A DNA stretch of 64,000 nucleotides, from positions 62,001 to 126,000 of the forward strand of contig JAUIJL010000010.1 of the NCBI GenBank assembly GCA_030431255.1, written 5' to 3'. A model generated the notes under the pieces. That model was not told the DNA's origin. It did not search any database and saw only the letters and a program-made list of their open reading frames with translations. Position 1 is the stretch's first letter, and each line of letters opens with the position of its first letter. Positions 1 through 64,000 of the stretch are shown here, piece by piece. The translations under genes and the position numbers were made by a program. Source of the DNA: Thermoanaerobaculia bacterium. Its GTDB lineage: Bacteria > Acidobacteriota > Thermoanaerobaculia > Multivoradales > J023.

Positions 1-1075
1 CCGGCTCATTCACCTGCGCGAACGCCTGTTCAACGACACGAAGGAACCGGTGGTGGTGGTCGCAGGTGAGGGCTTCGGGGTCGCTGGATCCATCGAGGTT
101 CACTCGGTCGACACCGCGGGGCAGCTTCGGGAGCTGCTACAAACATCGGTGAGCGCCTTTCGTCGGAGATCTGCCAAAAACGCTCAGCAAACCCTCAAAA
201 ACGGCCGTAGGGTTTCGTCCAAGGCGCTGGCAGCGATGGCTCAAGTAGAGTTGACCAGAGGCACCTCGGAGCTGGCCGGCATAGCCACCACGCGCATCGG
301 TATCGTCACCGGCGCCAACAGTCATTTCATCCGGACCGAAAGCGACCTGCGCCATCTCGACGTCCCCTCAAGGGCACGGCACGGGATCGTTTCCCGAACG
401 AAGTGGCTCGCTGGCATCGACTTCACGACCGAAGACCATGAACACGTCGCAATGTCGGGAGAGCGAGCCTATTTGGTCAGGCCGTCGCCGGATTTGGAGC
501 ATCTTCCCGGTGTCCGTCGCTGGATCGAGGAGGGCGAAGCCGCGGGGGTCGACACGCATCACAAATGCGAAAAACGTGATCCCTGGTTCCGGGTCGACCT
601 GCCGACTCGGCCCGATGCCTTCCTCACCTCCACGCGACTTGGACCTCCACGCCTGGTGATCAACAGAACCGATCTGTGTTGCACCAACACCCTTTACGCG
701 GTGAGGTTTAAGCTTCCAAAAGGCGTCCAACCCGAATGCATCGCTCTGGGGTTCCTGACAACCTATGTTGCCCTCTGGGCTGAGCTCCACGGGCGGCGCT
801 ACGGCGGTGGAGCTCTGAAGCTGGATCTCAGTGCTCTGGCTCGGTTGCCGGTCCCGATCGTGCCCAGCTCCATTCATGATTTCGTGGCGGTCAATGAGGC
901 GCTCCGGGCCGGTAGAGAGCATCGTGCTCGCGAGATGGCGGATCGAGCGGTCTTACAAGAAGGGCTTGGTATTGAAAAAGCTACCCTCAACGACATGAGA
1001 ACCGCCCTTCGTGATCTGGCCCGGCAAAGGGTGCCCGACGAGAAAGAGTCCTGTCTTGGCGAAGTTTACGGTTGA
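1..1075 (+). CDS. N6-adenine DNA methyltransferase, C-terminal part (5' end outside window)
   Basis: The frame is open from base 2 to the TGA at 1073-1075, so this is the 3' end of a longer gene. What is visible looks like the target-recognition and C-terminal region of an Eco57I/type IIG-like adenine methylase: a segment around GIVTGANSHFI, then RLVINRTDLCCTNTLY, then LGFLTTYVALWAELHGRRY and LSALARLPVP, the pattern seen where such enzymes contact specific DNA. The SAM-binding and NPPY motifs would lie upstream and cannot be checked. It overlaps the next gene by about 20 bases if that starts at TTG 1056, which implies co-translation. A nuclease domain could be present upstream; none is visible here. 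The family call is by pattern only. Confidence 0.72.
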   Translation, partial: RLIHLRERLFNDTKEPVVVVAGEGFGVAGSIEVHSVDTAGQLRELLQTSVSAFRRRSAKNAQQTLKNGRRVSSKALAAMAQVELTRGTSELAGIATTRIGIVTGANSHFIRTESDLRHLDVPSRARHGIVSRTKWLAGIDFTTEDHEHVAMSGERAYLVRPSPDLEHLPGVRRWIEEGEAAGVDTHHKCEKRDPWFRVDLPTRPDAFLTSTRLGPPRLVINRTDLCCTNTLYAVRFKLPKGVQPECIALGFLTTYVALWAELHGRRYGGGALKLDLSALARLPVPIVPSSIHDFVAVNEALRAGREHRAREMADRAVLQEGLGIEKATLNDMRTALRDLARQRVPDEKESCLGEVYG

Positions 1076-3416
1076 TACCCATCTATTTCGCGAGCTCGGA
1101 GAGCTTCTCGTCGGCCGCGATTCAACAGCTCTCATCGAGCTGATCAAGAATTCCTATGACGCGGACGCCACCGAGGTCGTGGTTCTGGGTCGACATCTCG
1201 ATGATCCCGAGAAGGGCCTCATCACGATTTCGGACGACGGCACCGGCATGACCGGGACACAATTCGAGCGAGGCTTTCTGCGGGTGGCGTCGCGCCTCAA
1301 GGATAGTGGTGATCGGAAATCCAGGAAGCTTTCTCGCCGGTTCACCGGGGCTAAAGGCATTGGACGGCTCGCCGCTCACAAGCTGGCCAAGCTGCTCGAG
1401 GTGGAGAGCATCCCTTGGCCATTTGATGAGGAGGACGGCTCGCAGCCTAATCCATCCGACGACGAGCGCCTTGCCATCGATGCTCGCATCGATTGGGACG
1501 CCGTTGAGAAATTTGAAACACTCGACAAAATCGATGATTCAGACGCGGTGACGGTTCAGCACCTGCCTGTCCCTTCTTCTGCGAGCAGCGGCACTGTTCT
1601 GCGCTTGTCGAAGCTGCGCAGGCGTTGGACGAAATCGGAGAGAGCTCGCTTCTTCGCCGAAGTCCAGTCTTTCGATCCGCCCGCCTTCCTCACGCGCAAG
1701 CTTCGACGATCCATCGTCGAGGAAGAGCTGCTTTTCGACGAGCCTCTGGTTCGCCTGGCTTCGTCGGAAGGCCGGCAATTCTCCGTTCGCCTTGAGGGCG
1801 AATTCGCCTCAGGCGACGACTATTGGCGCCTCATGGAAGAGCACGCCTCTTGGGTCATTGAGATCCGGTGTCGTCCCGGTGATCCGAAGGTCCACTACGC
1901 CATAGCGCCAACCAAGAGGACTCTCAAGGACCTCCCTAATGCCAAGCCGTACTTTGCCGACCACGACCACCCGGCCGCGGAAACCGGACCATTCTTCGAC
2001 GCCAGACTTTTTCTGCGCAAAGGCAACTTGGCGGTGACGGGTGACCAGCGCACCTGGGCAAGCCGCTCGAGCGGGGTGCGGGTCTATATGGAGGGATTTC
2101 GTGTCCTTCCTTATGGTGAGCCGCAAAATGACTGGCTGAAAATCGACGCGGACTATACCCGGCGAGCCCGGACGCTCGATACGCTGAAGAACTGGGATCT
2201 CGAGGACCTGGACTACCCAGACGACAAAGATGCGGCGCTTACTTTTTTCCCCAACAACAACTATTTCGGAGCGGTCTTTCTCGTTCACGAGCATGCGGAG
2301 AACATGCGCATGCTGGTGAATCGCGAAGGCTTTGTGCCCGAGGGCGGCTACGATCACTTGACTCTTTTGGTCCGTACGGGAATTGACCTCTGCACCCGCG
2401 TTTACGCTTCGGCGTCCTTCCTTGATCGAGAGGCCCGAAGAGAACGCCGCCGCAAGGCACGCACTGAAGCTACAGAAGAGCCCTCGAAGCTACAACAGGA
2501 TTCTCCAGCATCAACCCCTTCCAAGCTTGGGGCAAGCCTTCGAGAAGCCACCGACGTGATCGCCAAAACCCGCGCCCACCTGATTTCCACGGGTCAGGGC
2601 CACGAAGCCAAAGATCTGGCCGATAAGCTGAGCGGCGTCTCCAAGGAGCTCCGAGCGCAAATAGACCGAACGGACGAGATGATTTCCGAGCAGTCGCTGC
2701 TTCGGGTCTTGGCTTCGGTCGGAACCCAAATGTCGGCGTTCGTACACGAGATCCGGTCCCTGCTCGGTGCAAGCCAAGCAGTGGAGCATGCCTTGGAGAA
2801 CCTGGCTGCCGATGCGGACCTGACTCCCGAGCAGCGACGAAAACTGAAAATGGTGCTTCAAGCCATCGGCGAGCTTCGTCGCGGTCTCGAGCGTGAGGCC
2901 TCATACCTAACCGACATTGTGTCCCCAGATGCGCGCCATCGACGGTCGCGACAGAAACTCGCGGAACGGTTTGAGGTCGCCAGTCGACTGATTGCGCTCT
3001 CAGCAGAGCGGCGGGGCATTCGGATTGAAAATCAGATCCCCGGCTCCATCAAGTCGCCCCCCATGTTCCCCGCTGAGGTAACCGCGGTGTTCACCAACCT
3101 CCTGAGCAACGCGGTCAAGGCGGCCGGAAGCGATGGCCAGATCCGAGCGAGCGCCCATCTTGAAGACGATGGATCGATCAGACTGCTGGTGCAGAACACA
3201 GGTGTCGCCGTGGATCTACCAAAGGCCGAATCCTGGTTCCTTCCTTTCGAGTCGACCACCGCTGAGGTAGACCCGGTGCTGGGTCAAGGCATGGGCCTCG
3301 GTCTTCCGATCACCCGGCGCATGCTCGATGATTACGGAGCTGAAATTCGATTCGTTCCCCCTGCAACCGAACCTTTCGCCACGGCCGTTGAGATCAAATT
3401 TCCGGGAGATAAATAG
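1056..3416 (+). CDS. GHKL ATPase fused to a histidine-kinase-like module
   Basis: About 786 residues if translated from TTG 1056 (preceded by a purine-rich GAGAAAGAG); GTG 1011 is an alternative that adds 15 residues. The N-terminal half carries GHKL ATP-binding motifs: N-box ELIKNSYDADA (Asn about 32), ISDDGTGM and GAKGIGRLAAHKLAK, as in MutL/Hsp90/MORC-like ATPases. After a charged linker (about residues 465-520) comes a second, histidine-kinase-like half: H-box FVHEIRSLLGAS (His about 564), then a second HATPase with NLLSNAVKAAG and QGMGLGLPITRRML. No membrane segment is seen, so it should be cytosolic. It sits between the methylase and a receiver protein, so a phosphorelay to that receiver is the natural inference. 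Two ATPase folds in one chain is unusual for a plain sensor kinase. Confidence 0.85.
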   Translation: MAKFTVDTHLFRELGELLVGRDSTALIELIKNSYDADATEVVVLGRHLDDPEKGLITISDDGTGMTGTQFERGFLRVASRLKDSGDRKSRKLSRRFTGAKGIGRLAAHKLAKLLEVESIPWPFDEEDGSQPNPSDDERLAIDARIDWDAVEKFETLDKIDDSDAVTVQHLPVPSSASSGTVLRLSKLRRRWTKSERARFFAEVQSFDPPAFLTRKLRRSIVEEELLFDEPLVRLASSEGRQFSVRLEGEFASGDDYWRLMEEHASWVIEIRCRPGDPKVHYAIAPTKRTLKDLPNAKPYFADHDHPAAETGPFFDARLFLRKGNLAVTGDQRTWASRSSGVRVYMEGFRVLPYGEPQNDWLKIDADYTRRARTLDTLKNWDLEDLDYPDDKDAALTFFPNNNYFGAVFLVHEHAENMRMLVNREGFVPEGGYDHLTLLVRTGIDLCTRVYASASFLDREARRERRRKARTEATEEPSKLQQDSPASTPSKLGASLREATDVIAKTRAHLISTGQGHEAKDLADKLSGVSKELRAQIDRTDEMISEQSLLRVLASVGTQMSAFVHEIRSLLGASQAVEHALENLAADADLTPEQRRKLKMVLQAIGELRRGLEREASYLTDIVSPDARHRRSRQKLAERFEVASRLIALSAERRGIRIENQIPGSIKSPPMFPAEVTAVFTNLLSNAVKAAGSDGQIRASAHLEDDGSIRLLVQNTGVAVDLPKAESWFLPFESTTAEVDPVLGQGMGLGLPITRRMLDDYGAEIRFVPPATEPFATAVEIKFPGDK

Positions 3417-3419
3417 GCG

Positions 3420-4571
3420 ATGAGTGCCGCAGACCTTCCCCATATCCTGATCGTCGACGACGAAGACACATCTCATATTCATGGGTTCGACGATCTGGCT
3501 AAGGCGAAAGCAAGACATCCAAATGATGTCGAAGCCCAAGATCTGGACTGGGCCAATCTTGTGCTCATGGATTTCAAAATCGAGCATTGGGGCGAGCGGG
3601 ATGAGCTGGACCAAATCTCCCTCCAGCCCTCGAATGGGCTCGCCCTAGCCGCCGTGCTTCGCGAGTATGCGGACAGCCAACCCGGCCAGGATGGGGCTTA
3701 TACCGCGTTCGCTATACATTCCGGGCATGTCGGCGAGATCTCCCAAAGACTGCATACCACCAACAAAGCGGCCCATGTGGTCGCCCGTTTGAACAACCTC
3801 GAGTGGGTTTTCGACAAGGCCGAGGATTCGAGATTCCAAAGGTCGGCCCAACTTGCGAAGGCGATCCGCATGATTTCCGGTCGATGGGAGGAAGTCGAGA
3901 GGCAAGGAACGGAGTCAGCGGCAAAGAGCCTCTTGCAATTACCTTCAGGATTGCCTTGGAGCTCACGGGCGATCGACGAGATCATTCTCAACCAAATTCC
4001 GCTCTCTGAGTTTTCGGCAGGCACTAACGGTCTGCAATTTCTTCGTTGGATGTTGCACGCCGTGCTGCCCTATCCGACTTTTCTTTGGGCCGAGCAATGG
4101 GTAGCGGCGCGACTAGGGATCACGCTAGGGTCGCTTCGAAAAGTGCTCGGCGGAGAATCTGAGCTGGCCAGGGGATTAGAGCAATGCAAATACTGCGGCA
4201 TCCTCGAGTCCTTCCTCGAGGAGAGATGGTGGCAGGCGGGAGTGGAGCAATACGCCTGGGAAATTCGCTCGTCGGGTGCTCGTGATCCGGAAAAGTTCCA
4301 TCAGGAGCTTGAATCACGAGCTGGCTCGGGGCTCGAACGCCTCGACTTCTCTTCACCCGTCGTTTGCATCAACAAAGATCTCGCTCCCTCGGATGAGCTC
4401 TGCGATCTTGAGGAAGCGGTTCGGATAGTGCCGGACCTTTGGCCAGCCTATGCCGGGACGGCTTATGCCACGATTTCGAGCGTAGAAGATGATCCCGACC
4501 TCGCCGCTGTGGTCCATCCCTTGGACCGAGATCGAATAGATAAGGGCTCTCGGAGCGATTCGGAGGGCTGA
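3420..4571 (+). CDS. Receiver-domain protein with unknown C-terminal region
   Basis: 383 residues, starting three bases after the preceding stop. The first ~150 residues look like a divergent receiver: ILIVDDED (acidic pair D13-D14), phosphoacceptor-type LVLMDFKIEHW (D51), then PSNGLALAAVLREY and AFAIHSGH with Ser where receivers have Ser/Thr. The residues between D14 and D51 are unusually polar. Residues about 185-383 match nothing I know; they include CKYCG (two Cys, not a full zinc finger) and a conserved-looking end, VVCINKDLAPSD and DLWPAYAGTAY. There is no recognisable DNA-binding domain, so this is probably not an ordinary transcription factor. The likely input is the upstream kinase-like ATPase. 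The receiver call is fairly firm; the output is unknown. Confidence 0.78.
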   Translation: MSAADLPHILIVDDEDTSHIHGFDDLAKAKARHPNDVEAQDLDWANLVLMDFKIEHWGERDELDQISLQPSNGLALAAVLREYADSQPGQDGAYTAFAIHSGHVGEISQRLHTTNKAAHVVARLNNLEWVFDKAEDSRFQRSAQLAKAIRMISGRWEEVERQGTESAAKSLLQLPSGLPWSSRAIDEIILNQIPLSEFSAGTNGLQFLRWMLHAVLPYPTFLWAEQWVAARLGITLGSLRKVLGGESELARGLEQCKYCGILESFLEERWWQAGVEQYAWEIRSSGARDPEKFHQELESRAGSGLERLDFSSPVVCINKDLAPSDELCDLEEAVRIVPDLWPAYAGTAYATISSVEDDPDLAAVVHPLDRDRIDKGSRSDSEG

Positions 4572-4572
4572 C

Positions 4573-5307
4573 GTGTCGAAGCTTCTATTCAGCCCGTCTG
4601 AGCTCCTGTCTGAAATTGGAGCCTTGAGCGAGCTTGCTGCGAAATTTCTCGATCCCGCAGGCTTTCAACTCAAGCAACTGGCAACTGACATCAGGGGCTT
4701 GATCGCGCAACAGTCCGGCTCGACAGTTCTAGAGATCCCAGAAAGCTGGCCTCTCCGAACGCGCATCAGCAAGGGGGACTACGAAACTTCCGGCAAGTCG
4801 AATCGCGAGGTGTTTGCCGAGATCACAGGGATCTGGAAAATAGAGCTGAGCAAGCGCGGACTGACGTCTGGTCGACGGAATAGGAAAGTCAGGCCGAAGC
4901 CCTTGATAGGTTATTCTGGCCTGGCCTCGATGACGATCACCGTCTACGACCAGACGGCGTCCGAAAACAGAATCGCCCACTCGCAGATGGATGTGGGAGA
5001 TCTCAACGCTCCAGGGTGTTTCTTTCACACCCACTCATTCATCGACAGTAGCTTTCCGGTCCCCCGGCACCCCAACCTATTTCCAACGCCGATGTCGGCT
5101 ATCGAATTCGTGCTCGGAGAGCTATTCCAAACCAGCTGGGAGCGGGCCGTCTCCGGCAGCACGGATCCACCCCAACGCTGGCGGTCCATTCAGCAGAAAA
5201 GGCTCAAGGCCATTTTGGCTTGGCAAATGGAGCGTGTTGGTCAGGCGACTGCGAGTCCCTGGATCGCAATCAAGACCATGAACCCGCCACCGGATATCTT
5301 CGTTTGA
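4573..5307 (+). CDS. Unknown protein, last gene of the methylase/ATPase/receiver unit
   Basis: 244 residues from GTG 4573, one base after the previous stop, so almost certainly co-translated. I do not recognise the family. Features: a helical N-terminus (residues 1-45), a basic stretch SGRRNRKVRPKP near residue 100, a beta-rich middle (SMTITVYDQTASENRIAHSQ) and a Cys/His motif CFFHTHSF followed by a Pro-rich loop and MSAIEFVLGELF. The HTH motif recalls JAB/MPN metalloproteases, but the spacing to the following Ser/acidic residue is far too long, so I do not claim that activity. No signal peptide or membrane segment. It may be the effector or a sensing subunit of the unit. Confidence 0.7.
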   Translation: MSKLLFSPSELLSEIGALSELAAKFLDPAGFQLKQLATDIRGLIAQQSGSTVLEIPESWPLRTRISKGDYETSGKSNREVFAEITGIWKIELSKRGLTSGRRNRKVRPKPLIGYSGLASMTITVYDQTASENRIAHSQMDVGDLNAPGCFFHTHSFIDSSFPVPRHPNLFPTPMSAIEFVLGELFQTSWERAVSGSTDPPQRWRSIQQKRLKAILAWQMERVGQATASPWIAIKTMNPPPDIFV

Positions 5308-5314
5308 GGGAGCT

Positions 5315-6199
5315 TCAAGGGCCAACCCGCCAAGGCATCGCTCCCTTCTGTTCTTGCCACTCTTCGATGTCGACCCGCACCACACGGCCTTCATGTCCCG
5401 GCAGATCATCCTCTTCCAGGGAGCGATGCAACAACTCGGTGCGTCCGGTCACTTGCAGCACGTCCCCGGACTCGAAGTCCACGAAGAGCAAGCCGGCCCG
5501 GGCATGCAGCTGCATATTGCCGAGGGAGTTGAATAGGTTGTTGCCGCTGAAGTCGGCGAATTCCAAGGCTTGCTCGCCCCGTCGCCGGACGAAACCGGGT
5601 GGGCCGCCGCGATGGGACGCGTCCGCGCCGCCGCCGGGACGGTAGGTGGCTAGGAAGAAGGTGTCCGCGCGCTCTATGCGAGCCCATTGCGTCTCGTCGA
5701 GTCCCAATCCGCAGCTCACCTCACCCGGCTCTTCGTCCACGGACTCGAGCCGCCGTCGCTGGATGTGCTGGGGGCAATTGGAGTAGACCTCGTCGGCGAC
5801 GATTTCCACTGAGCCCTCTGCTGAGCCGACCGCGCCGACGAGTCTCGCTCGTCCGTTCAAACGCATGCGACGTCGGGCCTCTGGCTGGATCACCAACAGA
5901 CCGACCGGACCCGGCCATCGGATCCTTTGACGGCTGATCGGATCCAATGACGCGGCGGGCAGCCGCACGGTCACGTCGTCCACGATTTGCAGAAAACCCG
6001 GCTGTCCGGACCAGAGGGCGGCCCAGGGACGTTCTTCCTCGTCGATCACCGAGGCGACGGCAAAGGGTTGGCGGGTGAGGAAATCCGCGGCGATCGGCGG
6101 AATGGAACGGCGGATCGAGGCGGCCACCCGACCGCCCATCTCCGCCACACCGTACCGCCGCTGAAGCTCCAGCTCGCCTCGATGCAGCGGCCCGGACAT
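5315..6199 (-). CDS. Pyridoxamine 5'-phosphate oxidase-like (split-barrel flavin) protein
   Basis: 294 residues from the ATG at 6199, which overlaps the stop of the VOC gene (TGATG arrangement), so the two are translationally coupled. Residues such as FLTRQPFAVASVIDEEERP, PWAALWSGQPGFL, GPVGLLVIQPEARRRMRLNG and FFLATYRPGGGADASHRGG fit the PNPOx-like split beta-barrel that binds FMN or F420/heme, with a repeat of the domain in the second half (FADFSGNNLFNSLGN, AGLLFVDFESGDVLQVTG). The substrate cannot be told. The frame stays open upstream of 6199, but that part has arginine-rich junk composition and overlaps the VOC gene, so the short start is preferred. It converges on the unknown gene ending at 5307. 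Confidence 0.82.
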   Translation of the reverse strand: MSGPLHRGELELQRRYGVAEMGGRVAASIRRSIPPIAADFLTRQPFAVASVIDEEERPWAALWSGQPGFLQIVDDVTVRLPAASLDPISRQRIRWPGPVGLLVIQPEARRRMRLNGRARLVGAVGSAEGSVEIVADEVYSNCPQHIQRRRLESVDEEPGEVSCGLGLDETQWARIERADTFFLATYRPGGGADASHRGGPPGFVRRRGEQALEFADFSGNNLFNSLGNMQLHARAGLLFVDFESGDVLQVTGRTELLHRSLEEDDLPGHEGRVVRVDIEEWQEQKGAMPWRVGP

Positions 6200-6681
6200 C
6201 AGAAGAACCCGCAGGCCGGCGCCGAGCCGCTGGGGGCGGGTCGATCCCCGACATCCGGAGCGTAAAACTCGATCCGCGATCCGTCGGGATCCTCGAAGAA
6301 GAGACCCCCGGAGGCGGAGCCCTCGGAGTGGGCAACGATGCCACCGTTCAGCACCGTGGCTCCCCGTGCGCGCAGACGCTGCTCGAGCTCCTCGATCTGC
6401 TCGCGGGAGCTGACCTGGAATGCGAGATGGTGAAGCCCGGGACGCGAGCGATCGAAGCGATCCCGACTCTGCTGCCAAAGGGTGATCGTCAATTGCCGAT
6501 CGATTCCGAGAAAGGCGTAGGCGCGTTCCGGATCGTCGGAGCGATTCAACAGCTCCAGCCCCAACAACTCGGTGTAGAAGCTGACCGAGCAGTCCAGATC
6601 GGTGACGTTGATGCCCACATGGCCCACCTGGAGATCGGTGGCAGGGGTATTCGAGGGAAGAGATTCGGCTTGTGCAGACAC
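6199..6681 (-). CDS. VOC (glyoxalase/dioxygenase superfamily) protein
   Basis: 160 residues. Classic vicinal-oxygen-chelate pattern: VGHVGINVTDLDCSVSFYTE at residues 18-37, LGLELLNR, RPGLHHLAFQVSS in the middle and GGLFFEDPDGSRIEFYAPD near the end. Metal-ligand positions are visible (the first His in GHVGI, His in LHHLAF, Glu in RIEFY). Family members are small metalloenzymes or resistance proteins; the substrate is unknown. First gene of a two-gene unit with the PNPOx-like gene, transcribed away from the CGNR regulator, with a palindromic operator candidate about 30 bases upstream. Confidence 0.87.
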   Translation of the reverse strand: MSAQAESLPSNTPATDLQVGHVGINVTDLDCSVSFYTELLGLELLNRSDDPERAYAFLGIDRQLTITLWQQSRDRFDRSRPGLHHLAFQVSSREQIEELEQRLRARGATVLNGGIVAHSEGSASGGLFFEDPDGSRIEFYAPDVGDRPAPSGSAPACGFF

Positions 6682-6708
6682 GGTAGCTCCTTGTTGGCTC
6701 GTGATTTA

Positions 6709-6737
6709 TAACCTTCAAAACCATGCTTTGAAGGTTA
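6709..6737. promoter_or_regulatory. Perfect inverted repeat, operator candidate
   Basis: TAACCTTCAAA (6709-6719) and its exact reverse complement TTTGAAGGTTA (6727-6737) flank a 7-base spacer. It lies in the divergent intergenic space, 28 bases from the VOC start and 60 from the CGNR start. No T-run follows, so it is not a typical terminator. The natural reading is a dimeric regulator's binding site. Confidence 0.7.
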
Positions 6738-6758
6738 GTTGCCTGGAGATACGCAGAC

Positions 6759-6773
6759 TAACTTGCAAAGGTT
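6759..6773. promoter_or_regulatory. Degenerate second copy of the operator
   Basis: TAACTT-GCA-AAGGTT resembles the arms of the upstream palindrome (TAACCTT / AAGGTTA) with a shorter spacer. It is closer to the CGNR gene start. Weak alone; supported by proximity to the perfect copy. Confidence 0.35.
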
Positions 6774-6797
6774 CACTTAGACGGTTAGATTTTCAAC

Positions 6798-7379
6798 ATG
6801 AGCACGGACTTTTTCTTCGTCGGCAATCATCTGGCGGTCGATTTCACCAATACCGTGGTCCGCGGACCCGACGGCATCCAGGATCTGTTGACAGACGCGG
6901 ACGCCTTTCGGCGGTGGCTCCAGGCTGCCGGCCTGCCGCTGCCGGCGGCGGGGATCGACGCCACGGGTTTGGCGACGGCTTTGGAGCTACGAGAAGCGAT
7001 CCGTCGGGCCTTCGGAGCTTGGCGGACCGGCGAGGTTCCCGCCAAAAACGAGCTCAACATGCTCAACCGGGCCCTCGATCACCCCCGCCCGGTGCCGCTC
7101 TTGGCCCGCCGTGGCGACGAGCTGGTACGCCGGCTCCCCGACCTGGAGCTCTCCGTGGAAGAAGCCCTTTGGCCGATCGCCGATCGGGCTTCGGACCTGC
7201 TGGTCCGGGGAGATCGCCGACGCCTCAAAGCCTGCGCGGGTCACGACTGTGTGCTGAGCTTCCTCGACATCAGCCGCAACGGCTCCCGCCGCTGGTGCCG
7301 CATGGACGCATGCGGCAACCGCTCCAAAGCCGCCCGCCACTATCGCCGCTGCCGCCCGGATGACGGGCATTCCAAATAG
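6798..7379 (+). CDS. CGNR zinc-finger (ABATE-type) regulator
   Basis: 193 residues. N-terminal half has FVGNHLAVDFTNTVVRG followed by helices (LTDADAFRRWLQAAGL, ATALELREAIRRAF), the ABATE domain thought to bind stress ligands. The C-terminus carries the CGNR zinc finger: ACAGHDCVLSFLDIS, then RRWCRMDACGNRSKAARHYRR, with four Cys placed to bind zinc. Proteins of this type are predicted transcription regulators. It is divergent from the VOC/PNPOx-like pair and the palindrome at 6709-6737 lies between, so it probably controls that pair and possibly itself. Confidence 0.85.
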   Translation: MSTDFFFVGNHLAVDFTNTVVRGPDGIQDLLTDADAFRRWLQAAGLPLPAAGIDATGLATALELREAIRRAFGAWRTGEVPAKNELNMLNRALDHPRPVPLLARRGDELVRRLPDLELSVEEALWPIADRASDLLVRGDRRRLKACAGHDCVLSFLDISRNGSRRWCRMDACGNRSKAARHYRRCRPDDGHSK

Positions 7380-7398
7380 GAACGCTGCGCTGAAAGCG

Positions 7399-7433
7399 AA
7401 AAGCCGGACGATCCGTTGAATCGTCCGGCTTTT
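7399..7433. terminator. Bidirectional rho-independent terminator
   Basis: A 14-base perfect stem (AAAAGCCGGACGAT / ATCGTCCGGCTTTT) with a 7-base loop. The A/T ends give a U-run in either direction. It lies between the convergent CGNR and M23-peptidase genes. Confidence 0.85.
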
Positions 7434-7452
7434 CGAAGGCTCGCTCGCGCTC

Positions 7453-10302
7453 CTACTCGCCCGGCACCACCAAGTAGCCGTGGGGCAAGGCCTTCAACGG
7501 ATGCTCGTACCAGATGGGCGGGTATTGCTCGTTGCCCATGTTATCGAAACGATCACCCAAGAGCACGTTCGAAAACAGGATGGGAATGCCGCCGGCGAAG
7601 GGATCGCCGGAAGCGCCGCCCGCTCCGGTGCGCAATTGAATGTGCAGATGGGGCGCGGTGGAGATGCCCGAGTTGCCCACCCGACCGATCAGGTCTCCGC
7701 GGCTCACGGGAATGGGCTCCGGCAGCTTGCGACCGTCCGGGTCGACCCCATCGACCGCGGGATCACAGTCCGGCTCGTCCTCGGGGCAGATATTCGGACA
7801 CAGCGCCTCGGGGATGGAATCGGTCTTGAAGTGGAGATAGTCCATGAATTCCCGTCGCCGTTTGTCGACCGCGTCGAAAGAGTGCTGGATGGTGACGAAA
7901 TTCGCCTGGGTGCTGTCGATGCTGCCCGGCGAGTTGTCGGCCGTGGATCGACGACAGGCGACGATCTCGCCGTCGGCCATGGCTCGAACGGGCAGGTTCC
8001 AAACCCGGAAATTCTCATTGACCGAGGCGTCGCCCGCGCCGTCCACCAGGGCGGTCCAATGGGATCCGGTCCAATGGCCGAGGCCGATGTCGAAGGCGAA
8101 GCGGCTGTTTTCAGAGTGCCGGTGATGGTGGGTGAGCACGTGACCGCTCAAGGTGGCGGCCTCGTTGAACGCCAGATCGCCATTGCCGAACGGGAAGTGG
8201 TAGGAGCCCCACACCGGGTTGCTGGTCACAGCGTGGCGCCACCGAGCGGTCAGCGGTCGATCGAATTGCAGGTCGGTGAGGGTGCCGCCGAGAAAATCGA
8301 GCTCGATCGAGATCACATCCGGCGGCGGATAATGAAAGGTGCGATCCTCCGGCAAGGCGATTTTGAGGGTGCCACCGGGTTGGAGCCACCGACGGCTGTC
8401 GGGTTGGCCGTTGGGCAAATACCGCACCAGGGCGACTTTGTCGGTGCCGCCCCAAGGCGGGGTGTCCACGGAGCCGTAGGCACCGCCGACCACCAGCGCG
8501 CGATCGGAGCCGTCGAGGCTCACGGCGGTGGGAAACGCCTCGACGTCGGGCTCCAAATAGGAGCCGTAGCCCAAGTTTTCTTTGATCGGGCTGTATTTCC
8601 ACAAAGTGTCGTTACCGAGCGTTTCGTGGCCGTAGACCATATTGCCGTTCTCTTCGAAACGGATCGCCCCCAGGGACGAGCCGGCCGCGGTTTCGACCCA
8701 AACCGCCGCCGCCGCGCCGAGATCGTCGGCGGCGTCCAGGGATCGGATCTCCGAGGCGTGGCCACCGATCGCGGTCAAAGCCAATCCACCGCCGCCGAAG
8801 CTCTGATCGAGAGAGCCGTCGACGGAAAAACGGGCGACGGCGGCGTAACGGGTAAATTCGTCACGGCTCGTGCCGCCCACCCAAATCTTGCCGTCGTCGG
8901 CCACGTCCATGGCGTGGGGCACGGCCGCCTCGGCTTCCGGGAACGTGGTGGTCTGCCAGCCGAAATCGTTCACCAGACCCTGGGAATCCAATCGGGCGAT
9001 CCCGAACTCACAGCCCGTCTCACCGTAGCCACAAGCGCCCACACCGGCCGCCAGCCAGGCATCGAACCACCCCAACACAAAACCCTTGCGGTGCTCCACG
9101 CCGACCGGACGCAGGGCCACCCCGCCGGGTCCGGCCAGCACCAAGACTCCTTCATCGCCGAAGGACGCCGTGGGCGAGCCGTCTTCCTCGAACATGGCCA
9201 AGCCGGCTCGATTGGCGCCGTCACAACGCAGGGAGGCGGCGGCCAAATAACGGGTGTCGCCGCCGTTGGTGGACAGGGCGGTGACACCCGCCGTGCCCAA
9301 GACCTCGCAGGCGATTTCGTTCTGGTAGAAGGCGGTCCAAACGGAGCCCTCGTTGCCGAAGGAATTGTCGAAATGGGTTTCCCCTGTATTGATCGCGGAT
9401 CCGTCTTGGTCGAGGTCGTAGAGGCGGATGCGATGCAGGATGAGGACCTCTTCGCCGGCCGGGCTCAGATTCTTGCCGACGACCAAGAAACGACCGTCCT
9501 CGAGGTCCGCCATCTCCGAAGCGAAATAGCCGGGGAACGGCATCTGACGCGACAGGCTGCCGAAGCCGTCGTAGATGGCTAGGAAAGCTTGGGAGCCGAC
9601 GAGCGCGTCTTCGGTGACGTCTTCCGGTGGATCGCCGATCAAATAATCGTAGGAGCCCGTGACCACGTAGCGCTCCGACGCGCCGGGGGGTTTGTAAGCC
9701 AACACCCCGAGGGCTCGTCCGTAGGGCAACCCCGGATCGAAGAGCTGTTGCTGCATCACCGCACCGGTCACGCCGAAGCCGCCGCTGGTGATCGCCGTAC
9801 GTTTCTTGTCGGGATTGGCGGGTTGGAATTCATAAAAGCTCGAGTCATAACCCAGGAGCGCGTCATCCGTCATATGCAACGACGTTTCGCCGGAGCCCGG
9901 GTAATGGGCCCGCAAAGCGTCGAGGCGAATCCACTCCGTGCCGTCGTTGCGCACTTGGAAGTCGATATTGGTGCGGTAGGAGGGAATGCTGGTCTCGTCG
10001 AGATGCATCTGCTCCCACATGATCTCGGCGTCGGGATGGGTGGGGTCGTATGGGGTTTCAATGATGGATTCTTGATCCACCGGTTGTAGATTGGAAAGGG
10101 AAACGGATATCGGCGCGGCGGTCGCCGTGGCCGCCATCAACATCGTGGTCGACACGGCGAAAGCGCGGAGGCCGATCGACTGCCCTAGCCGACGCGCGGC
10201 TCCACGGCCGCAGGCGCCGATTCGGTGCATGGGGCTCAGGTTCGATGGGGTCGATCGTTGGGGGGTCGATATGGAGAAAAGACTCTTTGTCAGAAGGATC
10301 AT
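7453..10302 (-). CDS. Secreted M23 (LytM-type) metallopeptidase with delta-60-like repeats
   Basis: 949 residues; GGAG lies 8 bases before ATG 10302. A long N-terminus ends in a signal peptide (residues about 42-63, LRAFAVSTTMLMAATATAAP). The middle (about 200-600) has delta-60/beta-propeller-like repeats, each ending in a short motif (FGNEGSVW, ASFGDEGVLVL, QSFGGGGLAL). The C-terminal part has the M23 zinc-site signature: HSENSRFAFDIG supplies the first His and Asp, and VGNSGISTAPHLHIQLR supplies HxH. An insert rich in Cys, Asp and Pro (CPNICPEDEPDCDP) sits between the motifs. Such enzymes cut peptidoglycan cross-links or other peptides outside the cell. It could also be a non-catalytic LytM factor, but the ligands are intact. 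Confidence 0.83.
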   Translation of the reverse strand: MILLTKSLFSISTPQRSTPSNLSPMHRIGACGRGAARRLGQSIGLRAFAVSTTMLMAATATAAPISVSLSNLQPVDQESIIETPYDPTHPDAEIMWEQMHLDETSIPSYRTNIDFQVRNDGTEWIRLDALRAHYPGSGETSLHMTDDALLGYDSSFYEFQPANPDKKRTAITSGGFGVTGAVMQQQLFDPGLPYGRALGVLAYKPPGASERYVVTGSYDYLIGDPPEDVTEDALVGSQAFLAIYDGFGSLSRQMPFPGYFASEMADLEDGRFLVVGKNLSPAGEEVLILHRIRLYDLDQDGSAINTGETHFDNSFGNEGSVWTAFYQNEIACEVLGTAGVTALSTNGGDTRYLAAASLRCDGANRAGLAMFEEDGSPTASFGDEGVLVLAGPGGVALRPVGVEHRKGFVLGWFDAWLAAGVGACGYGETGCEFGIARLDSQGLVNDFGWQTTTFPEAEAAVPHAMDVADDGKIWVGGTSRDEFTRYAAVARFSVDGSLDQSFGGGGLALTAIGGHASEIRSLDAADDLGAAAAVWVETAAGSSLGAIRFEENGNMVYGHETLGNDTLWKYSPIKENLGYGSYLEPDVEAFPTAVSLDGSDRALVVGGAYGSVDTPPWGGTDKVALVRYLPNGQPDSRRWLQPGGTLKIALPEDRTFHYPPPDVISIELDFLGGTLTDLQFDRPLTARWRHAVTSNPVWGSYHFPFGNGDLAFNEAATLSGHVLTHHHRHSENSRFAFDIGLGHWTGSHWTALVDGAGDASVNENFRVWNLPVRAMADGEIVACRRSTADNSPGSIDSTQANFVTIQHSFDAVDKRRREFMDYLHFKTDSIPEALCPNICPEDEPDCDPAVDGVDPDGRKLPEPIPVSRGDLIGRVGNSGISTAPHLHIQLRTGAGGASGDPFAGGIPILFSNVLLGDRFDNMGNEQYPPIWYEHPLKALPHGYLVVPGE

Positions 10303-10594
10303 GGTGATGCTCCGATTGTGGTTGAGGTCAGGTGTTGTGCTTCATGGGTAGAGCGCAACACCTGTGCAATTTCCATCAATCCGAGAACCCGACCTTTTCG
10401 CGGAGCCTTGGCCGAGCTGGACATGTCGCCGACTTCTCCCAAGGCTTCGGAGATCCCCGCGGACAGGTCATTAACCAGACATTTTGCAAAAATCAGACAC
10501 AGAAGCATCCGATAGATTTAAAGACGACATCCTTTGGAACATCAACCCGGTGGGCGAACCTCAGAGACGGTCTCACCGGACCGGAGAGACGACT

Positions 10595-11461
10595 ATGAAC
10601 CGATTCAGGCTGCTCACGCTGTCCATGGCTCTCCTGATCGGCCCTGCACTAAACCTCCACGGGCCTTTGGCAGCCGACGACTCCCACTCCGCCCTGGAGA
10701 CACCGTCCGCCACGGAGACCATCCGCCAACGGGGCAAGCTGGTCATGCTCTGCTTCCCGACCTTGGGAGGCGGTGTCAGCCCGAATCTGGAACACGGTGC
10801 CACCCGCCGCTCCGGCACCTCGGAGCATTTCGTCGGTCTCGAGGTGACGCTGATGGAAAAGCTGGCCGCACGACTGGGAGTCGAGCTGGAAATCCGAACC
10901 TTGGAGGAGCCCGGATACGCTCCTCTCCTGCCGGCCCTCTTGGAAGGTCGAGCGGATCTCGTCGCCAGCACCCTGTCGATCACGCCGGAGCGACGAAAAA
11001 TCGTCGATTTTTCGATCCCCTATCAAGTCGTCTACCAGGTGGTGCTGGCGCGACAGGGCAGCGGAATCCGCTCCACCGACGATCTGGCCGACAAAGTGGC
11101 TGTGGCCGCGCGGGGGACCAGCCACCATCAGCACCTGAAACGGATGGGCATCTCCGACCAAAACCTCCGATTGGTCGAATTCGTCGAGGAATATTTCACC
11201 GAGCTGGCCGAAAAACGCGCCGATTTCGCGATCATCGATTCTCTGATCCCGGATGAGCTCGACGAATTCCAGAACGCGCAAACCGAAAATCGCCTGGAAG
11301 TCGCCCTGACCCTGCCCGAGGTGGACAGCATTGCGATCGCCCTGCCGCCCGGCAGCGATCTCAAGCAGCCCCTCGACGCCCTGATCCGAGAGCTGACCGA
11401 AAGCGGCGAGCTCGAGGTCCTGCTGAAGAAGGCCATGGTGCAGCGGGCCGAGCAGACCTAG
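10595..11461 (+). CDS. Periplasmic solute-binding protein, family 3
   Basis: 288 residues from ATG 10595, preceded by GGAGAG; the frame is open further upstream but lacks a signal. The signal peptide is RLLTLSMALLIGPALNLHG. The mature part follows the SBP_bac_3 plan: TIRQRGKLVMLCFP, GLEVTLMEKLAARLGVELEI, ALLEGRADLVASTLSITPER, VDFSIPYQVVYQVVLAR, LADKVAVAARGTSHHQHLKR and KRADFAIIDSLI. Members bind amino acids or feed membrane-bound sensor/lytic enzymes. No transporter permease is next to it, so it may be an orphan. The domain is complete. Confidence 0.88.
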   Translation: MNRFRLLTLSMALLIGPALNLHGPLAADDSHSALETPSATETIRQRGKLVMLCFPTLGGGVSPNLEHGATRRSGTSEHFVGLEVTLMEKLAARLGVELEIRTLEEPGYAPLLPALLEGRADLVASTLSITPERRKIVDFSIPYQVVYQVVLARQGSGIRSTDDLADKVAVAARGTSHHQHLKRMGISDQNLRLVEFVEEYFTELAEKRADFAIIDSLIPDELDEFQNAQTENRLEVALTLPEVDSIAIALPPGSDLKQPLDALIRELTESGELEVLLKKAMVQRAEQT

Positions 11462-11571
11462 CCCGGAGCCCCAAGCCGTTGCGTGATTTGTCGGTGTTTT
11501 TCGATATCCAAAGCAGATACCGCGGCTGATTTCACCTCGGAATCCGCCGCGATCTGCGAAAGGACGACCCG

Positions 11572-13014
11572 ATGAACCATCGAAACTTACGCAGCACCTT
11601 CAGCCGATGGGCGTGGGCGTTGTTGCTGGTGACGTCGACGGTGGGCGCAGAGCCCACACAGACTGAGCCCACACAGACTGAGCCCACACAGACTGAGCCC
11701 ACGCAGACTGAGCCCACAGCGACCGAACCCACAGCGACCGAGCCCGTCGCAGAAGCCGACCATCCGCCCGTCCGCTGGATTTGCAACGATGTCGACTCCG
11801 GGAAGCGGACCCTCACGACCCGATTCGAGCCGGGTGCGGTCGCATTGACCTGGCAAGGCGAGACCACCGAGCTGAAGCACGTGCCCAGCGAGGTGGGTGC
11901 GGCCTATGTCGGCTGGCCTGAGGCGACAGGTCCTGAGGCTACAGGTCCTGAGGCTTCAGGTCCTGAGGCTACAGGTCCTGAGGCGGCGGGGCCCGAGGCG
12001 ACCGGCAAAAGCTTTCGCGTGCGGCCCGACAGCCGGGCGGTGCTTACCTTCGGAAGCCAGGCGGTGGGCTGCCGGGCCCACCGACGCGGCGGCCGTGAGC
12101 CGATGCCCGCCGCCGGCGGTCCGTCGGCGACGGAGCTCGCCACGGCCCTGGTGATGGGCATTCCGCGAAGAAGGCTGGAGCTCTTCGGCGTCGTCGGTGC
12201 CATCCAGCCAGATCCCGACGATCCCATGCCCGGGGTCGGTTTGCAGTGGCAATCTCGCGACCACGGGCCCATCAGCTCGTTGAGACTCGAGGCGGATTTC
12301 GATCTCTACCACGGCAATCCGGACAATCCCGACCCCGAGCTCAAAGCATGGTCCGTTTCTTTTCGAGGCGATCCCGAGCCCATTCGCGAGCTGCTTCGGT
12401 CGCAATACGGGGAGCCGCGAGAGCTGGCTCGACCGGTGAGCTACCTACCGCACCCCCAAATCGTCTGGCGCTACGGGCACTTCTACCTCACGACCCTGCC
12501 GGGCTCCTTCGAGCTCACTTATCGCAAATGGGAGCCGGAATGGGTGATTCCGCCGATCGACGAAGACACCGCGCAGCGCGAAATCGCTCGGGTCGAGAGG
12601 ATCTTCAGGGGCGGCATTCGAGTCGCCGACTTCGAGGCGGAATTCGGCCCCCTCGGACCCGATCAATGGGGTGAGTCGCTGGAAGCCTGGACCCGGCACT
12701 GGCGGATCGACATCACCCCGGCGCAAGGCCCACCGAGCCGCATCTTCATCGTGCCCCGAGCCCGTCCGATCCCCGCCGGATCGTTGATTCGGACCCTCGG
12801 CATCGAGAATCCGGTAGTGGTCTCACGGGACGTGCACATGTCGAGCCGGCAGCTCGAGGATCGGGACCACGGCAAGCCCCGTCTCGGCGGGTTCAAGATC
12901 GAGATCTGCATCGACAAAGGCGACCAAAAAATGCTGAAAACCGATCGTCATCCGCCCATGTGGTCCTCGGAAAGCTACGCGATTTGCGCCATCACTTTGC
13001 GCCGTGGTCGTTGA
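11572..13014 (+). CDS. Exported protein with two pentapeptide tandem repeats
   Basis: 480 residues; GAAAGGACG precedes the start. Signal peptide SRWAWALLLVTSTVGA at the N-terminus. It contains six EPTQT/EPTAT units (about residues 27-56) and six PEATG-like units (about 116-145), each encoded by a 15-base tandem repeat. The rest has no family I recognise; the region about 190-400 (RRLELFGVVGAIQPDPDDP, FDLYHGNPDNPDPELKAW, LLRSQYGEPRELARP) looks like a folded domain of its own. The two low-complexity stretches are likely linkers. Codon use matches the neighbours. Confidence 0.75.
   Translation: MNHRNLRSTFSRWAWALLLVTSTVGAEPTQTEPTQTEPTQTEPTQTEPTATEPTATEPVAEADHPPVRWICNDVDSGKRTLTTRFEPGAVALTWQGETTELKHVPSEVGAAYVGWPEATGPEATGPEASGPEATGPEAAGPEATGKSFRVRPDSRAVLTFGSQAVGCRAHRRGGREPMPAAGGPSATELATALVMGIPRRRLELFGVVGAIQPDPDDPMPGVGLQWQSRDHGPISSLRLEADFDLYHGNPDNPDPELKAWSVSFRGDPEPIRELLRSQYGEPRELARPVSYLPHPQIVWRYGHFYLTTLPGSFELTYRKWEPEWVIPPIDEDTAQREIARVERIFRGGIRVADFEAEFGPLGPDQWGESLEAWTRHWRIDITPAQGPPSRIFIVPRARPIPAGSLIRTLGIENPVVVSRDVHMSSRQLEDRDHGKPRLGGFKIEICIDKGDQKMLKTDRHPPMWSSESYAICAITLRRGR
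11650..11739 (+). repeat. 15-bp tandem repeat x6 (EPTQT)
   Basis: Six consecutive 15-base units of the type gagcccacacagact; the last two change to gagcccacagcgacc. In frame within the coding sequence. Confidence 0.95.
11917..12006 (+). repeat. 15-bp tandem repeat x6 (PEATG)
   Basis: Six consecutive 15-base units of the type cctgaggctacaggt, diverging in the last two. In frame; unrelated in sequence to the first repeat of the same gene. Confidence 0.95.
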
Positions 13015-13095
13015 TCCAATTCCCTCGAAAGTCCAAATTCCTTCGAAAGATAGTCGTCCTCGGTCAGAAACGGCGGGTCCGCTGCAAAGGAAAGA

Positions 13096-13122
13096 GCGGG
13101 TGGGCATGCGATGCCCACCCGC
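13096..13122. terminator. Strong hairpin between genes, probable terminator
   Basis: GCGGGTGGGCAT and its exact complement ATGCCCACCCGC flank a 3-base loop. Only a short T-run (gatgttt) follows on the + strand, so termination is likely but not canonical. Confidence 0.6.
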
Positions 13123-13164
13123 GATGTTTCACGGCTGCCGACGCCCAACCACTAGGGGACGACC

Positions 13165-16100
13165 ATGCGCACCCACCTGATCAGAGCCCACCTCACACCT
13201 CTCCTTCTCCTCTCGGCGCTGCTCTCGACGGCGGCGTCCGATCCACTGGCCGCGGCCGAAGCGTGCTCCGATCTCGGCGAGCCTATCTACTTTCAGGCCG
13301 GGCGAAACGACGTCTTCGGCGAGCCCACCGATCCGAGCGTGCGACGGCCTGAGCTGGACGCCTACTTCGCGCCCCAAAATCCCGTCTGGACCGATTTCGA
13401 CGATCCCACGCTGAACCGATGGGTGGGTCATAGCTTCACGGGTTTGCCCGGATCGATTTGCCGAATCGACTTGATCGTCATCGCCCGCGACCTGGGAGGC
13501 AATTCGAGCAACGACTCCCTGCTCTTGGGATCGGCGACCGCCGCCGAAGGCTTCGTCACCCTGCCCTTGGCCGACCTGACCGATGTCAGCGGTACGGAAA
13601 CCCAGCAGGTTTACGTCTTGGAGCTCGGGGAGATCGCATTCTCCGGCGGCAAAACCGTTCTCGAGCTGATCGAGGAAGAGGGGCTGCTCGACCTGCTGGT
13701 CCAAGACGACACCATGGTCGATTCCTACGAGCTGCGGGTGTATTCGAGCCCGTGGCGCACGCGCTACTGTGGCCGACCGGACGCCTACGCCGAGCCCGCG
13801 GATGCCGTGCAACGGAGCGCTCAGCTCAACGGCGCCTATCCCCAGGCCGCGTGGAAATCGGCCGACGACACGCGCGTCAACCGATTCTTCGGTTGCAGCT
13901 TCTCCGGGCTGCCGGAAACCGTCTTCGAGGCACGGATCGAGGTGCAAATGAAACCGGGGGATTCGAGCCAGGCCGACAACGATTCCTTAAACCTCGGCCT
14001 CCGCCCCGGTCCTTCGTTCGCATTTTCCAGCCGGATCGAGGATCTGCCCGAAGCCGGCGGCACCTGGGACGCTGCCATCAACGGCCCGACCCTGATCGAA
14101 CGTGACGTCACCCCGTTGATCGAGGACCGCCGCCTCGACGTGCTGATCCAAGACGACACCACCGTCGACTACGTGCGCTTGCGGTATCGCACCTGCCCAC
14201 CGCCGGTTCCCTGCTTCGGATTGACCTGCCTACCGGTCGACGACACGTTGGTCGAATCCGTCGATCACCAAATCCGAGTGCCTCTGCCCGGCGCCTTCGA
14301 GCTCGACATCAGCGGTGGTGACGGGGCCTGCGTCAATCTCTCCTGCCCCACCGTCACCGACCACCGGCTGCTGGAGCTCTTGGCCACGGGCAGCTTCGAA
14401 GAGAGCGACGGCACCTTCTCCTGCAAGCTCACCTGGCAAGACGACGGCAACGTGGCCACCGTGTCGGCGGATTTCCCGGAAGGCTTGGATGTGTTCATGT
14501 CGGTGGAGGTGCTGATGGACGATCAAACGGTGGCGGAGCACACCGCTCCGGTGGAGGGACCGGCCGCCACAATTCCCACCGGCACCTGCGTCACCGAGCT
14601 CGACATAGTTCCCTTTGGCAGCCGTCCCAAGACCCATTGTTTACAGCTCTTATTGCAAGACCCGACACCGGTGGACATCTTGCAAGGTGGTCCCAGTGGG
14701 GTGGTCGGCAATAAGGTGCTCATTTGCCCGCCGCTCATCGTCGGAATGCCCAATTTCATTCCCTCCGGCATCACCATCTCCGGCACCGGCTCCGAGCCGC
14801 TGGTGGTCGAGAGCTCAACGGTGTTCGTCGGCCAAGAGGCGTATAGCTCCCTGGGCGGTGCCGCTCTCGAGCCCGCCAACGGATCTCTCCGAGTGGTGGA
14901 TTTGCGGGCGTCGGACGGTGGCTTCTCCGTCGCCCTCGGCAACGCCCAGGCTGCGGAGCTGACCCTGAGCCTGGGTGAGTCGACCCAACCGATTGGTGGA
15001 ACCTTGGATGTCGAGGCGTTCGGCACCTTCGACGGCCAAACGGACGCGCCCTTGGGTCGGCTGGAGATGATCCGAACCGAGGACGGCATCCAACTCGGCA
15101 CGGACTTCAGCTCGATCGACTCACCCACGCAAAAAGTCCAGGTCTGGCGGCAGGGCGAGCTGGTGACGGAGCGGATCTTGCCGGCTGGTCCGGCTGCGTC
15201 GGCCTCCCAATGGCCCGATCGTTTCGGCAAGCTCGACTTCGAAACCGAGTGTTACGTGGTCCGCTTCCCCACCGACACGGTCTTGGTGCTCTTCGGCGAG
15301 TCGCCCCTCGATTCGGCCATCGATCTAGTGGGCGGCGAGCTGGTGGGCGACGAGCTGCGATTGCTCGCCGAGGACGGCACGGGGGATCGAATCGACGCCA
15401 AAACTAAGCTGTCGGTGGTCGCCGGCGGGGGGATCGAAGAGATCACCGTGCTCGATGCGCGGGTGGGCACCGGCTGCGAGGAGTCGCCGGAGAGACTTTG
15501 CCTCAACCAAGGACGCTATGCGGTCAAGGCCGACTGGCGGTCCCAAGACGGAGGATTCGGCGCCGGTCGGGCCGTACGGCTAACCGCCGACACGGGCTAT
15601 TTCTGGTTCTTCGACCCAGACAACGTCGAGCTGATCGTGAAATCCCTCGACGGCTGTGGTTTGAATGAACGGCTGTGGGTCTTCGGCGGCGGCTTGACCA
15701 ACGTCGAGGTGGAGCTGAAAGTGACCGACACCTGGACCGGAGACGTCGAGCTCTACCTGAATCCCGCGGGCACGGCCTTCCAGCCCTTGCAGGATACGGA
15801 TGCCTTTGCCGGCTGCGAAGCCTTGCCGGTGGCGTCGAATCAGACCTCCACCGGACCCGCGCCCGAAGGTGAGGACCACATCTTGCTCAACGGGGGACGG
15901 TTCGAGATTCGAGCCGAGTGGAGATCCGGTCAGGCGGAAGGCTCGGGCCGAGGGGTGCAGCTGACCGACGATACGGGTTATTTCTGGTTCTTCAATGCCG
16001 ACAACGTGGAGATGGTGGTCAAAGTGTTGGACGCCTGTGAGTTGGCGGATCGTTTTTGGGTCTTTGCCGGCGGCTTGACCGATGTCGAGGTCGAGCTGGT

Positions 16101-16203
16101 CGTCAAGGATCGCCAAACCGGGGAAGAGGCGCGGTACAGCAATCCGAGCCAAACCCCCTTCCTACCGATCCAAGACACGTCCGCATTCAGCGCTTGTCCT
16201 TGA
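13165..16203 (+). CDS. Large exported repeat-domain protein with two FWFF-domain copies
   Basis: 1012 residues; signal peptide HLTPLLLLSALLSTAASD. Residues about 33-350 hold two copies of one domain, each with an opening Cys, a NRW/F-G-SF-GLP segment (NRWVGHSFTGLP, NRFFGCSFSGLP), a DSL-LG segment, and an end LLDLLVQDDTMVD / RLDVLIQDDTTVD. The C-terminus holds two copies of another domain: GRYAVKADWRSQDGGFG, GYFWFFDPDNVELIVKSLDG, LWVFGGGLTNVEVELKVTD, ending DTDAF (about 777-895 and 905-1012). The second domain type occurs again in the protein at 41734-44034. No enzymatic motif seen; probably surface or extracellular. Family name unknown to me. Confidence 0.8.
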   Translation: MRTHLIRAHLTPLLLLSALLSTAASDPLAAAEACSDLGEPIYFQAGRNDVFGEPTDPSVRRPELDAYFAPQNPVWTDFDDPTLNRWVGHSFTGLPGSICRIDLIVIARDLGGNSSNDSLLLGSATAAEGFVTLPLADLTDVSGTETQQVYVLELGEIAFSGGKTVLELIEEEGLLDLLVQDDTMVDSYELRVYSSPWRTRYCGRPDAYAEPADAVQRSAQLNGAYPQAAWKSADDTRVNRFFGCSFSGLPETVFEARIEVQMKPGDSSQADNDSLNLGLRPGPSFAFSSRIEDLPEAGGTWDAAINGPTLIERDVTPLIEDRRLDVLIQDDTTVDYVRLRYRTCPPPVPCFGLTCLPVDDTLVESVDHQIRVPLPGAFELDISGGDGACVNLSCPTVTDHRLLELLATGSFEESDGTFSCKLTWQDDGNVATVSADFPEGLDVFMSVEVLMDDQTVAEHTAPVEGPAATIPTGTCVTELDIVPFGSRPKTHCLQLLLQDPTPVDILQGGPSGVVGNKVLICPPLIVGMPNFIPSGITISGTGSEPLVVESSTVFVGQEAYSSLGGAALEPANGSLRVVDLRASDGGFSVALGNAQAAELTLSLGESTQPIGGTLDVEAFGTFDGQTDAPLGRLEMIRTEDGIQLGTDFSSIDSPTQKVQVWRQGELVTERILPAGPAASASQWPDRFGKLDFETECYVVRFPTDTVLVLFGESPLDSAIDLVGGELVGDELRLLAEDGTGDRIDAKTKLSVVAGGGIEEITVLDARVGTGCEESPERLCLNQGRYAVKADWRSQDGGFGAGRAVRLTADTGYFWFFDPDNVELIVKSLDGCGLNERLWVFGGGLTNVEVELKVTDTWTGDVELYLNPAGTAFQPLQDTDAFAGCEALPVASNQTSTGPAPEGEDHILLNGGRFEIRAEWRSGQAEGSGRGVQLTDDTGYFWFFNADNVEMVVKVLDACELADRFWVFAGGLTDVEVELVVKDRQTGEEARYSNPSQTPFLPIQDTSAFSACP

Positions 16204-16209
16204 ATCAAA

Positions 16210-16264
16210 CCCAGGGTGGCGCTGCGCTTACCCTGGGCTATTGGATAACACCCCTTCAGGGTGT
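16210..16264. repeat. Double-hairpin intergenic repeat
   Basis: CCCAGGGT (16210-16217) pairs with ACCCTGGG (16230-16237) around ggcgctgcgctt, followed 10 bases on by ACACCC (16248-16253) and GGGTGT (16259-16264). This composition resembles a widespread family of intergenic palindromes in environmental genomes. It lies between two convergent genes and may also stop transcription. Confidence 0.7.
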
Positions 16265-16371
16265 CAAGACATCCGGGTCGAAGGGGTTTTTCACGGACCT
16301 CAGAAATTCTTGAATCTAATGTGCTCAGGAACCCTTCTGAGGAGACACGTTTGCTAGGCCGCGCGTCGGAA

Positions 16372-17796
16372 TTACTCCGTAGCTCCGGCTTCGGGAGATC
16401 CCGAGCCGGCGTCCTCGACCTTCAGACCCGACGGCAAGCGGGGCGACGACAACAGGCCGCCGAAGACCCGCCAACGCTCGTCGGCGTCGTCACCGGCCAG
16501 GGTCTCGACGTATTTCGCCACCAGATCTTGGCCCAGGTTGTAGTTGATCACGTAGCTGCGGTATTGCTCGATGAAGCGCAATCGCTGCTCCGCCCGCGGA
16601 CGGGTCATGGCCGCGTATTGCACCAGCCAATCCACCGCTTGCTCGGCGCTCAGGGTGCCGTCCAAATAGCCGCGGGCCGCTTCGTTGCCCGCGTAAGCCA
16701 GACGATCCGCCAGCTCCATCACCGCATGGTAGGTCTCGGCTTTGGCGGGATCGAAGCCGGCGATGGGGTACAGCGCCTCGGCCTCGAATTGCCGACGCTC
16801 ATCGCCGGGAAAGGCCATGGCAATGCCGTAGTTGGCACTGCCCTCGGCGATCAAGCTCTGGGGGCTGAACAGCGGATAGACCGACAGCTCCACCCACCCT
16901 CGATCGCGTACCAGATTCTTTTCCAACAACGCGTTATAAACGTGGTGCCCGGGATATCCCTCGTGGCAGGCCAAATCCACCGCTCGATCGATGTAGATGG
17001 GCAGGTCCAAATTTACTTGGATCAGACTCTTGTACTCGCCCTGATACCAGTTGTAAGCGCTCCACGATTTATCTTTGACATATTCGACCGTGAAGCTCTC
17101 CCCCTCGGGAAGCTCGAGACGAGCCGCGGTTCGCTCCCGGCAGGCATCGATCGCCGCCCGAAATACGGCGTCGACCTTCTCCGGCGGAATGATGAATTGG
17201 GAGCGGAAGGCTTCCAGACGCTCCAAGGTCGTGCCTTCGGTGAATCCCTCGTCCACTAAACGGGTTTCGAGCTGGTCGATCACCCCTTGGAAATAGTCCG
17301 CGCCGAGCACCGGAGCGGTGGCGTCGTAGAGGGCTCGGGACTCCTCGTCGAACGACATCTTCTCGCCGCCCAGGAGCCGAGCCCGGGCTGCCAACGCGCT
17401 GAGCTGGCGCACCAAATACTCGTGACGCAGCCTCAGGATCTCCTCCGCGCCGTCGGCCGGTGGATCCGCGAGCAGCCGCTCCATCTGGGCCGAGGCGTCG
17501 GCCCCGATGGCCGCCACGTCCCGCTCGGACGCCTCGGCTTCTTGCCGCCAGGCAGGATCGCCGTAATAGGCGTCCACGTAGTCCTTGTCGTGATTGCCCA
17601 GCTCCAGCACCAGGCGCACGTATTTCTCGGCCACGTCGTCCATGATGCCTCCGGTCGTCGCCTCACCACCGGCCTCTGTCGGCTCCTCGGTCGTGGGCTC
17701 AGTCCCTGGCGCGCAAGCGATCAGCGGAATCACCATGGCCGAGCACATCAAACCCACGGCGAGCGTCCAACGGAGGCGGAACCACGTATACGGCAT
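16372..17796 (-). CDS. DUF885-family lipoprotein, metalloprotease-like
   Basis: 474 residues. Signal with lipobox LIAC (Cys about 28), then a TE-rich linker. The body matches DUF885: helical repeats, NLDLPIYIDRAVDLACHEG, the motif HEGYPGHHVYN, which supplies an HE...HH metal site, and SLIAEGSANYGIAMAF with a downstream Glu. The family is linked to peptidase clan MA-like folds; activity is not proven for most members. Expected to be anchored to a membrane facing the periplasm. It stands alone, 26 bases from the SRPBCC gene upstream on the same strand, so the two could be co-transcribed. Confidence 0.85.
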   Translation of the reverse strand: MPYTWFRLRWTLAVGLMCSAMVIPLIACAPGTEPTTEEPTEAGGEATTGGIMDDVAEKYVRLVLELGNHDKDYVDAYYGDPAWRQEAEASERDVAAIGADASAQMERLLADPPADGAEEILRLRHEYLVRQLSALAARARLLGGEKMSFDEESRALYDATAPVLGADYFQGVIDQLETRLVDEGFTEGTTLERLEAFRSQFIIPPEKVDAVFRAAIDACRERTAARLELPEGESFTVEYVKDKSWSAYNWYQGEYKSLIQVNLDLPIYIDRAVDLACHEGYPGHHVYNALLEKNLVRDRGWVELSVYPLFSPQSLIAEGSANYGIAMAFPGDERRQFEAEALYPIAGFDPAKAETYHAVMELADRLAYAGNEAARGYLDGTLSAEQAVDWLVQYAAMTRPRAEQRLRFIEQYRSYVINYNLGQDLVAKYVETLAGDDADERWRVFGGLLSSPRLPSGLKVEDAGSGSPEAGATE

Positions 17797-17822
17797 ATCG
17801 GTCTCCTCAAGGGTGGAATGAG

Positions 17823-18344
17823 TTATAGGACCGTAAGTAGATCATTGGGATCGTCAGTCGCCGCTTGAGCTTTGGCTGGTTTACGCGAACCCTGGCTGGA
17901 TGTGCCCTCGATCGCCGCCTTAATATCGTCCAAATCCTTCGAGCATTCCTTCATCACCGTTTTCATCATCGGTTTCATCAGCACCGACATGATCTTGGCC
18001 GGCAGGGTCAAAGGAGTGGCCTCAAAGAGCAAGTGCACGTCCGTGCCGTCGCCGTTTTCGGTGAAGGTAAAGGTGCTCAAATAACGGCTGCCGTGGCTCT
18101 CCGCGCCCAATTGATAGCTGCGGGGAGGGTCGAAACCGACCACCTCCATCTCCTCCGTGGCTTCCTTGCCGAACATCACCCGGGTTTCCCGGAATCGGGT
18201 GCCCTTGCCCACCTCTCCGTCGGTCAGCATCTCGATTTTGGTGATTCCGTTCACCACCTCGGCGGCATCGGCAAAGTTGGTGTTGCGGGCAAATACCTCG
18301 TCGATGGGGGCGGCAATGTGTCGGCTGAGCTCAATCTTCGCCAT
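17823..18344 (-). CDS. SRPBCC (START/Bet v1-like) protein
   Basis: 173 residues. Typical SRPBCC layout: KIELSRHIAAPIDEVFAR at the start, then GKGTRFRETRVMFGKE, FDPPRSYQLGAESHGSRYLS, FTENGDGTDVHLLFEATPL and a final helix with MKECSKDLDDIKAAIEG. The fold forms a hydrophobic ligand pocket; the ligand is unknown. The C-terminal tail after about residue 148 is low-complexity (TSSQGSRKPAKAQAATDD) and probably disordered. Cytosolic, no signal peptide. Confidence 0.87.
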   Translation of the reverse strand: MAKIELSRHIAAPIDEVFARNTNFADAAEVVNGITKIEMLTDGEVGKGTRFRETRVMFGKEATEEMEVVGFDPPRSYQLGAESHGSRYLSTFTFTENGDGTDVHLLFEATPLTLPAKIMSVLMKPMMKTVMKECSKDLDDIKAAIEGTSSQGSRKPAKAQAATDDPNDLLTVL

Positions 18345-18444
18345 GACGGATCCTCGCGGCTGGACGGATCCCGAGAGCTCGGGATCCGATGGGTTGGGGG
18401 CGACGGTCGTGCTGTGTGGAGCGAGAACAGCTTATCGCTTTTGA

Positions 18445-18532
18445 CCCTCACCCCCCTAACTTGCGCGCGCGGAGCGCAAGCAATCATTCCCCCCTCTCCC
18501 GTCCCGGGAGAGGGGGTTAGGGGGGGTGAGGG
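18445..18532. repeat. Nested palindromic intergenic element (REP-like)
   Basis: Outer arms CCCTCACCCCCCTAAC (18445-18460) and GTTAGGGGGGGTGAGGG (18516-18532) enclose two further hairpins: TTGCGC...GCGCAA (18461-18479) and CTCTCCC...GGGAGAG (18494-18512). Such GC-rich cruciform elements recur in many genomes; here it lies upstream of the SRPBCC gene and downstream of the next one. Confidence 0.8.
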
Positions 18533-18541
18533 CCCCCAGCC

Positions 18542-19834
18542 TCAAGGCACCACAGACGTCCAGCTGCTCAGATCCCCCGACTCGAATCCATCGGTGAAGA
18601 GGGTGAGCTCGAAGCCCTGGCCGAGGACCCCGGCGGCGTCGCCGTCGTGGCCGCCGAAGGCTCGCCAAGCGGTGATCGAGTGACCGGTGGCGTCGGCCGC
18701 GATCGCCGCGCGATCTTGGTCGTCCGTCGTCGAGGTATTGACCCGGAATTCCTCCCCGACGAGGTTGCCCGAGGCGTCCAAGAGGCGGCCGAAGACATCG
18801 GTGGTCCCTGCCTCATCGCCGGTGAAGATCACCAGGAAAGCCTCGTCGCCGATGGCGGCGATGCGCGGATCTTCCTGATTGCCGAGGGTCGTCGCGTTGA
18901 TTTGAATCTCACCGCCGAGGGGCGTGCCGTCGGAAGCGAAAAGCTGACCGACGACGGTCTCACCATCGCCGTCCTGGCCGTCGCTTTCCCACACCACGGC
19001 GATCGTGCCGTCGCTCAACCGGGCGAGGTCGGGATCCTCTTGATCGTCGCTGATCGAGGTATTCACCTGCATCTCGTTGCCGACGTAATTGCCGTCGAGG
19101 TCGAGGAATTGCATCATCACCGCGTCGCCGCTGGTGTCGTTGCCACCGCTTTCCCAGGCCACGATATAGCCGTCGCTGGTGGCCGTCACCGCGGTTTCGT
19201 CCTGCTCTTCCTGGGTGGTGGTATTGATCTGAATCTCGTCACCCACCGCGGCACCGGCGCTGTCGTAGAGCTGACCGTAGACGCCCGCGAAGCTGTTGTC
19301 CTGACCATGGCTTTCCCAGACGATCAAATAGCCGCCGTCGGCGCCGATGGCGACGTCCGGGTACTCCTGATCCGCCATGGTGTAGGTATTGACGGGAGTC
19401 TCCGCGCCGACCATGGTGCCGGCGGAGTCGAAACGCTGGGCGTAGATGCCGTAACCCGAGCCGTCCTGCCCGTAGCTCGCCCAAGTGACCACGAATCCGC
19501 CGTCGGGCCAGACGCCGACGGACGGGTCGAATTGGTTGCCCGCCGCGGTGGAGCTGACGGCGAATTCCGTGCCGATCGGCGCGCCGTCGCGATCGAGCCG
19601 CTGTCCGAAGATGCCGAAACCGTCACCGTCTTGGCCGAGGCTTTCCCAAGCCACCACAAAGGTGCCGTTTCCGTTGGTGGCGACCTCCGGAAAACCCTGG
19701 TTGTCGGAGGTCGTCGTGTTGACGATCAATTCGTCGCCGGTAGCGATCACCTCACCGGCTCCGTAGATCGGCGTTGTGGCGAGAAGCAGGCCGGAAACGA
19801 CGGGCAGAATCATATGCGGGGCGCGAAAACGCAT
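18542..19834 (-). CDS. Exported repeat protein ending in DGFESGD motif
   Basis: 430 residues; signal peptide PHMILPVVSGLLLATTPIYG. It is built of about seven ~50-residue repeats, each with VNTTTSDNQ-like start, FVVAWES-G-D-DG and a VFGQL-ASG end; related to bacterial repeats predicted to fold as beta-propellers or adhesin blades. The protein ends LFTDGFESGDLSSWTSVVP, a C-terminal motif I associate with many exported proteins of acidobacteria and other Gram-negatives. No catalytic motif. Probably secreted. Confidence 0.82.
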   Translation of the reverse strand: MRFRAPHMILPVVSGLLLATTPIYGAGEVIATGDELIVNTTTSDNQGFPEVATNGNGTFVVAWESLGQDGDGFGIFGQRLDRDGAPIGTEFAVSSTAAGNQFDPSVGVWPDGGFVVTWASYGQDGSGYGIYAQRFDSAGTMVGAETPVNTYTMADQEYPDVAIGADGGYLIVWESHGQDNSFAGVYGQLYDSAGAAVGDEIQINTTTQEEQDETAVTATSDGYIVAWESGGNDTSGDAVMMQFLDLDGNYVGNEMQVNTSISDDQEDPDLARLSDGTIAVVWESDGQDGDGETVVGQLFASDGTPLGGEIQINATTLGNQEDPRIAAIGDEAFLVIFTGDEAGTTDVFGRLLDASGNLVGEEFRVNTSTTDDQDRAAIAADATGHSITAWRAFGGHDGDAAGVLGQGFELTLFTDGFESGDLSSWTSVVP

Positions 19835-20046
19835 GGAACGGTCTCCTTGGACATCATGGGTCGAGAGTGGAAGAAAGTTGATGAGGTCTCTCTATCTCTA
19901 CTTGCGCAGGATTCGCGACTTTCACGCCATCTTTCTCACGAGGGCGCCGACCCGAGCCCGGGCTTCCCCACCTTGACAACCGCTCGAACCGGTTCCTAAA
20001 CTGGCTTAAAGATCAATCCATAGGGAAAGACAAGAAAAACGAGCAG

Positions 20047-20457
20047 ATGAAAAGGTTTAGCCAGAAAGTGCTCGACTGGTTGGGTCACCACGCGTGGGCC
20101 GGTATCGGCTCAATCGTCGGCATCTTGGCCCTCGTGATCTCGCTCGTGCAGATGCGCTCAGGTCCGGAGCCGGTCCCCGCCCACCCCGGCTCGAGCCCCG
20201 TCGTGGAATCGACTTCCGGACCCGAAGCCGGGTACGTGCTGTGCGGCGGATCCGCCTCCGACCGTCTGCGATCGAGCAGCGGACGACCCGGTCGTCTTTC
20301 CAAGGGCGACTACGTCCAGGTGGTGAGCTCGGTGAAAGTTTTTTCCGCGGCGCGAGATAAAGCCGACGTTTTGGGCGTCTGGAAAGAGGGGACTCGATTA
20401 AAAGCCCAGAGTTTCCACGGTAGCGATTGGTGTTATTTCATTCAAATGGGCGGCTGA
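20047..20457 (+). CDS. Small single-pass membrane protein with SH3-like C-terminus
   Basis: 136 residues. One membrane helix at about residues 17-36 (GIGSIVGILALVISLVQM) after a short basic N-terminus, then a Pro/Ser linker. The C-terminal 60 residues (GDYVQVVSSVKVFSAA, LGVWKEGTRLKAQSFHG, WCYFIQMGG) resemble a bacterial SH3-like domain. The ribosome site is weak. It precedes the FHA-protease gene by 33 bases on the same strand, so it may belong to that unit; function unknown. Confidence 0.68.
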   Translation: MKRFSQKVLDWLGHHAWAGIGSIVGILALVISLVQMRSGPEPVPAHPGSSPVVESTSGPEAGYVLCGGSASDRLRSSSGRPGRLSKGDYVQVVSSVKVFSAARDKADVLGVWKEGTRLKAQSFHGSDWCYFIQMGG

Positions 20458-20490
20458 GCCGAATTTTTCGAACCGTAGGAGCCTGAAACC

Positions 20491-22143
20491 ATGGAACATC
20501 CGGAAGCCCCCACCTTGGCCCTCGACCCGCCGCGCAAGGTGGTTCTGACCTTCGAAAGTGGCAGCCGTGCCGGTCAGAAGCAGGAGATTCCATTCGGCGA
20601 TCCGCCGGAGATCGTGTTCGGACGAGATCCCCAGGCCACGGTCACGTTCGATCCCGAGGTCGACGAGCTGGTCAGCCGCTTTCACGCCAAGATTTTCGTG
20701 CAAAAAAGCCCGATTTCTTTCGAGATCGTGGACCTCGGCAGCAGCAACGGCACCTATGTGGACGGCAAGAAAATCCAACAGCGGCTGGCGCTGCGCCCGG
20801 GTTGTCGCATTCAGCTGGGCAAAGGCGGGCCGGCTTGTGTCTTCGACATCCATCCCCGGCCGGGGGACGCCCTGCCGCCGACCCGGGTGATGACCGACGT
20901 CGAAAAAGCCACGTCTTCCCAGGACGACCCGGGCACCGTCGGTCGGCGCACCGTGGAAGCCATGGTCACCAGCTCCGAGCAGAAGACGAGCCGCAGAATG
21001 CAGATCGGTAGCTTGGTGATCGCCGCCCTGCTGCTGGTGGCGGCGGTGCTCTTCTTCATCAATCGTCGGGAAATGAGCCAAGTTCAAGGCCTGTTGGATC
21101 GCTTCGAGGACGGCCGCGCGACCACCCCCGGGGAGATCGCCGAGCAATATCGATTCTCCACCGTGAAAATCGACACGGCATGGACGCTGGTGCACGTCAG
21201 CACCGGCGAGGAGGTCTACCACTGCTACGAGAACGGCGTGCCGATTTACGTGCGCACCCACGAGGATCGCGCCGAGCCGAGCCTGTGCGCCAACCGTGGC
21301 GATGGCAACCGCAAGGTCAATTGGGGGCCGATCCAAGGCTCGGGATTCGTGGTCAAGAGTGACGGTTTCATCCTCACCAATCGACATGTGGCGGCCAATT
21401 GGCGCAGTCCCTACGAGTCGCTGCCCCTGCCGGGCATGCTCTACGATCTTGAGCGCGAGAACCTCGACTCCCCCATCGAGCTGGCCAACGGCCGCACCCT
21501 CGACGAGGACGAGCGGTCCCTATTGCAGCATTGGGTGCCTTCCCAATCGATCTTCTTCGACGGCGGTCAAAGCGTCAATAAGGTGGTGGAAGGCCGACCG
21601 ATCTTCCTGGACGTCACTTTCCCGGAGAGCCCGCTGCCGATCCCCGCGCGCATCGTGCGAGTCTCCGACAGCCACGATGTCGCTTTGATCAAGATCGACC
21701 TGCCCAACGACGTCAAACCCGTGGAGCTGCGCCGGGACTCGAGCGATATCAAGGTCGGCGACGCCGTGTCGGTGTTGGGATATCCCGCGGTCTCCCCAAA
21801 AACCATCGTCGGCATCTCCCAGCTCGACGCCCTCAATCGCTCCACCCAGCAGCGGGAGATCCCCGACACCACCCTCAGCACCGGCTCCATCGGGCGTTTG
21901 ATCAAGGGCAACGCCAACCCCTCCGGTGGCGGCAGCTTCGCCTATTGGAGCACTGCCGGCGAGGTCTACCAACTGACCGTCAACTCCGCGGGTCGCGGCA
22001 ATAGCGGCGGACCGGTCTTCGACGATCGCGGCCGAGTGATCGGCATCTTCACCTACATGGCGCGGCAGGATGTGATCGTCACGTTCGCCGTGCCCATCGA
22101 ATTCGGCCGGGAGCTGATGGACATTTCGAGGGTCACCCGATGA
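20491..22143 (+). CDS. FHA-domain membrane-anchored trypsin-like serine protease
   Basis: 550 residues; GTAGGAG precedes the start. Residues about 25-125 form an FHA domain (IVFGRDPQATVTFDPE, VSRFHAKIF, DLGSSNGTYVDG), which reads phosphothreonine. One membrane helix at about 170-190 (LVIAALLLVAAVLFFI). The rest is a HtrA/trypsin-like protease with an intact triad by motif: TNRHVAAN (H299), SHDVALIKID (D396), GRGNSGGPVF (S505). No PDZ domain. The topology predicts FHA in the cytosol and protease outside. It overlaps the kinase gene by four bases, so the kinase probably supplies the phosphate mark the FHA domain reads. Confidence 0.9.
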   Translation: MEHPEAPTLALDPPRKVVLTFESGSRAGQKQEIPFGDPPEIVFGRDPQATVTFDPEVDELVSRFHAKIFVQKSPISFEIVDLGSSNGTYVDGKKIQQRLALRPGCRIQLGKGGPACVFDIHPRPGDALPPTRVMTDVEKATSSQDDPGTVGRRTVEAMVTSSEQKTSRRMQIGSLVIAALLLVAAVLFFINRREMSQVQGLLDRFEDGRATTPGEIAEQYRFSTVKIDTAWTLVHVSTGEEVYHCYENGVPIYVRTHEDRAEPSLCANRGDGNRKVNWGPIQGSGFVVKSDGFILTNRHVAANWRSPYESLPLPGMLYDLERENLDSPIELANGRTLDEDERSLLQHWVPSQSIFFDGGQSVNKVVEGRPIFLDVTFPESPLPIPARIVRVSDSHDVALIKIDLPNDVKPVELRRDSSDIKVGDAVSVLGYPAVSPKTIVGISQLDALNRSTQQREIPDTTLSTGSIGRLIKGNANPSGGGSFAYWSTAGEVYQLTVNSAGRGNSGGPVFDDRGRVIGIFTYMARQDVIVTFAVPIEFGRELMDISRVTR

Positions 22144-23873
22144 TCGGCACAATGCTCGGCGACTATCGCATCGAACGGGAGCTGGGTCGCGGCGGCATGG
22201 GCACGGTCTACGCCGCCGAGGATCAAAATCTCGGCCGAAAGGTCGCGATCAAGGTGATCAGCGCCAGCATGGGCAACGATCCCGACTTGGTGGAGCGATT
22301 CCGCAAAGAAGCCAAGGCCTTGGCCCGCCTCCAACATCCCAGCGTGGTCCTGGTCCACAGCTTTTTTCAACACGAGGGCAGCTGGGTGTTGGTGATGGAG
22401 ATGGTGGAGGGCGAGCAGCTCGACCTGCATCTGAAAAGCACCGGCGCCCTGCCTTGGACCCGGGCCGTGGACCTGGGCATCGCCCTCCTGGACGGCCTGC
22501 ACCACGCCCACGTCCAAGGGGTCGTGCACCGGGACGTCAAAACGTCCAACTGCCTGTTGACTGCGGACGGCGGGGTCAAGCTGGTGGATTTCGGCATCGC
22601 CTTGGTGGAGGGCGAGGGTCGGCTGACCCGGCGGGGTCACGTCGTGGGCACGCCCCATTACATCGCCCCCGAGCAAGTCTCGGGTCGGCCGGCGGATCCG
22701 CGCACGGACCTCTATTCCCTGGGGGTCGTGCTCTACGAGATGGTCACCGGACGGGTGCCGTTCGACGCCGACAGCGAGTTCGAGCTCCTGCGCGCCCACC
22801 TGGAAACCGCCCCGGTCTCACCCCGGGCTCAGGTGCCGTCGGTGCCCGATTGGTTGGAGGCGGTGATCCTTCGGGCCATGGCCAAAGACCCGGCGGATCG
22901 CTTCGCGGACGCCGCCGCCATGGCCGAGGCCCTGCGTCAAGGCCTCAGCACCGCGATTCCCGCCACACGCCTGGCCGCCGCGGCCATGCCCGGGCCGACC
23001 ACCGTCCTGCCGTCGACCCCCGCGGGCGGCATGCCGCTGGCAGGAGCGCCGGCCGCCGGGACGCCGGCCGCCGGGGTGCCGGCCACCGGGACGCCGACCG
23101 CCGACCACAAAAGTCTGGTACCCAAGCTGACGGCGGCGTTGATCGCTTTAGCCCTGGTGGTCGTCGCGGTGGCGTTCCTGTGGCCCAGCAAAGAAGAGCC
23201 GGAGCCGCCCGTCCAGGCTCAATTCTTAGAAGGGCCGCCCGGAGATCCCGCCGCGGCCGTATCCGCGGCGCCACCGCCAGAGCCGCTCCAGATCCGAATT
23301 CGCTCCCAAGAGCCGGAAGGCGGCTCGGTCGGCGAGCCCACCACCGACACGTCACCGGGAGCCACGCCCAAGCCCACCACCTCCAAACCCAAAAGCACCC
23401 GACCGAGCCCACCGAAAACCCAGACGGCAGGCAGCACACCTAAACCCGCTGAAACCCCCAGACCCGCACCGCCTCCGCCACCCCCAAAAAAGAGCCCGGC
23501 AGAGCGCATGGACGAGCTCGGTGAGATCATCGAGTTGCTACCCAAACGGGTCGAGCAATTCCACGAGGAATACGACGACCTACGAGACGAAGTCGAGCGT
23601 CGACTGGGCGAGCGTCGAGAAGACGACCTGCACGATCAAGTGGAAGACCTCGAAGACGCCGCCGACGACCTGCGCAAGCTCTACCGCAAGCGGGTAGCCC
23701 GCAACCGAGGCGGCACCTCCTCCGACCGCAACCAAGTCGTGCAAGAGGCCCGTCGGTTCCAATCCATGACCAGGGATATTCAATCCGCCGCGCGAGAGAT
23801 GCAATGGGGCAGCCGACACTACGGTTGGACCTCCCTGCAAAAAGACCTCAACCGGCTCAGTGGGATTTTGTAG
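22140..23873 (+). CDS. Membrane Ser/Thr protein kinase (PknB-like)
   Basis: 577 residues; ATGA overlap with the protease gene. The kinase domain spans residues 9-270: G-loop LGRGGMGTVY, VAIKV (K38), catalytic HRDVKTSN (D132; Thr replaces the usual Pro), DFG (D150), GTPHYIAPEQ. Then an Ala/Gly/Thr/Pro repeat (AGAPAAGTPAAGVPATGTP), a membrane helix at about 327-345 (AALIALALVVVAVAFLW), a Pro/Thr/Lys-rich stretch and a charged coiled coil (about 460-530). There are no PASTA repeats. The extracytoplasmic coiled coil may sense a partner. The likely target is the neighbouring FHA-protease or proteins it binds. Confidence 0.92.
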   Translation: MIGTMLGDYRIERELGRGGMGTVYAAEDQNLGRKVAIKVISASMGNDPDLVERFRKEAKALARLQHPSVVLVHSFFQHEGSWVLVMEMVEGEQLDLHLKSTGALPWTRAVDLGIALLDGLHHAHVQGVVHRDVKTSNCLLTADGGVKLVDFGIALVEGEGRLTRRGHVVGTPHYIAPEQVSGRPADPRTDLYSLGVVLYEMVTGRVPFDADSEFELLRAHLETAPVSPRAQVPSVPDWLEAVILRAMAKDPADRFADAAAMAEALRQGLSTAIPATRLAAAAMPGPTTVLPSTPAGGMPLAGAPAAGTPAAGVPATGTPTADHKSLVPKLTAALIALALVVVAVAFLWPSKEEPEPPVQAQFLEGPPGDPAAAVSAAPPPEPLQIRIRSQEPEGGSVGEPTTDTSPGATPKPTTSKPKSTRPSPPKTQTAGSTPKPAETPRPAPPPPPPKKSPAERMDELGEIIELLPKRVEQFHEEYDDLRDEVERRLGERREDDLHDQVEDLEDAADDLRKLYRKRVARNRGGTSSDRNQVVQEARRFQSMTRDIQSAAREMQWGSRHYGWTSLQKDLNRLSGIL

Positions 23874-23906
23874 GGCGGGCCCTTTCGCCAAGAGCTGGGC
23901 GCCCAT

Positions 23907-24380
23907 ATGCTGACGATACTTGCGCTCGCCGTTGGGCTCGCCACTCTGAGCCCCCCTGACGTGGTCCGTATGGATTTCGCGGAGGTTCGAAACCATATCG
24001 ACAGGGGCTCCTGGAAAAAGGCGAGGAGAGAGCTCAACGGCAATATGCTCGACCTGATCAAAGAGGGGGGCAGCCTCGACGGAGGAGATCTCGTTCAAGC
24101 CATTCGCTTGCGGGCGATCATCGAAGCCGGCGCCGGACACGAAAAGGGCGCGGCTTTTTGGTGGCATATCGGCCTGAATCTGCACGCTGACAAGGCGGAG
24201 TCGATGCTCACACTGCTCTCGGACGAGAAAGCGGCTGTGCTCCGAGCCATTCAAGTAAGACTCCACCAACCTCCCGAGCCCGGTGGATATCCCACGGGCC
24301 GAGGACCGGGCCGCCGAGGCTCGTCGCTCTACACGACCGCCGGCTGGGCGCCCCTGCCGAGCTCCCCTTTCGACGATTGA
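23907..24380 (+). CDS. Small exported hypothetical protein
   Basis: 157 residues, 33 bases after the kinase gene on the same strand. A short hydrophobic N-terminus (LTILALAVGLATLSPP) looks like a signal peptide. The rest is helical, with FAEVRNHIDRGSWKKARREL, AIRLRAIIEAGAGHEKGAAF and LLSDEKAAVLRAIQVRL, resembling a pair of TPR-like helices; the last 30 residues are Gly/Pro/Arg-rich. Not recognised. Its position suggests a role with the kinase/protease pair. Confidence 0.6.
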   Translation: MLTILALAVGLATLSPPDVVRMDFAEVRNHIDRGSWKKARRELNGNMLDLIKEGGSLDGGDLVQAIRLRAIIEAGAGHEKGAAFWWHIGLNLHADKAESMLTLLSDEKAAVLRAIQVRLHQPPEPGGYPTGRGPGRRGSSLYTTAGWAPLPSSPFDD

Positions 24381-24437
24381 TGTTCTCCCTCAACAATCAG
24401 TAGGATTCCCCGTGTCCATATCTCAGGAGACGAAACG

Positions 24438-26243
24438 ATGCACTCCGACCTGCGGACCCGAGCTCGTCGCCGCAACAAGCTGCTCGCCACTGCGACGTCC
24501 ACGCTTATCGCCCTTGTCCTGACGTCCTGCGCCCACCGCGATAATCGTGTAGCGGTGGCGCCGTCGGTAACCGACACCGCCACGCCGCGAGGTTTGGGCG
24601 GCGCCGACTGCGACCAGAACGCAGGCTACGATACGGTGGTGATCGGCGCGGGTCTGGCCGGGCTGGCGGCGGCCAAGGAGCTCAACCACTTGGGCCACTC
24701 GGTGCTGATCCTCGAGGCTACGGACCGGGTCGGCGGCCGCGGCTTCGTCGGTCAGGTCTCGGTCGAAGGGCAAGAAGAGTCCGTGCCGATCGACTACGGA
24801 GGCGCTTGGCTGCACGGCGTGGCGACCAACCCGCTGACCGGAGTGGTGGACGCCATGGGTTTCAACCGTCAACGCAGCGAGCTCGACGCCCGACCCTTCG
24901 TCGACGGCCGGCCGTTGAGCGAAGAGGAGTGGGCGCTCTTCGACGAGACCTATGAGGCTTACGAAGTGGCGCTGGAAACAGCCGCCCGGCGGATCGAGCA
25001 CGAGCAGGAGCAGGCCGAGGAGGCTTGCGCCCTCGGTCATCGTATCGATGAGGAGGCGATGGGGGCGACTGAGGCGTGCTCTTGGCTGGCCGGCGAGGTG
25101 GCCGATGACGGGGTGAGCGATCGGCTCTGCGTCGGCGCACGCGACCTGTCGGCCGATCGACTCGACGCAGCCACCTACTGCGACGAGGCGCGCCGGCTGC
25201 TCAGGACGACCAGCGACAGTGCTGCCGCTTGGCTACCGCGGGAGCCCGAGATGGCGGCCATGGTGCCTCTGGTGGAAGCCTCCGGCGGCCCCCTGGAAAC
25301 CGCCGCCGAGCTGAACGTCTCGTCGGCCGTCGACGCCGCCGGCTTCCTGGCAGGAGAAGACGACCTCGTCGCTGAAGGTCTCGGCACTTTTGTCGCCGGC
25401 TACGGCGCGGGGCTTCCGATCTGCCTCGGATCGCCGGTAACCCGGATCGAGATCGCGGACGATGGGGTCGCGGCGCACGCCGTCGGTCGTCGTTATGAGG
25501 CGAAGACCGCCGTTCTGACCGTTTCGGTGGGCGTGCTGCGCGCCGGCAAGATCTCCTTCACGCCGGAGCTCCCGCCTTGGAAGCGTGACGCCATCGACAG
25601 GATTCAAATGGGCCACATGCAGAAGGTGATCCTGCCCTTCAGCAAAGACATCTTCGGCGATGCCGAGCCTGGCTCTTGGGTGCTGGCTGCGGGACCGATC
25701 AGCGAGGCTGAGCGCCGCCTTGCCAAAGAAGCCGGGATGAGCGTTGCCGAGCAGAAGCAGCGGGTGATGGCTTTTGTCGTCAAACCCTTCGAAGCCAACC
25801 TGGCGATCGGCTTTTACGGCGGCGAATGGGCTCAGCTCTTCGAAAGCCGTTGCCTCGGTCTTGAGACCACCTCCGGACGGCGCAGCGCCTCGGGTTGTGA
25901 CGATCTGGCGATCGACACGGCCGTCACCATGCTCTCCGGCATGTACGGAGCGGAAGCGGTCGCCGAGTCGCTCGAAGCCGACGAGATCCACGTCACTCGC
26001 TGGAGCCTCGAGCCCTTTTCCTTGGGCGCCTATTCGGTGCCGGTTCCCGACGGCTGGGACCAACGCAAAATCCTCGCCTTGCCGGTGGCCGCTGGGCAAG
26101 ACCACCCATCGCGCCTCTTCTTCGCCGGCGAGGCGACCACTGACGCCGCCTTCAACGGCTCGTTCGCCGGCGCTTGGGAGACCGGGCTCAGGGCGGCTCG
26201 TGAGGTCCATTCCCAGCTCTTGAGTGAGGAAAGTGAGGACTGA
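24438..26243 (+). CDS. Flavin-dependent amine oxidase, lipoprotein
   Basis: 601 residues; CAGGAGA precedes the start. The N-terminus has a lipobox (LTSC, Cys about 31). FAD-binding Rossmann motif DTVVIGAGLAGLAAAKEL is followed by ILEATDRVGGRG, and the far C-terminus has the second FAD-contact motif LFFAGEATTDAAFNGSFAGA. The middle (about 200-330) carries a helical insert with several Cys residues (EACALGHR, TEACSWLA, RLCVGARD, ATYCDEARR). Related to monoamine/polyamine oxidases, which turn amines into aldehydes with release of hydrogen peroxide. Substrate unknown; a protein-anchored, extracytoplasmic enzyme is implied by the lipobox. Confidence 0.88.
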   Translation: MHSDLRTRARRRNKLLATATSTLIALVLTSCAHRDNRVAVAPSVTDTATPRGLGGADCDQNAGYDTVVIGAGLAGLAAAKELNHLGHSVLILEATDRVGGRGFVGQVSVEGQEESVPIDYGGAWLHGVATNPLTGVVDAMGFNRQRSELDARPFVDGRPLSEEEWALFDETYEAYEVALETAARRIEHEQEQAEEACALGHRIDEEAMGATEACSWLAGEVADDGVSDRLCVGARDLSADRLDAATYCDEARRLLRTTSDSAAAWLPREPEMAAMVPLVEASGGPLETAAELNVSSAVDAAGFLAGEDDLVAEGLGTFVAGYGAGLPICLGSPVTRIEIADDGVAAHAVGRRYEAKTAVLTVSVGVLRAGKISFTPELPPWKRDAIDRIQMGHMQKVILPFSKDIFGDAEPGSWVLAAGPISEAERRLAKEAGMSVAEQKQRVMAFVVKPFEANLAIGFYGGEWAQLFESRCLGLETTSGRRSASGCDDLAIDTAVTMLSGMYGAEAVAESLEADEIHVTRWSLEPFSLGAYSVPVPDGWDQRKILALPVAAGQDHPSRLFFAGEATTDAAFNGSFAGAWETGLRAAREVHSQLLSEESED

Positions 26244-26473
26244 GTCGCGTCTCTCTCCCGATTCCGACGACTGGGTCTAGAACCTCTCGACGCCGCAAAC
26301 CCGCGTCTATCCAGCCCGCTCATCTTTGCTCATAAACGCTCAGGTGCTCGCTCACCTTTACCGAGATCGCGCAAATAGGTCTCGGCCTCGCCGCTGCTTA
26401 CCGTCCTCCTGTCGCACCCGCGCCGTGCGGGTCCGATCGATCCTTGCTCGATCTCCACAGGAGGACAGATTCC

Positions 26474-29400
26474 ATGCTTCGGCGAACCCGATCTTTCGCG
26501 CTTTTCGTGACGGCGCTCGTGGGCCTGCTCGGCTCGGCGTTGTCGTTGGGGGCCCAGGAGGGCTCCAACAGCTTTGAGCCGTTGAATCCTTTCGAGTCCG
26601 GCTCCGAGCTGCTCGGCTTGGCGGACAAGGCGCCTTTGGTGCGCTACAACGAATTCACCGGCGACGTTTCCATGTCGCTGCCCGCCGGCGTGCCCGGCTT
26701 GCAGGTGCCCGTGACCTACAGCCGAGATCGGCTGGGTCAGCTGCGCCACTACGGACACCTGAGCGTGCCTCCGGGCGAGCTGGGTGGCACCTGGCACCTG
26801 GGTTTCGGCTTCGTGCAGGCAAAGAAGCCCTACGACGGCGATCCCACCCGGCAATGTGACGAGTACGGCAACGAAATTTGCTCGAAGGGAGTGGGCTGGA
26901 CGGCCTTGGTGGAGCCGGGCGGTCACGTGACCGACTTCCATCGCGACTATCTCTTCCAAGATCTGTCGGATTCCAACCATCCCGTGGTCAACGAGTCCCA
27001 TTGGATCGACTCCAGCCTGCGGCGGATCGTGCGCGATCGCTCGGAGGCCTTTTCGTACGGTCCCTACGAGCTCCTGGACGTGGACGGCACGCGCACGATC
27101 TTCGAGCCGGTCTACAACATTCCTTCGACCTCCGACTTCACCTTCATGCGCTTCTACCCGACCTGGATCCAAGGTCCCGACGGTCGGGTGACCACCATCC
27201 GCTACGGCGGCGACCCCTTGGGCTCGACTCTGCCGGCCGGCGCCGGCCTGGGCACGGTGGAATTCCGCCGTCCCATCGAGGCGGTGACGGATTCCTGGGG
27301 TCGGGAGCTGCTCTTCGACTACTACACCGCCGCCGAGCTCCAGGCGGAGGTGGGCGTGCCCCTCGATCCCGAGATCGCGGCCTATCCACGGCTGAAAGAG
27401 ATCCGGATCACTGACGGCGCGGATTCCCGCTCCCTAGTGGCCTTCCATTACACGGCGATCCAGCTCGGAGGGGTTCAGTCGGTGGAGCCGTCGGCGATGC
27501 TCACCGCCGAGGGTTACACCACCACCTTCGAGTATGGCGGGCTTCCGGGTTACGACAACGGCATGCCCCTGCTCGAGCGGGTGGGTTTGGCCACCGGCGG
27601 CACCGTGGAGATGGAATATCAAATCTTCACGGAGAGCGCCTGCCAGCCGGGCGCTCCCACGGAAAACGGCGTGATCGTGAGCGAGGCGCACATCCGATTG
27701 AAGGAGCTGCGCCACGGCGGTGAGATCTACTCCTACGCCTACCACCAGGGCACGGTGACCACCGCCACCCCCGCCGACGGCGAGCTGATGGTGGACGTGA
27801 CCACCGACTCCGGCAGTTACCGACGCATCACCTCCTACGTATCGCCTCTGGTGCGCGCGCTGGTGGACAGCTTCGAATGTCAGCTGTGGCCCGCCGAAGC
27901 AGACAAACCCCGGGGTCGGCTGGTGGGACAACCCACCTATCGCCAGGAGACCTACGTCGACCGCGAGGGCGTGACCACCGATCGCGAGGAGGTTTGGGAA
28001 TACAAATCCGCGCTCCTGAACAGTGGTGACGTCTCGGCGGTGCTGCGGGACGCGGGTGCTCTGTACGCCGTGGTGCCCGTGCGCTACTCCCAACGCCTCG
28101 ACGGCGAATGCCCCACCGACGGACCGTCCGGCAGCGGCTCGTGGGCGCCGGCGGACGTCTGGCTCGATACCTTCTTCGAATACGACCTCTGGCCGGGACT
28201 CGCCTTCAACCAGCCGGAGGCCTGGACCGACGGGCACGCGTCCATGGCGGACGGCGACTTCAACCACGCCGTGCGCATCGTGCGCGCCCCGCGGGACTAC
28301 CAAACCCACGGTCTGCCGTGGATCGAGCAGATTTTCGACTATCAACATCGCCTCGTTGCCGGGCACGACCAAGACGAGGTCCCCACGGACCGCGAGCACG
28401 CCGTGGCCCTGCCCGTCTTGAAAGAGGCCTGGTACCACCCCGAAGACGGCACCGACCCCCAACCCCTGGGACGCTCGACCTCCGAATTCGAGACCGACTT
28501 CGAGAGCCGCACCCTGCCGCAAACCCTGCGCAGCTACACGGACGACACGAGTTTCATTGAAACCCGCTACACCTACTACGGCCCGTCCCACGCCTACGCG
28601 GGTCGGCTCGCCTCGGAACGACGGGGCCCGGTCGCGGACGCCGCCGGCTTCGACGTGCTCGAGTGGACCTACGGCCAGGAAAGCCGGGTGGTGCCCTTGG
28701 AGGGACCGGAAACCCTGCGGAGCGTGCGCTACGACGGCGTGGTGACCGAAGAGACCGACGCGGGCGTGACCACCACCTACACCTACGACCTCGACGGACG
28801 ACCCGTGGTGTCGGAAACGGGGCTCGACTGGCCCAAACACATGGCGTACTCGCCTCCCGGGGTCGCTCCCTACGAGGAGGAATGGCTCGGCTTCGGCGCC
28901 GACCAGAACCGACTCCAACGCCGGGAATTCGACCCCTGGGGACGCACGGTCCGGAGCACGGCGTGGATCGATCAATCGCCGTTCGTGGAAGCGATTTCCA
29001 CCGCGGGCTGGAATTCCCTCGGCCTGCAGACCCAGGCCACGGGTGTGGCCGGGGCAATGACCTCGTCCCGCTGGGACGTGCTCGGCATGGAGGTGGAGAA
29101 TACGACCACGGCGGCCGACGGCACGCCCCTCAGCCATCGCCAAGAGAAATACCGAGCGCGCTGTGACGGCACCACCTTCCGGCAGGTGAGCCGGCGGGTC
29201 GCCGAGGCCGACGCGGACGTCGAGATCCGCACCACGGTCACCGATCTGGCCGGTCGGCTGTTGCGCGCCGGCACCGGCGAGCAGGCCTACCTGGCCTCGG
29301 GCTCGGCGTCCGACGGCGGCTTCACCACCTTCAGCCGCCACGCCTCGGTGAGCAACGGCAAATCCGGCATCTGGGAGACGATCTACCCCTACGATCGCCC

Positions 29401-32400
29401 GGATCGCGTGCGCTTCACCGATTGGGCCGGCAAGCTGCTCTGGGAGGATCACCCGGAAACCTTCCGGGTCCACCATGAATACGACGCCCACGGTCGATTG
29501 GCGCGCACGATCCACTCCTCGGATCGCTCCGAGGAGTGGACCTACGACCGCGCGGATCGCCTCGTGGAGCACCGAGCCTGCGACGCCGACGGCGTTTGCA
29601 CCGTGATCGCGGAGCTCTCGTACGACCCGGTCTACGGCGGCGTCAGCCATGTGATCACCGACTCCGGCGTGACCAGCACGGTGACCTACGACGGCTCCAG
29701 CGGGCGTCCCGACCAGCTGACCACCACCATTCCCGGCCTGGCCGCGCCGCCGAGCGGCGCGGCACCCGGGGGCCAAATCGCTCCCGGTCCGGTGACGCTG
29801 TCCTGGTCGCCCCAGGCAGGCGCCGCTTTCTACCAGGTGCAAGCCCTCCAGGGTGAGACCGTGGTCTGGCGGGCCAACGACCTCGCCACCTCCTTCGTCT
29901 TCATGCCCGACGGCGTGTGGGACGGCACCGAGCCCTTTGCCTGGCAGGTGCGCTCCTTCGACGCCGACTACGCCCCGAGCCTGTGGCAGCGAGTGGAGCT
30001 GACCGGCGGCGGAGGTGGCGGTGGCGGCGGAGGTGGCGGTGGCGGCGGTGGTGGCGGTGGCGGCGGTGGCGGTGGCGGCGGTGGTGGCGGTGGCGGAAGC
30101 CCCGAGCTGGCCGTAACGCCCACCGTCCTGAGCTTCGGCCCGGTTTCCGTGGGCGAGCAGGCGGATTTGAGCCTGATCCTCTCCAACATCGGCACCGACG
30201 ACGCCGTGGGTTCCATCGGCGGCGTGACCGCTCCCTTCCACTTGGTCTCGGGCGCGACCTTCGCCCTGGCTCCGGGTGGCTCGACCCAGATAGATCTGCG
30301 CTTCGCCCCCACGGCCGAAGGGGCCGCCACGGGCGGGGTGACCTTCACCGCCGACGGCACGGACCCGGTCACCGTCCCCCTCGACGGCACGGGCGAGGCG
30401 CCCCTCGGCGACGGCGAGATGGACATTCCCGCCCATCTGCGGAATGTGGTCTTCGGCGCGGTCCTGGTGGACGAGCCCTCGACCCCGCAAACCTTGACCG
30501 AGTCCGTGCGCATTCGCAACGTGGGTGGCGGTCCGCTCACCGGGCTCGCCGTCTCCTTCGACGATGCCCGCTTCCGCTTGGCCGCGGACCAAGGACCGTC
30601 GGGTTGGAGCACTTGCGAAGGCATCGCCGCCGGTTACGCCTGCTACCCCGTGCTGGAATTCGATCCGGCCGGTCAAGCGGGCTCGTTCTCGGGCACGGCG
30701 ACCTTCCGCCACACCCGCCCGGACGGCAGCGTGAACGAGATTCCCGTTTCCCTCTCCGGTGACGGCGAGGTGGTGGGCGTGCTCGAGATCCGATCCATGG
30801 GCGCGCCGATCGTGGACGTGGAATTCGGTGACGTGCGGGTGGGCCAGACCTTGACCCGCACGTTCCAAATCACCAACACGGGCACGTCGAGCACCTGGGT
30901 GCAATCCAGCGCGTCGCCCCCCTTCTCGAGCAGCCTGGACGCCGGCACCACCCTGCCGGCCGGCAACTCGTTCTTCTTCTCCGCCACCTTCTCGCCCACC
31001 ACCACTGGGCGCGCGCTCCAGGGCCTCGACATCAACTCGAGCCAGACCCCGGGAACACGTCTCTTCCTGAAGGGCACGGGCGTGCAGGTGGACCTGGTGA
31101 GCGCGGTGGCGCAGAGCGACTTCGGCACCCGCTGGCACGGCCACAGCGCCTTCGCCCACGTGGACGTGACCAACCACACCGCCGATTTCTTCGACGTGAC
31201 GGTCACCGGTTACGGCGATCTGGTGGGCGTTTCGCCGTCGAGCATCTTCCTCTCCGACTATGAGACCGAGGACGTCACCCTGAGGGTCACCGTGCCCAAG
31301 CTGGGGCCCTACTCCGGCCGGGTGTGCTTCGAGGTGGAAGGGCAGGAGGATTGCGTGGAGCTCTCGGGTGTGGGCGTGGACGCCGACGAGCAGCTGGTGG
31401 AGCCGTGGGCGGGCGCGCCGTATCGCACCTTCCTGGATCCGGTCACCGGCCTGCACGTCTCCCAGCTGACCTCCGACCCGGGGGATCACTACGTCTTCGC
31501 TTATCACCAACCGTCGGCGAGCGACGACGGTCGCTACGTGGTCTACCGATACATGGTGGGCAACGATCCCGCGACCCTGACCTATCGCCTGCTGGAGCTC
31601 GAGACCGGCACCGAGACCGAGCTCACCGTGCCGGGTCACGCCCACGCCGGGCACGTGGCCGGAGATCGGCTCTACGTGCGTCACCGGGCGTCCACGGTCG
31701 GCCCCTACGGGCAGGTCCGTAGCTTTGCCCTCGACGGTTCCGACGGCCCCGGTGGCCAGCTCTTGCTCGAGCCCACCGGACCGATGGGGAACGGACAGTT
31801 GGTGAATAAGGTGTCGGTGAATGCGGACGGCACGTCGTTCCTCTACGTGCTCCTGGATCCCGCCCAGCCGGACACCACCCAAAACCTGAGCTTGCGACTG
31901 CACCACGTGGGGGATCCGGTGGACGGCTCCCTCGACACCGTGGTGCTGGTGGGCGGCACCGCCCCCGGCATGGGGGTGCGCGACGCGATCTTCCACCCCA
32001 CCGACCCGGAGCGCTTTTTCTTCTTCGGGCCGGGTCACGAGCTGAGCGTGTGGTGGATGGGGCAAACCCACCCCGTCCAGGTCGCGCCCTTGAGCTCCGA
32101 CGATGCCCGCTTCAGCTTCTATCGCAACTTCCCGACCATGGTCTGGGGAGCCGACGGACGCCCGTGGGTGAACGCCATCGATACTCGGGATCCAGCGGGT
32201 CATCCCGAGCTCTTGATGCGCCTCGACGTGTCCTTCGATCCGGCCGCCTTCGGTCGGGTGGAAAGCCACGACGCCGTGGAGCTGGGTCCCGGTGGGCCAC
32301 AGCATTCCTTCGTCGGCGACCAGGCAGAAGGTTTCTTCGCCGGCTCCGGCGGATCCCTGGCCGTGCCCGGGGGCGTGCCCTTCATCCAGCTCTTGCGAGC

Positions 32401-33541
32401 CCCGATGGACGGCGATCCGGCCACCACCGGGCTCCTGGAGCGGGTGCTCCTAGCGGGCTCCCTCGGGGCGGAAAACCAGGCCTCGGGCGCCTACCACTCG
32501 AACGCCCGGCTGCTGCCGTCCCTCGACGCCATGCTCTTCTCGGCGCCTTGGGACGTGGATTCCGGTGCCACGGACCCGGTCACGGGCAAGCACCTCTTTT
32601 TGGTGCGTCTGGCGAGCCGGGACGTGGCCAAGCTGCGGAATCACGTGCTGAGCCCCGGACCCGAGGATCCCTTCCGCCAGGGAGCCCGGGCCGTGGCTTC
32701 GACGACCGGTTGGTCCGTGGACGACGGTCGACCGCGGGTCGGCGGTGGGCTCGGCGACGGCGTCGCCGACCAGACCACCGGTCCGTCGGACGCCTGGCCT
32801 TACGACCCCAGCCACTACGCCCTCGCGGATCTGGACGGTGACGGGGTCTCGGAACGGATCTCCCTGCGTCCCCACGGCAACGGCTGGCGGGTCTACGCCT
32901 CGCTCTCGCGCCGGGACGGTCGCTTTGCCGACGGCGCTCCGGGGTCGGATCGTTTCTGGGGTGTGGACACGCCCCATCCGCCGATGCTCGCCGACGTGGA
33001 CGGGGACGGCCGGGCCGACGTGACCTTCGTCACCCCGGAGAACGGCGGCTTCCGCTGGCGGTCTTACCGCAACACCGATGGCGGTCTGCCGGTGGTCACG
33101 GCCTCGGCCCTGCTGGCGGACGGCCTCTACGGCGCCGACGGCGTGGACGAGCGCTTCCTGGTGGCCGACGTCAACGGCGACGGCTACGGCGACCGCGCCG
33201 TGGTCCGCCCCTACGCCACGGGCTGGCAATGGTTGGTGGACTACACCGTACCCGGCGGCTCCTCTCCCGGAGACGTCTCTTGGGGAGACCAAGCACCGGA
33301 CAGCTCGTTCATCGGCGGCGACTACGACACGGACACGCCCCTCCTGGGCGACCTGGACGGCGACGGCCGGGCGGACGTGGTGCTGGCGCGCCGCTCCCCC
33401 GGAGCCACGGTCACCCGTTGGTACGTGAATCCGTCCAACGCCGGAGGGCTGGGGTCCACCTGGGCCTGGAACGGCTTCTTCGGCGGCGTCGAGGGGCAGG
33501 CCCTGGTGGGCACCCTGGGGCGTTTCGTCACCCGCGATTGA
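26474..33541 (+). CDS. Giant exported RHS-type protein with ASH domains, propeller and VCBS repeats
   Basis: 2355 residues from ATG 26474, which has AGGAGG 8 bases upstream and is followed by a signal peptide (FALFVTALVGLLGSALSLG). The layout is: an RHS-family N-terminal region (VRYNEFTGDVSMSLPAGVPG, TFEYGGLPGY) and YD-type repeats to about residue 1100; a fibronectin-like segment; 31 glycines in a row (about 1178-1208); choice-of-anchor-D (ASH) domains (about 1212-1550); a six-blade-like propeller with VSQLTSDPGDHYVFAYH; and VCBS/FG-GAP repeats (LADLDGDGVSERI, LADVDGDGRADVTF) at the C-terminus. There is no RHS core motif: that is in the next gene. Probably a secreted adhesin or toxin-delivery shell component. 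Confidence 0.85.
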   Translation: MLRRTRSFALFVTALVGLLGSALSLGAQEGSNSFEPLNPFESGSELLGLADKAPLVRYNEFTGDVSMSLPAGVPGLQVPVTYSRDRLGQLRHYGHLSVPPGELGGTWHLGFGFVQAKKPYDGDPTRQCDEYGNEICSKGVGWTALVEPGGHVTDFHRDYLFQDLSDSNHPVVNESHWIDSSLRRIVRDRSEAFSYGPYELLDVDGTRTIFEPVYNIPSTSDFTFMRFYPTWIQGPDGRVTTIRYGGDPLGSTLPAGAGLGTVEFRRPIEAVTDSWGRELLFDYYTAAELQAEVGVPLDPEIAAYPRLKEIRITDGADSRSLVAFHYTAIQLGGVQSVEPSAMLTAEGYTTTFEYGGLPGYDNGMPLLERVGLATGGTVEMEYQIFTESACQPGAPTENGVIVSEAHIRLKELRHGGEIYSYAYHQGTVTTATPADGELMVDVTTDSGSYRRITSYVSPLVRALVDSFECQLWPAEADKPRGRLVGQPTYRQETYVDREGVTTDREEVWEYKSALLNSGDVSAVLRDAGALYAVVPVRYSQRLDGECPTDGPSGSGSWAPADVWLDTFFEYDLWPGLAFNQPEAWTDGHASMADGDFNHAVRIVRAPRDYQTHGLPWIEQIFDYQHRLVAGHDQDEVPTDREHAVALPVLKEAWYHPEDGTDPQPLGRSTSEFETDFESRTLPQTLRSYTDDTSFIETRYTYYGPSHAYAGRLASERRGPVADAAGFDVLEWTYGQESRVVPLEGPETLRSVRYDGVVTEETDAGVTTTYTYDLDGRPVVSETGLDWPKHMAYSPPGVAPYEEEWLGFGADQNRLQRREFDPWGRTVRSTAWIDQSPFVEAISTAGWNSLGLQTQATGVAGAMTSSRWDVLGMEVENTTTAADGTPLSHRQEKYRARCDGTTFRQVSRRVAEADADVEIRTTVTDLAGRLLRAGTGEQAYLASGSASDGGFTTFSRHASVSNGKSGIWETIYPYDRPDRVRFTDWAGKLLWEDHPETFRVHHEYDAHGRLARTIHSSDRSEEWTYDRADRLVEHRACDADGVCTVIAELSYDPVYGGVSHVITDSGVTSTVTYDGSSGRPDQLTTTIPGLAAPPSGAAPGGQIAPGPVTLSWSPQAGAAFYQVQALQGETVVWRANDLATSFVFMPDGVWDGTEPFAWQVRSFDADYAPSLWQRVELTGGGGGGGGGGGGGGGGGGGGGGGGGGGGGGGSPELAVTPTVLSFGPVSVGEQADLSLILSNIGTDDAVGSIGGVTAPFHLVSGATFALAPGGSTQIDLRFAPTAEGAATGGVTFTADGTDPVTVPLDGTGEAPLGDGEMDIPAHLRNVVFGAVLVDEPSTPQTLTESVRIRNVGGGPLTGLAVSFDDARFRLAADQGPSGWSTCEGIAAGYACYPVLEFDPAGQAGSFSGTATFRHTRPDGSVNEIPVSLSGDGEVVGVLEIRSMGAPIVDVEFGDVRVGQTLTRTFQITNTGTSSTWVQSSASPPFSSSLDAGTTLPAGNSFFFSATFSPTTTGRALQGLDINSSQTPGTRLFLKGTGVQVDLVSAVAQSDFGTRWHGHSAFAHVDVTNHTADFFDVTVTGYGDLVGVSPSSIFLSDYETEDVTLRVTVPKLGPYSGRVCFEVEGQEDCVELSGVGVDADEQLVEPWAGAPYRTFLDPVTGLHVSQLTSDPGDHYVFAYHQPSASDDGRYVVYRYMVGNDPATLTYRLLELETGTETELTVPGHAHAGHVAGDRLYVRHRASTVGPYGQVRSFALDGSDGPGGQLLLEPTGPMGNGQLVNKVSVNADGTSFLYVLLDPAQPDTTQNLSLRLHHVGDPVDGSLDTVVLVGGTAPGMGVRDAIFHPTDPERFFFFGPGHELSVWWMGQTHPVQVAPLSSDDARFSFYRNFPTMVWGADGRPWVNAIDTRDPAGHPELLMRLDVSFDPAAFGRVESHDAVELGPGGPQHSFVGDQAEGFFAGSGGSLAVPGGVPFIQLLRAPMDGDPATTGLLERVLLAGSLGAENQASGAYHSNARLLPSLDAMLFSAPWDVDSGATDPVTGKHLFLVRLASRDVAKLRNHVLSPGPEDPFRQGARAVASTTGWSVDDGRPRVGGGLGDGVADQTTGPSDAWPYDPSHYALADLDGDGVSERISLRPHGNGWRVYASLSRRDGRFADGAPGSDRFWGVDTPHPPMLADVDGDGRADVTFVTPENGGFRWRSYRNTDGGLPVVTASALLADGLYGADGVDERFLVADVNGDGYGDRAVVRPYATGWQWLVDYTVPGGSSPGDVSWGDQAPDSSFIGGDYDTDTPLLGDLDGDGRADVVLARRSPGATVTRWYVNPSNAGGLGSTWAWNGFFGGVEGQALVGTLGRFVTRD
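30005..30097 (+). repeat. Polyglycine-coding tract (31 codons)
   Basis: Uninterrupted ggN codons, mixing ggc, ggt and gga, encode 31 glycines between the RHS-like and ASH-domain parts of the protein. Confidence 0.95.
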
Positions 33542-33642
33542 CCCTGCGGACCGGCGCGGGGCGCGGCCTCGCGTCGGTCCTCTCGGATTTCCCACAACCC
33601 ATATTCATCTCGACGAACGCACAAAACTTTCGGAGATCGACC

Positions 33643-35460
33643 ATGCAGATAAAGAAACCCAACCTCCGGCCGTTCCGGCCACGCCGTCCCTCCCGGGTCT
33701 TAGCGGCCCTCTTCCTATGGGCGTCGGCGGCCGCCGCCGTGCCGCCCGAGACCCTCGTCTTAGACGTGGACTACGACCCCGCCGGCCGCCCGGCCACCAT
33801 CACCTATCCGTCGGGCCGAAGCGCGGAATACACCTACAACGAAGGTGACGGTCAAAAAACCGCGCGCTTCGCCGGCGCGGACGTGGTCACCGGCGTGGAA
33901 TTCGACGTCCACGGTCGACCCGTGCGCATTCCCTACGCCGCCCTGGGTGACACCGCGGGGGGCGAGGAAACCCGATCCCACGATGCCCTGGGTCGCCTGC
34001 AAAGCCAAAGCCTGTGGCTCGACGGCGCCTCGACGCCGACCTACGACGCCTCCCTCTTCACCTTCGACGCCCGCGGCTTCCTCACCGGCTATCGCCGGGA
34101 CGACGCGGGTCGCACCACGGATTTCGCCTACGACTACGACGGCCAGGGTCGCTTGACCGGTTGGTGGCTGAACAGCTCGCGGGTCGGTTATACGTGGGAC
34201 GATGGCGGCAACCTGCTGCACCGGGACGCCTTCGTGGGCGAGGGCGTGGACCTGCCCACCGGCGGCGGGCCGTCCAACGTGCTCAATCGACGCGGCGATT
34301 GGACCTACGACATGGACGGTCGCCTGGTGGAGGACGGCGAGCACCGCTACCACTACAATGCGGCAGGTCGGCTGGCGGCGGTCTTCACCCTCGACGGCGA
34401 TCTGGTGGCCCACTATCTCTACGACGAAGCCGGGCGGCGCGTGCGCACGGTGGACGACCGGGAGGTCACCTTCTTCCAGCGCGGCCCCTCGGGGGGTGTG
34501 GTGTGGCAGAAGACCGTCGCGCTCGAAACCGGAACGGCGGAGGTCGAGGAGCACGTGATGCTCAACGGCAAAGCCGTGGCCTCGGTCACCGGGCAAACCT
34601 TCTTCAACCGAGAGTGGGAGCTGCGGCTCACGGACCGCCTGGGTAACCCGGTGGTGCGCTGGGACGGCTCCGGCACCCACTACCAGGACTACGCTCCGTT
34701 CGGCGGTCGAGCCCGAGCAGGAGCCGCGGACGACCCCGGTCCCCACGGTTTCACCGGCCACGACGACGACGCCACGGGCCACGTCTACATGCTCGCCCGC
34801 TACTACGACCCGGACCACGCCCGCTTCCAGCGACCCGATCCGGCGCGGGATTTCGACTTCGCCCTGCCGTCGTCCCTGAACCTCTACCAATACGGCCGCA
34901 ACAACCCGATCGAATACGTCGACCCCACGGGTCTGGCCGGCCTCAAGGTGGAAATCGGCGCCGGTATACCCACCAAGAAAGTCACGCTCTCTATCGAGAT
35001 CCATGACAACGGCAACTTCTCCGTGGCTTTGAAGTATCACTCAGTTCTTACGACGGCAGAGCTGATCCCCGGCTCCGCCAACGTGACAGCCGGCTTCAAT
35101 ACCGAAGGAGAATTCCAAGAGGCCGGCATCAACGGCGGCGGACGAGTCGCCCAAGCCGAGGTCGTCTACATCCACGCGGAGTCGGCCCAGCAAGGACGGA
35201 CCGTTGTCTTTATGAACGAGCAGCCGGTTGTCCGCGGTGTCATTCCCGGCGTCAAAGCAGGGACGGACGGAACCGTGAAGTTCTCCGCAGGCACCGACTT
35301 GTTGGCTGCTGGAGTCGAGGCGGAGACCACCGTGGTCGGCTACAAGAGCAATATCTTCCGAGACTTCGCAGATGGAGCCAATAAGTTCCTCGAGGGACTC
35401 AAGAAAATTCTCGATGTCGAGGTAACTCCCGGCTCGGAAGAGTCTCTCAAGAAGAAATAG
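33643..35460 (+). CDS. RHS repeat protein with core domain and variable C-terminal tip
   Basis: 605 residues from ATG 33643 (CGGAG upstream); signal peptide VLAALFLWASAAAA. Contains YD repeats (VDYDPAGRPATITYPSGR, YDYDGQGRLTGWW, YHYNAAGRLAAVF, YLYDEAGRRVRTV) and the RHS core: DRLGNPVVRWDGSG, YAPFGGRARAG, GFTGHDDDATGHVYMLARYY, then YGRNNPIEYVDPTG. Past that border the last ~170 residues change in style (less GC-rich, Lys-rich, beta-strand prone) and match nothing I know; this is where polymorphic toxins carry their exchangeable tip. No immunity gene follows, since the next gene is convergent 5 bases away. It follows the giant RHS protein by 101 bases on the same strand. Confidence 0.88.
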   Translation: MQIKKPNLRPFRPRRPSRVLAALFLWASAAAAVPPETLVLDVDYDPAGRPATITYPSGRSAEYTYNEGDGQKTARFAGADVVTGVEFDVHGRPVRIPYAALGDTAGGEETRSHDALGRLQSQSLWLDGASTPTYDASLFTFDARGFLTGYRRDDAGRTTDFAYDYDGQGRLTGWWLNSSRVGYTWDDGGNLLHRDAFVGEGVDLPTGGGPSNVLNRRGDWTYDMDGRLVEDGEHRYHYNAAGRLAAVFTLDGDLVAHYLYDEAGRRVRTVDDREVTFFQRGPSGGVVWQKTVALETGTAEVEEHVMLNGKAVASVTGQTFFNREWELRLTDRLGNPVVRWDGSGTHYQDYAPFGGRARAGAADDPGPHGFTGHDDDATGHVYMLARYYDPDHARFQRPDPARDFDFALPSSLNLYQYGRNNPIEYVDPTGLAGLKVEIGAGIPTKKVTLSIEIHDNGNFSVALKYHSVLTTAELIPGSANVTAGFNTEGEFQEAGINGGGRVAQAEVVYIHAESAQQGRTVVFMNEQPVVRGVIPGVKAGTDGTVKFSAGTDLLAAGVEAETTVVGYKSNIFRDFADGANKFLEGLKKILDVEVTPGSEESLKKK

Positions 35461-35465
35461 GCCGC

Positions 35466-37049
35466 TTACCGGAAGCCGTCCCAACACGATCCCAGCTCCT
35501 GGCGTCTCGGGTCTTGCCAGAGCTCTCCCAGGCGCGGATCGTGGGGCACGTGCGGTAAGCCGTAGTCCCCCTGGCCGTCGCAGGCGCGCTGCAGCGCCTC
35601 GACGGCCAGGTCTATTCGGCCGAGCCTCAAGGCGAATCGGGCCTGAACCGCGCCCAGGGGCGCGCCCATCTCCATGGACCGCTCGGCCGCGCCGAGCACC
35701 TCGCGAAACGCCTGCTCCGCGGTCTCGATACCGTCGTAGTCGAGCAGCTCGGAAAAGAATCGCTGCATCTCCGCCAGGGCCTCGTCGTCGCGACCCAAGA
35801 GCAATAGGTTGTCGATCACCATCCAGCGGGCACCCGGGTCGTCGGGATCGAGCTCGATATTCTGGCGCGCCTGGACCAGGGACTCCTCGTAGCGTCCGGC
35901 CAGGAGCAAGACCAAGGCCAGATCCGAGGTCACGTAGATGGCTTCCGGCGCCAAACCCACGGCCCGACGGATCTTCTCCACCCCCTCGTCGTGACGGCCG
36001 AGGGACGAGAGCACCAAGCCGTAGAGATGCAATCCGTTCTGATGATCGGGATCCCGGGCGAGCACCTCACGCTCCAAGATCGCCTGAGCGTCCCGGGCAT
36101 TGAGATCATGGTAGAAGCGGGTTGTGGCCACCAAGTGGTGGGCGTCGATCAGGGTTGGATCCAGAGTGCGGGCCCGATCTCCCCAACGGCCCATCTCGGG
36201 CATGAAAGTGTCGAAGCCCTGCCCCGAGGGCGGTGGCGACAGCGCGCCTTTCGCCTGCCAAGCCAACCCCATGGCCAGGGCGACACCGGCGGAATCCGGC
36301 GCCTCGACCACCAACCCTTCGAGGGTTTCCATGGCCGAGGCCACCGACTCGGCGTCGACCCGCCGCAGCAGCACCCGGGCGCGCCACAAAGCATCTTCCT
36401 GGGCGTCGGTGAGCGGCGTCGAACGGGCCACCAGGTCTGAGGGTGAAGACGACCACCTCGTCCACCCCACGCCCAGAGCGGTGGCGAGCACCAGGGCGAC
36501 CACGATCGCGATCCAACCCCGCCGCGGAATCCGGCGGCGCTCCGGCGGCTCGGCAGCATCGACTTCGTCCACCACGAGCTCCCGTGGCTCCACGATTCGC
36601 TCCACGGGCACCACCAAGCGGTAACCCTGCCGTGGCAGGGTCTCCACATAACCGGCCTGCTGGGCCGAGTCTCCCAACGCCGAACGGATCCGCCGGACGG
36701 TGAAATTGATCGCCTGCTCATGCTCGAGATGAGCCTCGCCCCAAAGGTGCTCACGCATCTCGTCGCGGGTCACCAGCTCCCCGGATCGCCGCGCCAAAAG
36801 CTCCAGAGCGCGGGCCGGCTGGGGCTGAAGCGGCACCTCTTCCTCGTCACCGTCCACTCCCCGGCGCACCAAGCGGAAGGGCCGAGAGCTGAGCTCGAAG
36901 TCACCGAATCGGTAGACCACCGACTCCGCGGCCTCCGCAGGCGCGGAAGTCTTCGGAGAAGACGCGGTCTCGGAGATAGAGGTCTCGGAAGACACCGCCC
37001 CGGAGGTCGCGGTCTCGGTGGTAGACGTGTCTGAAGCCGAGGAACCCAT
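35466..37049 (-). CDS. Winged-helix membrane regulator with TPR-like C-terminus (CadC-like)
   Basis: 527 residues. After a Ser/Thr-rich N-terminal tail (residues 1-45) comes an OmpR/PhoB-type winged helix (about 46-150): YRFGDFELSSRPFRLVRRG, LELLARRSGELVTRDEMREH, VRRIRSALGDSAQQAGYVET, LPRQGYRLVVPV. A membrane helix (WIAIVVALVLATALGVGW, about 177-194) follows, then TPR-like helices to the end (RVDAESVASAMETLEGLVV, EALAEMQRFFSELLDY). No receiver domain, so control is through the membrane part, as in CadC/ToxR-like one-component regulators. This architecture is abundant in acidobacteria. The target is unknown. Confidence 0.88.
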   Translation of the reverse strand: MGSSASDTSTTETATSGAVSSETSISETASSPKTSAPAEAAESVVYRFGDFELSSRPFRLVRRGVDGDEEEVPLQPQPARALELLARRSGELVTRDEMREHLWGEAHLEHEQAINFTVRRIRSALGDSAQQAGYVETLPRQGYRLVVPVERIVEPRELVVDEVDAAEPPERRRIPRRGWIAIVVALVLATALGVGWTRWSSSPSDLVARSTPLTDAQEDALWRARVLLRRVDAESVASAMETLEGLVVEAPDSAGVALAMGLAWQAKGALSPPPSGQGFDTFMPEMGRWGDRARTLDPTLIDAHHLVATTRFYHDLNARDAQAILEREVLARDPDHQNGLHLYGLVLSSLGRHDEGVEKIRRAVGLAPEAIYVTSDLALVLLLAGRYEESLVQARQNIELDPDDPGARWMVIDNLLLLGRDDEALAEMQRFFSELLDYDGIETAEQAFREVLGAAERSMEMGAPLGAVQARFALRLGRIDLAVEALQRACDGQGDYGLPHVPHDPRLGELWQDPRRQELGSCWDGFR

Positions 37050-37165
37050 AGACGGATCTTAACCGAGACATCCGTCGGAACGCGCCCGCACGGACGAATC
37101 CATACGGACGCCTTTCAGACCTAGCGTTAGGGCGATCGTTCGTCCGGGCCGACCGGTCGACGAGC

Positions 37166-40100
37166 CTACGGCTCGGGCATCTCACCCACGGCGTAGACTG
37201 TTTCGAAATAGCCTCGGATCCGCGCCTTGTGCTGCTCGGTCAGCTCGCCGTCGTAGATGGCGGTGGCTGCCAGGTCTCCCCACATCGCTTCGCCACGGGT
37301 ATCGGAAAGCAGGAAGTGGAAGTCGAAGGCGTGCGACGATGGGGCCGTCGAGGGAGACGCGGTGTCGGTCAGGTCGCTGCCATTGACCCGGAGACGGACC
37401 TGGGAGCCGACTCGATGGGCTTCGATCAGATGCCATTGGCCGAGCGTCACGGCTCCGGGGACGGTGGTCGCTACCGGCGATCCGTTTAGGGTCATCTCGA
37501 GGGAGCCATCCGCTGCGCGAACGCGCAGCACGTCACCGACGAAGCCGAAGAGGGCGAAATCCTCGCCCTTGCCTTGGGGACGCACCAGCAGATACACGCT
37601 GAACGCACCGATGATGGGGTCGAGATCGTCGACGTTTTCGACCTCGAAAGCCTGGGCCTGCACCATGTGACCGAAGCTCGATACGTCGAGGGTCCGGGCG
37701 CAAGGCAAGCCGTTCAGGCAATCGCTGACGAAGAACGGTTTTTCCACGTCGTCCTGGCCGAAATCCCGACCCACGGGCACCTCGGACGGGCGTGCGGAGA
37801 CCGTACCGCTGAGGTCGGTCCAGCGGCGGACGCAGCCCTCGGGGAAGAGATCCATGTCGCAATAATTCGGTATTTGACTGTAGCTCCCCGAGAGCCGTCC
37901 GGTGGCCAGGCTCATGTGATCGAGGCCGACTCGGGATTCGATGAAAAACTCCGTGGACTCCGGCTGCGACGGATGAAAACCGACGTAGAAGGTCACCGTG
38001 ATGGAACCTTCGAGCATCACGCCGTTCCGGTCGCGGCAGCTCACCAAGAGCTCGTAGAAACCGTTTCCCTCGATGGTCACTGTGGCTTGGTGACGACCGC
38101 CCGAGGCATCAGGAGCCAGGGTGTCGACCATGTCTTCAAAAGGCGTCGGATCTTCAAGAGGGCCCGGTGACGGGGCCATGCGGCAATCCGCGGAGGCTCC
38201 GGAGAGAATCGGCACCGTCACCGCTTGGGTGGCCTCGGGAAAGAGCCCCAAGGAACCGGAGGCAGAGCCTTCGACCGCCAACGCCATGGGCCGCTCGACG
38301 GCTCCCGCCAAGCGAATTTCCTCGTCGCTCAAGGCTCGGGACCACACCCGCACATCGTCCAATCCGCCGTCAAAGCTGCGGGAGAGATCGTCGCGATCGC
38401 CGAGCATCAGCGGCACGTTGGACGCCCTCGGACGACCGTCGGCCGCGAATTCGCCCGCCGGCAAGCCGTCGACGTAGAAGCGGGCTTCATCCGCGCTGTC
38501 GTCGAAGACCAGGGCCACGTGACGCCACGGGTCGGAGCCGATGGGCGTATACAACACGTCGGCACGGCTGCAACCGATGTCGTAGACGTCGATATTGGCG
38601 CACAGCGCCCGCAGTCCCGGCGGGCTGCCTTCCGGCACATTCGCCACGTAGAAGGAATAACCCGGGCCGAAACCGCCGACGTATTTTTGTTTGGCCAAAA
38701 TCCGACCATAGCCCTGGTCGCCGAAGGTATCCGGGCGGATCCACGCGCTGAGGGTGAAGGAAGACGTCAGATCCAGGCGAGGGTCGTCGGCCACCCGAAG
38801 GTAATCGTTGAAGCCGTTGAGATCCAGGCCGGCGCCCACCACGGCGTCGGGCATCACCACCGGTCCCGCGGAGCAACCGTTGCCCACCACCGCGCGCAGA
38901 CCGGAGCCCGACGAATCCTCGCTCCAACACTCGCCGTTGTCGTGGATCAGCTCGTCCAAGGGCCAATGGGCCACTAAATCCACGGCGAGGGGATCGTCAT
39001 CCGGGGGATCTTCATCCGGGGGACCGCCATTCGGGGGACCGCCTTCAGAGGGATCGTCGCCCGGTGGGTCGTCTCCCGAGGGATCGTACGCTAGCTCGTC
39101 GGCACCGAGATCCGGAGCGAGATCCGCCATGCGATCGTCACCGTCGATGTCGCCGGGCAAGTCTTCGCCGGCGAGCGCCATGCCCCGATCCCGGGCGCAG
39201 GCGTCCGTGGGGCTCAGGTGGAGATCACCGTTCAGGGGAGCCGCGTCGCCGGTCGACAAGAAGCCGTCGGGATAGGCCAGCTGGGGCGTGCAGCCCACCG
39301 CGCCGTGGTCCCCGGTGGCGGCCGCCCATGGGTCGTAGGTGATGTCGTATCCGGTGGGTTGGTCCCAGCGGAAGCCCGCGGACGGATCCCACAAATTGTG
39401 GCTCACCACGAAGCGCTCCGGCGCATAGGCGGTGGCGATGTTGGGGCTGTCGTCGTCCAAGCCGAAGAAGATGTTGTTGCGCACCACAATATCGTGTTGG
39501 AGCACCGCCGCCGGACCGGCGGGCGAGCCGATCAGCAAACCGGCACCTTGGGTGATGGGCCCCCAACAGGTGTTGTGGATCACCTCCACGGTTCCGGGGA
39601 TATCGTCCAAGCCGGCTTCGACGTGCTCGGAGCCCGTATCGACGATGATGCACGATTCCAAACCCGCGACGCTCGAGATCATGTTGTTGGTGATCAGCAC
39701 GTTGCGAATGTGCTGCCCCGGATAGTCGGCCCCGCCCGGCTCCAAGTGGATTCCATGATCGAAAATCCGTCCCGGCGTAGGATGTCGGATCAGATTGCCG
39801 TCGATGACGATGCGGTCGATCGGCCTCGAGGTGGAGCCGCAGAAGGCCGAGTCGGGGGTCAGCTCGATGGGGCTGTTGAAGTCGATGATCTCGTTGTTTC
39901 GAATCACCCACCCTTGGAGGCATTGAGCCACGTCGATGCCCCGGGGCACGCCTGCCACGTCCAGGGACGTTTGTGAGCTCCATCCGGAGTCGAGCACTGA
40001 GCTGAGGATTTCGAAATCGGTGTAATAGCCCCAAACCTTGAACGCCGTGGAAGCCCGGGTGACGCACGCTTCCCCCGCCGCCGGCTCACAGCCCGCAGGG

Positions 40101-41356
40101 TCGCCGGCCTCGGGATCGAGGCAGACGAATCCCGAAGGGCACTGGGGGTCGAGCCCCGGATCGCAGCTCGCCTCGGGCCGCGGGCGACACGGATCTTGGC
40201 GCACGGTGAGGTTTTGCCAACGGACCGGACCGCGATCCGGACCGGCATTGTCGCCACCGCGGGCGAACCAATGGCCGTTGCCGTCGAAGAGCATATTCTC
40301 GAAGGTCACGTAGTCCTGAAACCATTTGAACATATTGATCGCCGAGGTTCGGCTGGTGAAGTTGCTGTTTAGATTCAGACCCCGTGCCTCGATGTCGTGA
40401 AAGTAAATATAGTGATTTTCCGCGCTCGGCGAATCCGCTGCGAAGTCGAGAAAGCCGGAGTTGTCGGTGAGGGTGAAACGCCCGTAGTCCCACACCTCGA
40501 AGTGAGCGAGCTCCACATGATGCACCTGCTCAGCGAGGTAAAACGCTCGCTCCAGGGGTTTTTGATAGAACCGTTGAGTGTCGTCTTCCGGGTTCAAAAT
40601 CGAGCCGTACGGCGAGCCGTCGTCACAGGCTTGATTGATCGATCCGGGGCAGGTTTCCGGCGGCAGCAGAACCGCTTCGTCGTCTTCGTCCACGGGCGGA
40701 TACACGCCGTCCGCGTCTTGATCCCAACCGACGATCATGGCCGGCTGCTCGGGCAGCCACCATGGCGTGCCGTCGGCCTTCGGTAGGGCCGCAGCCACCA
40801 AACCGCTCGCCCCGCCATGGTGAGGCTTGAAGGAGAGGTTTTCTTCCCGGCAACGGTTGCGAAAACAAATCACGTCCGGGCCGTCGACCGCCGGGCCGTC
40901 CGCCAGCTCCAGCGCGGCGGTCAGGGTCGCGCAGGGGGTCAGCGGGTCGCCGCAAGAAGCGTCGTCGGCGCCGGCGGGGAATGGACCCTCGGAGCAGCTG
41001 ACGTAGATCTCATCCACCATCGGATCGGAGGCGTCCCAACGGCCGTTGCACAAGGAGCAGTCTTCCGGCTCACCCGGATTGCCGTCGTGGTCCGTGTCGA
41101 ATCCGCAAGCTCTCGGCTGGTAGCCCCGGTCCGCTGAGCCTCCCGAGGCTTCCAGCGGAGCCGACGACGAGGCGATGACAGTGGGCAGCCCGAAGAAGCA
41201 ACCCAAGAGGTAGAAGGCACGTCGCGCCTTCCAGATCTTCGAAACCATATCTAAGGGGGGCCGGCGAAAGGCGGCGAGAATCGTCGCGCTCGATGTCGCG
41301 TCGAGCACCCAATTGAGTGATGAGGTAAACATTGAAGTAAATGCTGCGCTGGACAT
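37166..41356 (-). CDS. Exported right-handed beta-helix protein with LamG domain
   Basis: 1396 residues. ATG 41356 has AAGGAG 6 bases upstream; the internal ATG 41248 has none, so the longer form is chosen. This gives a 36-residue N-terminal extension before the signal peptide (RRAFYLLGCFFGLPTVIASS). Layout: CDEI-type Cys-rich start with DHDGNPGEPEDCSLC; parallel beta-helix repeats (about 100-720) with VIRNNEIIDFNSP, VLITNNMISSVAG, IVVRNNIFFG; an acidic Pro/Asp/Glu linker (about 755-785); a LamG concanavalin-like domain (VAHWPLDEL, YLRVADDPRLDLTSSFTLSA, LDDVRVWSRALSDEEI); then a second LamG-like end. Predicted carbohydrate binding or surface function. Confidence 0.83.
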   Translation of the reverse strand: MSSAAFTSMFTSSLNWVLDATSSATILAAFRRPPLDMVSKIWKARRAFYLLGCFFGLPTVIASSSAPLEASGGSADRGYQPRACGFDTDHDGNPGEPEDCSLCNGRWDASDPMVDEIYVSCSEGPFPAGADDASCGDPLTPCATLTAALELADGPAVDGPDVICFRNRCREENLSFKPHHGGASGLVAAALPKADGTPWWLPEQPAMIVGWDQDADGVYPPVDEDDEAVLLPPETCPGSINQACDDGSPYGSILNPEDDTQRFYQKPLERAFYLAEQVHHVELAHFEVWDYGRFTLTDNSGFLDFAADSPSAENHYIYFHDIEARGLNLNSNFTSRTSAINMFKWFQDYVTFENMLFDGNGHWFARGGDNAGPDRGPVRWQNLTVRQDPCRPRPEASCDPGLDPQCPSGFVCLDPEAGDPAGCEPAAGEACVTRASTAFKVWGYYTDFEILSSVLDSGWSSQTSLDVAGVPRGIDVAQCLQGWVIRNNEIIDFNSPIELTPDSAFCGSTSRPIDRIVIDGNLIRHPTPGRIFDHGIHLEPGGADYPGQHIRNVLITNNMISSVAGLESCIIVDTGSEHVEAGLDDIPGTVEVIHNTCWGPITQGAGLLIGSPAGPAAVLQHDIVVRNNIFFGLDDDSPNIATAYAPERFVVSHNLWDPSAGFRWDQPTGYDITYDPWAAATGDHGAVGCTPQLAYPDGFLSTGDAAPLNGDLHLSPTDACARDRGMALAGEDLPGDIDGDDRMADLAPDLGADELAYDPSGDDPPGDDPSEGGPPNGGPPDEDPPDDDPLAVDLVAHWPLDELIHDNGECWSEDSSGSGLRAVVGNGCSAGPVVMPDAVVGAGLDLNGFNDYLRVADDPRLDLTSSFTLSAWIRPDTFGDQGYGRILAKQKYVGGFGPGYSFYVANVPEGSPPGLRALCANIDVYDIGCSRADVLYTPIGSDPWRHVALVFDDSADEARFYVDGLPAGEFAADGRPRASNVPLMLGDRDDLSRSFDGGLDDVRVWSRALSDEEIRLAGAVERPMALAVEGSASGSLGLFPEATQAVTVPILSGASADCRMAPSPGPLEDPTPFEDMVDTLAPDASGGRHQATVTIEGNGFYELLVSCRDRNGVMLEGSITVTFYVGFHPSQPESTEFFIESRVGLDHMSLATGRLSGSYSQIPNYCDMDLFPEGCVRRWTDLSGTVSARPSEVPVGRDFGQDDVEKPFFVSDCLNGLPCARTLDVSSFGHMVQAQAFEVENVDDLDPIIGAFSVYLLVRPQGKGEDFALFGFVGDVLRVRAADGSLEMTLNGSPVATTVPGAVTLGQWHLIEAHRVGSQVRLRVNGSDLTDTASPSTAPSSHAFDFHFLLSDTRGEAMWGDLAATAIYDGELTEQHKARIRGYFETVYAVGEMPEP

Positions 41357-41733
41357 AGAGATCTCCTTTTATGAACGTGGACCATCGAAACCATTCACCA
41401 TCGAGGGGGGAGATCATCTGGAAGGTTTCAGCATGGTTTATTGCAAAGGAGATGCCGAGTATGCAAAACGCCGCAATACAGACATAAGTCATTTGAAAAC
41501 AAACGTTTAACTGATCAACTCAGGTTTTCCGATCAATTCGAGGCACGCCGTGCCGCAGAATGAATCAGTTAAAACGAATGGTTTGTATCAAAACGCCTCA
41601 ACCCATGGAACGAGCACGAAAACGGGCACACAAAAAAAGCGGGATGGCACAAGGCCATCCCGTCCGCGAGACCCTCCAGCAAACATTGCCCGACCCGCTG
41701 GCCCGAAGGCCCAGGGAGCACGGGCCGAGCTGT
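41357..41733. other. Intergenic region, 377 bases
   Basis: Lower in GC than its surroundings. It holds the terminator of the TSP3/Ig-like gene at 41632-41662, a 13-base palindrome (GGCACG-C-CGTGCC, 41542-41554) and presumably the promoter of the beta-helix gene, for which I find no convincing -35/-10 pair. No coding sequence supported. Confidence 0.6.
41632..41662 (-). terminator. Rho-independent terminator
   Basis: On the - strand a 9-base stem (CGGGATGGC / GCCATCCCG, loop 5) is followed by C and seven Ts. It ends transcription of the gene at 41734-44034. Confidence 0.9.
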
Positions 41734-44034
41734 TTACAGGAGGGAGACCGAAAATGCTTCCTCTACCGTGGTCACACGCCCGAGTGCGTCGGTCACGGTG
41801 CAGATGACCGTGTGCTCTCCGACCAGGGTCATCAAGAACGGCACCACCGGCAGATCCGAGAAGGTGCCCAAGACCTGACCCAAGGGACCGATGATCTGCC
41901 AATCCACCCGCACCTCGCCGTGGGGATCGTGCACCTCAGTTTCGAAGTCGACCACCGTGCCCAGGCTGATGCCGTTCAGGGGCGTGGTGATGGTCGCGCC
42001 CATGGGTGCGATCACCTGCACCTCCGTTTCGCATAGGGTGACTTGCCCCGAGGCGGAGGTAGCTTCGAGCTCGTATTGGGTCAGACCCAAGGCCGCCGCC
42101 CCCACCGGCAGGCTGCCGTCGAGAGCCACGTCGCCGATACCGGGCGAAATCGACACGGAGGTGGCGTCTTCCGTGGTCCATTCCAAGGTGCATCCAGCAC
42201 CGAGGGTGACGAAGGTCCCACCGTCTAGCTCACCGCCGAGCCCGGAGTCGACCGTGGCTCGGAAGGTGCACTGCGCGGAGGTGGGAGGCAGCACCTCCAG
42301 CTGGATGGAGCACACCGCCGGCAGGGTGTCGGGAGCCCCGGTCACGGTCATGACGTAGTCGACGCTCTGGAGCGGATCGACCGGTATCTGACCGTTGAGC
42401 GGCACCGGGCCGTAACCCGGTTGCAGATCGGCGGACACGCCATGGGCGCTCGCCCACGAGAGCACCGTGCTCTCTCCTTCTAAGATCTGCTGCACATCCA
42501 GGGCCATGGAGCAGGTAGGGTCCTCGGCAACGGGCACGATGTCGAGCACCGCCTGACACACTGCCGGAGTGGTGCCCGGCGCTCCGAAGGCCGTCAAAAT
42601 GTAGGTCGTGTCGTCGCTCGGAGACACCGACAGCTGGCCGGACGCCGGCACCTCGCCGCCACCCGGTTGCATGGTGACCAGCTCGGCGTTGTCGGCGGAC
42701 CACGTCAAGGTGGTGCTTTGGCCGATCGGGATCACGCTGTCGTCGATAGTCAGCTCACAGGTCGGATCCTCAACGCTCGTCGTGGTCACTTGCACCACGG
42801 TTTCGCAAACCGCGGGAGTCGTGCCCGGCTCTCCGAGCGCGGTCAACACGTAGGTCGTGGTTTGGGCAGGGGCCAAGGAAAGCTGCCCGGACGACGCCAC
42901 TTGCCCCACACCGGGCTCCAGGCTCACCAACGCGGCGTGGTCCGTGGACCACGACAGGGTCACGTTGCCGCCGGCGGTGATCATGGCGGCGTCGGCGGTC
43001 AATTGGCAGAAGGGCTGCTCGGCCATATCCGAATCGCAGCTGTCGCCGATGCCGTCGGAATCGCTGTCGGCCTGGCCGGGATTGGCGGTCGACGGACAAT
43101 TGTCGCAGGCGTTGCCCACACCGTCGCCGTCTTGGTCGAATTGGGTCGAATTCGAGCCGCTCGGGCAATTGTCGCAGGCGTTGCCCACACCGTCGCCGTC
43201 GCTGTCGGCTTGGTCGGGATTGGCGACCTGAGGACAGTTGTCACAGGTATCGTTTCTGCCGTCGCCGTCCCCGTCGATCTGCTCACAGACCTGATCGCAA
43301 ACATCACCGAGACCGTCGCTGTCGCCGTCGGATTGCATGGGGTTGGCCACCATCACACAGTTGTCGCAGGCATCCCCGAGGCCGTCGAGATCGGAATCGG
43401 TTTGGGCGGGATTGACGATGTCGATGCAATTATCCGTTCTGTCCGAGATGCCGTCGCCGTCCATGTCCGAAGGCGGTGCCTGGATCGGGCAATGGGACGG
43501 ACCAAAGGCGTGGATATCGAATTGAGCGGGTGCCGCTCGCCCCAAGGGATTGGAGTAGATCCGCCGCTCACCGGTGGCCACGTGGGTCACGGTGATCTCG
43601 AACTCCACATTGGTGGTGGCCGCGAATTTCACCCACACGTGTTGGTTGATGGCGCAGCCGTCGAGCACCGCGAGCTGCAGCTCGAGGTTCTGCGGGTTGA
43701 AGAACCAGAAATTGCCGCTGTCCGAGGTGGTCATCCAGGCGGGCTCGCCGGTGATCGGGTGAGCGAGCGCACGGCCGGTGCCGGGATCGGCGAGGGCGCC
43801 GACTCGACCGATTCCGTGATTGCCGGAAAAATCTTGCCAACGGACGTCTACGGCGTAAAGACCGCCGTGCACACAGAGCCGGGTCTCCGAGGTGACGCAG
43901 TCCACCCCCAAAGCCGATGCAGTGGGCAGGAGCAAGGCAAACGCACAAAAGACCAGGCAGAGAGGGAGTGCTCCCGTGCTAGACGTGAAAGGAGGCTTGG
44001 AATGCGGATTGAGTCGTTTGGGCTGTAAGCACAT
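41734..44034 (-). CDS. Exported FWFF-domain / TSP3-repeat / Ig-like protein
   Basis: 766 residues; hydrophobic signal [19 protein letters not shown]. Residues about 45-165 are one copy of the domain also found twice at 13165-16203 ([39 protein letters not shown]). Next come about six thrombospondin type-3 calcium-binding repeats ([28 protein letters not shown] and similar) with many Cys. From about residue 330 there are repeated Ig/PKD-like modules ([25 protein letters not shown]-type loops). Exported, calcium-stabilised structural or adhesive protein. No enzyme motif. A terminator follows. Confidence 0.85.
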
Positions 44035-44343
44035 GATGTCTAACCTTTCTGAACGGATGGGTCGTGCTTCTTTGGTGAATCATTTTCTTGGGTGGGCCTT
44101 TGCCCGTGAATCAATCCACTGAGCTCACTGTGATTTTTGGCCGGCTCCCGCTCCCGAGGGAGGTGACCGCGCGGACGATCGATGTGGATCATCGGAAGTG
44201 CTTCGGCTGGAGTCGATGGGGCGGCGATCGACCGGCTCGGCGACCAAAGGAATCCCTCGAACGTCCCTGTGGCAAGCACAAGATGAGCGTTCGGAAGACC
44301 CTCTGAGCGCCGAGCCGAAACGCTGTGTTTTGGAGGGTATTCA
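44035..44343. other. Intergenic region, 309 bases
   Basis: Between two genes on the - strand. I see no RNA gene, no supported small gene and no clear terminator for the ABC1-kinase gene. It should contain the promoter of the gene at 41734-44034, whose ribosome site (AAAGG) is visible about 10 bases before the ATG at 44034. Confidence 0.5.
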
Positions 44344-45981
44344 TCATCTGAGCCACAAGTCGTAACACCGATTGCGGTCCACAAAGTGAATGATCGAGCC
44401 CGGGGGCATGCCCCGCCGGTAGGCCGCATTGCCCAGGGCTTGTAAGTCGACGCCGGAATCGAGCAATTGGTTTTGAATCTTCTCCGGAACGATTTTCGCC
44501 AGATGCAGCACCTCTTGGGCGGGAAAATCGATTCGCAACACTTCCTCGGGTTTCTCTTCGAAGTCCCCGAGCTTCTGACCCGCTTCAAGCTCGGTCACCC
44601 GCAGGCTGAGCCGTCGAGCCAAGGGTCGGGGTGCACGGCGCAAGGCGGCGAGCTCGTCGGAAAGCGGCGCCGGCTCAAAGCACCGAGCCTTTTCCAGCAC
44701 CCTCTCCCCCACCGATGAGGTCAGCATGGGCCACCAACGAAGGTGGACGTCGAGGGTTTTCAAGTGTCGGCTCAAGCCGAGGAAGGCACGCAAGAGCAAG
44801 AGGCTGTCTGGGGGTCCGGAGGCCCGCAGCCACCAGCGAAGTTCTCCGAGGAGATCCCCGAGGCGCTCGCTCAAACGCCACTCTCGCAGATCGTAAGATC
44901 GGTCGAGCAGGAAGGGCTCGAAGAGCAAACGACACAGGGACGTGAGATCGACCGACAAATGCAGCAGCTTGCGGCCGTCGAAACCGAGCTCCACCAAGCA
45001 GGCGGCCACGTCGAGGCCGTCGCCTTCCCGCAGGCCGATAATCAGCCGCAACAGCGCGAGCCGACGACGCTCGTCCAACCGCAACAAACAGCCGAAATCG
45101 TAGAGCACCAGCTCGGGCGTCTCCCGGCCGTATCGACAGCCCAAGTTGCCCGCGTGCAAATCACCGTGCACCAGCCCTTTGGCGAAAAGGCCGTGCAGCG
45201 TGGAACGTAGCAGGGTGCTCGCCAAGCATCGACGCCGCCGAGGCGACCATGACCGAGCCTCGGCCAAGGGATGGGACGGCTCGAAGACCTGGAACAACAA
45301 TCCGGGTCGGCTGAGATCGGGGAAGGCTTCAGGCACCACCAGACCGGGAAAGCATACTTGTCGGCGATACGCTTCTTGATGGAGCGCCTCTTGTGGAGTG
45401 TCGAGCTCTTCGTCGAGATGGCGTTTCAGCAGATCCTTGTAGGTGTCGAGATCGAAACCGAAGCGTTTCACGGCACCCAAAGCGGGCATTCGTCCCGCCC
45501 ACTCCAGTTCGGCGGCCACCGCTTCGGCGATCCCCGGGTAGAGCACCTTGACCACCATTTCTTGCCCGAATCGCAGCCGGATTCGATGCACTTGGCCGAG
45601 GGAGGCGGCGGCAAAAGCCGCCTCGAGGTGATCTACCTTCGCTGCCGCCCCTGCTCCCATCCGCTGCTCGATCACCGGCCATATCTCGTTCAATGGCCGC
45701 GGCTCGACGGGCTCGGTCAACGAGTTGAGGGTGGAATCGTCCTCAAGAGTGCCCAACCATTGGCCGGCTTTCATCGACGCGCCGCGGGCGCCGATCAGCA
45801 GATCGGCCAGGGCTCTGCGGGCGGCTCCTTCGGTATCTTTGCGACGCCGATGGGCGTACCACATCAGACGCAGGAGAATCCCGAGTCGTCGGATGCGTTC
45901 TTGGATTCCCCTCAGACCACCGCCCTGCAGGGCGCGGGCGAAGGAACCCGTCCAGGAAGTGGTTTCAGCAGCTAAAGTCAT
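44344..45981 (-). CDS. ABC1/UbiB-type atypical protein kinase
   Basis: 545 residues from ATG 45981, overlapping the stop of the preceding gene by 17 bases; the frame remains open above but that belongs to the neighbour. ABC1-kinase motifs: FAAASLGQVHRIRL (Ala-rich loop), MVVKVLYPG, VHGDLHAGNLG (catalytic Asp) and YDFGCLL. The N-terminal helix holds LADLLIGARGASMKAGQWLG, corresponding to the KxGQ-type segment (MKAGQ). Family members support quinone synthesis or lipid metabolism by ATP use. Here it ends a signalling cluster with no quinone gene, so its job is unclear. No membrane helix seen. Confidence 0.88.
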   Translation of the reverse strand: MTLAAETTSWTGSFARALQGGGLRGIQERIRRLGILLRLMWYAHRRRKDTEGAARRALADLLIGARGASMKAGQWLGTLEDDSTLNSLTEPVEPRPLNEIWPVIEQRMGAGAAAKVDHLEAAFAAASLGQVHRIRLRFGQEMVVKVLYPGIAEAVAAELEWAGRMPALGAVKRFGFDLDTYKDLLKRHLDEELDTPQEALHQEAYRRQVCFPGLVVPEAFPDLSRPGLLFQVFEPSHPLAEARSWSPRRRRCLASTLLRSTLHGLFAKGLVHGDLHAGNLGCRYGRETPELVLYDFGCLLRLDERRRLALLRLIIGLREGDGLDVAACLVELGFDGRKLLHLSVDLTSLCRLLFEPFLLDRSYDLREWRLSERLGDLLGELRWWLRASGPPDSLLLLRAFLGLSRHLKTLDVHLRWWPMLTSSVGERVLEKARCFEPAPLSDELAALRRAPRPLARRLSLRVTELEAGQKLGDFEEKPEEVLRIDFPAQEVLHLAKIVPEKIQNQLLDSGVDLQALGNAAYRRGMPPGSIIHFVDRNRCYDLWLR

Positions 45982-46597
45982 CGGAATAGTCCTCTGGTCT
46001 GATGCCTTGATCGGCCAAGGCAGGAACGAGATGGTGGCGATAGAAACGCGGGCTCGATCGAATGAATCCACGAATCGCGTGGGCCTGTACGACCGGACCG
46101 CCGGCGGCGAGATGCTCGGCTTCGGCCACCGAGCCCTCACGGGCCAGATCGCGCCAGGTTTCCGGGGCCTTGCTCAGCAGGGAGACCAATAACGTCTCCG
46201 CATCTCGCCGCCAGGTGAGGACCGTGGGCAGATCGACGGGACGATCGAGCTCCGACTCTCGCAAGCGCCGCCACAAAACCAGCCGGTGGCCGTCCGGATC
46301 CTCGGCGCAAGCTCTCAGCTCTTGATCGGCTACCCGATGGGGTTCTCGGATCGGCTCCGCCCCGAGGCTCGATAGGGTGCTCAAGGCCCTACCGGGATCG
46401 ATGGTCTGAAGTCTCAGAGTCACCGTGGGAAAGGGAGCCGACCCTCGTCGCAGTCTCAAAACGATGCCGCCGGCTTCCAAATCCACGGAATCGAGAGACT
46501 CAGCGACCGGCTCAAAACCCGCTCCGCGCTCGTAGAGTCGTCGCGATCGGGCCAAACAGGTAATTGGAAGCTCCAGATGGGTCAATCCACAGCGCAC
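45965..46597 (-). CDS. VOC-like protein with unknown C-terminal domain
   Basis: 210 residues from GTG 46597, chosen because AGGAGG lies 5 bases upstream; the frame is open to 47110, but that part runs inside the receiver gene. First half is a divergent VOC fold (CGLTHLELPITCLARS, LYERGAGFEPV, ELRACAEDPDGHRLVLWRRL). The second half (LTWRRDAETLLVSLLSKAPE, HAIRGFIRSSPRFYRHHLVP) loosely resembles the PCP-reductase C-terminal domain; not certain. The metal site looks degenerate, so binding rather than catalysis is possible. It overlaps the ABC1-kinase gene, implying coupled translation. Confidence 0.68.
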   Translation of the reverse strand: MRCGLTHLELPITCLARSRRLYERGAGFEPVAESLDSVDLEAGGIVLRLRRGSAPFPTVTLRLQTIDPGRALSTLSSLGAEPIREPHRVADQELRACAEDPDGHRLVLWRRLRESELDRPVDLPTVLTWRRDAETLLVSLLSKAPETWRDLAREGSVAEAEHLAAGGPVVQAHAIRGFIRSSPRFYRHHLVPALADQGIRPEDYSDDFSC

Positions 46598-46722
46598 GAT
46601 TCCTCCTTTCTCTCCGACAGCTGGAGATCCCGAATCCCCAGGCACTCCGATCTCTCCGCGCGCCCAACTTATGAGCTCATCGAGGGTCGGTGGAGACTCG
46701 GGACCTCCATGACCTAACCGGC

Positions 46723-47943
46723 TCACGACGGCAACGAGTCCGTAATCTTGGGCGCTGCCGAGCGGACCGCGGACCAACCCATTCCCAAATTGCAGGGTCT
46801 GCGGGTCACCAAAGTCAGCACCGCTTCGCGTTCCGGAATCTTGACGACGAAATGCTCCAAGTTCGTGGTGGATAGATGGGCTTGCTGCATAAAGTGATCG
46901 GTCTCGAGGTCTCCCCGCTGAGACTTCACGAGCTTTTCGACTCGAAGAATTTCTTTTCCCCGAAATAGATTGGTCACCGCCGCCGACACCGCCTCGAAGT
47001 GATCCGTGCTGAAGGCGGAGTCGAAGTGTCCGGCAAGCATGGTGCCGGAATCGAGGTCCACCACGTTGGAAGCCACAGCCTCGGGGGTTTCCGTCACCAG
47101 CTCGCGGCAAAAGGCCCGAAGATCCTCCACCTTCATGCCATGGCTCTTTTCGGAAATGCTCTGTACCTGAAGATTCATCACCGGAAGGTCCGGCTCCGGA
47201 AGGGAAGGTGTCTCAAGGGATTCCGGTGCTTCCGACTCGTCGTCTTCGATCTGCTCGCCCCGCTGTCGCCGGGCTTCGTCTTTGAGCCGAGTCGCTTCAA
47301 GAAGCAGGAATCCGAACGACGCGTCGATGCTTCGCGGATGGTCCGGCGGTGATTCTTTGAGCACCTTGAACGCCGGATGGGGCCATTCCACGAGAGAGTT
47401 GAAGGCCTCAATACCCTCGAGCGGCCCGCTGTCGGCATGCACGATCTCACCGTCGTCCATGTAGATATGCCCCACATGATCGTCGTGACGCAGGCGCACC
47501 GCCGCAGTCTTCTTGCCCATATTCAGGACTTGCAGGATGTCGATGAAGGTAATGCCGTTGATGCTGCCCGAAAACTCTTGATGTTTCAGGGCGGTGCGAA
47601 CGCTCTCGATCAGCTCTGGAAGCTCAAAGGGTTTGGGAAGAAATTTCAGCACCCCACCGGTGTCCTCCTCCCGGAAGGCCGCCACCGAGGCAAACGCGCT
47701 GATTAAGATGACCTTGGTGGGAATGCGTTGACGGCGCAGATCCATGAGGAAGTCGATTCCGCTGCGCCCCGGTAGCCGGATATCGCTGACCACCACCTGG
47801 GGCCAGCCGTGCTCTTGAATTTTCTCGTCTGCGGCCTCTGCGCTTTCAGCCGCAATCACCCAAAGCCCTTCGATCGCGGCTTCGATACCATCGACCACGG
47901 ATTCCCGGAGACCGTCTTCATCTTCGACTATCAAAACGTCCAT
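46723..47943 (-). CDS. Receiver / DUF4388 / roadblock-like response regulator
   Basis: 406 residues; GGAG precedes the ATG. Receiver at 1-115 with VEDED, phosphoacceptor VVSDIRLPG (D54) and LPKPFEL (K104). Residues about 120-225 are a DUF4388 (PATAN-like) domain: FSGSINGITFIDILQVLNMG, VRLRHDDHVGHIYMDDGEIV. The C-terminal ~130 residues (LVTETPEAVASNVVDLDSG, MLAGHFDSAF, FVVKIPEREAVLTLVTRR) look like a roadblock/LC7-type module. Such proteins are non-DNA-binding outputs of two-component systems, linked to motility or GTPase control. It has its own sigma-54-like promoter candidate and sits downstream of a terminator. Confidence 0.85.
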   Translation of the reverse strand: MDVLIVEDEDGLRESVVDGIEAAIEGLWVIAAESAEAADEKIQEHGWPQVVVSDIRLPGRSGIDFLMDLRRQRIPTKVILISAFASVAAFREEDTGGVLKFLPKPFELPELIESVRTALKHQEFSGSINGITFIDILQVLNMGKKTAAVRLRHDDHVGHIYMDDGEIVHADSGPLEGIEAFNSLVEWPHPAFKVLKESPPDHPRSIDASFGFLLLEATRLKDEARRQRGEQIEDDESEAPESLETPSLPEPDLPVMNLQVQSISEKSHGMKVEDLRAFCRELVTETPEAVASNVVDLDSGTMLAGHFDSAFSTDHFEAVSAAVTNLFRGKEILRVEKLVKSQRGDLETDHFMQQAHLSTTNLEHFVVKIPEREAVLTLVTRRPCNLGMGWSAVRSAAPKITDSLPS

Positions 47944-47998
47944 GGCGGCCTCCGGTCGGTGATCGGTGAAGGTTTCTCAACAACACACCGCTAAGAGA

Positions 47999-48013
47999 GC
48001 AAAAGCCATACCA
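47999..48013 (-). promoter_or_regulatory. Candidate sigma-54 promoter
   Basis: - strand TGG-TATG-GCTT-TTGC: GG and GC separated by exactly 10 bases, matching the -24/-12 rule, with a partial -24 match. It would start transcription about 45 bases before the receiver/DUF4388 gene. Confidence 0.5.
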
Positions 48014-48065
48014 CCGAAGAAAAATCACCAAGATGATCCGTAACTCCAATAAATACAGAAGATAC

Positions 48066-48095
48066 AAAAATACCCTCAGAGGACCTGAGGGTATT
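48066..48095 (-). terminator. Rho-independent terminator of the NtrC-regulator operon
   Basis: AATACCCTCAG / CTGAGGGTATT, 11-base perfect stem with a 5-base loop; on the - strand it ends in TTTTT. It separates the operon ending at 48170 from the next gene. Confidence 0.9.
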
Positions 48096-48169
48096 CGAAT
48101 AGATTTCGACTCAGAATAGATCAGTGAATTTGAGTCGCCGCCTCAGATTGAGACAATAGGCGCGAGGAA

Positions 48170-49555
48170 TCAATCCTTGGACAGCTTTCGGATCAGAGTG
48201 GACCTTGCGATGCCCAACGCTTTGGCCGCCTGGGTTCGATTGCCGTCAAAGCGCTCTAGGGCCCGACGAATGAGGCGCTGCTCCGCCTGCTCCAGGGTCG
48301 GCAAGGAGTCGGGGGAGCGATCCTCAGCGGAAGGTGAGGACGAGGAGTCGGCGGAGGACGCCGATCGCACCTTCGGATGCCGATCGAGCGCCAAATCGTC
48401 GACATCGATCTTCTCTCCTCGGCTCACCACCACCGCCCGCTCCACCACGTTGCGGAGCTCACGGACATTTCCGGGCCACGGATAGGAGCGCATGGCACCG
48501 AGGGCTTCGTCGGTGAAATCCAGGGTCTTGCCACGGCGGGTGAAGCGGCCGCAAAAGAGACGGGCCAAGGGCTCGATATCCTCAACGCGTCGACGCAGGG
48601 GAGGCACCTCGAGGGCGATGGCATTCAGGCGGTAGAGCAGATCCTCACGCAGCTCGCCGGCCTCGGCGAGCCGACGGAGATCCTTATTCGAAGCGGCGAT
48701 CAATCGCACGTCGGCCTCGATCTCCTCGCTGCCACCGACCCGGCGGAATCGCCCGGTTTCGAGCACCCGCAGCAAGGCCGCTTGCACCTCCAAAGGCATC
48801 TCGGCGACTTCGTCCAGCAGCAACGTGCCGCCCTTGGCCAGCTCGAAGAGGCCGCGGTGGCGTTCCGTGGCGCCGGTGAACGCGCCACGCTCGTGGCCGA
48901 AGAGCTCGGATCTCAACAGCCGACGGTCCAGCTCACCACAATTCAACGCCACGAAAGAAGCGTCCCGCCGCGCCGACGAATCGTGGATCAAACGGCATAC
49001 GTGCTCTTTGCCCGCTCCGGTTTCGCCGCTCACCAGCACGGGCGGCTCGTGCTCGGACTCCCCCACCAAGAGCACCTCGCGGTAGAGATCTTTCATCGCC
49101 CGAGACCTGGATTCCGGACGCGGATGCCGTCGCCGATGCAAGGTCTCCACCCGTCGGCGCAACAGCTCGCCGGCTTGTTGGGTCCGATGCTCGAGCACCC
49201 GCTCCACCCGATGTAGAAGAACCGTCGTGTCGAAAGGTTTGGTCAGATAGTCGTGGGCACCGCGACGAAGGGCCTGAATCGCCGTATTTACCGAGTGGTC
49301 GGCGGTCAGCATAATCGTCGCGGGTCCGACCTCGCCGTCCTCCAACAGCTCGAACCCGGAGCCGTCGGGCAGGCTGACATCTAAAAGCATCAGGTCGAAA
49401 GACTCTTTCTTCAACAGGGCGCGGGCCTCTTCGAGGCTGTGCACCGCGGCCACCCGATGCCCCCGAGCAGCCAGAAGCTCGCTGATGGGTGCCGCGATCA
49501 GGGGCTCGTCTTCCACCAGCAGAAGTCTGCCGCTCGGAGGGCTTTTCCCGGCCAT
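48170..49555 (-). CDS. NtrC-family sigma-54-dependent response regulator
   Basis: 461 residues. Receiver 8-125: VEDEP, phosphoacceptor LMLLDVSLPDG (D59), MLTADHS (T84), YLTKPF (K106). AAA+ domain from about 150: SGETGAGKEHVCRL (Walker A; Ala replaces the usual Thr), GAFTGATERHRG (the loop that contacts sigma-54), LLLDEVAEMP (Walker B). FIS-type helix-turn-helix at the end (LERFDGNRTQAAKALGIA, STLIRKL). All parts needed for activating sigma-54 RNA polymerase are present. Its start overlaps the stop of the kinase gene (TGATG). With a sigma-54 promoter in front of the operon, self-activation is likely. Confidence 0.95.
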   Translation of the reverse strand: MAGKSPPSGRLLLVEDEPLIAAPISELLAARGHRVAAVHSLEEARALLKKESFDLMLLDVSLPDGSGFELLEDGEVGPATIMLTADHSVNTAIQALRRGAHDYLTKPFDTTVLLHRVERVLEHRTQQAGELLRRRVETLHRRRHPRPESRSRAMKDLYREVLLVGESEHEPPVLVSGETGAGKEHVCRLIHDSSARRDASFVALNCGELDRRLLRSELFGHERGAFTGATERHRGLFELAKGGTLLLDEVAEMPLEVQAALLRVLETGRFRRVGGSEEIEADVRLIAASNKDLRRLAEAGELREDLLYRLNAIALEVPPLRRRVEDIEPLARLFCGRFTRRGKTLDFTDEALGAMRSYPWPGNVRELRNVVERAVVVSRGEKIDVDDLALDRHPKVRSASSADSSSSPSAEDRSPDSLPTLEQAEQRLIRRALERFDGNRTQAAKALGIARSTLIRKLSKD

Positions 49556-50775
49556 CAGGCACCCGAACCGGATCTAAAGGTCAAGAAAACCTTCGTCCCC
49601 ACCCCCTCACGACTGTCCACTGCGATCAAGCCACCCATCGAGCGCATCAGAAAAGCCGCCCGAGCCATGCCGATTCCGGTGCCGCTGCTCTTGGTGGTGA
49701 AAAACGGCTGAAAGATCCGCCCGAGGTCACCGGGGCTGATGCCGCAGCCGGTATCCTGAACCGTGACCACCACCTCATTCTCGTGGGATTGGGCGGTCAC
49801 CGACACCTGGTCGCCTTCGCCGCAGGCTTCCAAGGCGTTGGTCAACAGATTGGCCAACACTTCGTCCACCGCGGCCGACGACGCATGCAACATCAAACCG
49901 GGCTCGTCGTCGAGCTTGAGAGTGACTCCCGCAGCTCGGGCCGGATCGATGAAGATACCCCACAAACGCTCAAAGGCCGCGTGAGCTTCCACCTTCTGCA
50001 ATCGACCCAGACTGGCTCCCCGATTCAGCACCCGATGCACGATCGACCAAATTCGCTCCGTGCCGTCCAGAATCCGCTTCAAATAGACCTGCTTCTTCTT
50101 TTCGTCGAACGTCTCGTAATGGCTGGCCAGCACTTGCAAAGACGTTTTCACCCCCGCCAGCGGATTGCCTATTTCGTGGGCCAACCCCCGGGCCATGTAG
50201 TCCAAGACCTCGTCTTGGTTGCGTTGAAAGAGACGCTTCCGCTCTCGATCCAAATCGGTGATGTCCCTCAGCACCACCACCACGAATCGCCCACCGGCCT
50301 CTTCCTCGAGGTCGGGGATGCGGTGCCAACCCACCTCGAGAACCCGCTCCAACACAGGATCCTCCACCTCGATTCCGCGAAGCTTCATGCCCGCCTCGGT
50401 GGACTCACTGACCGATCGCCAACCTCTCAGAAGGTAGCAATGCTTATTGTCGCATCCGGGGTGCAACCATTCGTGGAGCGGACGGTTGACCGCGGATTCT
50501 ACGGAGCCCAACCCCCATTGCTCGAGCACATTGTTGGCCCGGAGGATCAGGCCCTGGTCATCGACCATGAAAATCAGCTCGTCGAGCACGTTGACCGTAG
50601 CCATCCACTCGCTGCAGCTTCTGCGAAACCGCGCCAGAAGATCCGCCACGGCAGGTGTTAGGCTCGCCGCCAGCAAAAGCTCCTCCAAACGCCGTGAGTC
50701 GAGGTCCAAGGCCTGAGGGCCCGGGTCTACCAAATCCAATAATCGAAAGTCGCCACTTGCATCCGCCTGATTCAT
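49555..50775 (-). CDS. PAS-domain soluble sensor histidine kinase
   Basis: 406 residues. PAS domain about 55-180 (VNVLDELIFMVDDQGLILRA) with an unusual HPGCDNKHCYLLRGW segment (Cys108, Cys113) that could bind metal or heme. H-box ARGLAHEIGNPLAGVKTSLQ (His200), N-box LANLLTNALEACGEGDQV, and GTGIGMARAAFLMRSMGG. No membrane helix, so it senses an internal signal. It is translationally coupled to the NtrC-type regulator gene, its obvious partner. Confidence 0.93.
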   Translation of the reverse strand: MNQADASGDFRLLDLVDPGPQALDLDSRRLEELLLAASLTPAVADLLARFRRSCSEWMATVNVLDELIFMVDDQGLILRANNVLEQWGLGSVESAVNRPLHEWLHPGCDNKHCYLLRGWRSVSESTEAGMKLRGIEVEDPVLERVLEVGWHRIPDLEEEAGGRFVVVVLRDITDLDRERKRLFQRNQDEVLDYMARGLAHEIGNPLAGVKTSLQVLASHYETFDEKKKQVYLKRILDGTERIWSIVHRVLNRGASLGRLQKVEAHAAFERLWGIFIDPARAAGVTLKLDDEPGLMLHASSAAVDEVLANLLTNALEACGEGDQVSVTAQSHENEVVVTVQDTGCGISPGDLGRIFQPFFTTKSSGTGIGMARAAFLMRSMGGLIAVDSREGVGTKVFLTFRSGSGA

Positions 50776-50875
50776 TTCCGATCCTCCCGAGGCCTTTGGC
50801 CTGCTGCTGTTTCATTCCAGTGTTCTGCTCATGACGGAAGAAGATTCAAAATCAGCTCAAGGCAATGGGCTGCGA

Positions 50876-51562
50876 TCAGTCTCCATGGTGGTGGATATCC
50901 GAAAGGATGCTCAGCAATTGCTTCGCGTTGGGTAGAGAGCTTTCGCCGGTATCTCTCGCAAGCCGATCCAAGTCGACCAAGCTCTCCTTTCTGAGATACC
51001 GAATACACATGCCGACCGAGAGGACAAAAGCCTCTCGAATACCTCTACCTTCCGTGGCGATGGTTGAAAATATCTGCAGGTCGGCACCGATACGGTCACG
51101 GATCTTCCCGAGATCCACGGCCTCGGGAAGATCCTGTTTGTTGGCTTGAACCAGAATCGGGATCGGCCGATGTCGAGATTTGAGCTGGCGCCGAAGGGTG
51201 GTCAAACGCTCCAAGGAGCCCGCAAACCCTGTGGTGCTGGAATCGAGCACGAAAATCACAACGTCCGCGGCCGCGATAATCATGGATCTGCGCCGTGACA
51301 AAACCTTTTGCCCGGGCACGCTGAGCACTCGATAGTGGATCGGGCGATCCAAGAGACGGCCCCCTTCCAAATCCAACCAGTCGAAATAGAGCGTCCGCCC
51401 GTCTCGCTCCTCGAAGGTCTGAGCAGACCGGTCGAAGCAACGGGCCAACGCCCTCACCGACTCGGTTTTACCCGAACGGGGGATGCCGTCGTAAACCACA
51501 TGCAATACGAGATTGCCGGTTTCCGGGTGGAGCATTGCCATTTCAGCACGTTCTCGGATCAC
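50876..51562 (-). CDS. MglA-like small GTPase
   Basis: 228 residues from GTG 51562 (ATG 51541 is an alternative start). P-loop YDGIPRSGKTESVRAL, G3 motif SVPGQKVLSRRR (PGQ as in MglA-type GTPases), and G4 VQANKQDLPEAVD. No membrane anchor. MglA proteins switch between GTP and GDP states under control of roadblock-domain partners (MglB). A roadblock gene lies directly upstream in the same operon, so the pair is a likely GTPase/activator module feeding the downstream kinase and regulator. Length is slightly more than a minimal MglA. Confidence 0.88.
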   Translation of the reverse strand: MIRERAEMAMLHPETGNLVLHVVYDGIPRSGKTESVRALARCFDRSAQTFEERDGRTLYFDWLDLEGGRLLDRPIHYRVLSVPGQKVLSRRRSMIIAAADVVIFVLDSSTTGFAGSLERLTTLRRQLKSRHRPIPILVQANKQDLPEAVDLGKIRDRIGADLQIFSTIATEGRGIREAFVLSVGMCIRYLRKESLVDLDRLARDTGESSLPNAKQLLSILSDIHHHGD

Positions 51563-51657
51563 CCATCACGGCCTTGTGGCTCAAACATATATTCATATGT
51601 CAGCCGGCGATTCGAGGCCGATCGTTCAGTGAATCCGCGGCCGGAGCACTAGGCCCG

Positions 51658-52020
51658 CTAAACCGTGAGCTCCTTGATCAGTCCGGCCAGCTTGTGGCGC
51701 GCAAGGGCGAGATTCGCCTTTTTCCGATCAAAGGCCATGTACAGAAAAAGGGTCGTGCCCGTCTGGGGAAAAATCAGATGATATTCCCGTCCCAAGGTAA
51801 TCAAAATGTCCTCGATCCGGTCGTCGAGATTCAGAGAGGTCATGACTTTTCGCTTGGATCGGACGACTTCGGAATTTCCGGCCGCGGCCACCTCGAGGTC
51901 GAAGCCGACGCGGCTGCCCGCCGTCCCCAAGCAGAGCCCACTTTCGTAGTCCGCCAAGGCCACCCCAATCGCGCCGTCTATTTCCATAGCCGCAGCCAAA
52001 GTTTCATTAAGATCACTCAT
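51658..52020 (-). CDS. Roadblock/LC7 (MglB-like) protein
   Basis: 120 residues. One roadblock domain: LNETLAAAMEIDGAIGVALA, DYESGLCLGTAGS, AAAGNSEVVRSKRKVM, REYHLIFPQTGTTLFLYMAF, KANLALARHKL. AAGGGAG precedes the ATG. It is the first gene of the operon (with the GTPase, kinase and NtrC-type regulator) and probably the GTPase's activating partner. Length fits a single-domain roadblock protein. Confidence 0.9.
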   Translation of the reverse strand: MSDLNETLAAAMEIDGAIGVALADYESGLCLGTAGSRVGFDLEVAAAGNSEVVRSKRKVMTSLNLDDRIEDILITLGREYHLIFPQTGTTLFLYMAFDRKKANLALARHKLAGLIKELTV

Positions 52021-52174
52021 GACAGTGCTCCCTTAGTGATGAATTAATACAATGATGCAACATCTTGTTGGACCGAATCGGTCAGCAGAAAGGGATTTAC
52101 GCCTACTCAGACGTTGCCCTCCCCGATCCTAATTCCATGCGGGAAGAAGGAGCTCACCGAGAGTCTCGTTTTGG

Positions 52175-52191
52175 AAGCAAAGGTAGTGCCA
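52175..52191 (-). promoter_or_regulatory. Sigma-54 promoter of the roadblock/GTPase/kinase/NtrC operon
   Basis: - strand TGGCAC-TACCT-TTGCTT: GG-N10-GC spacing and near-exact -24 (TGGCAC) and -12 (TTGCT) elements. Expected start about 52166, leader ~146 bases. The last operon gene encodes an NtrC-type activator, which suits positive autoregulation. Confidence 0.75.
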
Positions 52192-52229
52192 AACTTTGCA
52201 CCACCATTATAACCATCTCTCTCGCCCGC

Positions 52230-52244
52230 GACAACTAAATTGTC
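52230..52244. promoter_or_regulatory. Inverted repeat upstream of the sigma-54 promoter
   Basis: GACAA-CTAAA-TTGTC, about 65-80 bases upstream of the expected start. It could be an activator site; short, so weak. Confidence 0.3.
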
Positions 52245-52400
52245 AAAGTTTTCCAGCGCACGATTCCTCTGAGCGAAGACCTGCTACGCAAGTGGCTTTC
52301 ACAATCTCTATCGTCGGCGGAACGTCCAACTTCCGAAGCCGTGCGCTGACGGGTCGAGGCTCGATATAGTGAAGCCACACCCAACGACTTTGGAGGCAGA

Positions 52401-53132
52401 GTGACTGATAGCAACGATTCCGCTGAGCAGACCGGCAGTCGAGACGCCTCGGCCAGGCCGATCTCACAGGTGATCCGCCGGCGCCTATTGCAAGCCGGCC
52501 GCCGCTTCCACGCCAACGACAGCATCGCCGACATGCTCCAGCCCGGCGAGAACGAGCTCCTGTTGGCCGAGGTCGCCGAGCAGTTGCAGAGCGTGTTGGA
52601 GTCGCTGGTGATCGATACCGAAAACGACCACAACACCCGCGAGACCGCCCAGCGTGTGGCCAAGATGTTCGTTAAGGAAGTCTTCCGCGGCCGCTATGAG
52701 CCGCCCCCCCCGGTGACCGAATTTCCGAATATCGCCAATCTCAACGAGCTGATGATCGTCGGTCCGGTAACGGTGCGCAGCGCCTGCTCCCACCACCTCT
52801 GCCCGATCATCGGAAAAGTGTGGGTAGGCGTGATGCCCAACGAGCACTCTGAGCTGATCGGGCTGTCCAAATATGCCCGTCTGGTGGAATGGGTCATGGC
52901 CCGACCACAAATTCAGGAAGAGGCGGTCATCCAGCTCGCGGACCTGCTGCAGGACAAGATGCGTCCGGACGGTCTCGCCATCGTCTTGCGCGCGGATCAC
53001 TACTGCATGCAATGGCGCGGGGTCAAAGACATGGATTCCAAAATGGTCAACAGCGTGATGCGCGGAAGCTTCTTGAAAAATCCCAACCTGCGACGGGAAT
53101 TCCTCTCGCTGCTCCACGACAAGACCCCGTGA
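52401..53132 (+). CDS. folE: GTP cyclohydrolase I
   Basis: 243 residues from GTG 52401. Converts GTP to dihydroneopterin triphosphate, first step of folate/pterin synthesis. Family features: VIDTENDHNTRETAQRVAKM, zinc-site VRSACSHHLCPIIGK, GVMPNEHSELIGLSKYARLV, MRPDGLAIVLRADHYCMQWRG and DSKMVNSVMRGSFL. All zinc ligands (Cys, His, later Cys) are in place. The N-terminal 45 residues are variable. The next gene (BLUF) starts 10 bases later, so they share an mRNA. Confidence 0.95.
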   Translation: MTDSNDSAEQTGSRDASARPISQVIRRRLLQAGRRFHANDSIADMLQPGENELLLAEVAEQLQSVLESLVIDTENDHNTRETAQRVAKMFVKEVFRGRYEPPPPVTEFPNIANLNELMIVGPVTVRSACSHHLCPIIGKVWVGVMPNEHSELIGLSKYARLVEWVMARPQIQEEAVIQLADLLQDKMRPDGLAIVLRADHYCMQWRGVKDMDSKMVNSVMRGSFLKNPNLRREFLSLLHDKTP

Positions 53133-53142
53133 GGAGAAGCCC

Positions 53143-53571
53143 ATGCTGATACGACTTCTTTACGCCAGCCGCGCCACCCAACCGATCGACGACAAGGTGA
53201 TCGGCGACATCCTGCAACTCTCGCGTAAAAACAATCCCGAAGCCGGCATCACCGGCGTGCTCTGCGTCTGCCAGGGCGGCGTGTACATGCAGGTCATTGA
53301 GGGGGGCCGGGAAAAGGTCAATGCCCTTTACGCCCGAATTCTCTCCGACCCGCGACACGAGGCGGTGACCATCCTCGCCTACGACGAGATCACCCAACGT
53401 CAATTCCCCAGCTGGAGCATGGGAAAGGTCGAGCTCGCCAAGGTCAACGCCGCCGTGGTGCTCAAATACTCCGAAACCCCCACCTTCGACCCGCTTTCCA
53501 TTTCCGGCGAAGCGGCCCTCCGCCTGCTCGAAGAGCTGATGGACGCCGCCGCCATCGTCGGCACGGGCTGA
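53143..53571 (+). CDS. BLUF-domain blue-light photoreceptor
   Basis: 142 residues; GAGGAG precedes the start. It is nearly a bare BLUF domain: LIRLLYASRAT (Tyr7), SRKNNPEAGITGVL (Asn31), VYMQVIEGGREKV (Gln50), ARILSDPRHEAV and RQFPSWSMGK. The Tyr and Gln that make up the flavin photoswitch, plus the Asn, keep the AppA spacing within one residue. Residues about 95-142 form the usual capping helices. No output domain, so it must act through a partner. It is co-transcribed with folE. Confidence 0.93.
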   Translation: MLIRLLYASRATQPIDDKVIGDILQLSRKNNPEAGITGVLCVCQGGVYMQVIEGGREKVNALYARILSDPRHEAVTILAYDEITQRQFPSWSMGKVELAKVNAAVVLKYSETPTFDPLSISGEAALRLLEELMDAAAIVGTG

Positions 53572-53609
53572 GGCCGCAGCGTCGACCGGCCCACGACACG
53601 AAAACCAGC

Positions 53610-53708
53610 GTAGGGTCGGGGCTTGCCCCCGACCGACGGAAACGACGTAGGGTCGGGGCTTGCCCCCGACCGACGGAAACGACGTAGGGTCGGGGCTTGC
53701 CCCCGACC
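53610..53708. repeat. Tandem intergenic repeat, 37-bp period x3
   Basis: Three copies of a 25-base unit starting GTAGGGTCGGGGC and ending GCCCCCGACC at 53610, 53647 and 53684, separated by GACGGAAACGAC. Each copy is itself a hairpin (GGTCGGGGC / GCCCCCGACC). Lies downstream of the BLUF gene. Confidence 0.92.
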
Positions 53709-53729
53709 GCCCTGAAATCCCGAATGGCC

Positions 53730-53748
53730 GGAGGGCACAAGGCCCTCC
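53730..53748. repeat. Hairpin related to the 41640 terminator stem
   Basis: GGAGGGC-ACAAG-GCCCTCC. Shares loop ACAAG and general layout with the 41640 hairpin (GGGATGGC-ACAAG-GCCATCCC), so both may derive from one REP-like family. Confidence 0.6.
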
Positions 53749-53800
53749 CCTACATTGGAGAAGGCTATGCCATCGGTTTTGGGTGGCTCAGCGACCGCCC

Positions 53801-54667
53801 TCAGGGTCGGGGAAAGGTCAGCGCGGTGAAGTAGGTCCGCCAATCGAGATCCGGCTCGTTGGCGGATCGACCTGCCTCCGACATCGGCTCAGCCAGGACC
53901 GCGGTGGCGACCCACACTTTCGCCTCCCCGGACGGAGCCGCGAGCTCCACCCGGCCATCGGCATCGGTCCGTGCGGACTGGATGGGCGTCTCGGGTCCGG
54001 GTCTCAGGGGATGCAGGTCCACCAAGACGTCGCCCTGGGGTCGGCCCCCTCTCAAGGCTTGAAGGATCACACGATCAGAATCAGCGGCTTCGAGCACCAG
54101 CTCGACGTCGAATCCCTGGGCACGATCAATCACCGGCCCGGGACCCACCACGAGCAAGGCCTTCAAGGTTCGACTGTAGAGCTCGCGACCCTGGGTGTCG
54201 CTCCGACCTGATCGACGGCGTTGGTCGAGCACGTGGTCGAGACCCTCGAGCTCGAGATGACGACGGAAGACGTCCGCGTCGGTGATGTGGGGCGCGGTCC
54301 GACTCTGATACACGATGGTCCATGAGCCCGCCGTGCCCGGTCTGACCAGACCGGCGGGATCACCGCCGTGCAAACCCGGCAGCTCCGTTTCCGCCGCCGC
54401 CGGGTCGATGGCGTAAAGCCGCTGCAGACGACGATCGTTTCGTGCCAGCGGCTCGGACTGCCCGCCGTGACCTTGAAAGAGGCGAGCCTTCACCACCTCA
54501 TTGGGCGCAACACCGGCGGGAATGCCCAACCACACATCGTGGGCCGACACCGGTCCGGTGACAAGCGTCGCGGCGAGCATGAAAAAAGAGACCGCCACCC
54601 AAGAGCGACGGTCTCTGGTCGAGGATTCGGCCCCCGCCTGATGCTTCAAACATCTCATGGAATCCAT
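53801..54667 (-). CDS. DUF4198-family periplasmic protein
   Basis: 288 residues. A signal peptide (FFMLAATLVTGPVSA) is followed directly by HDVWLGIPAGVAPNEVV, a His-first mature end typical of DUF4198 proteins implicated in metal handling. Further segments: VYQSRTAPHITDADVF, GVRPQG-like and a final Ig-like carboxypeptidase-regulatory fold (GDVLVDLHPLRPGPETP, TDADGRVELAAPSGEAKVWV). It lies 9 bases after the DUF4331 gene and shares its promoter. Function unproven; metal binding is inferred. Confidence 0.82.
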   Translation of the reverse strand: MDSMRCLKHQAGAESSTRDRRSWVAVSFFMLAATLVTGPVSAHDVWLGIPAGVAPNEVVKARLFQGHGGQSEPLARNDRRLQRLYAIDPAAAETELPGLHGGDPAGLVRPGTAGSWTIVYQSRTAPHITDADVFRRHLELEGLDHVLDQRRRSGRSDTQGRELYSRTLKALLVVGPGPVIDRAQGFDVELVLEAADSDRVILQALRGGRPQGDVLVDLHPLRPGPETPIQSARTDADGRVELAAPSGEAKVWVATAVLAEPMSEAGRSANEPDLDWRTYFTALTFPRP

Positions 54668-54676
54668 CCGCTCGTA

Positions 54677-56137
54677 TCAGTCGCGGGTTCCCGACAGCGG
54701 GGTGTTCAGGTAGGGAAATGCATTCATGAACTGACCGGCGTGTTGCAACACCCCGTCGGTATACGGCAGCTGGCCGTTGGGGGCGACCTCTTCGGGCAGC
54801 AGCACACCCATCGCCGCCCGCAGGGCGATGTCGACCACATCGTCACCGGGCCGACGACCGTTGGGAAAACCCGCCAAATCGCCGCCGAGCACCCCGAGGG
54901 AGTCCTGCTCTGCCGCCGGGGTGACGTCGATACCGGTGTTGAGCCGCATGACCTCCGCCGTGGAGCCGTCCTCGTTGAGACCGGGCACACCGGTGAGGAA
55001 GACCTGGATCAAATCCTCGCGGGGGAAAAGATTCGGCGCGGTGACCCCGAAGAGAATCTCCAACAGCTCGGGCAGGGACGGATGGGTGACATAGCGCAGG
55101 AATTGGCCGTCGTCCTTGGGCTGCGACGCGTTGAAACGGTCTTTGTCGGGCAGGCCGATGACCACTTCGTTCACCAACGGATTGGCCAATCGGGAGACCT
55201 GCACGTAATCACCGCCGAGCTGAGCCGGCCGGCCATACTCCACCTCACCGCCGAGGGTCCTCACCCGACGCAGCTTGGCCGTGGTCCAGCCACCGATCAC
55301 CGGTCCGCTGTCGGTCAGGCAATCGATGGGCACCTCCAGCGCCAAGGTGCTGATGTTGAAGTTCTCGATATCGTTGGTCTCGCCGTTCGGGTCGCCCACC
55401 GGGTTCAGGTTGACCAAGTCGAAGACCCTACCGAGGTTGACCGCGAATCCCTCTTTGCGAGGTCCGACGAACATCCGTGAGTTGCCGCAACCCGGAATAT
55501 TGATGTCGTGGATGTAGTGATTGGCGTAGGACTCGTAATTGGCGAAGGTCTTGTCGCCGATGTAATCCAAGGGTGAGCCGAAGAGCCCGCCACCGGTGCG
55601 GGGATTGACGATATTGATCTTCTCCGTGGGATTGTCCACCGGGCCACGGATCAGCTGGAGACGGAAAAGACGTCGCTCGTTGACGTTGGCGGTGCCGAAC
55701 TCACCGCCCACCGGTCCGATATTGACCAGCGGCACGGGAACGGTTTCCGTATTGCCGTCCTCGCCCACCTGCAAGGCCACCTGGGGGCTGACCCGCACCA
55801 TGAGGAAGCGGAAGGTCAAATCCTCCACGCCGTCGCCGTCGTTGGTGATGTGGATGTCGTAAGCCGCGTCAGGGTCGAGGGAGAAATAATTCGGGCCGCC
55901 GTAGGGCGCTTGCAGGGGATTGTAGTTGGCGATCAGGGTGACGAAATCTTGGCGACCCGGCTCATAGCTCCTGAAGGCGTAAAAGTCCGTGCCGTCCACT
56001 TGCGGGCTCGAGATGATCGCCGGTGCTTCGCGATGGCTGGAGGCCTGTGAGACCAACGGCCAAAGCAAGGCTGAGAGGCAGATCAACGCAACGACTTTGA
56101 AACGGGGGGTTCTTTCAAACGGAGTTCTTTCAGGCAT
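54677..56137 (-). CDS. DUF4331-family exported protein
   Basis: 486 residues from ATG 56137, which has AGGAG in the right place; an upstream ATG ten codons earlier lacks one. Signal peptide FKVVALICLSALLWPLVSQA, mature start SSHREAP. DUF4331 landmarks: REAPAIISSPQVDGTDFYAF, PLQAPYGGPNYFSLDPDAAY, DIHITNDGDGVEDLTFRF, VGDPNGETNDIENFNIST and VIGLPDKDRFNASQPKDDG. Family function is not known. A candidate ECF promoter lies ~65 bases upstream and a 16-bp tandem repeat above it. First gene of an operon with DUF4198. Confidence 0.87.
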   Translation of the reverse strand: MPERTPFERTPRFKVVALICLSALLWPLVSQASSHREAPAIISSPQVDGTDFYAFRSYEPGRQDFVTLIANYNPLQAPYGGPNYFSLDPDAAYDIHITNDGDGVEDLTFRFLMVRVSPQVALQVGEDGNTETVPVPLVNIGPVGGEFGTANVNERRLFRLQLIRGPVDNPTEKINIVNPRTGGGLFGSPLDYIGDKTFANYESYANHYIHDINIPGCGNSRMFVGPRKEGFAVNLGRVFDLVNLNPVGDPNGETNDIENFNISTLALEVPIDCLTDSGPVIGGWTTAKLRRVRTLGGEVEYGRPAQLGGDYVQVSRLANPLVNEVVIGLPDKDRFNASQPKDDGQFLRYVTHPSLPELLEILFGVTAPNLFPREDLIQVFLTGVPGLNEDGSTAEVMRLNTGIDVTPAAEQDSLGVLGGDLAGFPNGRRPGDDVVDIALRAAMGVLLPEEVAPNGQLPYTDGVLQHAGQFMNAFPYLNTPLSGTRD

Positions 56138-56209
56138 GTCGGCTCCTGGAGGAAAATTCGTGACCAAGGAGTTGGGGGCAAGCTCCTCGATCAGGTTGTT
56201 TCCCCTGCC

Positions 56210-56236
56210 TACGGCATGGACCGACCCTTTAGATGA
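56210..56236 (-). promoter_or_regulatory. Candidate ECF promoter of the DUF4331 operon
   Basis: - strand TCATCT, exactly 17 bases, CGTAGG. Identical in layout to the promoter before the ECF sigma gene (TCATCC-N17-CGTAGG). The -35 side is the last copy of the tandem repeat. Confidence 0.6.
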
Positions 56237-56306
56237 AAAAATCTTGGGATGAAAAAACTTTGGGATGAAAAAATCTTGGGATGAAAAAATCTTGAGATGA
56301 AAAAAC
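56232..56306. repeat. 16-bp tandem repeat x5
   Basis: Copies of GATGAAAAAATCTTGG start at 56232, 56248, 56264, 56280 and 56296. On the - strand each gives a T-run followed by CATC, matching the -35 side of the candidate ECF promoter. Confidence 0.95.
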
Positions 56307-56367
56307 TCGCGCTCGATGTGCCGCGTCTTCCTCTATCTCGAAACCGCTGAAATGGGACGGAGCTTCG

Positions 56368-57006
56368 TTAGGAAGAAAACTCCAAGCCGCCTCGGATGAG
56401 GGTAAGGGCCACGCAAAGCGGCCCCGTATCCATCAGCGGAGCATGCGCCGAGCCGGCGGGGTACTGACGGTAGTCCCCGACCCCCATATGCCCGAAATCA
56501 TCGGTCAGGCCACCCTGCAACACCACCAAATCCTCGGTTCCTAGATGGCGATGATGGGGGAAGACCGAGGCACCGGGGGTTTTGATCACGAAACACACAT
56601 AGTCTTGCACCGGGTCCGCGGCCACCCGGGCCACCCGGGCCGGACCGATTTCCTCCCAGCTCAAAGGCTCGCTCACGTTGAGCTCGTCGCGACAAACCTG
56701 GGGCACGGGAAGCCCGGCGAACGGATCGAGCCCGGCGTCGAGATCCGGCAGCGCGGCTTGCAACTTGTGCCAGAAGTCGCCCGACACCTCGGCGGAGCCT
56801 GACGCCAGGGCATCGGGCTTGAAAGATCGCAACATCTCACCCGCCGGGGCCGACAGCGAGGCCAGCTTTTCACGGCAGGACCGACATTTGTCGAGATGGG
56901 CTTCCAGCAGCGCTCGCTCGGCAGGAAAAAGCTCACCCGCCACCAGATCCTCCAGGGAGGCTTCCGGTGGATGCTCGAGGGGCAGGCGATCACTCATCTT
57001 GCTCAT
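56368..57006 (-). CDS. ChrR-type zinc anti-sigma factor with cupin domain
   Basis: 212 residues, overlapping the sigma gene's stop. N-terminal anti-sigma domain: LEHPPEA (H12), LLEAHLDKCRSCREKL (H37, C41, C44). The spacing 25/4/3 is the same as the zinc ligands H6, H31, C35, C38 of Rhodobacter ChrR. The C-terminal cupin has FPHHRHLGTEDLV (H152, H154, E158) and PAGSAHAP (H188), again exactly the ChrR spacing 2/4/30. So both metal sites are intact. ChrR holds its sigma factor until singlet oxygen or related stress releases it. An ATG three codons on is an alternative start. Confidence 0.93.
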   Translation of the reverse strand: MSKMSDRLPLEHPPEASLEDLVAGELFPAERALLEAHLDKCRSCREKLASLSAPAGEMLRSFKPDALASGSAEVSGDFWHKLQAALPDLDAGLDPFAGLPVPQVCRDELNVSEPLSWEEIGPARVARVAADPVQDYVCFVIKTPGASVFPHHRHLGTEDLVVLQGGLTDDFGHMGVGDYRQYPAGSAHAPLMDTGPLCVALTLIRGGLEFSS

Positions 57007-57553
57007 AGCTCTTCATCTTCTTGGCCAGCTTCTTCAAACCGAGGCGAATACGAGATTTCAAAGTGCCGAGGGGTAGGGCTAACCGCTCTGCGGCCTCCTC
57101 GTGGGTCAGGCCACCGAAAAACGCCAACAGCAGCGCTTTTCTCTCCCCTTCCTTGAGATGACCGAGGGCTTGACGCAGGTCCAAGCTCAGCTCTCTGCGG
57201 TCCAACACGACAGGCGCCGGAGATTCGGGTAAATCGTTCTCGGAAACGTCACCGGCTCTGGATCGACGCAGAAAATCGATCCATCGATTGCGACAAATAA
57301 TGTATAACCAACCCCCCACATCGCCACGGGAAGGATCGTAGCTGGAAGCGCGTCGCCACACGGCGATGAATACTTCCTGCAGCACGTCCTCTGCGATTTG
57401 GTCGTTGCGCGCCAAATGCCTGAGCACGGCCAGCAGCTGTGATGACCACCGCAGATAGAAACGATGGAAGGCCTCTCCATCTCTGGTCGCAATGGCCCTT
57501 AGGAGCATCACGTCAGAGATCTCGGCGGGAATCCTCTGGGAGCTGTTGCTCAT
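56990..57553 (-). CDS. ECF sigma factor paired with the ChrR-type anti-sigma
   Basis: 187 residues from ATG 57553; a GTG at 57571 is possible and the frame is open further. Sigma region 2: FYLRWSSQLLAVLRHLARND, AEDVLQEVFIAVWRRASSYD, VGGWLYIICRNRWIDFLRRS. Region 4: LKEGERKALLLAFFGGLTHE, EAAERLALPLGTLKSRIRLG. No other domain. Pairing with ChrR places it near the ECF group controlling photo-oxidative stress (R. sphaeroides RpoE). A candidate promoter of its own type sits just upstream, so autoregulation is expected. The start is uncertain because no ribosome site is well spaced. Confidence 0.92.
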   Translation of the reverse strand: MSNSSQRIPAEISDVMLLRAIATRDGEAFHRFYLRWSSQLLAVLRHLARNDQIAEDVLQEVFIAVWRRASSYDPSRGDVGGWLYIICRNRWIDFLRRSRAGDVSENDLPESPAPVVLDRRELSLDLRQALGHLKEGERKALLLAFFGGLTHEEAAERLALPLGTLKSRIRLGLKKLAKKMKSYEQDE

Positions 57554-57579
57554 CGAAGTCGAGAATAACACTCCCTCCC

Positions 57580-57606
57580 TACGGCGACGAGCCCGCCCCT
57601 GGATGA
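57580..57606 (-). promoter_or_regulatory. Candidate autoregulated promoter of the ECF sigma gene
   Basis: - strand TCATCC, 17 bases, CGTAGG. It lies between the ADOP gene's end and the sigma gene. Expected transcription start is about 57573, so the leader would be very short. Confidence 0.6.
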
Positions 57607-57659
57607 AACTTTTTTCGTCCAATTTGCCCGCCACTCGGCTCACTGCAGGACGGCCCGGC

Positions 57660-60284
57660 TCACTCCTGACGCAAGACCGTCACCGGGTCGACCCGCGCGG
57701 CGCGGCCTGCGGGCACGGCACACGCCAACAAACCGACCGCCGCCAGCACGGCGACGACGAAGGCCATCACTTGCGGATCAAAGGGAGAGACTTGGTAGAG
57801 CAGCACCCTCAAGGTGCCGGCCAATCCAAGGGCGGCGATCCAGCCCAAGAGCAAACCGCCACCGATCAAGCGGGCCGCGTCCCAAGCGACCAGGGCCACC
57901 ACCTGCTGCGGGCGCGCTCCCACCGCCACCCTAACCCCCAACTCCCGCCGCCGTCGGCTGACCGCGTAGGCCACCAAGCCGTAGACCCCGACCGCCGCCA
58001 GCAGCACCGCGATCAAGGCGGAGATCGCCACCAAACGCAGACTCAGCAGGGGCCGCGCCAGGGCTTCGCGACGCTGGGTTGCGAGGGTCGACATTTCCGG
58101 CGGGGCGAGCAGCGGGTCGAGCTCGTGCACGGCGGCTCGCACCCCAGCGGCCAGGGGCTCCAGGGAGCCCGACGAACGCAGGGCGATGGTCATGGTCGGC
58201 CAGCCCATGATGCGCTGGGGCAGGTAGACCACGTCGAGGGGCTCGCCGCCGAGCTGCAGATCCTGCACGTCGCCGACCACGCCGATGACCTCGAAGAGAG
58301 GACCGTCGGGGCGAATCCAGCGCATCCGCCGGCCGACCGGATCCTCTCCCGGCCACAGCCGCTGCGCCAGACTGGAGCTGATCAACGTTTCCAGGCCCGG
58401 TTTTCCTTTCTTGTCGAAGCTCCGTCCCCGCAACAACGGGATGCGCAAGGTTTGGAAGTAGTCGGAGGTCACTCCCCGCCAATGGATGGGCACAAAGGCG
58501 TTTTGATCCACCTCAGCTTCTGTTGCCACGTTGTTCTTCGGCCGCGGGCCACGGAACGGGCTGACCATGGTGCCGCCCACGGAGTCGACCCCGGGCTGGG
58601 TCTCGAGCAGCTCGTGCAACCCGGCAAAGAATTGGCGTGTTTGCGGAGAGCTTTCCGGATAGCGCTCCGACGGCAGGTCGATTTGGGCCAGCAGGATTCC
58701 GTCGGTGGTAAAGCCGGAATCGACCCCCTGAAGGAGCTCGAAGCTGCGATAGAGCAAGCCGGCTCCGAGGGCCAACACCGTGGCCAACGCCACCTCGGCC
58801 ATCACCAAGGCTGCGCGCATGCGAGCCGAGCCCGGATCCGCGCCGTGGCGGTGGTGGCGCAATCCGGAGCGATGGTTGCCATGGGAAGTCGCCCTCAACG
58901 CGGGCACCACCGCCAGAAGCAGAGAGGTCACCATCGCCACCAACGCCAGACTTCCCAGAATCCGCCAATCGAGGGTCATCTGGTCCATGCGCGGCAACGC
59001 CACATCGAGGGATCGCACCCAGGGCATGACCGCCCACGCCAAGAGGCCGGCTCCCAATGCGCCCAGGCTGCCGAGAACCAAAGACTCGGTGAGGAGCTGT
59101 CGGACGACCCGGCCACGACCGGCCCCCAGGGCCAGCCGAAGGCGGATCTCATTCGATCGATCCTCGGCCCGAGCGAGCAACAGGTTGGAAACATTGACGC
59201 ACGCCAACAACAAAAGCAGCGCCATGGCTCCGAGCAACACGAAATTGGTTCGTCGCGCTTCCGGCCCCAGGAAGTATTCGTCGACGGCCACCAATCCGGC
59301 CCCCCAACGGGCGTTGGTATCGGGATAAAGCTCGGCCAGCCGGCCGGCGACCTCCGCTACCTCCTGGTCGGCCTGCTCCAAGCCCACCCCGGGAGCCAGA
59401 CGGGCGAAAGCGGTCAATCGATGATCACCGCGGGGCACGGTCGGATCGAGCGCATAGGGCAGGAATACGTCATGATCGGCGCTTTCGAATCGAAAATCCG
59501 CGGGCAACACCCCGATCACCGTCCACGATTCACCGTCCAAGAGGATGGGCTCACCGACGATGTCCGGATCGGCATGGAAGTTGCGCCGCCACCCCCGATC
59601 CGTCAGCACCACCACCCGCGGGCGATCCGTGCCGACGAATTCCGCGGACGAAAAGGTGCGACCGATCCGCGCCCGGACGCCGAGGACCTCGAAAAAGGAC
59701 GCCGAAACCGCCTGACCGATCCATCGAATGCGCTGGTCCTGCCGTTGAAACGTCGGCCTCGGTGCGGGAAAGAGCACCCCCGCCACCGACTCGAGGGTCC
59801 GACAGCGACGCTCGAAATCCAACAGGTTTTGATCCGACACGGAGAAGGTCTCCCCCTCCGGGGTGATCTCATTCAGGTTCACGATGCGCTCGGGCTCGCC
59901 GAACGGCAGCGGCCGCAAGAGCACCGAGTCCACCAAGCTGAAAACCACCGTCGCCACCCCCAGGCCGATGGCCAGGCTAGCCACGGCGGTGAGTGAAAAC
60001 ACCGGCGACTTGATGAGCTGACGCAGGGCGGTTCGCAGATCGGCGCGGAAGTCTTCCAGGCCCCGGGTGCCCCATTGGTCGCGGCAGGCCTCCTTGATGT
60101 TCTCGTGCCCGCCGAAATCGAGGCGCGCCGCACGCTCCGCCGAAGCTCGGCTTTCGCCCGACGCCACCCGTCGCTCAATCTCCGATTCGAGATGGAATCG
60201 AAGCTCCTCGTCGAGCTCGTTCTCAAAGCGATCTCGCCGCCACAGGGCTTTGAGACGGTATGTCCAGTCGTCTATTCGACTCAT
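57660..60284 (-). CDS. ADOP-type ABC permease (FtsX/MacB-like, duplicated)
   Basis: 874 residues. N-terminal ADOP prefix (RRDRFENELDEELRFHLESE, AARLDFGGHENIKEACRDQW), then a first FtsX half with membrane helices (VFSLTAVASLAIGLGVATVV), a large MacB-type periplasmic domain (about 120-330), and repeated FtsX helices (LGAMALLLLLACVNVSNLLL; LVAISALIAVLLAAVGVYGL). About eight membrane segments in total. No ATPase in the chain; the partner must be encoded elsewhere. Such permeases often pair with a PadR regulator, as here (60336-60713). Substrate unknown. Confidence 0.93.
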   Translation of the reverse strand: MSRIDDWTYRLKALWRRDRFENELDEELRFHLESEIERRVASGESRASAERAARLDFGGHENIKEACRDQWGTRGLEDFRADLRTALRQLIKSPVFSLTAVASLAIGLGVATVVFSLVDSVLLRPLPFGEPERIVNLNEITPEGETFSVSDQNLLDFERRCRTLESVAGVLFPAPRPTFQRQDQRIRWIGQAVSASFFEVLGVRARIGRTFSSAEFVGTDRPRVVVLTDRGWRRNFHADPDIVGEPILLDGESWTVIGVLPADFRFESADHDVFLPYALDPTVPRGDHRLTAFARLAPGVGLEQADQEVAEVAGRLAELYPDTNARWGAGLVAVDEYFLGPEARRTNFVLLGAMALLLLLACVNVSNLLLARAEDRSNEIRLRLALGAGRGRVVRQLLTESLVLGSLGALGAGLLAWAVMPWVRSLDVALPRMDQMTLDWRILGSLALVAMVTSLLLAVVPALRATSHGNHRSGLRHHRHGADPGSARMRAALVMAEVALATVLALGAGLLYRSFELLQGVDSGFTTDGILLAQIDLPSERYPESSPQTRQFFAGLHELLETQPGVDSVGGTMVSPFRGPRPKNNVATEAEVDQNAFVPIHWRGVTSDYFQTLRIPLLRGRSFDKKGKPGLETLISSSLAQRLWPGEDPVGRRMRWIRPDGPLFEVIGVVGDVQDLQLGGEPLDVVYLPQRIMGWPTMTIALRSSGSLEPLAAGVRAAVHELDPLLAPPEMSTLATQRREALARPLLSLRLVAISALIAVLLAAVGVYGLVAYAVSRRRRELGVRVAVGARPQQVVALVAWDAARLIGGGLLLGWIAALGLAGTLRVLLYQVSPFDPQVMAFVVAVLAAVGLLACAVPAGRAARVDPVTVLRQE

Positions 60285-60335
60285 TTTCTCTCCAAGCTTC
60301 CCGACGTCTTCAGGGAAGCGCTGCCAAATCCCGTC

Positions 60336-60713
60336 TCAGGCGTGTTTCAGCACCAAGGCCACCGCTTCCGACAGCCGATGCCAGCGGTCGGTTTCCACGT
60401 CCAGCTGCGCCCGCCCTTCGTCGGTCAAGCGATAGAACTTAGCCCGACGATTGTTCTCCGACGCCCCCCACTCGGCGGCGATCCAGCCCCGACGTTGGAG
60501 GCGATGCAGGGACGGATAAAGAGAGCCCTGCTGAACCAACAGCACATCGTCGGAGACTTCCTGGATGCGCTGGGAAATGGCCCAGCCGTGTTTCGGCTCC
60601 AAGCGCAGAGTCCGCAGGATCAAAAGATCCAACGTGCCTTGCAGAATGTCCGGCCGCTCCGCGGTCGCTTTTTCTGAGGAAGTCTTGCCCTTCAGGGTCT
60701 TGGATAGGCTCAT
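60336..60713 (-). CDS. PadR-family transcription regulator
   Basis: 125 residues from ATG 60713; the frame continues to a TTG at 60746. Winged-helix PadR core: [71 protein letters not shown], followed by a dimerisation helix. The core is complete. It lies 51 bases before the ADOP permease gene on the same strand, the standard arrangement in acidobacteria, so it probably represses that permease. Confidence 0.9.
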
Positions 60714-60853
60714 GGGGCTTTTCGCTTTTTCGTTCAGTCCATTCAAGCTCAGTAGGTATCGTCGCCAGGGACAACTCCCTATGACGATCTACAGGAAGAA
60801 TAGAGCTCTTCTTGTAGATTGTCAAAGGGAAGGTTCCGCAACGGCCCAGCGGA

Positions 60854-62698
60854 TCAGTCGTCGGTAGGGGTCGGAGCCAAAACGCCCGGGCCGCCTCCGA
60901 GCCACCGGAAAGCCGAACCCGATTCAGCATCCAGGTCGGTCCAAGAACCGGTGCCGGGTCTGACGGGATCGAAGGTCATCGGATCGCCCGACGGGCTCTC
61001 GATGACGATTCGGATGGATGCTCCCGCCCGGGCTACCACCTCGAGACGCTTCCACCCTTCCCCTGGATCCCAGGAGACCTCCGGTTGCAGGGCTTTCGGC
61101 TCCGGGACTCCAGACGTGCTGACCGGGATGACCAAGAACGCGGCTTGCCGATTTTCCAGGCGGATTTGCCAGGACCGGCTGGTTTCTTTCCGCCTCAGCA
61201 GGATTTGATCGGAAACCAGGGTGGGACCTACCCAAGGCTCCAGCACCCGCGCTGCCGGGCTGTGTAGGCTGGAAGGGTTGAGGTACAAACCCAGCCGGCC
61301 GGCTCCGGAGACCGAGAACAGCACCCATCCCAAGACGGCCAACACCTTGGCTTTGGAGGCCCAATCCGACTTCCATCTCGGGCGCTCGAGCGACCGGCCG
61401 GCGAGGGGTAGCAAGATCACCAGGAGCGGCATGTGCAGTCTTGGAAAACCAAGGGTCAAAGCGGGCGCCAGGCTGCCCGCGATCGCCAGCAGCACCAATA
61501 AGGTCCGCTCAGCGGACTGCGGACCCAAGAAGATACCGATCCCTATGCAGGTAAGAAGGATCCAAAAAGACAGCGCCAGGACCGCGACCAAGAGCACGAC
61601 AGCCCACTGAAGAGCCGTGGGATACGTTCCATCGGAAGTCGTGGGATAGAGCTCGACGTAGGCGCCGTGCAAGACATGCCGAGCGACGAAGACATCGGCG
61701 GTCCAAAGCATGCGAATCCGCTCCACCGAACGTCGGGCTGTGGTGCCGGGTTGCTGTCGCATCTCTTCTAGCGCCAAGAGTCCGGCGACCGTCCGCCAAT
61801 CCGAGTCGGTGCGGGAAGCCACCTCCTCTAGCCGGCTCTGCATCTTCGACTTGCTCAGCTCATCCCCCCACGACGAGCCGTAACCTGGAGGCACCCAGGG
61901 GTGATTGCCCAGGGCAAGGTTGTAACCCCCGAGCGTGGACATGGGCATCCACCGACCTTCCTCGTGGTGCAAGACGCCGAGCCAAGGCACCACCCAAAGC
62001 CCACAGCCGAGCATGACGGCGGCCGCTCGGACCCAAGGGCGTCGGCGATCCGTGGAAGCGGGTCGACACAACCACAGCACCACCACCGGCACGAAGATCA
62101 ACGCATTCGCCTTTGCCAGAGCTCCAAGCCCACCGACCGATCCCGCCAAGAAGCTCCACTTCAGCGGGGATGGATTCCCCTCGCCGGTCGCCCCATCCGC
62201 TTTGAAGGTCGCGCAGGCTAGGCCCACCAGCAGAAAGGCCGATAAGGTCTCCGCCCACAGAAGGTGGGAGAAACCGATGAAGGTGGGATAGAAGGCGTGC
62301 AAGGCGGCGGCGCACCGGGCAACGTTTCGCCCCCCGATCAGCGCGCCGAGCCAAAAGACCAGGAGGGTGGTGGCAGTGGAGACGACGACCGTGACCAGCC
62401 GAGCGGCCGGCAGAAAGTCCTCACCGAAAGCGACCATGGGAGCCAACAACAAGGAATGGAGGGGCGGCCAATGCCCTTGCCCGTAGGCGGCTTGCCAGGA
62501 GCCTGCGTCCCAAACCCCGGATTCGACGAGCCGGACCGCCAGCTCGGCCCAACCCCGGGCCCGGCTCAGATAGCCGAGCTCGTCGTAGAGCGCGGGAAGC
62601 CGTCCCCAAATCGCCACCGCCCAGGCGCCGAGGCGCAGCAAGAACGAAACAAGACCGATGACCAGCAGATCGCGGGGGATCCGGGGGTCGGCAGCCAC
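60854..62698 (-). CDS. GT39-type membrane glycosyltransferase
   Basis: 614 residues, 4 bases after the GT2 gene. Many membrane helices (VIGLVSFLLRLGAWAVAIWG, LVTVVVSTATTLLVFWLGAL and others, about 10). The first loop has LYDELGYLSRARGW with an acidic pair, the expected catalytic Asp/Glu spot of PMT/ArnT-like transferases, which use lipid-linked sugars. The C-terminal ~130 residues are a soluble beta-rich domain (SWQIRLENRQAAFLVIPVST). Substrate unknown; the neighbour suggests surface glycan or protein glycosylation. Confidence 0.83.
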   Translation of the reverse strand: MAADPRIPRDLLVIGLVSFLLRLGAWAVAIWGRLPALYDELGYLSRARGWAELAVRLVESGVWDAGSWQAAYGQGHWPPLHSLLLAPMVAFGEDFLPAARLVTVVVSTATTLLVFWLGALIGGRNVARCAAALHAFYPTFIGFSHLLWAETLSAFLLVGLACATFKADGATGEGNPSPLKWSFLAGSVGGLGALAKANALIFVPVVVLWLCRPASTDRRRPWVRAAAVMLGCGLWVVPWLGVLHHEEGRWMPMSTLGGYNLALGNHPWVPPGYGSSWGDELSKSKMQSRLEEVASRTDSDWRTVAGLLALEEMRQQPGTTARRSVERIRMLWTADVFVARHVLHGAYVELYPTTSDGTYPTALQWAVVLLVAVLALSFWILLTCIGIGIFLGPQSAERTLLVLLAIAGSLAPALTLGFPRLHMPLLVILLPLAGRSLERPRWKSDWASKAKVLAVLGWVLFSVSGAGRLGLYLNPSSLHSPAARVLEPWVGPTLVSDQILLRRKETSRSWQIRLENRQAAFLVIPVSTSGVPEPKALQPEVSWDPGEGWKRLEVVARAGASIRIVIESPSGDPMTFDPVRPGTGSWTDLDAESGSAFRWLGGGPGVLAPTPTDD

Positions 62699-62702
62699 AA
62701 AT

Positions 62703-64000
62703 TCAAGATCCCGAGGGTTGCCGACGGCCGAACCAAGCGGCGAGGTTTGAGCGCGCTTGGGCGAGGGTGCGGCTCAAGCCGAGCGCGAGCCGAACCGCCG
62801 AGCTGCTCCGGATCGTCGCCAATTCCCACTCCCGCAGATCGAGATTGTTCTGAGTTTCCTGCCAGTAGACTTCCAGCTCATCACGGGCCTTGGCCAGGTC
62901 TTTGTAGGATTCCTCAAGCTCTGCAAAGAGGGCTGACGCCTTCCGTCTTGCTTCTTCTGAGCTCTCGCGATCTTCTTCAAGCTCGGTGTAGGCCTTTTCG
63001 AGCGCGGCCATCCGCTGCTGCTGTCGTCGCAGCTCTTCCTCGAGCAGCGCCGGCCATCGGGCGACCATGTGTCCCGTCGTTCGGCTCAGCTGCTCTCGGT
63101 AGCATTCGCCGTGCTTCGAGAGAATCTTCAACATCAGATCGTCTTGCGCCGGATCCGAGGCCAACTTGGAGAGCATGGAGCTGGGACGCACCCGGTAGTC
63201 GAAGGTCAGGCGGTCGGTTCGGGCGATTTCCCAACCGCTGCGCACAAAGCGGATCCACAGATCCCAATCCTCCCAAGCCGACAACCCCACATCGTAGCCT
63301 CCCTGGTCGATGACCGCGGATTTGCGAATCAACGAGCACGCATCGATGAAATTCGACTGCAGGAGAAGGTCGAAATCCAGCTCGGGGGTCACCCGTCGGC
63401 CGTTGCGCATGCCGAATTCTCGACAATCGCCGTAGACCGCCACGAGGCTCTCGTTCTGATCCAAGAGCCCGACACCGTCTTGAAGCAGGCCGGGGCGTAG
63501 ACGATTGTCGGCATCGAGGGGCAAGACGTAACGGCCCCGAGCCAATCGGACCCCCTCATTCCGGGCCCGCGACAAACCGCCTTGCTCGAGGTCCACTACG
63601 TTCAGACCCGCTGTCCTCACGTGCTCCAAGACCTCTAAGGTCCCGGCATCGGTGGAGCCGTCGTTGAGAATCCATTGCTCGACCCGCAGATCGTCCGGCA
63701 CCGCTCTCAGGCTGCGCTCCACGCTGGCGATCGCCTCTACGAGGAAGAGACCATCGTTGTGGCAAGGCGTGACGACCGAAACATCCACAGGTCCGTCGAG
63801 CGTGATTCTGCGGATCGGTGGATCCGGCACCTCCCAACGACCCGCCGAGGATACGTCCGCTGCTTCATCCAAGCACCGCAGGGTATCGATCGCCTCGGGC
63901 CAAAGCCGCTCGACCCAATAGATCAACGGATCGTCGCCGGCGAGGGATTGGAATCGCTGGGAGTCGACGAGCTCCTCGAGGTCGGCGTCGGCAAGCTCGA
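62703..64000 (-). CDS. Family 2 glycosyltransferase with coiled-coil C-terminus (5' end outside window)
   Basis: The frame is open to the right edge, so the start is beyond it. GT2 motifs: VDVSVVTPCHNDGLFLVEAI, WILNDGSTDAGTLEVLEHV, GLSRARNEGVRLARGRYVLP, LDADNRLRP (DxD-type), then WEDWDLWIRFVRSGW. The C-terminal ~130 residues form a Glu/Lys-rich coiled coil (QQQRMAALEKAYTELEEDRE and on). The unshown N-terminus could hold another transferase domain. It is followed by the GT39-type gene, so the two probably modify the same product. Confidence 0.88.
   Translation of the reverse strand, partial: ELADADLEELVDSQRFQSLAGDDPLIYWVERLWPEAIDTLRCLDEAADVSSAGRWEVPDPPIRRITLDGPVDVSVVTPCHNDGLFLVEAIASVERSLRAVPDDLRVEQWILNDGSTDAGTLEVLEHVRTAGLNVVDLEQGGLSRARNEGVRLARGRYVLPLDADNRLRPGLLQDGVGLLDQNESLVAVYGDCREFGMRNGRRVTPELDFDLLLQSNFIDACSLIRKSAVIDQGGYDVGLSAWEDWDLWIRFVRSGWEIARTDRLTFDYRVRPSSMLSKLASDPAQDDLMLKILSKHGECYREQLSRTTGHMVARWPALLEEELRRQQQRMAALEKAYTELEEDRESSEEARRKASALFAELEESYKDLAKARDELEVYWQETQNNLDLREWELATIRSSSAVRLALGLSRTLAQARSNLAAWFGRRQPSGS

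Follow-up and report, generated by a model that had tools for sequence, protein, structure and literature searches.

Can two nearly identical promoter-like sites, one ahead of an ECF sigma factor gene and the other ahead of a gene for an exported protein of the DUF4331 family, be taken as the mark of a single regulon, and if so, what might that regulon be for? The question is raised by a 64,000-nt stretch of DNA (the window, meaning the whole stretch that was analysed) in which four genes follow one another on the - strand in the order sigma factor, ChrR-like anti-sigma factor, DUF4331 protein and DUF4198-like protein. A first-pass annotation had read the two sites as a sigma factor controlling itself and one target operon, and had given that operon a role in a ChrR-type, possibly singlet-oxygen, response.

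The two - strand sites, given there as TCATC[C/T], 17 bases and CGTAGG, are present as described, and they are the only exact matches to TCATCY-N17-CGTAGG in the window (0.01 expected; none of 100 shuffles contained two). With two mismatches allowed, the window holds seven matches against 8.1 expected, which is chance level. The ECF-type promoter of the sigma-chrR operon, TCATCCAGGGGCGGGCTCGTCGCCGTAGG at 57578-57606 (- strand), consists of the -35 box TCATCC, a 17-bp spacer and the -10 box CGTAGG, which ends 25 positions from the sigma ATG at 57553. Its counterpart ahead of DUF4331 and the DUF4198-like gene, TCATCTAAAGGGTCGGTCCATGCCGTAGG at 56208-56236 (- strand), has the -35 box TCATCT, the same 17-bp spacer and the same -10 box CGTAGG, here 71 positions from the DUF4331 ATG at 56137. 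Both sites lie at a promoter-like position ahead of a gene.

Upstream of DUF4331 there is also a 16-bp tandem array of 4.6 copies (56232-56305, - strand), in which five copies of TTTTTTCATC stand one behind another. The final copy serves as the -35 of the DUF4331 promoter, and it is the only one of the five with a -10 at the right distance. A 26-base piece of the array has no other match in the genome at up to three mismatches. The array with its five TTTTTTCATC boxes may be a slippage product or a set of stacked sigma docking sites.

Boxes of such low information invite the objection that the match is a coincidence or an artefact of local duplication. It can draw on the tandem array, which contains TTTCATC and abuts the DUF4331 promoter, and on genome-wide counts that equal the reversed control: the exact motif has three matches in the 10.19-Mb genome and its reversed control three, and the relaxed form TCATCYN{16,17}CGTAG has 12 and 10, respectively. 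Five of the 12 relaxed matches lie ahead of a gene, compared with 1 of 10 reversed controls. In this count the crude gene picker placed the sigma site in a start-extended frame, a call that we set aside by hand, and the site at L150 shares 8 bases with a frame of that kind. Leaving out the two window sites already known gives 3 of 10 and 1 of 10, which is not significant alone. As a check on its own proposal, the first-pass annotation had asked whether the motif occurs at random genomic positions as often as upstream of genes; in this one genome the answer is borderline. Since the motif is no commoner across the genome than chance, it is not specific by itself; we rejected genome-wide counting as proof of a regulon, and the case rests on conservation. 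The motif is conserved in other genera and phyla, where reversed and shuffled controls are low, and a chance origin is for that reason very improbable.

Conservation was first sought close to home, in 59 genomes, the organism's own plus genomes from the same genus, family and order, with DUF4331 matched in 22 and ChrR in 14; genes in the relatives were called with a crude ORF picker. Of 12 sigma-ChrR genes in the relatives, 9 are preceded by TCATCY-N16/17-CGTA (reversed 0 of 12, shuffle mean 0.008); the set omits the organism's own locus and G019, where the contig is cut. Two of the three misses lie inside a DUF4331-DUF4198-sigma-chrR run (G004, G005) and the third reads CCATCC. Likewise, the motif precedes 8 of 15 close DUF4331 genes (reversed 0, shuffle mean 0.014), while the other seven are without an exact match, that of G004 having a one-mismatch copy, read by eye. 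G004 and G005 belong to the same family as the organism studied and carry DUF4331, DUF4198, sigma and chrR in that order on one strand. The recurrence of these features in relatives (motif at 9 of 12 and 8 of 15 loci) supports, at the level of sequence, the proposal of a self-controlling sigma factor with DUF4331 and the DUF4198-like gene as its direct target.

The proteins encoded by the first two genes agree with this arrangement. For the sigma factor gene (56990-57553, - strand, 187 aa; Pfam Sigma70_r2 and r4_2) the start at ATG 57553 was chosen because the start in the ORF list, 57643, lies upstream of the promoter. Its closest solved relatives in a PDB search are R. sphaeroides SigE (2q1z, E=7e-26, 94 bits) and SigK (4nqw, E=1e-22, 83 bits); SigK is also its best NCBIfam match, at 118.9 bits, under the cut-off of 226. 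The anti-sigma gene (56368-57006, - strand, 212 aa) shares 17 bp with the sigma gene. Pfam finds Cupin_7 (43.4 bits) and zf-HC2 (23.8 bits) in its product and no RskA_C domain; the protein matches ChrR 2z2s with E=9e-15 and anti_sig_ChrR (TIGR02451) with 72.9 bits, under the 124.5 cut-off. The zinc ligands of ChrR are given in the available part of PMC6852236 as His6, His31, Cys35 and Cys38 together with His141, His143, Glu147 and His177, the cupin Glu and His being needed for the 1O2 response. Aligned to 2z2s and relatives, the window protein has counterparts of all eight, namely the His, His, Cys and Cys of the zinc-binding anti-sigma domain and the His, His, Glu and His of the cupin-like domain. 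The zf-HC2 and Cupin_7 domains and the eight retained ligands bear out the annotation's reading of an ECF sigma factor in a ChrR-type system.

The pair can be compared with known systems. As in the RpoE(SigE)-ChrR system of R. sphaeroides (ECF11), sigma and anti-sigma factor share one operon, and the anti-sigma factor joins a zinc anti-sigma domain to a zinc cupin with all eight ligands kept. As with the RpoE-ChrR homologue of P. syringae, the promoter is of the autoregulatory kind; the ChIP-seq consensus of that sigma factor is TGATCC-N16-CGTA in the accessible text of PMC5507510, and of its ATCC-N16-CGTA core the window keeps ATCY and CGTA. The window differs from RpoE-ChrR in its -35 box (TCATCY, not TGATCC, with a different first pair of bases), in a spacer of 17 rather than 16 and in its target, which is DUF4331 plus the DUF4198-like gene. 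Unlike in SigK-RskA systems (ECF18/ECF19 types), the anti-sigma factor here is of the ChrR/cupin type.

Does the association of DUF4331 with ECF sigma factors extend beyond the order? A search with 13 aligned DUF4331 proteins yielded at least 541 loci, of which the best 80 were taken, from Proteobacteria, Planctomycetota, Verrucomicrobiota, Cyanobacteria, Melainabacteria, Myxococcota and Acidobacteriota; the 80 are not independent, many being from Marinobacter and three (L069, L072, L108) lying on the same contigs as L034, L035 and L041. Within these best 80 of at least 541 loci, an ECF gene lies no more than 2.5 kb from DUF4331 in 46 (39 of the 63 with enough flank), divergently in 34 of the 46, and ECF genes are 13 times as dense beside DUF4331 as in the outer flanks (47 genes in 373 kb vs 7 in 725 kb).

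When all 4+4 dyads upstream of DUF4331 were counted in the same 80 loci with no motif given, ATCC-N16-CGTA came out on top, at 30 of 80. Sequence reversal mirrors the same pairs and was therefore useless as a control for whole-dyad counting; in its place, specific patterns were counted on sequence that had been reversed or shuffled. Among the best 80, ATCY-N16/17-CGTW precedes DUF4331 at 55 of 73 loci (the 80 minus four dropouts from the N-terminus count described below and three with short upstream sequence), against a shuffle mean of 1.7, a shuffle maximum of 7 and 2 on reversed sequence. The pattern is found at 41 of 45 loci with an ECF gene nearby and at 14 of the 28 where none was found, a class that includes loci with short flanks. 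The 34 divergent pairs have both promoters in 24 cases, that of DUF4331 only in 7, that of sigma only in 2 and neither in 1; the figure of 24 of 34 has no control of its own, the nearest being 26 of 73 on the reverse strand, with a shuffle mean of 1.7 for the forward one. Across these loci the -35 differs in its first bases (GCATC, GAATC, TCATC, TGATC, AAATC), and the core matches the P. syringae consensus of PMC5507510, as far as that paper is available, so that we count it in favour of ECF control.

The anti-sigma factors at these loci are of several types. Ten chosen proteins divide by Pfam into eight with Cupin_7 and two with RskA_C; the anti-sigma of L104 also has Cupin_7, and RskA_C follows the sigma gene in L038 and L047. 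Many cupin-type anti-sigmas are without the HxxxCxxC zinc motif. In a tree of 59 sigma rows the window protein belongs to a ChrR clade of 12 rows (100/99), separate from the RskA groups and from those with other cupins; the deep forks of this tree are weak, and the short sigma of L103 was left out of it. Twelve of the anti-sigmas on the tree, of our own choice, were checked against Pfam and the other labels are rule-based; the rule label 'other' was wrong for L110 and L120, where Pfam gives Cupin_7. In Marinobacter algicola DG893 (L118), DUF4331 lies near a sigma gene whose partner is RskA-type by rule.

Such variety raises the thought that some other ECF sigma factor might read the DUF4331 promoter in the window, the matching sites then reflecting a specificity common to related ECFs. 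A candidate exists, as contig C49 of the organism's own genome carries a further ECF/RskA pair. Other genomes place sigma/RskA pairs that share the motif type beside DUF4331, a likeness to SigK-RskA; G015 even has a sigma-RskA pair beside DUF4331 and a sigma-ChrR pair beside the gene discussed next as a third target. Yet the C49 sigma gene is without a matching motif upstream, whereas the window sigma gene has one and is adjacent, and the single run of DUF4331, DUF4198, sigma and chrR in G004 and G005 likewise argues for the local sigma factor. We judge control by another ECF to be unlikely.

The reach of the local sigma factor is probably wider than the two operons of the window. One genome match (G000:C27:91334-91361) directly precedes the gene of an exported 451-aa protein that has no Pfam match, and in G007 and G015 the genes of homologues of this protein (56% and 46% identical) are divergent from sigma-chrR and carry a motif of their own; at the remaining fetched sigma-chrR loci no homologue was seen. 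By this sequence evidence the 451-aa protein is likely to be a third target of the sigma factor. The annotation's 'one target operon' can accordingly be kept as regards the DUF4331 operon being a target, while 'one' is probably an undercount, given the motif before the 451-aa protein gene here and the divergent homologues in two genomes. In these two genomes the promoters of sigma-chrR and of the divergent third-target gene have their -35 boxes back to back, 7 bases apart at L174:2423-2431 and 2 bases apart at L175:5263-5266.

Two other matches were considered as further targets and set aside as unproven. The third exact genome match, G000:C31:39907-39935 (L003, L173), lies between divergent genes, and the 322-aa protein downstream belongs to no clear family. 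The other (L151/L172) precedes a 229-aa exported protein with no family and no relative among the fetched loci.

What, then, would the regulon produce? The DUF4331 gene (54677-56137, - strand, 486 aa) matches PF14224 (450 bits, cut-off 27, profile positions 1-421 of 421) and is the sole match in the genome, and its product has a signal peptide followed by a predicted mature start of Ser-Ser-His-Arg-Glu-Ala-Pro. A mature chain starting Xaa-Xaa-His constitutes the ATCUN copper/nickel motif; a literature search for ATCUN gave nothing relevant among the matches listed. Across the best 80 of at least 541 loci, SSH is found at 74 of 76 N-termini and Ala at -1 in 70 of 76, with the proviso that the pattern used, [SN]HR[ED]AP, already required S or N before His and that cleavage sites were read by eye, from the conserved Ala before SSH. 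Four of the 80 dropped out of this count (L101 with SSHGEAP, L138 with SSHSEAP, L146 with SSHREGP, and L141, unread). These N-termini suggest that DUF4331 may bind metal through its predicted Ser-Ser-His start.

The neighbours of DUF4331 point the same way. The second gene of the operon (53801-54667, - strand, 288 aa) is called DUF4198-like because its PF10670 score of 27 bits (profile positions 1-197 of 209) is under the 34-bit gathering cut-off; by tblastn its exported product matches, at E=1e-11, a protein of L047 that scores 65 bits for PF10670, and VSA precedes a predicted mature start of His-Asp-Val-Trp (HDVW). DUF4198 follows DUF4331 in 16 of the best 80 of at least 541 loci, with HxxW after the signal peptide in 16 of 16 and Ala before HxxW in 15. 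A protein whose His-first start resembles that of HupE/UreJ-2 is encoded within 4.2 kb downstream of DUF4331 in 32 of these 80, by pattern; Pfam identifies HupE_UreJ_2 in all three that were checked (L070, L111, L127), and in each case a TPR-protein gene comes before it.

Members of both partner families have been described as metal binders: according to the available text of PMC12537917, a DUF4198 structure binds nickel through its N-terminal His, and extracytoplasmic HupE/UreJ-2 domains bind copper in the same way. Like the 'anglerase' N-terminal-histidine metalloproteins of that paper, the neighbours of DUF4331 belong to the DUF4198 and HupE/UreJ-2 families and have a predicted mature N-terminal His, whereas the predicted His of DUF4331 itself is third, not first. 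The main text of PMC12537917, as available, contains no occurrence of DUF4331, and ECF control does not come up in the available part.

Structure gave no independent guide. The AlphaFold model of DUF4331 has a mean pLDDT of 88.5 (the first ten residues average 64), and its fold has no significant match in the PDB (best Foldseek E 0.0046, TM 0.07); by VIA the best Z is 5.7, the matches being mostly antibody sandwiches, with 2ivf at Z 5.2 and 1i82 at Z 5.0, and the best E of the DUF4331 profile against PDB sequences is 0.33. We draw no function from the fold for this reason, and a missing match excludes nothing.

Taken together, these observations probably describe an ECF regulon in which a ChrR-held sigma factor drives both operons and probably another gene, and whose exported products handle nickel or copper. 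A cytoplasmic ChrR-like zinc/cupin anti-sigma factor would hold the sigma factor until a signal, either an oxidant or a metal acting on the cupin, frees it. The freed sigma factor would transcribe its own operon from 57578-57606 and the DUF4331/DUF4198-like operon from 56208-56236, both promoters being of the type ATCY-N16/17-CGTW, and probably at least one other exported-protein gene elsewhere in the genome. Outside the cytoplasm, the exported products would bind nickel or copper or deliver it; the DUF4198-like protein would use its N-terminal His, as published for a DUF4198 protein in the available part of PMC12537917, and DUF4331 its predicted Ser-Ser-His start. Gene order, the motif and its conservation, the ECF linkage, the zinc ligands of the anti-sigma factor and the conserved N-termini are the sequence-based part of this explanation; that the sigma factor reads these promoters, which signal it answers and that DUF4331 binds metal are steps that we infer. 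Conservation makes the regulatory part well supported, and the metal part draws on the partners and the N-termini.

The same genes can be read as a plain ChrR-type photo-oxidative response to singlet oxygen or organic peroxide, in which DUF4331 and its DUF4198-like partner mend or protect the cell envelope and metals have no special part. The retention in the window protein of the ligands listed in the available text of PMC6852236, including the cupin Glu and His for 1O2, suits such a response, as does a BLUF blue-light sensor gene next door. It fits less well that the DUF4331 promoter type and its ECF linkage are kept alongside anti-sigma factors of the RskA type and cupins that lack the zinc site of ChrR, and that the partners elsewhere come from families with published metal binders (PMC12537917, in its available part). 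The ChrR-type role assigned by the annotation has its footing in the zinc ligands, and its singlet-oxygen part is weakly supported. We regard the photo-oxidative account as rather unlikely, and singlet oxygen as a possible but not a favoured label, since the same output is wired to other sensor types. Extracytoplasmic metal handling under ECF control appears to be the better reading, with metal handling as the presumed function.

DUF4331 is an exported family that is widespread and has no assigned function in Pfam. The regulon read in this way would give it a testable role, that of a conserved target of ECF control next to families that include nickel and copper binders; a literature search in which supplementary files and most subscription journals were outside coverage found no mention of DUF4331, nor of PF14224 among the papers listed. 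The findings point to one promoter-and-output module that works with three anti-sigma types, so that counterparts of the system in culturable bacteria such as Marinobacter could be used to find the signal. More speculatively, and with rather less confidence than we place in the local regulon, DUF4331 proteins may be exported Cu/Ni binders (mature Ser-Ser-His) and the central products of an ECF regulon that spans phyla. Such a regulon would be a so far unrecognised response to metal stress outside the cytoplasm, in which the promoter ATCY-N16/17-CGTW and the output are conserved, the sensor is swapped (ChrR, zinc-site-less cupins, RskA), and the partner is, by phylum, DUF4198 or TPR plus a His-first HupE/UreJ-2 protein.

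Some further features of the locus deserve mention. A strong terminator-like hairpin with a 13-bp stem and a T run (54587-54616, - strand; -22.8 kcal/mol, z = -3.5) occupies the opening codons of the DUF4198-like frame; it may lower transcription of that gene and is a possible attenuator. The genes of the BLUF sensor (53143-53571) and of a GTP cyclohydrolase I (52401-53132) are convergent with the DUF4198-like gene, and a 37-bp direct repeat of 2.7 identical copies occupies 53609-53709, between BLUF and the DUF4198-like gene. Farther along are genes for a small Arf-like GTPase (50876-51562, PF00025) and for a weakly LAMTOR5-like protein (51658-52020, under cut-off), which we take to resemble GTPase/roadblock pairs. 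MacB-FtsX-type permease and PadR genes lie upstream.

Among the order-level relatives there are also distant DUF4331 paralogues (37-44% identity), only two of eight of which are preceded by the ECF motif. A sigma-54-like promoter (TGGCAC-N5-TTGC type, which is the sigma-54 promoter consensus type) precedes 7 of the 8 and none of the 15 close orthologues (reversed 0), by a pattern set after the sequences were seen; the sites are upstream of L043:4925, L048:6628, L049:3011, L050:6271, L051:5555, L052:5701 and L030:1324. Most of these paralogues also carry repeated TCTCA/TGAGA words, and they are possibly a second, separately regulated DUF4331 subfamily. At L043:4571-9341, two DUF4331 genes flank a TPR protein gene, with sigma-54-like and ECF-like promoters upstream of the first.
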